From a virus, in the IMG/VR virus record IMGVR_UViG_3300030450_000698, positions 1 to 23,214 of that record: a stretch of DNA of 23,214 nucleotides. One strand, written 5' to 3'. Each line of letters opens with the position of its first letter. Positions within the stretch are counted from its first letter, which is position 1. This document shows positions 1-23,214 of the stretch, piece by piece. A model generated the notes under the pieces. That model made no database searches. It saw nothing but the letters and a program-made list of their open reading frames with translations, and was not told the origin of the DNA. The position numbers were made by a program, and so were the translations under genes.

Positions 1-314
1 CCCCAATTCATAAAACGTAAAGCAGTACCAGCTGCTGAACGTAAACCTATTTCACCTTCTTCTGATCTTTCCATCCAATCTGATACTGTATTTCCAACAT
101 TCTTGACACCACCACCCATAAGGCGTAAGGCATCATCTGTCCATGTATCAGGATCATCTTCTGACCAAGATTGAAGTGTAGCAATACTAGAAGCCGCTAG
201 ATTTTCAGCTGTTTCGACTAAACCAGTACCCCAAGGTACATAACCATCACCTGTAGGTAAACGTTTATTACTACGAGAGGTTATATCTTCATAGTATTGT
301 AATATATCTGCCAT
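1..314 (-). CDS. Hypothetical protein, N-terminal part (cut by window edge)
   Basis: I do not recognise this family. The reading frame opens with ATG at 314-312 (MADILQYYEDITSRSN) and stays open for about 104 residues to the window edge, so the C-terminus is missing. The visible part is acidic and rich in small residues; it contains a Trp-rich stretch near residues 49-58 (SWSEDDPDTW) and a glycine cluster LMGGGVKNVG near residues 65-74. There is no signal peptide or membrane segment. It begins 3 nt after the stop of the preceding gene (TAAGTTATG) and is therefore probably co-transcribed and translationally linked with it. Its place downstream of the small terminase gene, in the late operon, makes a virion or packaging role plausible, but that is inference from position only. 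Confidence 0.7.
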   Translation of the reverse strand, partial: MADILQYYEDITSRSNKRLPTGDGYVPWGTGLVETAENLAASSIATLQSWSEDDPDTWTDDALRLMGGGVKNVGNTVSDWMERSEEGEIGLRSAAGTALRFMNW

Positions 315-317
315 AAC

Positions 318-1283
318 TTAACCACTCCCAGTCAGAATATCAGTCAAATCAGGTAGATCTTTTACGGGGAAGTCAGCAATCTGAGTAGGTACAGTTTTAT
401 CCCAGGCATTTACAAGGTTAGGGTTATTACCATAACCACTATAACTAACTTCTGGCATAAACCCTTGACCAGCTGACCAAGGATCAATCCTACCTTCATT
501 CTTCATATCTTTCAGTAAAGCTTTGTTTTTAGCTACAGAACCTTTACTTTGAGACTGCCTTTTACCAGCTTTTTCGTATTGAGTATAAGGTATTACAAAA
601 GGATCGGAACCAGTTTCTTGATATAATGGAGTTTCTATTATATTATTAGCGTTAAAATAGCTCTTCGATACATCATTTTGCATTTCCTCAGTACTCTGTT
701 TAATAACAACATCACCTGAAGTTAATTTGTCACTGTCTGTTGATGCTTTGGTTGTTGCACTCTGGATACGAACAAATTCATCTACAGCTTTATCACTTTC
801 TCGATTATGGAACTCTTGAGAAGGTGGTATAGATTTCCAAGTAGTACTTTTCTGTACATTATCACCAGTATAATCTGTTGTAGTATGTGGAAATAAACTT
901 CCTGTATTTACTTCATTATCTAGTATATGTGTAAAAAATTTCTTTGATTCTTCATTTCTAGATTTTAAACCTTTATAATAATTTTCAACTGTTCCTCTAT
1001 ATTGACCTCCTTTTTTTATAACTCTATGATCCCAAGCAGCTAATGCAGCTTCTAATTGTTTCAATTCAGCATCAACTTCAGGTCCATATGCTTCTGAATG
1101 TTTTGATATATTTTGTTTGCGTTTTTTAGATACTTTATCTGCTTCTATTTTAGGTATAGTAAGCAGCATATTTTTAGCATGACTTAATTGATTAAGTTCC
1201 CAATCATTAAGACGTTTACCAGATTCCTGTTTTTTACGTAATGCTTTAAAAGTTTTTTCATACCGTGCAAGTTTATTAGCCAT
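318..1283 (-). CDS. Hypothetical late protein, 321 aa
   Basis: Unrecognised protein. The first ~120 residues are strongly basic and probably helical (lysine-rich runs such as KALRKKQESGKRL and KVSKKRKQ near residues 14-58). The middle is polar, rich in Ser, Thr, Asn and Glu, and looks extended or disordered. The last ~60 residues are Pro/Asp/Gly-rich and end ...PDLTDILTGSG. No membrane segment, signal peptide or enzyme motif is visible. The start ATG at 1283-1281 overlaps the preceding stop by 1 nt (TAATG), which implies translational coupling. The charged, low-hydrophobicity composition and the late position would suit a scaffold, packaging or ejected virion protein; none of these is shown by sequence. 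Confidence 0.8.
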   Translation of the reverse strand: MANKLARYEKTFKALRKKQESGKRLNDWELNQLSHAKNMLLTIPKIEADKVSKKRKQNISKHSEAYGPEVDAELKQLEAALAAWDHRVIKKGGQYRGTVENYYKGLKSRNEESKKFFTHILDNEVNTGSLFPHTTTDYTGDNVQKSTTWKSIPPSQEFHNRESDKAVDEFVRIQSATTKASTDSDKLTSGDVVIKQSTEEMQNDVSKSYFNANNIIETPLYQETGSDPFVIPYTQYEKAGKRQSQSKGSVAKNKALLKDMKNEGRIDPWSAGQGFMPEVSYSGYGNNPNLVNAWDKTVPTQIADFPVKDLPDLTDILTGSG

Positions 1284-1528
1284 TACGCTTTACCTCTGTT
1301 TCTTGCTCGGTTTTTGCTTTGGCCTTCGAGTTTGGTACCTCCGCCTTGTTTATGCGAGACATCCAACTTATCGCCATTGCCATAGGTTCCTCTTTTTCTG
1401 TTGTCGGCATTTAATGAAGCCCTCTTTTTCTTTTGTGCAGGTTTCTTATTATATTCAGACTGATACTTACGTTTAATTTTTAGAGCATCAGAATTACTTC
1501 TGTAATAACTAGTACTTTTGCTTGGCAT
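1283..1528 (-). CDS. Small very basic protein with degenerate HNH-like pattern
   Basis: An 81-residue Lys/Arg-rich protein. The start is set at ATG 1528-1526 (MPSKSTSYYR) because AAGGAG lies exactly 5 nt upstream; the frame also opens from a TTG at 1546, but that has no such support. The C-terminal half reads GNGDKLDVSHKQGGG (about residues 50-64), then SKNRARNRG near residues 71-79. This resembles the D-x-x-H...N-R layout of small phage HNH-type proteins, but the usual second acidic/His pair is not clear, so nuclease activity is doubtful. The family is common next to packaging genes in tailed phages; nucleic-acid binding is the safer guess. It overlaps the small terminase gene by 20 nt and the next gene by 1 nt. 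Confidence 0.75.
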   Translation of the reverse strand: MPSKSTSYYRSNSDALKIKRKYQSEYNKKPAQKKKRASLNADNRKRGTYGNGDKLDVSHKQGGGTKLEGQSKNRARNRGKA

Positions 1529-1757
1529 AGAGTCTCCTTTGTACAAGGTCAGGGTCTACTTTAGGCATAACAGAGGCTAATTTATCCAAAGGATTACCAT
1601 CATATGCTATACCAGTTATATCATTAGTTTTAAGCCAGTCACAGGCTGCTTTAAGTTCATGGGCAGAAGCCTCGCCACTCTTAACCCGTTTAAGGAATTC
1701 TTTAGTGACGAGGTTATGAAGCTCGTTGAAGTTTTCTTCAGTAGCTTTCTTAGACAT
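1509..1757 (-). CDS. Terminase small subunit (DNA packaging/maturation protein A, gp18-like)
   Basis: An 82-residue, mostly helical, charged protein (MSKKATEENFNELHNLVTKE...). Its layout matches the small terminase subunits I know from marine T7-like phages: an N-terminal helix with FNELH, then a helix with GEASAHELKAACDWL (about residues 28-42), then a short NDITGI turn and an acidic/basic C-terminus. T7 gp18 is 89 residues. The protein recognises concatemeric phage DNA and works with the large terminase ATPase/nuclease, which is not in the window. GGAG sits 3 nt before the ATG at 1757. The gene overlaps its upstream neighbour by 8 nt and its downstream neighbour by 20 nt. The call rests on family resemblance plus position after the fibre genes; the sequence is too short to prove it by eye. 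Confidence 0.7.
   Translation of the reverse strand: MSKKATEENFNELHNLVTKEFLKRVKSGEASAHELKAACDWLKTNDITGIAYDGNPLDKLASVMPKVDPDLVQRRLYAKQKY
1534..1539 (-). promoter_or_regulatory. Ribosome binding site for the small basic protein
   Basis: On the minus strand the sequence is AAGGAG-ACTCT-ATG, a near-perfect Shine-Dalgarno site 5 nt before the ATG at 1528. It lies inside the end of the small terminase gene and decides the start against the longer TTG-initiated frame. Confidence 0.75.
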
Positions 1758-1917
1758 TCTCTCCAGGGAATAAGTTCTTTCTTACTAGACCTACTGCAGC
1801 ATCATCGATGGTGTTGTCGGTAGACTTAGCATAAGCTTCTAAAAGGTCTACAACTAGTTTTTTAACTGATTTAGAACTCAAGAAGGTGAATAGTATCGGC
1901 TTAATTAGTAGAATCAT
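1750..1917 (-). CDS. Conserved small protein, 55 aa, amphipathic N-terminus
   Basis: A short gene starting MILLIKPILFTFLSS at ATG 1917-1915 and ending ...NLFPGENV at TAA 1752-1750. The first ~15 residues are hydrophobic and could be a membrane-associated helix. The rest, with the motif LLEAYAKSTDNTIDD near residues 25-39, is a helical pattern I have seen in small phage proteins of unknown role; it is not diagnostic. It overlaps the end of the secreted-protein gene upstream by 17 nt and the start of the small terminase gene by 8 nt, so all three are likely translated in a coupled way. There is no clear Shine-Dalgarno site. A role in lysis or membrane association is only a guess. Confidence 0.65.
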   Translation of the reverse strand: MILLIKPILFTFLSSKSVKKLVVDLLEAYAKSTDNTIDDAAVGLVRKNLFPGENV

Positions 1918-2452
1918 TGTTTTTAGTGGTTTCTGTTTTTAATAATGACACAATAGGAACGATATCGTTACACATGTGTTCGACGCGTGAACCTGGTCTA
2001 AGGGTAAACCCCTTTTTCATAAGTTCGGCGCACTTCAGGGCGCGTACTAGTTCATAGTCCACGCGCATCTTTTCATTCTGACGTCTAGCTAGAGACTTAC
2101 ACATCTCAGTGATGGATGAATCCATAGGAACCATGAAGTTTATTTGAGCGCCGTAGTTCCAGCCTCTCGAATAACTTTCAGGATCATAAGGTTTATTCTC
2201 ACTAGCTAACCAGAAAGGAGAAAAGGTCATGGTAGGACCATTACAGGCTATACCACGACCATTATATCCTCCCATTTGTTGTCTACTTGGAGCACCATTA
2301 TTTTGGAATTGCACTGCTTGGTTGGTCACATTGCCAGTTGCAGTCGACTCAGGTGCCGCTGTATTATATGTTTCGTTCCCTTCAGCGTAGACAGGACTCG
2401 CTATTGCGAGAAGACTGATAAGGATACCGTAGTAGCGTTTGTTGTAATTGAT
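1901..2452 (-). CDS. Secreted protein (Sec signal peptide), start codon uncertain
   Basis: The C-terminal stop is TAA at 1903-1901. The protein begins with a convincing signal peptide, NKRYYGILISLLAIASPVYA followed by EG, then a ~160-residue exported part with the stretches GRGIACNGPTMTF, DPESYSRGWNYGAQ and YELVRALKCAELMKKGF and several Cys. No ATG, GTG, TTG or CTG occurs in this frame between 2620 and the signal peptide; the nearest ATG (2779) would only prepend translation of the neighbour's other frame. I placed the start at ATC 2452-2450 because it gives a normal-length signal peptide (183 aa in total), but this is tentative. The start lies inside the end of the upstream secreted-protein gene, in its -1 frame. 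Function unknown; export to the host envelope suggests an envelope or lysis-related role. Confidence 0.6.
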   Translation of the reverse strand: MNYNKRYYGILISLLAIASPVYAEGNETYNTAAPESTATGNVTNQAVQFQNNGAPSRQQMGGYNGRGIACNGPTMTFSPFWLASENKPYDPESYSRGWNYGAQINFMVPMDSSITEMCKSLARRQNEKMRVDYELVRALKCAELMKKGFTLRPGSRVEHMCNDIVPIVSLLKTETTKNNDSTN

Positions 2453-2787
2453 CTGTCTATGTCTATTGTTTCTAAGAGAACTAAACCAGTTGTTGCATCT
2501 GCTGCTCTGGTTACTGTCTCTAGTTGAAAGTCTTCTCCAGCTGTAGTTATGCTGAAGATAGCGTCTGAGGCTGTTATACCTCCGTTTGAAGCTGAAGTAG
2601 CTGTAACATTTGTTCCAGTCCAGCTGTTTAATTCTCCGCCATAGACTTTTTGTTCGACTGTCTCTGTGACTGTCTGAACTGTTGTGGTGGTAGCGTTCAT
2701 TGAGCCTTGAGTAAAGGCTGGTGTAACTGTGTTTGCTCTTGCTACCGAGGGGGATAACAGTGCTAAGAGAATTAACCATCGTTTCAT
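2401..2787 (-). CDS. Secreted Thr-rich protein (Sec signal peptide), 128 aa
   Basis: Starts MKRWLILLALLSPSVARA at ATG 2787-2785, a textbook Sec signal peptide (Lys-Arg, hydrophobic core, small-residue cleavage site near residue 18). The mature part is rich in Thr, Ser and Ala, with TPAFTQGSMNATTTTVQT near residues 22-39 and a SWTGTN segment near residue 55. It ends in ...TTVSLSVFSQ. There is no further membrane segment, no lipobox and no enzyme motif. The gene starts inside the stop of the holin-like gene (ATGA overlap) and ends within the signal-peptide code of the next secreted protein. I do not recognise a function; an exported envelope protein produced late in infection fits the sequence. 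Confidence 0.75.
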   Translation of the reverse strand: MKRWLILLALLSPSVARANTVTPAFTQGSMNATTTTVQTVTETVEQKVYGGELNSWTGTNVTATSASNGGITASDAIFSITTAGEDFQLETVTRAADATTGLVLLETIDIDRSITTNATTVSLSVFSQ

Positions 2788-3092
2788 TCTTCTCGTTTCT
2801 TAACCATAGGACAATTGACAGGAGTATTATTATTACCCTTGCCTTTAGAGTTGCTTGTGTTCAAGCCAAAAGTCGCTAAAGCGCCCGTGAAGACACTCGC
2901 GACGAACGTGATATCTCCACTAGAACCTTTCTTAATCATAGGTAGTTCTACGTAATTGAGGGTTATTATAAACCCTGCCCATACAACTACTCCAAGTCTT
3001 ACGAAGGTTCCTAGGACTTGTATCTGTTCCTCCTTATCATCTATACCATCTTTCAGTTTATCCAGAAGGTTCTTCTTTTGTGGTGTTTCCAT
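2784..3092 (-). CDS. Holin-like small membrane protein, 102 aa
   Basis: A charged N-terminal helix (KKNLLDKLKDGIDDKEEQ, about residues 6-23) precedes two hydrophobic segments, LGTFVRLGVVVWAGFIITLN (residues 27-46) and ITFVASVFTGALATFGL (residues 61-77). These are separated by a short loop with LPMIKKGSSGD, and a Lys/Asn-rich tail follows. Size, two membrane segments and charged ends are typical of class II-type phage holins, which open the inner membrane at lysis time. Its neighbours, two genes with signal peptides and another with one membrane segment, support a membrane/lysis cluster. No endolysin gene is present in the window to confirm this. It overlaps its upstream neighbour by 35 nt and the downstream gene by 4 nt. 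Confidence 0.65.
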   Translation of the reverse strand: METPQKKNLLDKLKDGIDDKEEQIQVLGTFVRLGVVVWAGFIITLNYVELPMIKKGSSGDITFVASVFTGALATFGLNTSNSKGKGNNNTPVNCPMVKKREE

Positions 3093-3483
3093 TCAGTTTC
3101 TTTTGGATTCGTTTAGCTAGTTGCATGATAATAGGTTTAAAGACCTTCACACAATGTTTAAATAAACTTGTAGCAGTTAGGGTAGCAGCTACAGAGATGA
3201 ATGCTGTAGTAGCTGCAGTAACCATTATCTCTTCTTGAGGCACTGGTATCGTAATATCAGTGAATGGTACATTAACTCTCTGCACTTCAGCAGGTGTCGG
3301 CTCATTATCTTCTTCATCTTCTTCTCTACCAGTTGGACCTCTTAAAGCACCAGATGGAACTAACATTGGTTTATAAGAGGGTAGTACCGCCTTTGGCGCA
3401 TCCAAATTAGGACGTGGTAACGGCGGTACATTTGGTAGTATTTGAGGTGGAAGATTTATGGACGGACCTAATCCGGTTCCCAT
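3058..3483 (-). CDS. Pro-rich single-span membrane protein, 141 aa
   Basis: The N-terminal ~50 residues are Pro-rich (for example PPQILPNVPPLPRPNLDAPK near residues 12-31), followed by a conserved-looking SGALRGPTG and an acidic run EEDEEDNE. A motif FTDITIPVPQEEIMV (about residues 74-88) leads into one hydrophobic segment (residues ~87-108, MVTAATTAFISVAATLTATS), and the tail is basic (KRIQKKLNG). I recall similar proteins of unknown function in marine cyanophages near the fibre/terminase region. The layout, a long Pro-rich arm with a membrane anchor and a basic tail, could fit a membrane or virion-associated protein. It overlaps the 50-aa gene upstream by 16 nt and the holin-like gene by 35 nt. 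Function unknown. Confidence 0.7.
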   Translation of the reverse strand: MGTGLGPSINLPPQILPNVPPLPRPNLDAPKAVLPSYKPMLVPSGALRGPTGREEDEEDNEPTPAEVQRVNVPFTDITIPVPQEEIMVTAATTAFISVAATLTATSLFKHCVKVFKPIIMQLAKRIQKKLNGNTTKEEPSG

Positions 3484-3620
3484 GTAATTGCACCACCTGG
3501 TACTTTATTACGTTGTTGTTGTGTAGATAACCTTAACCAATTAGCTGGATACTTAGTACCATCTTTATCAGTAAAAGGTTTATCTATTTGAAGCGGTTTA
3601 TCTTGATATTTATATCCCAT
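3468..3620 (-). CDS. Conserved 50-aa protein with Y-P-A-N-W-L-R-L motif
   Basis: A short gene from ATG 3620-3618 to TAG 3470-3468, beginning MGYKYQDKPLQIDKPFTDKD. The segment KYPANWLRLSTQQQRNKVPG (about residues 23-42) resembles a short motif found in marine phage tail and fibre-associated proteins, where a 'PxNWLRLxxxEER' stretch recurs. The start overlaps the stop of the giant adhesin gene (TAATG), with AGGG 9 nt upstream, so it is probably translated by coupling after the adhesin. Coupling and motif together suggest a fibre-associated accessory protein or chaperone, as inference only. Confidence 0.6.
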   Translation of the reverse strand: MGYKYQDKPLQIDKPFTDKDGTKYPANWLRLSTQQQRNKVPGGAITWEPD

Positions 3621-6600
3621 TAGCGTGCCCTCGATTTTTTAAATGGATGCTCTGCCCAAGCCATGTAATAGTATTTAGTACCATTTGTATTGACAATTGC
3701 GTCAGTACTTTTCGTAACAAAACCATTACTTACGAAGTCTTTTTTAAAGCCAGCATAAGTGCTTTCTAAATCTGTTGTATTACCTCTTAGAGCCTTATCA
3801 GTTAAATTATAAGGACTTCTTTCGTCATCCCATATAATCCAATTTTCTCCTGATATATTAGGTTTGACAATAAGGAGTTTTGGCTGAAAACCAGTATATA
3901 CGAAATTAGGAGATACACCTGAGCCGATGTATGTTCCAAACGCAGAATAACCTGGTATAGCAGTCCAAGCATACATTATAGTCGGATTACCATTCCTATT
4001 GGAATCTTCATTTGCACCTAGTGTAACAACAGTATTAGTAAAGTCCAAGTCATCCCAAACAGTAGCACTAGTTTCTACATCATCATTAGTATTTAGTATC
4101 AGGTGCTCATCCTTGTCTAAACCATTATGCCAAACAACCCAATTCCTTGCTGCTAAAGTGTTTTTACACATAACAAGATCAGGTTTAGCTCCTAAAGCAT
4201 GTCCAACAGTTTTTCCTGCAGATTCCAATCCGCTATATAGAGTAATACTAAAACCAGCTGTAGCGTTTACCCACTGAGCACTTGGTGTAATATTTCCATC
4301 TGTTGAAGCTGTAGCTGCAGTTGCTCCAGCATCCCAAGCCCAAGCTACATAGTTTTTCCCAACTTCATATCCAGATTCAATAAATGTACCTAATTGGAAT
4401 CCATCAGAATTAAAAGCTTTAATACCTTCAGCTTGTGTCCCTTGTACATTATTCCCATCTGTTATAAAGTATTTAGTAGCACCCCTCGCTTGATCCCATA
4501 TATGAGGATGATATCCTCCACCAGAAGGTCCATACATCTTAGTCCAAACCAAATCAGGACCAAAGTTAAATCCTTTTATATCAGTATCATCAACACCATT
4601 ACCAACATAAGTTTTTACATCAAAATACTTAGATGGATCATTTATCTGATCTCCACTGAATGTATCTGGTAGGTTTGTGGTACATAAACATTTATAATCT
4701 GCAGATGGTCTATTAGACCCAGCATTTTGATACTTAAATGGTCTTTGCCCGAAGTTAACTCTGAACTTAACATTGTTAGCATTGTTAGCACTTGAAGTTG
4801 AAAAGAAAGGTACAAACAAACCAGTTTTACCTGTTACTAAAGCAGTACCACTGTTCTCAGCAACTCCGTTTTTCCAGAAGTAAAGATTGCCATTATCAGC
4901 ATCCCATTGGACACCTATAACATCTCCGGCTGTATAAGTATTTCCATAAGCTGATGTTGATCCATCGATATTTTTATTACCACCTGCACCATAAGCGGCT
5001 TGAGTACCTACGTTCCAATCAGCATGTATATCTGCATCAGGATGGATAATACCTATATATCCAGTATTAGGAGAATTAACGTACTCTACTTCCCAATAAT
5101 ATTTGCCACTAGAAGCACCTAATGTACAAGCTAATTTACTAGATGGATAACCTTCTGCCTCTAAATTTCCTTGACGTAAAGTCCAAGAACCATAACCCCA
5201 GTTAATGTTAGTTAACGGGTTCATCGTTGCATAGTTACCTCTCGTTACACCACCTGTGGCATCACTACCAACTGCTGGTTCGTAATTCGTAGGAGAGTCT
5301 GTGGAAAAATCTACACCTGATAATGGATCATCTGTCACAATTGTACCATCAACTCTTACAGCATAGATATGGCTACCACCATAACTAACTTTAACTTGAA
5401 TAGGACCAGCTAGTGTACCTGTAAAATTAGTTCCACTTTGAGAGTTTGCGTTATATAAAGGTCTCCAATGACTTCCAGTACCGGCATCGCTATCACATTG
5501 ATATTCATTACCATTACCATCTTTTATAGTATTAACTTGACCGTTTTCGTCATTCGTAAAAATCTCAAAAGATGTATTTACAGTAATTGATTGAGAGGTT
5601 AATTCTTCATAACTTTGACCAGTAACGCCTCCTTGAGTAGAAGTGCTTCCATCCCATATAGCACTAGTCCAATCACTACCTGATGTGTATATTGTTCCAG
5701 TTGCTGTTGCAGTTAAATTATCAACTAGGAAATCATCTCTTTTTGGTACTACAAAAGCTGAAGTGTATTTAGAAACACCTTTATAAACTCTAAAGTCATT
5801 TATATAGCCTGCAAAAGTTCTATTCATGTCACTACTTAGATTCATTTGTCCTAAGTAGACACCTCTATCTCCTGTCCAGTCTGTACTATAACTTGTATCA
5901 GTTTTCAGTTCACCGTTAACAAATGTTTTTAATTTACTATTAGTAGAATCATAGACAACAGCAAAATGCGTCCAACTGTTTAGAAGAGATGCACTTGACA
6001 TTACAGTCTGATAGCCTAAACTATTACTATTTACGGAATAATATATCACTAAATTTGCATCAGTAATCGCTAGCCATAACCATCCACCACCGTAAGAGTT
6101 AGTAGCATTAGCATCAAAATCAAATACCGTTTGATTAGACCCACCGTTACGGGTGTCATCGGTTTGATAAAACCAGCATTCAACTGTAAAATCACCTGTA
6201 CCAAAGTTAAAGTCACTTCCTGCGTTAGCAGCTGTAACATGTACATTCTTAGCTACGTTATAAGCACCAAAGTCTAGAGACTTACCATAGAATCTACTAT
6301 CAACCGTAGTTGTATCACATGAATTACTTATTGTTACTGTTTTAGCTGAACTTCCTGTATTTACATGGTCGTGTTCATCTGTTAATCCATCACCAGGTAA
6401 TGCGAATACAAGTCCTGTTCCATCTGTGGTTCCTGCAGAACTATCTGTTCTATATCCAGATCCTTTTTTTGCACCATTATCATATCCATCACTTCCTGCT
6501 GTTGTATTATAGAAAGGTAAACCACCATTAACAGAAGAATCTTCTATCCCTAAGTTGGTTCCTATAAAGTTTCTACCTAAGCTTGAGTCAACTGTTGTAT

Positions 6601-8089
6601 CTGATAACTTCATGTGGAAACTGTTATCAACTACTGAATCAAGTAAGTACTGACCATCGATTTCAATTATAGCAACAGAACTTTGTTCAGCACCAGAAGG
6701 ACCACAATACCAAGCTATAGAACTAATACTTGTATAACCTGTATATTCAATCCAACCGTATGTTCCAGAAGCTAAATTAGTATTATTTTGAGTGCCGTTT
6801 ATTTTAAAATTACCATTAGTAGTTTTATATGCAAAATAAATTCTTAGTTTGCTCATTTCAATAGCGGTTGGTGGTGTCCATGTAACCCAAGAATCAGATG
6901 CTGGGACACTTCTATTAGCATGGGTACCATTAAAAGCTTGAGCTATAGGATATGCTTCATATGCAGAGCCTGTTGTATTAGTTGAACTATGTACAGTACC
7001 ATCATTAAGTTTAGGTCGATCCGTTGGGTCAACTGTACCGTCTACAAGAATGACACCATCGACTTCAATGGCTGCTATACGTCCATTAGAACCACTAGCA
7101 CCCTTTACTGCAATTTCAGTTAATGAAGCTGGTATAGCAGTGGGCTCAATGTCATACCATCTGCCAGTACCATTTACTGGAGCTGGAGTTGTGTTAACAC
7201 TAACACCATTAAGCTTAAAATCTCCAACATAAGCACAGTAAATTCTTAAATTTGATACACCTTCAAACGCTGACGTAGGTCTAAAATATATCCAACCTGC
7301 ATATGGATCAGATTCGTTACCTACAGCTCCATTATCTTCTAGAACATTAGAGAATGCTTCGGTAGCACCATGACCACTTTGGAAATTTGTTGCTGTAGCA
7401 CTACCATTATATGTAGCATTACTTGTATATAACTTGCTACTCCACGTAGTTCCATTATTAGGAGCTGGACGTGAAAAGGTTTTCGGATTCCATACACCCG
7501 TTGAATCGAAGGATCCGAATGCAGTCGGGGACAAGGTGAGTCCATCAATACTTTGTATATCAGCAAACTGCCAGTGACCACTTCGACCAATCCTGGTACC
7601 ACCAAACATTACAAATCCGCCTTTTCTATTCCAATCAGCTTCAACATATTGAGCTGGCAGAGTATTTGCAGTTAGAGTTAGTTTTCTTCCGTTTATATAT
7701 AATTTTACACGTTCAGTATCCGTTGGATGGTATGAATCAAAAGTTGCAACTAAATGATACCAGCTGCTGACATCATTGAATTGGTCAACAGTTTCTACAT
7801 AATAACTAGGGTTCCAGTACCATTGAATTTCACCAGTAGATTTAAAATAGAACTGATTTTCTTTGCCACCTTCATAGGCACCCCACAAATATGTGCTTAG
7901 GTTATTATCCATGGTTTTTTTAAACCAAAAAGAAACTGTCCACCTACGACCATCGCCAGATTGAGACAAGTATTTCCTAAGATTAGGACCTTCTGAACTT
8001 TCAAACCTAAGAGAACCTTCTATATCATAACGATCTTCATCTGAAATTGCAGCAGTACCCTGCATCATTGTGTTACTTAGTACTGCCAT
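3620..8089 (-). CDS. Giant multi-domain fibre/adhesin with LamG-like and SPRY-like domains, 1489 aa
   Basis: Domains in order: a LamG/concanavalin-like domain at residues ~24-200 (RRWTVSFWFKK, WYHLVATFD, LYINGRKL); two related beta modules at ~235-350 and ~385-490, each with 'LRIY-A..' then 'F-K-(L/I)-N-G' and ending 'I-E-(V/I)-D-G'; a second LamG domain at ~565-790 (DFTVECWFYQTDD, WTHFAVVYDS, TFVNGELK, GYINDFRVYKG); a third, more diverged copy of the beta module at ~810-925; a SPRY/B30.2-like domain at ~935-1120 (GKYYWEVEY, YTAGDVIGVQWDADNGNLYF); and three C-terminal repeats at ~1170-1485. Such lectin-type folds bind glycans or proteins, so this is most likely a receptor- or cell-surface-binding virion protein. 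It starts 1 nt after the 329-aa fibre gene and probably belongs to the same tail complex. It lacks an N-terminal anchor of T7 gp17 type. Confidence 0.85.
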   Translation of the reverse strand: MAVLSNTMMQGTAAISDEDRYDIEGSLRFESSEGPNLRKYLSQSGDGRRWTVSFWFKKTMDNNLSTYLWGAYEGGKENQFYFKSTGEIQWYWNPSYYVETVDQFNDVSSWYHLVATFDSYHPTDTERVKLYINGRKLTLTANTLPAQYVEADWNRKGGFVMFGGTRIGRSGHWQFADIQSIDGLTLSPTAFGSFDSTGVWNPKTFSRPAPNNGTTWSSKLYTSNATYNGSATATNFQSGHGATEAFSNVLEDNGAVGNESDPYAGWIYFRPTSAFEGVSNLRIYCAYVGDFKLNGVSVNTTPAPVNGTGRWYDIEPTAIPASLTEIAVKGASGSNGRIAAIEVDGVILVDGTVDPTDRPKLNDGTVHSSTNTTGSAYEAYPIAQAFNGTHANRSVPASDSWVTWTPPTAIEMSKLRIYFAYKTTNGNFKINGTQNNTNLASGTYGWIEYTGYTSISSIAWYCGPSGAEQSSVAIIEIDGQYLLDSVVDNSFHMKLSDTTVDSSLGRNFIGTNLGIEDSSVNGGLPFYNTTAGSDGYDNGAKKGSGYRTDSSAGTTDGTGLVFALPGDGLTDEHDHVNTGSSAKTVTISNSCDTTTVDSRFYGKSLDFGAYNVAKNVHVTAANAGSDFNFGTGDFTVECWFYQTDDTRNGGSNQTVFDFDANATNSYGGGWLWLAITDANLVIYYSVNSNSLGYQTVMSSASLLNSWTHFAVVYDSTNSKLKTFVNGELKTDTSYSTDWTGDRGVYLGQMNLSSDMNRTFAGYINDFRVYKGVSKYTSAFVVPKRDDFLVDNLTATATGTIYTSGSDWTSAIWDGSTSTQGGVTGQSYEELTSQSITVNTSFEIFTNDENGQVNTIKDGNGNEYQCDSDAGTGSHWRPLYNANSQSGTNFTGTLAGPIQVKVSYGGSHIYAVRVDGTIVTDDPLSGVDFSTDSPTNYEPAVGSDATGGVTRGNYATMNPLTNINWGYGSWTLRQGNLEAEGYPSSKLACTLGASSGKYYWEVEYVNSPNTGYIGIIHPDADIHADWNVGTQAAYGAGGNKNIDGSTSAYGNTYTAGDVIGVQWDADNGNLYFWKNGVAENSGTALVTGKTGLFVPFFSTSSANNANNVKFRVNFGQRPFKYQNAGSNRPSADYKCLCTTNLPDTFSGDQINDPSKYFDVKTYVGNGVDDTDIKGFNFGPDLVWTKMYGPSGGGYHPHIWDQARGATKYFITDGNNVQGTQAEGIKAFNSDGFQLGTFIESGYEVGKNYVAWAWDAGATAATASTDGNITPSAQWVNATAGFSITLYSGLESAGKTVGHALGAKPDLVMCKNTLAARNWVVWHNGLDKDEHLILNTNDDVETSATVWDDLDFTNTVVTLGANEDSNRNGNPTIMYAWTAIPGYSAFGTYIGSGVSPNFVYTGFQPKLLIVKPNISGENWIIWDDERSPYNLTDKALRGNTTDLESTYAGFKKDFVSNGFVTKSTDAIVNTNGTKYYYMAWAEHPFKKSRAR

Positions 8090-8090
8090 C

Positions 8091-9080
8091 TTACTTCACA
8101 TCCAGAGTTGCCACCGCATGTATATTACCAGAGGATGCTATGATGTAGTCTATTCGATCTACAGCTGCAGCCGTCGTTGTAAGGGTCGGTGCGGTTCCGC
8201 CTTTCCATTTAAAGTTAGCATTCCATGCTGCTGTTCTAGATCCTGTTCCATCCTGTGTTATGAAGATTGAACCTGATTGACCAGCTACTTGGTTAGAAGG
8301 GGCATTGAATGTAGTATTATGAGCTAGAGTAACAGAATGATTATTCGTAGTAGACATATCAATAGTAATAGTTGACGCTGAAGTCAAACCAGTTACCTGT
8401 CCACGTTGAGCACCAGTCCATGTATTATCATTAGCTAGCGTTGCATCACCTGTAGTAGCCCAAGCTAAAGTTCCACTTCCATTTGAAGTGAGAGCCTGTG
8501 TTCCTGAAGAATCAGCTGCAGGTAAAGTCCAAGTTACATTAGAAGCTACTGTTGCTGGTGCTTGAAGTGCTACATAATGTGAACTATCAGCATCACCAAA
8601 GCGTACATCTTTTTGTGCATTAAGTTGTATATCACCAGTGAAATTACCTCCTGCGAGAGGCATTTTAGTAGCATCAGTTGTAGCATCTGTGCCCCATCCT
8701 AAATTTCCCGATCCATCAGTTTTCAAGTACTGACCTGCCGAGCCATCGGCTGACGGGAGCACCCAGATTTTATCACCACCTAAAGTAGCAGGTGCTTCAA
8801 ATCCTACATAGTTACTACCATTACCATCAGCTTCATGGAACCTTAGTTCCTTAGCATTATCGATGATGATATCACCAGTAAAAGTAGAACCTGCTAATAG
8901 AGCAAATGAACTAGTATCAATAGTATGCTCTTCTAGGTTACTACCTTCTTTAATATATATTTTATTTTGATCTGTTGCATAACAAATCTCACCTTCGAGA
9001 ATGTCTGCTTTGTTTGTATTTAAATTTGAGTATGTACCTCGTGCTACACGCACAGGTGTTCTAGTTGCTGGTGTTCCCAT
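8091..9080 (-). CDS. Tail fibre protein with duplicated shaft module, 329 aa
   Basis: The N-terminus (RVARGTYSNLNTNKADILEG, then EICYATDQNKIYIKEG, residues ~11-45) is a common phage-fibre attachment-type segment. Two copies of one shaft module follow at residues ~62-130 and ~141-207: each runs FTGDI...(E/D)(L/V)RF..AD..., then an APAT segment, a W-x-LP-(S/A)-AD turn, and ends DGSGNLGWG or NGSGTLAWA. The C-terminal ~110 residues contain TLAHNTTFNAPSN and QSGSIFITQDGTGSRTAAW, a beta-rich tip domain of a kind frequent in marine phage fibres. It likely forms a trimeric fibre used in host recognition. The gene starts directly after the stop of the gp17-type fibre gene (no gap) and is followed 1 nt later by the giant adhesin. 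No strong Shine-Dalgarno site is visible. Confidence 0.85.
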   Translation of the reverse strand: MGTPATRTPVRVARGTYSNLNTNKADILEGEICYATDQNKIYIKEGSNLEEHTIDTSSFALLAGSTFTGDIIIDNAKELRFHEADGNGSNYVGFEAPATLGGDKIWVLPSADGSAGQYLKTDGSGNLGWGTDATTDATKMPLAGGNFTGDIQLNAQKDVRFGDADSSHYVALQAPATVASNVTWTLPAADSSGTQALTSNGSGTLAWATTGDATLANDNTWTGAQRGQVTGLTSASTITIDMSTTNNHSVTLAHNTTFNAPSNQVAGQSGSIFITQDGTGSRTAAWNANFKWKGGTAPTLTTTAAAVDRIDYIIASSGNIHAVATLDVK

Positions 9081-10616
9081 TTAAGTAAAGACTCCTCCAT
9101 CGTAAGTGTTTGATAAAGCTGCTGTACTTGATGCATTATCAAAGTTACCAGCATCTATTATTTGGTGTGCTGTTCTATCAAATGCAGTATTCATCTGCAT
9201 ACAATTACCCATATAAGCATGGGATGAACATTGGTAGTGTAGAATTGTAGGGTTAGTATCAGATGTAACTATCTGTGTATAAGCACCTGCATTACCAGGT
9301 GTACCATTTGTAGTTACTCCTGTTGAATAACCTGTAGATTTATCTGCTACCTCATAGAAAGCAAGAGGATGTCCCGAATTAGAACTATCTGCTTGGTCAA
9401 ATTTATAAGTCATTCCTGGGTTAAGTTCTAGGAATGGAGCCATTTGGTCATCTAAGGTAAAACCAGAAGAATGACCAGAGCCATTATATCTATGTAAGGA
9501 AGTCTTTGTTGCTACCTTAACTGTATAAGTTACAGTAGGTCCAAAGGTACGTGTATCTGAAACATATCTCTCTTCTGGATCATTAGCAAAATAACTAGCC
9601 CAAGCATAAGTCTTACTTGAATGAGTATAAGACACACGAACTGTTAATCCTGCACTTCCTTGGAAGGTACTAGGTATACCACTCAATGTATAATTAACTG
9701 AGTTAGTAGTCCATGTAGCGTTAACTAAAGTACTTGAATCAGCTATTTCATAATAACCATCTTCACTGGGTTCTGTCGCCACTAAGGCTGCTTTATTTGC
9801 TTTTGGTGTATATAACACAGCAGCGGAAACAGCAGCACTAGCTGCATTAGCTGTAGTTACAGCGTTAGAAGCATTAGTTGAAGCCGTGTTAGCTGTGTTA
9901 TTAGCTGTTGTGGCAGTGGAGCTTGCTGTGTTGGCTGTTGATACAGCAGCCGAAGCGTTCGTCGAAGCTGTGTTTGCCGTCGCTGTAGCGCTATCTGCTT
10001 TTGTATCAGCTGCGTTTGCTGTGGTGTTGGCGGTTGTCGCCGTACTAGACGCTGTATTCGCTGTATTAACTGCATTGGTGGCGTTGGTGGAAGCTGTGTT
10101 GGCTGTATTGACAGCTGTTGTTGCGTTTGAAGAAGCTGTACTTGCTGTAGAACTTGCAGTATTTGCAGTAGTCACAGCGTTAGAAGCATTCGTACTTGCG
10201 GTATTAGCAGTTGTTACAGCGGTAGTAGCTTTTGTAATAGCAGAAACGTAAGCCCCACTTTCAAGCACCCTAGAATTACTAAGAGCTTCAGTGGAATCAT
10301 TTTCTGCTTCTTGAGTAACGTATAAATTTTGGTTATAGTTATCATTGAGATCACTGGATCTAATTGCTGAACCTGGGTAGAAGGTAGCAGCAAGTTTAGA
10401 ACTATCTGTATCTCTATAAATCTTTACCTTTTTAGTATTAGCAGGTGCTGTACCAAATCGGATTGTTGTTGCATTATGTAATGAGTAATGAGTTGTAAGC
10501 TCTTGAAGAACTTCATCGACACTAACTTTAATGTCGGTAGTATTTTGATATGGAAATGTAAAAGCAAAATCGACGGTGGAACCGTTTGCTGTATATGTAT
10601 TTGAGGTTGTAGCCAT
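9081..10616 (-). CDS. Tail fibre protein with T7 gp17-type N-terminus, 511 aa
   Basis: Residues 1-~115 match the N-terminal virion-attachment domain of T7 tail fibre gp17 (TYTANGSTVDFAFTFPYQNT, FGTAPANTKKVKIYRDTD, SDLNDNYNQNLYVTQEAE). Residues 136-261 are 18 uninterrupted heptads built from T/A/N/S with Ala at two fixed positions, an alanine coiled-coil shaft. Residues ~268-390 are a beta-rich region. Residues ~400-476 resemble a cupredoxin-like domain (SGHPLAFY ... YQCSSHAYMGNC). The C-terminus ends DAGNFDNASS...YDGGVFT. The protein is about the length of T7 gp17 (553 aa). It should join the tail at the gp11/gp12 junction and carry or connect the other two fibre proteins encoded next. The fibre role is firm; the metal-site reading is a hypothesis. 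Confidence 0.92.
   Translation of the reverse strand: MATTSNTYTANGSTVDFAFTFPYQNTTDIKVSVDEVLQELTTHYSLHNATTIRFGTAPANTKKVKIYRDTDSSKLAATFYPGSAIRSSDLNDNYNQNLYVTQEAENDSTEALSNSRVLESGAYVSAITKATTAVTTANTASTNASNAVTTANTASSTASTASSNATTAVNTANTASTNATNAVNTANTASSTATTANTTANAADTKADSATATANTASTNASAAVSTANTASSTATTANNTANTASTNASNAVTTANAASAAVSAAVLYTPKANKAALVATEPSEDGYYEIADSSTLVNATWTTNSVNYTLSGIPSTFQGSAGLTVRVSYTHSSKTYAWASYFANDPEERYVSDTRTFGPTVTYTVKVATKTSLHRYNGSGHSSGFTLDDQMAPFLELNPGMTYKFDQADSSNSGHPLAFYEVADKSTGYSTGVTTNGTPGNAGAYTQIVTSDTNPTILHYQCSSHAYMGNCMQMNTAFDRTAHQIIDAGNFDNASSTAALSNTYDGGVFT
9834..10211 (-). repeat. 21-nt-period tandem repeat encoding 18 alanine heptads
   Basis: Within the tail fibre gene, residues 136-261 divide into 18 consecutive heptads such as TANTAST, NASNAVT, TANTASS, NATNAVN. 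Ala is nearly invariant at positions 2 and 5 of each heptad. At DNA level this is a degenerate 21-nt period. Ala at the core positions of a heptad suggests a tight coiled-coil shaft. Codon choice varies between copies, so the DNA repeats are diverged and not recent duplicates. Confidence 0.85.
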
Positions 10617-10621
10617 AATGC

Positions 10622-13600
10622 TTATTTAGACATTTTTTGTAATTTTAAAATCCTCTTTTGTGTCTCAGTTGCTCCATCTAAGTTGCCTTGTCTTAGATAA
10701 TGATTTCTCATTTTTAGCTCTCTACCCTGAGAAGTATATTGTGCATTGTTATTCTCTAAGGAATACCAAGCGTTATCAAAAGCTAAATCATGTATTCTAT
10801 CTAATTCTCTATGGACAATCCACTCTTTAATAGGTACTTTTCCTCTAACTTTTCTATATTCTTCCATCTTCTTCTGCCAGTAACCATCATCTTGATTCAT
10901 CATATTTCTGATTTGGATATCAAGACCAGCATTCTGTGCTACCCAATTATTAATATAATGACGTTCTCTAGCAGTTAAAGGTTGTCCAGTAATTTTGTTT
11001 CTTCTATGACGTTGTAAGCCATCCCAACCAGTACTTAATAACCATTGTCTCCATGGCTCTATATCAGCATTTTGTTTGAAGAATGGTAAAACAGCATTAG
11101 CTGCTTGTGTTATAGACTCATAGCCTCTTATAGGCTTACCTGTGTATACATCTAATAGGTTAGGTAATGCATCTTCTTCTGCTCCTCCGAATAGGAATTT
11201 ATTCGCATTCTTCATATAAGCAAAGAAATCGTTGTTCACGTCCCTGAGTTGAGGACTGATAGCATTATTAAGAATACTTCTAATCCCTCTAAATGGTATA
11301 GCAGTTTGATCTACTTGTTGTGCCCAGAATCTATTCCAAGCAGTAGGATCGCTAGTTAACATACCTGCTAATGGTTCGAAGCCGCCAACAAATGTGTTAT
11401 TGGTAACATTCATTGTTATTGCAAATCCAACTTTTCTAAATAAATCTTCCATAATAGGTTGATCTATACGATTAGCTTGGTATACAATATCAGCAACTAA
11501 ACCTAATGTCTGTTGGAAAGGCTCAAATCCTTGATAGCTACGCCATTTACCAGTAATTGGATCTTTCAATGAGAGCGGTTGCCAACCCATAGCAAGCATA
11601 CGTTGTCTCTCCGCACCATCTTGTGGTCCATTACCAGTTAGATTGCCTTCCAATGCCCACATACCAGCTGCCATAACAATAGTACTACCCATGATTTGAC
11701 GACCAATGTATTCTGATTTAAGTGCAGTAAAAGCAGCTGCTAAATCATCAGGATCTTTAATACCATGCTCTGCTAATGACTCTACCATTTCACGAGTAGT
11801 TTTAGCCTTCATTACCCTTTTCACTTTAGGTATAGCTAATCCTAAAGAACTTAATGGGTTGAATGTCCAAGATAAAGCAGCGGCGTTTACACCAGTTCTA
11901 GGGAACATGAAGATGCCTCTAGCAGCTGGTACAGCTTCTAAGAAGTCATCAAAACGTCTTACTACTTCATTATCCATATTCAATGCAATCTCTCTTCCAG
12001 CGTGCTTAGCAGCTTCATCTGTTAGTAATCCAGATTCATCGAAAGCTTGTGCATATAATTCACGTTGTTTTTTATTAAATAAATCATCAAAGTCAATAGC
12101 ACCTCTAGATCTATGTAATGTATCATCGTAAGCTCTAGCTCTAGCCATACCAGATGCCATGAAGGAATTAGTCATACCATCAATAGCATACAAAGCATTA
12201 GTACCAGCTCTAACAACGCTTTGTTTGTTCCACCAAGACACTCCTTTAGTCATTTGCCATAGAGCATACTTAGCTCTATCACCTCTATTCTTACCTAACT
12301 TCCAAGCTTCAGCCATGCTATCCATATACTCCATCTGTTCTAGTTGGGAGTTCTTTAAATCAACACGACCACGCATCATAGCTTCTTCTGGATTCATATT
12401 AGCAAGACGCCATTCATCAGACATAACCTTAAGACCACGCTTAAAGTTTTCCACGATACCACCATAGGTATACATAGCACGTTTAATCGCTTCTGGTTTG
12501 CCTTGTAAAAATGCACCAGCGAATACTGAAGCTGGTTTAATAGCAGTTAGCATAGAGTTACCAACAGCAGCTCTAACAGGAGCCATACCCATTAGAATAC
12601 CATTAATTCTAGCAGCATGAAGTTGTTTAACTAATTGACTAGGTACTTTAGGATTTATATTAACAAAACCCTTTTTAAAGAATTGTACATTTTCCTCAGT
12701 TAAACGTTGTAATTTAAACAATGTATCTACATTACCATTCGTAGCATCATAAGCTTCAACAAATGGTTTGTAATATTCAGGATGAGTTTCAGCTATGTAT
12801 TTTAATTCACTGTTAATCTTATTACCTTTAGTTTTCACTTCTCTAATATAATCTTCAAAGTGACTACCTTGGTTATCCATCCATCTCAATACATTATTTA
12901 TATCTCCAGTCTGTTTAATCTTCTTATATTCTTGAGCCTTCTTAACAACAAACTGATTTACTTTAACTTCTTGAGCAAGTAAATTAAGTTTATCTAAGAC
13001 AATCTTCATTTGCCTAGCAGTATCCATACCTTCACCCATCATCTTTATACCTGATGCTGTATCAGCTATAGTATCAGCAGCTTGTTGGGTGAGCATAGCA
13101 GAAGCTCTCATCTGATTGGGGTCAAAGACCTTTTCATATGCATTTTTAAATGCTTGAGAGGCTACCAGCCAGTTGTCTTCATCTAGAACTTCATTAGAAT
13201 TAAAGATTGATGTCTTCATGTCATCGACAATGAATTCAAATTCTTTAAGAGTAATGTCCTTCCCAAGTAAAGAGTTAGTGAGGTTATCAACAGACCTATT
13301 CATCTGTTCTGCTGTAATCTGCCTACCATCTATAATAGCATCTACATTAGGAGATATAGATTCAAATAACTCATCTAATTGCTGAGCTCTGGCTTTGCCA
13401 TCAATTGCCTTAAGGAACCTCTTATTAAAAGATTCACCAACGACAGCTGCTGCTCTACCATTTATAGTATCTATATTATTTTGTATTTGAGTATGGTTTA
13501 CTTTAGCAAGTAATGGATCAGGTTCTATATTAGGTACTGCTCTTCCAGCATCATCTGGTCCTAAGTCATGTAAAAATGGATTATAACCTTTTTCACCAAG

Positions 13601-14593
13601 AGGATCAGCTTTGATTGCATCTTTCATCTCGTCAGCTTGTGCAGCCTTACGAGCATTCCTCATGTTTTCTACTTCAAATGTAGTAGGGTTATCAGCTCCT
13701 CTTGTATAAAACTTCTGCCTTTTTGCTACAGCAGTGGCGGCTTTCTGATCTCTAGGTAGTAATCTAGTCTTTCTGGAAAATGAGAAAGCTGCACCAATCA
13801 ATTCAGCACCAGCTGCCATTCCTGTATTTTCAAGGACATTCTTTTTCCATCTCACATCTGGACTATCACTAGCTCTAGTAGCCCAAGGTATATTCCAACC
13901 TAACCAATTATTAAGAGTAGCAGCTAAGTTATCATCTGTTTTTGAATGAGATGAAACCATAGCAACACTAGTGTCTACACCAGTATAGGCAGCTACAGAA
14001 CCTAAAGTTCTTAGATAATTTGGCATTGTACTAGCAGCTGTAGCCGCTTTAGCTTTGCCTACAATAGTTGCACCACCATACATACTAGGTATAATTACTG
14101 ATGATGCATCTCTAACAATTTTATTTATAGGAGCATTTGATCTAGGAGAATTTTTATCCCACCAATTATCAATAGGTTTTAACCAAGGTACAAGACCAAC
14201 AGCATCGGATATAAAATCAGCAACACCTAAAGCAGGTGTAGATCCTAAATGTACAAAATCTTCTATAGGTCTAGACCATTTAGGTCTGTTATCCCAATCC
14301 TCTTGGCTTACATGAGCTGGTTTCTGTATCTGACTACCAGGTTCAGGCTTCTGTTGATCCTCATAACCACCCCAAGAATAATCACCTTTCCCACCTTTAA
14401 CAGCTTTCTCTGTTTCTCTTCTGTTATCAGTTTCAGTTTTGTTTACAGGTTCTTTTTCATTTTCAGGTGGTTTAATACTATCTGTTTCACCTTGTGACCT
14501 TTGCTGCCAGTATTCATTTTCTATATTTGCAGCTTCGATTAGATTTTCAGTTTCTGTTTTCTCTTCGAGCTGTTCATAAATTTCTTCACTCAT
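10622..14593 (-). CDS. Internal virion protein D (gp16-like), 1323 aa
   Basis: Length and position match T7 gp16 (1318 aa), the large core protein ejected into the cell envelope during DNA entry. Residues 1-~105 are highly charged and low-complexity (Glu/Lys/Asn/Gln). A mixed helical region follows with hydrophobic stretches near residues ~115-250 (FISDAVGLVPWL). A long, mainly helical middle is followed by a hydrophobic segment near ~965-985 (MGSTIVMAAGMWALEGNLTG) and then LAMGWQPLSLKDPITGKWRS (about residue 1000), which matches the 'GWxPLS...' motif of phage ejection proteins. I see no lytic transglycosylase-like motif in the N-terminus, unlike T7 gp16. The start is at ATG 14593 (MSEEIYEQL): AAGGAGGT lies 4 nt upstream, whereas the in-frame ATG at 14608 has no such site. 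The stop is 5 nt before the tail fibre gene. Confidence 0.88.
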   Translation of the reverse strand: MSEEIYEQLEEKTETENLIEAANIENEYWQQRSQGETDSIKPPENEKEPVNKTETDNRRETEKAVKGGKGDYSWGGYEDQQKPEPGSQIQKPAHVSQEDWDNRPKWSRPIEDFVHLGSTPALGVADFISDAVGLVPWLKPIDNWWDKNSPRSNAPINKIVRDASSVIIPSMYGGATIVGKAKAATAASTMPNYLRTLGSVAAYTGVDTSVAMVSSHSKTDDNLAATLNNWLGWNIPWATRASDSPDVRWKKNVLENTGMAAGAELIGAAFSFSRKTRLLPRDQKAATAVAKRQKFYTRGADNPTTFEVENMRNARKAAQADEMKDAIKADPLGEKGYNPFLHDLGPDDAGRAVPNIEPDPLLAKVNHTQIQNNIDTINGRAAAVVGESFNKRFLKAIDGKARAQQLDELFESISPNVDAIIDGRQITAEQMNRSVDNLTNSLLGKDITLKEFEFIVDDMKTSIFNSNEVLDEDNWLVASQAFKNAYEKVFDPNQMRASAMLTQQAADTIADTASGIKMMGEGMDTARQMKIVLDKLNLLAQEVKVNQFVVKKAQEYKKIKQTGDINNVLRWMDNQGSHFEDYIREVKTKGNKINSELKYIAETHPEYYKPFVEAYDATNGNVDTLFKLQRLTEENVQFFKKGFVNINPKVPSQLVKQLHAARINGILMGMAPVRAAVGNSMLTAIKPASVFAGAFLQGKPEAIKRAMYTYGGIVENFKRGLKVMSDEWRLANMNPEEAMMRGRVDLKNSQLEQMEYMDSMAEAWKLGKNRGDRAKYALWQMTKGVSWWNKQSVVRAGTNALYAIDGMTNSFMASGMARARAYDDTLHRSRGAIDFDDLFNKKQRELYAQAFDESGLLTDEAAKHAGREIALNMDNEVVRRFDDFLEAVPAARGIFMFPRTGVNAAALSWTFNPLSSLGLAIPKVKRVMKAKTTREMVESLAEHGIKDPDDLAAAFTALKSEYIGRQIMGSTIVMAAGMWALEGNLTGNGPQDGAERQRMLAMGWQPLSLKDPITGKWRSYQGFEPFQQTLGLVADIVYQANRIDQPIMEDLFRKVGFAITMNVTNNTFVGGFEPLAGMLTSDPTAWNRFWAQQVDQTAIPFRGIRSILNNAISPQLRDVNNDFFAYMKNANKFLFGGAEEDALPNLLDVYTGKPIRGYESITQAANAVLPFFKQNADIEPWRQWLLSTGWDGLQRHRRNKITGQPLTARERHYINNWVAQNAGLDIQIRNMMNQDDGYWQKKMEEYRKVRGKVPIKEWIVHRELDRIHDLAFDNAWYSLENNNAQYTSQGRELKMRNHYLRQGNLDGATETQKRILKLQKMSK

Positions 14594-17309
14594 AGCGACC
14601 TCCTTCATATAAAGCCGCGAAAGCTTCTGTTCTTAACAATGCTGGGTTATGACCTCCATATTTGCTGTTATATTTAGGTTGAGTAACAGTTTCATATAGA
14701 CTTTCCATTAGTAACCGATCTTTAGGGTTTTGTATATTTTTAATAAACTCTGGTCCTCTAAGTTTAAAGGTAGCATCTAGTAGTTTATTTTGTGTATCAG
14801 CATCAAAGTAATCATCTAAGTCTACACCAGCTTCATCTGCAACTGTTAAGATAGATTCTGAGTCAAGACCATATCTACCAGCTGCTGTTAGCTGACCGTC
14901 TCGTTGTAGTATCAATAGTTCTCTAACAGTAGTTCCTGTTAAATCAAACCCAAGTGTCTCTACACTATTACCAGCTTCTGTTTTATTCCAATCCTCATCT
15001 GTACTCAATAGTTCTCTAGCTTTTTCTAATTGTGGTCTATCATAAATAGGATTCATACCACTTTCCATAGCAGCTCTATTTACTTGACTATAATCATACT
15101 TATTTAAAAGCCTCTGAGCTTTAGGAGAGATTCCACCATAAGCTGCTCTAACTCTATTAACATACTCTTTAGGATATGGTGGTATTAAAGGTTTACCTTC
15201 TGCTTTTCGTTTAGCATTATAAAATTCTATTTGAGCTATTTCAGCATCTAAAGCATCAATACCATTTTTAGTTTCATGTTGTATGAAGACAGAACGTGGA
15301 AGAAGTGGTTTATATTTACCACTTTGTAGTTGTGCCGCTTTAGTTGATAAAGCAGTTTCACTTATATAAGATTGACTAGAAATAAGGTTAGGATTTTTTA
15401 TCAACTCATCTGCTATATCAAGTTGTTCTGTATTCAGTATCATATCCGATTTAGATACAGTAGGTGAAAACCCACTGAATTCCATGTTTCTAGTAGCCTC
15501 ATTATATTTAGGTTGGAATAACCCCTTCTCATCCATTACTGTACCTGTGATATAACTTAATGTTTTATCATAAGCATCTGCATGAGACATACCACTCTGT
15601 ACCAAAGCTTTGTATCTTGTATTAGCTTTAGTTAGAGCTGCACTTTTAGCCATACCATGAGTTATATTATTATTACCAGTAACTTTCTTAGGAATTCTAT
15701 TGTACAACAACTTATCAATAGTATCTTCTAACTCTTCATCATATCCTCCTGCCTTAGGTAGGAAAGGATTATGACTATTCATTAACTCGTATGCTTTTAC
15801 ATTAGCTTCTGGAGTCATACCTAAAACATCAATCTCTTGTTTACTTAGGTATTCCCCGCCGTTAATTCTTGATTGAACTTCAGCTAAACCAGACTCATCA
15901 TTGGCAGCATTTTGACCACGAGTTAATCTAGATGATATATAATGACTAGCGTCTTTCCAATTATTTTTATTAGCAATAGAAAGTAATTTAGTCCAAGTCT
16001 TAGGATCTTGTGGTTGATTAGCAAGGTCAATAGCCTCAGCTAAGAATCTTTTACCCTTCTGTTCATGAGCCAGTATATCCATATTATTTCTAGCATACTC
16101 TTGCTTCATAGATTGAAGACCAGCATTTTGTATAGCAATCCAATCGTTTTTAAATAGACTTCCCCATTCATTATTCAAACCTGGTACTTTATACTCACCA
16201 AGTGTTCTTGCTTCTTCCCAGCTTATATCTCCTTTATTTAAACCATCGATAATTGCTTTAGTTACACGCCTACGAGCAGTTTTTAATTCTGGTCCTTTAG
16301 CATCCCAACCTCCAGCATACATATGTACTAGTTGATTTACACCAGCACCAAAACTTTTTTGTCCTGTATAGTTTGTATCAATAGCATCACGAAGTAAATC
16401 TTTTTCATCTTGATGCTGTGCATTTACTGCTTCTGTTGTTAATTGATGTGTTTTTTGATAACGAATTTGTGCTCGTTGTTTCTCAGTTATCTCATAAGAA
16501 CCAGATAAACCCATCATTTTAGATGATGGAGCACCGTCACCAGCATCTATACGTCTCTTTCTATCAAGGAGTTGTATTACTGTATCGACTTGACTAGCTG
16601 TAGCAGAGGCTAAATCAACCTCACCAACACCAGGTAATTCTACTTTAGTATTCCAATTCTCACCATAATAAGCAGAAGCTCCACGCGCATAATTACGTGC
16701 ATGAAGCTTTTGAACTGCAACTTTCTTATAGCCACTTATATTTCTAACTCTATCGATAACATCTGTTGGGACACCTTCAAGCCCCATTTTCCTGATTAAG
16801 TCTTCACGACGAGCTTGGTCATTCCATAGAGTATCTTCAGTTTCTCTAAGCTTATTGATTTTACTCCAACCAAGTCCATGTTCATCTTTTAGTTGATGAG
16901 CAAATATATCAGCATTTTCTTTTTGTTTTTTATCATAAGCTTTCCATAATTTAGCACCAGTTTTAGTTAATGCTAATAAATCTTTTATGTTATTCTTATG
17001 ATTCTTAAACTTAGTCTCATCATTTTTAATGAGCTGTTCGAAATTCCGCCACTTTTGACCAGCAACTTTTTCAGAATATAAAGACCTTAGTCTAAAATTG
17101 TCATCTGCATTTTGCCGCTCTAATTCGAAATTCCGTTGCATTGCATTGGAGAATCTCTGAGCTTGTCGCTTATCCCATTCCATTTGATCCTTCATGTGAC
17201 CAATGGTAACTAAACCTTGGTCACGAATCTTTTTAGAAGGATCTGGTATATTTACGAGATTTGCTCCAAAGCCTTTCTGTTGGGCGTACCCTTTATATAG
17301 AAGTGCCAT
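14586..17309 (-). CDS. Internal virion protein C (gp15-like), 907 aa
   Basis: A long, hydrophilic, predominantly helical protein between the gp14-like and gp16-like genes, the position of T7 gp15 (747 aa). Residues ~40-130 are rich in Gln/Arg/Lys/Asn (DKRQAQRFSNAMQRNFELER), a coiled-coil-prone start. Long helical repeats with HEQKGKRFLAEAIDLANQPQ and similar segments follow. The region around residues 500-560 carries MTPEANVKAYELMNSHNP. No catalytic motif or membrane segment is visible. In T7, gp15 forms the core tube with gp16 during DNA ejection. It is ~160 residues longer than the T7 protein. The identification rests on position, length class and composition; I cannot confirm homology by eye. 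It starts 9 nt after the gp14-like stop and overlaps the gp16-like start by 8 nt. Confidence 0.8.
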   Translation of the reverse strand: MALLYKGYAQQKGFGANLVNIPDPSKKIRDQGLVTIGHMKDQMEWDKRQAQRFSNAMQRNFELERQNADDNFRLRSLYSEKVAGQKWRNFEQLIKNDETKFKNHKNNIKDLLALTKTGAKLWKAYDKKQKENADIFAHQLKDEHGLGWSKINKLRETEDTLWNDQARREDLIRKMGLEGVPTDVIDRVRNISGYKKVAVQKLHARNYARGASAYYGENWNTKVELPGVGEVDLASATASQVDTVIQLLDRKRRIDAGDGAPSSKMMGLSGSYEITEKQRAQIRYQKTHQLTTEAVNAQHQDEKDLLRDAIDTNYTGQKSFGAGVNQLVHMYAGGWDAKGPELKTARRRVTKAIIDGLNKGDISWEEARTLGEYKVPGLNNEWGSLFKNDWIAIQNAGLQSMKQEYARNNMDILAHEQKGKRFLAEAIDLANQPQDPKTWTKLLSIANKNNWKDASHYISSRLTRGQNAANDESGLAEVQSRINGGEYLSKQEIDVLGMTPEANVKAYELMNSHNPFLPKAGGYDEELEDTIDKLLYNRIPKKVTGNNNITHGMAKSAALTKANTRYKALVQSGMSHADAYDKTLSYITGTVMDEKGLFQPKYNEATRNMEFSGFSPTVSKSDMILNTEQLDIADELIKNPNLISSQSYISETALSTKAAQLQSGKYKPLLPRSVFIQHETKNGIDALDAEIAQIEFYNAKRKAEGKPLIPPYPKEYVNRVRAAYGGISPKAQRLLNKYDYSQVNRAAMESGMNPIYDRPQLEKARELLSTDEDWNKTEAGNSVETLGFDLTGTTVRELLILQRDGQLTAAGRYGLDSESILTVADEAGVDLDDYFDADTQNKLLDATFKLRGPEFIKNIQNPKDRLLMESLYETVTQPKYNSKYGGHNPALLRTEAFAALYEGGRYE
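14598..14605 (-). promoter_or_regulatory. Ribosome binding site for the gp16-like gene
   Basis: AAGGAGGT-CGCT-ATG on the minus strand: a full 8-nt anti-16S match with 4-nt spacing, lying inside the last codons of the gp15-like gene. It fixes the gp16-like start at 14593 and rejects the ATG at 14608, which overlaps this site. Confidence 0.85.
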
Positions 17310-17318
17310 TTAATTTGT

Positions 17319-18518
17319 TTAGGTTGTAACGACTTCCATAGTGACATCCAGCTTACTGTAGTCAACGTAGTAGAATCCGTCTTTTTCTTTTTGTCCAACG
17401 GCATCTTTACGACCCATTGCTATTAGATCTTGAGCAGATGTTCCCATATATTTAGGACCATGTACACCATCAAGTCTATATTTAAATGTATACTTAGGTA
17501 TACCAGATGGTGAAGTACCTACACGAGTTATATTATATTTAAGTCTATCATCAGATGATGCTATTGCCATTTGACCTGCAAGACCAATAACTGTACTGAG
17601 GAAACCACTTCCTCCACCACTTGCAGCAACACCTTCTGGTGGGTGTATATCCTGCCATTGCTCTTGTGTTGGTGTATCTGGTGGTAGTACAAAGTTAGGT
17701 GCGGGTATAGTAACTGGTGGTGATGTCTGAGGTGCTAATGTAGGTGACGGTGCGAGTTGAGCTTCTGCAGCTAAATCAGCACTCCACTGTTGTAAAGCAA
17801 CTTGTGTTTGATCTGCATCATACTGAGACCTAGCACTAGACATAGACTCTCTTAATTGAGTCTGACCTAATGTAGCAGTCTTCTGCAGTTTCTCCATTGT
17901 AAATGCATAACCAACTTCATCTTTAATTACTGCATCTATCAATCCTGATTGAACTCTAGCTTGACCTGCAAGAGCTGCTTGTAGATTCTTTCTTGCACTA
18001 CGTCCAGTTTGACCCATGTTTAGGATCTTACCTTTTTGAGACAACCCTTCTATTTTAGCTTCTTCCATTTTACCTGAAGCTGCAGATTTTTTAGCTTCTA
18101 AATCTAACTTTGCTGCACGCTTATCAAAACCAAGATTCATTAATAGATCTTCATTCTTGAAGCCTATCTCCATTAATCTTTCGTTATACTTACGTGTATT
18201 ATCATTGGTAGTAATTTCAGCAGCTAATTGGTTGTAATCTTTCTGTACTTCATAAGCTTCTACACTAGCATTAAAAGCAGCTACTTGGTTGTTATAATCA
18301 AATATACGAATAGCTTCTTTATCTAACCATTCGTTAGTAGCTACTTGATTCTCATATGTAATCCTATTTTCTTCATTCTCTTTAGTAGCATAGAATTGAT
18401 CTAATTGATATTGAGCAGCATTTTCCATCTGCCCCCAATCAAATTCCCATTTAGCTCTATTATAAGCATTTTGGTTTTCGACGTTTTGCGCTTGACCGCC
18501 GCCGCCTCCACCTCCCAT
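17319..18518 (-). CDS. Internal virion protein B (gp14-like) with C-terminal S74-type self-cleaving domain, 399 aa
   Basis: Starts with a Met followed by seven Gly, then a helical, Gln/Asn/Glu-rich coiled-coil region (residues ~15-255). A Pro-rich linker follows at ~256-295 (LAPSPTLAPQTSPPV...), then a Gly-rich hydrophobic stretch GGGSGFLSTVIGLAGQ at ~301-316. The last ~78 residues match the peptidase S74 / intramolecular-chaperone family: SSDDRLKYNITRVG at 321-334, with Ser322 and Lys327 at the 5-residue spacing of the endosialidase Ser/Lys dyad, then KYMGTSAQDLIAMG and the GFYYVDYSKLDV end. Family knowledge predicts cleavage just before Ser322. Position between gp13-like and gp15-like genes gives the gp14 role; T7 gp14 is only 196 aa and has no such domain. 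AGGAGGT precedes the start. Confidence 0.85.
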   Translation of the reverse strand: MGGGGGGGQAQNVENQNAYNRAKWEFDWGQMENAAQYQLDQFYATKENEENRITYENQVATNEWLDKEAIRIFDYNNQVAAFNASVEAYEVQKDYNQLAAEITTNDNTRKYNERLMEIGFKNEDLLMNLGFDKRAAKLDLEAKKSAASGKMEEAKIEGLSQKGKILNMGQTGRSARKNLQAALAGQARVQSGLIDAVIKDEVGYAFTMEKLQKTATLGQTQLRESMSSARSQYDADQTQVALQQWSADLAAEAQLAPSPTLAPQTSPPVTIPAPNFVLPPDTPTQEQWQDIHPPEGVAASGGGSGFLSTVIGLAGQMAIASSDDRLKYNITRVGTSPSGIPKYTFKYRLDGVHGPKYMGTSAQDLIAMGRKDAVGQKEKDGFYYVDYSKLDVTMEVVTT

Positions 18519-18521
18519 ATT

Positions 18522-18529
18522 AACCTCCT
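18522..18529 (-). promoter_or_regulatory. Ribosome binding site for the gp14-like gene
   Basis: AGGAGGTT lies 3 nt before the ATG at 18518 on the minus strand and overlaps the TAG stop of the gp13-like gene. It supports independent, strong initiation of the internal virion protein B gene. Confidence 0.8.
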
Positions 18530-18947
18530 AGATGTGTTTAGTGATTATGGAATATTCATTATCCCATTTTATTTTTCTAGCTAGACCTTTTCTAGTCCAC
18601 GCTTCGATTAAATTACAATTCTGAAGTTTAGCATAATCTTCGATAGTATCAAATAAATCCATCCATAACTCATAATCATGACCAGATTTTGTTGACCAAG
18701 TTATTATACGAAACACTTTCTTACGTGGATATTTAACAATCTCAGCTACTAAAGCACTTTGAATCTCATCCTTTTCAATGTCTCCACCTATAAATAAGAT
18801 CTGACTCCTATTTAAAAGAAGTTTTAAACAATCTTCTGATAACATCTCTCCATTGGTTTGACATAATACCTTATCAATCAAAGGTTTGACGTCATGCCAT
18901 ATGTATGGGATGTCTTTGGGTTCAACTCTAAGTGCTTTAATTGTCAT
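18528..18947 (-). CDS. gp13-like internal virion protein A, GNAT-like, 139 aa
   Basis: Starting at ATG 18947 (MTIKALRVEPKDIPYIWHDV) the protein is 139 residues, almost the same as T7 gp13 (138). It begins with the MTI(R/K) strand typical of acetyltransferase-like folds. Further segments ILFIGGD (residues ~50-56), SALVAEIVKYPRKKVFRIIT (about 65-84) and NLIEAWTRKGLARKIKW (about 111-127) follow the beta-alpha rhythm of that fold. In T7, gp13 is an assembly-associated protein of the internal core. A clear acetyl-CoA loop (Q/R-x-x-G-x-G/A) is not visible, so enzymatic activity is doubtful. The ATG overlaps the gp12-like stop by 4 nt (ATGA). A TTG-initiated frame from 18986 exists but lacks a ribosome site. 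Confidence 0.72.
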   Translation of the reverse strand: MTIKALRVEPKDIPYIWHDVKPLIDKVLCQTNGEMLSEDCLKLLLNRSQILFIGGDIEKDEIQSALVAEIVKYPRKKVFRIITWSTKSGHDYELWMDLFDTIEDYAKLQNCNLIEAWTRKGLARKIKWDNEYSIITKHI

Positions 18948-21736
18948 GTTCGTCGGTAATAACGGGGTGAATAATTCCCTTCCCAAGACATAGAAGTCAA
19001 GGATAAAGGAAACGGGGAGTCGCTATAGACTCTAATAGTATAATTATCTGAACGCTGATGTATAGGTACAGTAAATAAAGATTGCGCCTCTAAAGGTACA
19101 TCATCACCTAAATAATAGTTTGCATCTTGTGATGATTCTATTGTATACCAATTGTCTACATAGATCTCAATACTGTCAGCAGGAGTAGTAACGTTTGCGG
19201 CTGTAACAGCAGCAGCTGGTGCCGTACCGAATGTAACTGTAACAGCATCTGTGATACTGGAATGAGCTGCAATGGTATAATCAGTTGTAAGAGTTTGTTT
19301 AGCTCCGTTCTTTTTAACAACAACATCTTTCAAATCTTTTACAGTAAAATCTGGTGAGAATGCTGTGGTACTTCCATCACCTGTGAATGTTTGTGTAGCA
19401 GCTTGTACACCTTTTCTATTAAGTTTAAAACCTACAACACTAGATTGACCGATAGAAAACTTCATTCTAGCTATAGTTAATTGAGCAGTATAATCACTCA
19501 CTTTACCTTCTTGATCCTTTCTATAATACATCTTAGGTAAAGTTATATCATAACTATATTTATATCCTACATATACATTAGCTGCTTGTGCTTGTAATAA
19601 TTTCCCAGGAACTTCCCAGTATCCACTTCTCCTTGTTGGTGTAATAGTGAATCCAGAGTCAGTAACTCCTGAAAAATTCTGTGTACCAGCAATAAGTATA
19701 ACAGGATCTAATGTAGTGATATCCGAATATGGTAAATAAACTTTAGAAAGATTGTTCGTCGTGTCATTTACAACAGTATTACTACCATCACCAGCTTTAA
19801 CATAGAAATCCATATGTGGATTAACCTGTATTCCATCTGAAGTAACTACAATAGCTTCTTCAGGTGTCATGGTCATAGTAGCACTTACTAAATTATACCT
19901 AGCAGTACCTCCTGTACCAGTTTTAACTACAGTATACATAGTATCAGCATCTACTTCAACATGATGCACATTACCAGGGCATTGCCAGTTAAACCAACAT
20001 TGAACGAGATCTTTTTCTCCATCACTGTAGGTACGGTAGAAATATATTTTATCTTCTGTGTTACCCCACATAGCTATAAAACTATTTTGTGAGTTAGCAG
20101 TCAAGCCTGTAATAGTAGCAGGTATATACTCTGACACTGAACGTCCTATGTCTACAACTTTTGGTACTTGTCCTACACCCTGTGGTAACATACCAAATAT
20201 TCTAGTAAAACCAGCTGTATCGTGAGTCTTACTTACAAAATTAATATGTGTTCCAATATCTACTGGATCTATCTTAGTATCCATACGATAGTTAGATAGA
20301 CCACGTATTATAGCTGTTTGTGGGCTTAAGTTACCATCAGCAGCATACATAATAAACTGTTGATTCTGGCTAAATAGCAAGAGACCACCTGCTGTAGGTA
20401 TAACACCATGCAGTAAAGCTTCTTTAGTACTAGAACAACTGAGATCAATCGGATCTGAAGCTATACTTGTTTGAGCACTTTCAAAATAAAAATTAAAATA
20501 TTCTCCAGATCTACTCATAGACACATTATCTTCTGTTAAGAAGCCGAGTCTATTATTATTGTAAAAAGCTTGTTGTATTTTAGAACCTTCAAACGAGGGA
20601 TGTGAGTTACTATCGCTATCACCTACTAACCTAGGTTCTCCGAATACACCTGCTATACCATTACCATTAGGTGACACAGGGTTTTCTATAACACTAAATG
20701 TAAATGCATTCTTGGCTGTGTTATATAACTTATGAGGCATTGTTGCAGAACTTAACCCTTTATCCTCACCTGGTCCTTTAGTTTCTTCCCAAATACCAGG
20801 TCCAGAAGTTCCGTTATCTGCTTTAAATTTAGTATAGTATGTACCTACACTTGAGAATGTATTAACAACTTTAACTATACGACCATGTTTAGATTCAGAA
20901 GCTAGGTCTGTTATTTGATCTACTTCGTCTTGATATATTGTTAGTGCAGATCCAGCTCTACCTCCTTTCACTTCAACTGTGAAAGCTGCACTATGTGAAA
21001 GTTCTAAACTATTATTAATAACAGTAGCTGTTACTCCAGAAGAGCCAGCATCTATAGCTGCTTTAAGTGCAACTAGGATTTCATCAGCATCTAAGAAGTT
21101 AGTAGTATCACCATCGTTAGTAGGTGTATCACCAGCTCTAGTATTTACAGCATTAGTATAAGTAGTACCACCTGTAGTGATTCCACATAAATAATGTGAG
21201 CTGTATTCTACAGTATGTATTCTAATAGTTGCAACTTTATTTTCTACAAAAGCAGTATCAGTTACAGTTGTTATAGTTTTAAGTTTGTTAGTAATGATAG
21301 ACGTATCTCTAACATTTAAGAAATCATAATCATATGAATTTAAAGCGCTTAAATACTGTCTAGTATTACTACCATAAGTCACAGCAGCTTTTACGTAATC
21401 TCCATTACCATCTACTTCTGCGACATTCCATACATGTATAGCAGCGTCAGCTTCTGTAGCATTACCTACTATACATCCAAAATACTTTTCATCTGCATCA
21501 CGATTCACGTAGAACCATTTAGCATTATCTAAATCATTATTATCAAAAGCAGTACCACCTGTAGTAGCACTTGCTAGTTGTGTGAGAAATTTAAAACCAG
21601 GTCGTTTTGTTAAACCGAATGTAGGGTCTGGATATGCATTAACAGCACCACGTACCTGACCTGGTAATTTTTTATCATCAGGCTGGTTAGATACTCCGCC
21701 TAAGAAATTCGGTATTGTTTGAGTTACGGCTGCCAT
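18944..21736 (-). CDS. Tail tubular protein B / nozzle (gp12-like), 930 aa
   Basis: The N-terminus TIPNFLGGVSNQPDDKKLPG (about residues 8-27), followed by NAYPDPTFGLTKRPGFKFL, is the family signature of T7-like tail tubular protein B. Mid-protein segments ALLHGVIPTAGGLLLFSQNQ and KEYF-like beta turns are also typical of its beta-propeller core. It is a ring component of the short tail through which DNA passes, stacked on gp11. It is ~136 residues longer than T7 gp12 (794 aa). Part of the excess is a fibre-type module at residues ~781-862 (TQTFTGDGSTTAFSPDF ... VTFGTAPA). The C-terminus (SDSPFPLSLTSMSWEGNYSP) is standard for the family. It overlaps gp11-like by 1 nt and gp13-like by 4 nt. Confidence 0.93.
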   Translation of the reverse strand: MAAVTQTIPNFLGGVSNQPDDKKLPGQVRGAVNAYPDPTFGLTKRPGFKFLTQLASATTGGTAFDNNDLDNAKWFYVNRDADEKYFGCIVGNATEADAAIHVWNVAEVDGNGDYVKAAVTYGSNTRQYLSALNSYDYDFLNVRDTSIITNKLKTITTVTDTAFVENKVATIRIHTVEYSSHYLCGITTGGTTYTNAVNTRAGDTPTNDGDTTNFLDADEILVALKAAIDAGSSGVTATVINNSLELSHSAAFTVEVKGGRAGSALTIYQDEVDQITDLASESKHGRIVKVVNTFSSVGTYYTKFKADNGTSGPGIWEETKGPGEDKGLSSATMPHKLYNTAKNAFTFSVIENPVSPNGNGIAGVFGEPRLVGDSDSNSHPSFEGSKIQQAFYNNNRLGFLTEDNVSMSRSGEYFNFYFESAQTSIASDPIDLSCSSTKEALLHGVIPTAGGLLLFSQNQQFIMYAADGNLSPQTAIIRGLSNYRMDTKIDPVDIGTHINFVSKTHDTAGFTRIFGMLPQGVGQVPKVVDIGRSVSEYIPATITGLTANSQNSFIAMWGNTEDKIYFYRTYSDGEKDLVQCWFNWQCPGNVHHVEVDADTMYTVVKTGTGGTARYNLVSATMTMTPEEAIVVTSDGIQVNPHMDFYVKAGDGSNTVVNDTTNNLSKVYLPYSDITTLDPVILIAGTQNFSGVTDSGFTITPTRRSGYWEVPGKLLQAQAANVYVGYKYSYDITLPKMYYRKDQEGKVSDYTAQLTIARMKFSIGQSSVVGFKLNRKGVQAATQTFTGDGSTTAFSPDFTVKDLKDVVVKKNGAKQTLTTDYTIAAHSSITDAVTVTFGTAPAAAVTAANVTTPADSIEIYVDNWYTIESSQDANYYLGDDVPLEAQSLFTVPIHQRSDNYTIRVYSDSPFPLSLTSMSWEGNYSPRYYRRT

Positions 21737-22362
21737 TAGCGTTGTAGTGCTTGATAAGGTTGATAAGCATTGTATACTTTCTTACCTCTTTGATGTCCAA
21801 AGAAAGTATAGTCTCCTTGATTGCATTCATATTCCATAGCTAAAGCTCTATTCTGCATTTCTTTTTGAGCTAGTATTTGATACTGATTGGTATCACCAAC
21901 AATTCTACTAGATACAATAGCTGCAGCTCTAGCTACAATATAATCTTGAACAGGTCTAGGTAGATCAACCCAATCAAAGAACCATACTATATCACAAGCT
22001 ACTTTCTCCCAATTAGTTAGAGTAGTCCAATCATAAGTATGGTTAATTTTTTCATATAGTTTACCATTTCTTCTTACGGATTCATATTGAGAATCTTTCT
22101 CAGCATGTAAATCTATTTGTAGTATATTATTTGCTATTACAATTTCACCATTTTCATCTGGTATGATTTCATAGAACTCTTCTTTATTAAAAGTCCAGCC
22201 TTCTGCCTGTACCTCACGTGACACATTAAGTAATGTATCATAGGCAATCGCAACGTCCGGGTTGGTTTGATCCAATGTAGTTACAGGAGCCTGTCCCACA
22301 GACGCCAGTATTTCGTTTACGGCAGGTAATTCTTGAGTAGCGTTAGTGGTAGGGAAAGCCAT
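21736..22362 (-). CDS. Tail tubular protein A / adaptor (gp11-like), 208 aa
   Basis: The protein has the gp11 family layout: an N-terminal helix with AVNEILASVGQAPV (residues ~14-27), LNVSREVQAEGWTFNKEEF (about 45-63), a beta segment with NNILQID, and a C-terminal helical region with RPVQDYIVARAAAIVSSRIV (about 136-155), then ALAMEYECNQGDYTFFG. T7 gp11 is 196 aa. It forms the ring between portal and nozzle and holds the fibres in T7. It is the first gene after the intrinsic terminator, with an AT-rich leader of about 17 nt after the T-tract and no clear Shine-Dalgarno site. It shares a TAATG junction with the gp12-like gene. Confidence 0.92.
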   Translation of the reverse strand: MAFPTTNATQELPAVNEILASVGQAPVTTLDQTNPDVAIAYDTLLNVSREVQAEGWTFNKEEFYEIIPDENGEIVIANNILQIDLHAEKDSQYESVRRNGKLYEKINHTYDWTTLTNWEKVACDIVWFFDWVDLPRPVQDYIVARAAAIVSSRIVGDTNQYQILAQKEMQNRALAMEYECNQGDYTFFGHQRGKKVYNAYQPYQALQR

Positions 22363-22379
22363 AGTTAATATTTGTAAAT

Positions 22380-22404
22380 AAAAAAAAGGGGACCGAAGTC
22401 CCCC
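22380..22404 (-). terminator. Intrinsic terminator after the capsid cluster
   Basis: On the minus strand: GGGGGACTTCGGTCCCC followed by eight T. The stem is 6 GC-rich pairs (GGGGAC/GTCCCC) closed by a stable C-UUCG-G tetraloop, then the T-tract: a complete rho-independent terminator. It lies just after the small capsid-adjacent genes and before the gp11-like gene, the same position as T7's late terminator (between genes 10 and 11). Confidence 0.93.
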
Positions 22405-22408
22405 GTGT

Positions 22409-22642
22409 TTAAGAGCGTGATTGTGCGGGCGAGTCGCACTCCACAGCTTTATAAGCGAAACAAAGTCCTTTTGTTTCAGAGTATACAGCAGATTGTGAAT
22501 ACGTTCCGCCTTGAGTATACGCTACCGACTTGCGGATAGCAGTATTACCTCCAGAGATACCAGAAGTACTACCTGAGTACCCACCTGGTTCTTGGACTGT
22601 GGCATCTGTATTTGACACTCTTGCTGTTGCAGGATTTGCCAT
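22409..22642 (-). CDS. Small capsid-adjacent hypothetical protein, 77 aa
   Basis: An unrecognised Ser/Thr/Gly/Ala-rich protein (MANPATARVSNTDATVQEPG ...), ending in a Cys-containing tail KGLCFAYKAVECDSPAQSRS. No membrane segment, signal peptide or enzyme motif is seen. Its start lies 3 nt after the stop of the 126-aa gene upstream and has no Shine-Dalgarno site, so it is likely translated by coupling. Its stop is 5 nt before the intrinsic terminator, so it ends the same transcript as the major capsid protein and could be a virion or decoration component. That role is inferred from position and composition only. Confidence 0.68.
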   Translation of the reverse strand: MANPATARVSNTDATVQEPGGYSGSTSGISGGNTAIRKSVAYTQGGTYSQSAVYSETKGLCFAYKAVECDSPAQSRS

Positions 22643-22645
22643 AAT

Positions 22646-23026
22646 TTAATTCTCGTATTCTAATGATGTAACGTATCCAACTACAGCAGTATTAGTACCT
22701 GCATTGCTAGTAGAAATAGTAACAGCATCGCCAATGCGATATCCGTCACCATCACTACCAGCTGCGGCATCTACTGCAATAGCTGAGCACTTATTACTAG
22801 CGATGGTTAGGTCTACTACGAGACCTGAACCTCCGCCATCGGTTGTTGTAGCCTTATCAGCTACAGCACCGTTAGTACCACCAGCGGTTCCATCTTCCCC
22901 GGTAGCAGTACCAACAGCCACTGTTGCGACAGCGGCACCTGCACGTCCCCATTCAACTGGGGGTGCAGAGTACCAAGTATCGCTAGTAAGTCCAGCGATA
23001 CCAGTTGTACTAATTGCTTTTGCCAT
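22646..23026 (-). CDS. Probable virion protein with beta-rich Gly-Tyr repeat module, 126 aa
   Basis: The N-terminus MAKAISTTGIAGLTSDTWYS is followed by a Gly/Ala/Thr-rich region (residues ~28-62). A beta module then runs GGGSGLVVDLTIASNKCSAI (about 64-83) to GYRIGDAVTIS (about 95-105), a short repeat type seen in structural proteins of marine phages (pattern G-x-Y-x-x-G-D-x-x-T-I). No catalytic residues or membrane segments are visible. The start ATG has the strong site GGGGAGGT 3 nt upstream, the best in this part of the operon, consistent with high expression. It lies 11 nt after the major capsid stop and before the terminator, so a capsid decoration or head-fibre role is plausible but unproven. 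Confidence 0.7.
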   Translation of the reverse strand: MAKAISTTGIAGLTSDTWYSAPPVEWGRAGAAVATVAVGTATGEDGTAGGTNGAVADKATTTDGGGSGLVVDLTIASNKCSAIAVDAAAGSDGDGYRIGDAVTISTSNAGTNTAVVGYVTSLEYEN

Positions 23027-23029
23027 GTT

Positions 23030-23037
23030 ACCTCCCC
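23030..23037 (-). promoter_or_regulatory. Strong ribosome binding site for the 126-aa capsid-adjacent gene
   Basis: GGGGAGGT-AAC-ATG on the minus strand, immediately after the TAA of the major capsid gene. It indicates strong independent initiation of the next gene, as expected for an abundant virion protein. Confidence 0.75.
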
Positions 23038-23214
23038 TTAAGCGGTTTGGATTTCAATTGCAGCAGCAGGGTTAAGGGTTCCGGCTCCCATTGCAAGACG
23101 TCCAACGATCAAGTCGCCTTGATACATTGTCTTAATGTCTGCTCCGGTTGTCTGAACCTGAGGACCGATTGCTTCTACAACACCAGCCGCATCCTTCTGA
23201 TAAATCAGTCCAGC
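23038..23214 (-). CDS. Major capsid protein, C-terminal 58 residues (cut by window edge)
   Basis: The open frame runs from the window edge to TAA at 23040-23038. The residues include AGLIYQKDAAGVVEAIGPQV, DIKTMYQGDLIVGRLAMG and the end NPAAAIEIQTA. These match the C-terminal P-domain region of T7-like major capsid proteins (gp10 type), in which '...AIGP...', 'YQGD', 'GR.AMG' and 'LNPAAA' recur. The protein builds the icosahedral head. The first ~280 residues expected from the family lie outside the window. GC content here is higher than in the adjacent genes, in line with a highly expressed capsid gene. Confidence 0.88.
   Translation of the reverse strand, partial: AGLIYQKDAAGVVEAIGPQVQTTGADIKTMYQGDLIVGRLAMGAGTLNPAAAIEIQTA

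Follow-up and report, generated by a model that had tools for sequence, protein, structure and literature searches.

A probable cupredoxin domain with a putative type-1 copper site in a gp17-type phage tail fibre

The window, i.e. the whole stretch of DNA analysed here, is a 23214-base viral record, and its minus strand carries T7-like structural genes (Table 1). At the DNA level, its closest named relatives are mainly marine Synechococcus podoviruses, which match only around the tail-tube gene. The tail fibre is of the gp17 type, as judged by its match to Phage_T7_tail (PF03906, E=1.3e-17, 64.4 bits against a cut-off of 25.2). In this fibre, the T7 N-terminal domain is followed by a stretch rich in Ala, Asn, and Thr, and then by a cupredoxin-like region. 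Residues 361-491 match the tail fibre family PHROG 30742 (E=8.7e-46), which is annotated as tail fibre only and names neither a fold nor a metal site.

Elsewhere in the window, a 1489-aa protein with Laminin_G_3, SPRY, and DUF7483 domains is encoded at 3620-8089 (minus strand); it is likely to be a further receptor-contact or virion structural protein. Two overlapping open frames at 1901-2787 (minus strand) each have a signal-peptide-like stretch (MKRWLILLALLSPSVARA and GILISLLAIASPVYA), and no Pfam family was found for them. Pfam gave no support for an S74 domain at the end of the protein encoded at 17319-18518.

Table 1. Features of the window discussed in the text, with the basis of each assignment.
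Feature	Position	Strand	Basis
Tail tube	21736-22362	-	Pfam Tube
Nozzle	18944-21736	-	Phage_nozzle
gp17-type tail fibre gene, 511 aa	9081..10616	-	Open frame; Phage_T7_tail N-terminal domain; PHROGs tail fibre families
T7 tail-fibre N-terminal domain, residues 4-125, fibre-to-virion attachment	10242..10607	-	PF03906
Predicted cupredoxin domain, residues ~357-477	9186..9548	-	AlphaFold2 model; Foldseek PDB matches; hhalign against cellular cupredoxins
His416, first putative copper ligand	9369..9371	-	Invariant 70/70; aligned with first His ligand of cellular cupredoxins
Cys463, putative thiolate ligand, strand end	9228..9230	-	Invariant 70/70; hhalign register
His466, second putative His ligand	9219..9221	-	Invariant 70/70; hhalign register
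Met469, putative axial ligand	9210..9212	-	Invariant 70/70; hhalign register

The translation of the fibre gene contains SGHPLAFY and YQCSSHAYMGNC. When placed by script, His416, Cys463, His466, and Met469 fall exactly where a first-pass annotation of this DNA had put them, and their codons match the window sequence; the last three form a C-x2-H-x2-M loop motif. The same annotation had assigned a cupredoxin-like site to positions 9189-9419, which do correspond to residues 400-476, but the full domain is longer than this span. Another histidine, His375 (9492-9494, minus strand), lies within an insertion, TxxHRYxGxGSSxGY, and is invariant in all 57 aligned sequences that have the segment. It is not a classical type-1 ligand, and a second-shell or second-metal role is possible. 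A disulphide role for Cys463 was ruled out because Cys472 is not conserved.

A monomeric model of the domain was built with AlphaFold2 from an alignment of 70 relatives (A2); the fibre itself is expected to be trimeric. The modelled domain has nine strands, with a mean pLDDT of 90 (~97 in the core) and a pTM of 0.84. His416 lies just before one strand, Cys463 is at the end of another, and His466 and Met469 are in the loop preceding the last strand, a placement of ligands as in cupredoxins. All 50 of the matches listed by Foldseek against the PDB are proteins with cupredoxin-type folds, rusticyanin being first, and the eight matches with E<0.001 are all rusticyanin. The remaining matches listed are nitrite reductases, multicopper oxidases, laccases, purple cupredoxin, pseudoazurins, factor Va, and PAD enzymes, the last two of which we take to contain cupredoxin-type domains. 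The query-normalised TM-scores against solved cupredoxins are modest, mostly 0.37-0.53; therefore, the fibre domain appears to be a diverged cupredoxin member. Rusticyanin, in spite of its place at the top of the PDB matches (E 2e-4 to 9e-4), has a TM-score of 0.37-0.46, an identity of 12-16%, and a longer ligand loop.

In a viral structure library, the same fold was found in many cyanophage tail proteins. Same-fold matches with E about 1e-7 were also seen in BFVD for four Pithovirus and Marseillevirus entries named ‘beta-sandwich protein’ (A0A481Z6J5, A0A481Z7Q7, A0A481YWX9, and A0A481YY19). In a longer construct (residues 262-511), the domain was again modelled with a confidence of ~97, and the sequence before and after it was not confidently folded; the construct added little because the region preceding the domain is of low confidence. 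Overall, judging from the models, residues ~357-477 almost certainly adopt a cupredoxin fold: the predicted beta-sandwich is of the cupredoxin type that the first-pass annotation had suspected, and not some other fold that would have spoken against it.

The relationship is visible only with profiles and folds, since single-sequence searches of Pfam, PHROGs, and the PDB gave no cupredoxin call for the fibre domain. None of Pfam, PHROGs, and NCBIfam names the domain a cupredoxin; weak matches to the Pfam family PF25489 (At5g54830-like) are found in 15 of the 70 members, the best being 0.0023. The family profile was compared by hhalign with cellular cupredoxins gathered from genomes, with 100 column shuffles as the control. 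The score is 38.0 for a pseudoazurin-like set (shuffle maximum 19.0) and 28.6 for a short-loop set (shuffle maximum 19.4), and in both comparisons the His, Cys, and His ligands and the Met region are in register; the score for a plastocyanin set, 21.1 against a shuffle maximum of 20.7, is not convincing alone. In hhalign, the suspected kinship with cupredoxin families gave scores above all 100 shuffles; direct searches gave no significant match. The best match of the family profile among PDB sequences in hmmsearch is pseudoazurin with an E-value of 0.09-0.11, short of significance, and Pfam matches among the family members are below the cut-off.

With regard to named cupredoxins, the comparison with plastocyanin made in the first-pass annotation is imprecise. 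The plastocyanin loop is C-x2-H-x4-M, and this difference together with the hhalign score rules out membership in that family. The exact match in Cys-His-Met spacing is amicyanin, whose ligands are His53, Cys92, His95, and Met98 (PMC12723479). In the profile alignment, all four ligands of the short-loop cupredoxins are in register with those of the fibre domain. However, the distance from the first His to the Cys is 47 in the fibre domain and 39 in amicyanin, the residue after the first His is Pro instead of the Asn that small blue copper proteins usually have, and direct sequence search with the fibre domain gave no significant match to amicyanin or the short-loop proteins. Amicyanin is also a periplasmic electron carrier, whereas the fibre domain is part of a phage fibre. 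Filing the domain as amicyanin was rejected, since none of the 70 members matches TIGR02657 at the NCBIfam cut-off. Pseudoazurin, which ranks first both in the profile search of PDB sequences and in hhalign, differs in its C-x2-H-x4-M loop and in the weakness of its profile E-value.

Relatives of the domain were retrieved in several ways. A tblastn search with residues 357-477 gave 49 phage records, comprising cyanophages, Pelagibacter phages, OM43 (Methylophilales) phages, and sea-water records, and queries from two other family members gave 86 and 70 records from the same kinds of phage. In an alignment of 20 representative phage records, one viral contig, and the window, H...C-x2-H-x2-M is present in all but three, P-RSM4, S-MS29, and S-SZBM1, in which the Cys, His, and Met are absent together and the first His is retained. 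Loci ranked by similarity were also collected with a pattern made from the upstream Y-x-F-D-x-x-D-x-S segment only, 80 of them viral and 29 from genomes. Every one of these 109 relatives has C-x2-H-x2-M, which is therefore far beyond chance, because the pattern excludes those residues.

A second pattern, FDQ[SA]DSSN-x2-HP, of which the first His is itself a part, was scanned unranked in order to avoid ranking bias. Among its 80 informative copies, the exact motif is found in 74, five retain the Cys, His, and Met at an altered spacing, and a single copy, L173, has lost all three residues. Pairwise identity in A2 averages 50% and goes down to 25%; entropy is zero at each of the four ligands, the median being 1.55 bits. 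The search pattern partly imposes the invariance of Y404-S412, but it does not impose the invariance of Cys463, His466, and Met469. The first-pass annotation had held that homologues without conserved His, Cys, and Met positions would count against the site. Conservation is instead near-universal (all four ligands in 70 of 70 aligned sequences; Cys, His, and Met in 79 of 80 unranked copies), and on these sequences the type-1 ligand set, His, Cys, His, and Met in this order, is conserved in the fibre domain family.

The domain occurs in diverse surroundings. In the unranked scan, between 37 and 1076 residues lie upstream of it in the host proteins, some of which have collagen repeats, an S74 chaperone domain, or a weak T4 gp9/10-like N-terminus, and the annotations of which include baseplate wedge, tail fibre, and virion structural protein. 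The carriers are marine cyanophages, pelagiphages, and OM43 phages, as well as some marine bacteria, in which the domain is part of apparently secreted or surface proteins. Sequence comparison supports the view that the cupredoxin domain is a mobile extracellular module of marine phages of several morphotypes, present in fibre and baseplate proteins. In one locus (L158, 6383-6759), two domain-pattern matches lie 342 bases apart and are probably tandem cupredoxin domains in one protein.

Among bacteria, Candidatus Actinomarina (L130, L131, L133, and L137) has the same domain at the C-terminus of small, secreted-looking proteins in which the N-terminus is hydrophobic and the linker is long and rich in Thr. 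These resemble a surface-tethered blue copper protein and are possibly the cellular source or relatives of the phage module. The domain is present in 7 of the 42 genomes of this order. The L133 copy shares 39% identity with the domain of the window over 92 residues and, on one contig, has genes for cytochrome b561 and FAD/NAD oxidoreductase nearby. In SAR116, a copy is fused with RTX-type sequence, and a Bacteroidetes copy lies inside a 5494-residue open frame.

From the models and the conservation together, it appears quite likely that the cupredoxin domain of the fibre is genuine, that its type-1 site is complete and maintained by selection, and that this domain is a member of a mobile marine module. 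The predicted metal site is very probably functional, and its native metal is probably copper. Recurrence of the same domain in many tail and virion proteins of ocean phages suggests that the virus particles carry metal, probably copper. In the preferred scheme, the metal bound at the site would be thiophilic and most likely copper, and it may be acquired after lysis since the cytoplasm, where the fibre is assembled, has almost no free copper. The bound metal would lock the C-x2-H-x2-M loop to give a rigid and stable module in the outer fibre, and such a module may help host contact. That the role of the domain is structural or in attachment has roughly an even chance.

Other readings of the site may be considered. 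As a copper counterpart of the ferrojan-horse idea, the fibre could present copper to the host surface and dock on copper-handling proteins. Iron-binding HxH fibres are described for the T4 gp37 tip and alterophage R22Y, and iron in the HxH motifs of marine-phage fibres has been proposed to act in attachment (PMC11705849). These fibres resemble the present one in having metal ligands in a phage receptor-binding fibre, but their iron is octahedral and sits between HxH pairs that line a trimeric needle, whereas the fibre domain is predicted to form a globular type-1 site. Copper presentation would also be in keeping with the restriction of the domain to marine phages within the collection searched. 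However, no host receptor is known, the module is placed very differently among its host proteins and not only at tips, and we regard such presentation as unlikely.

The fold could also be that of a cupredoxin with zinc, some other metal, or no metal at all in the site, which would then be a structural clamp only. Fibres fold in the cytoplasm, which offers zinc but not free copper, and the few relatives without the site still keep related sequence. Nevertheless, Met469, though a weak axial ligand, shows the same invariance as the Cys and His, and a purely structural zinc site would not need such a ligand. Its invariance favours copper over zinc, although not decisively, and a mere clamp seems decidedly unlikely. 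A redox-active domain, in which copper would exchange electrons with components of the host surface or periplasm or would detoxify oxidants around the virion, agrees with the retention of all type-1 ligands and with the gene neighbourhood of the L133 copy; it appears quite improbable, as the window encodes no redox partner and the neighbourhood comes from a single contig. Finally, a fossil, i.e. an unrelated or decayed beta-sandwich with a chance or functionless motif, as the first-pass annotation had allowed, might explain why single-sequence searches name no cupredoxin, but it is very improbable for the protein of the window because the ligands stay unchanged where the remaining sequence diverges, the few losses (P-RSM4, S-MS29, S-SZBM1, and L173) are always joint, and fold search, profile comparison, and ligand invariance are concordant.

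In the open-licence literature, no report was found of a cupredoxin in a virion protein (phage tail, cyanophage), and nothing relevant was found on plastocyanin-like or copper-binding domains in phage tails. Cyanophages carry plastocyanin (petE) as a metabolic gene (PMC3037559). It is likewise a cupredoxin encoded by marine phages, but it is a photosynthesis gene used within the infected cell and not a virion protein. Both the fold of the fibre domain and its type of site are known, but no description of them in such a setting was found in the open-licence literature, and the fold may already be flagged in other databases. As far as could be traced, the metal reported in phage fibres is the iron of HxH tips (PMC11705849).

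If the cupredoxin reading is true, the globular type-1 copper site would represent a new class of virion metalloprotein, shared between fibre and virion proteins across several kinds of phage whose hosts are the most abundant bacteria of the ocean, and viruses would join the possible marine copper ligands. A wider proposal, that marine-phage fibres take copper from sea water, that the site aids attachment via redox or metal presentation, and that virions form a pool of copper ligands, is doubtful. The domain receives a name where the libraries searched label only tail fibre, and the question of copper in marine virions becomes directly testable with a small expressed domain. The copies of P-RSM4 (L024), S-SZBM1 (L029), S-MS29 (L030), and L173, the last of which has likewise kept its first His, would be natural metal-free controls.
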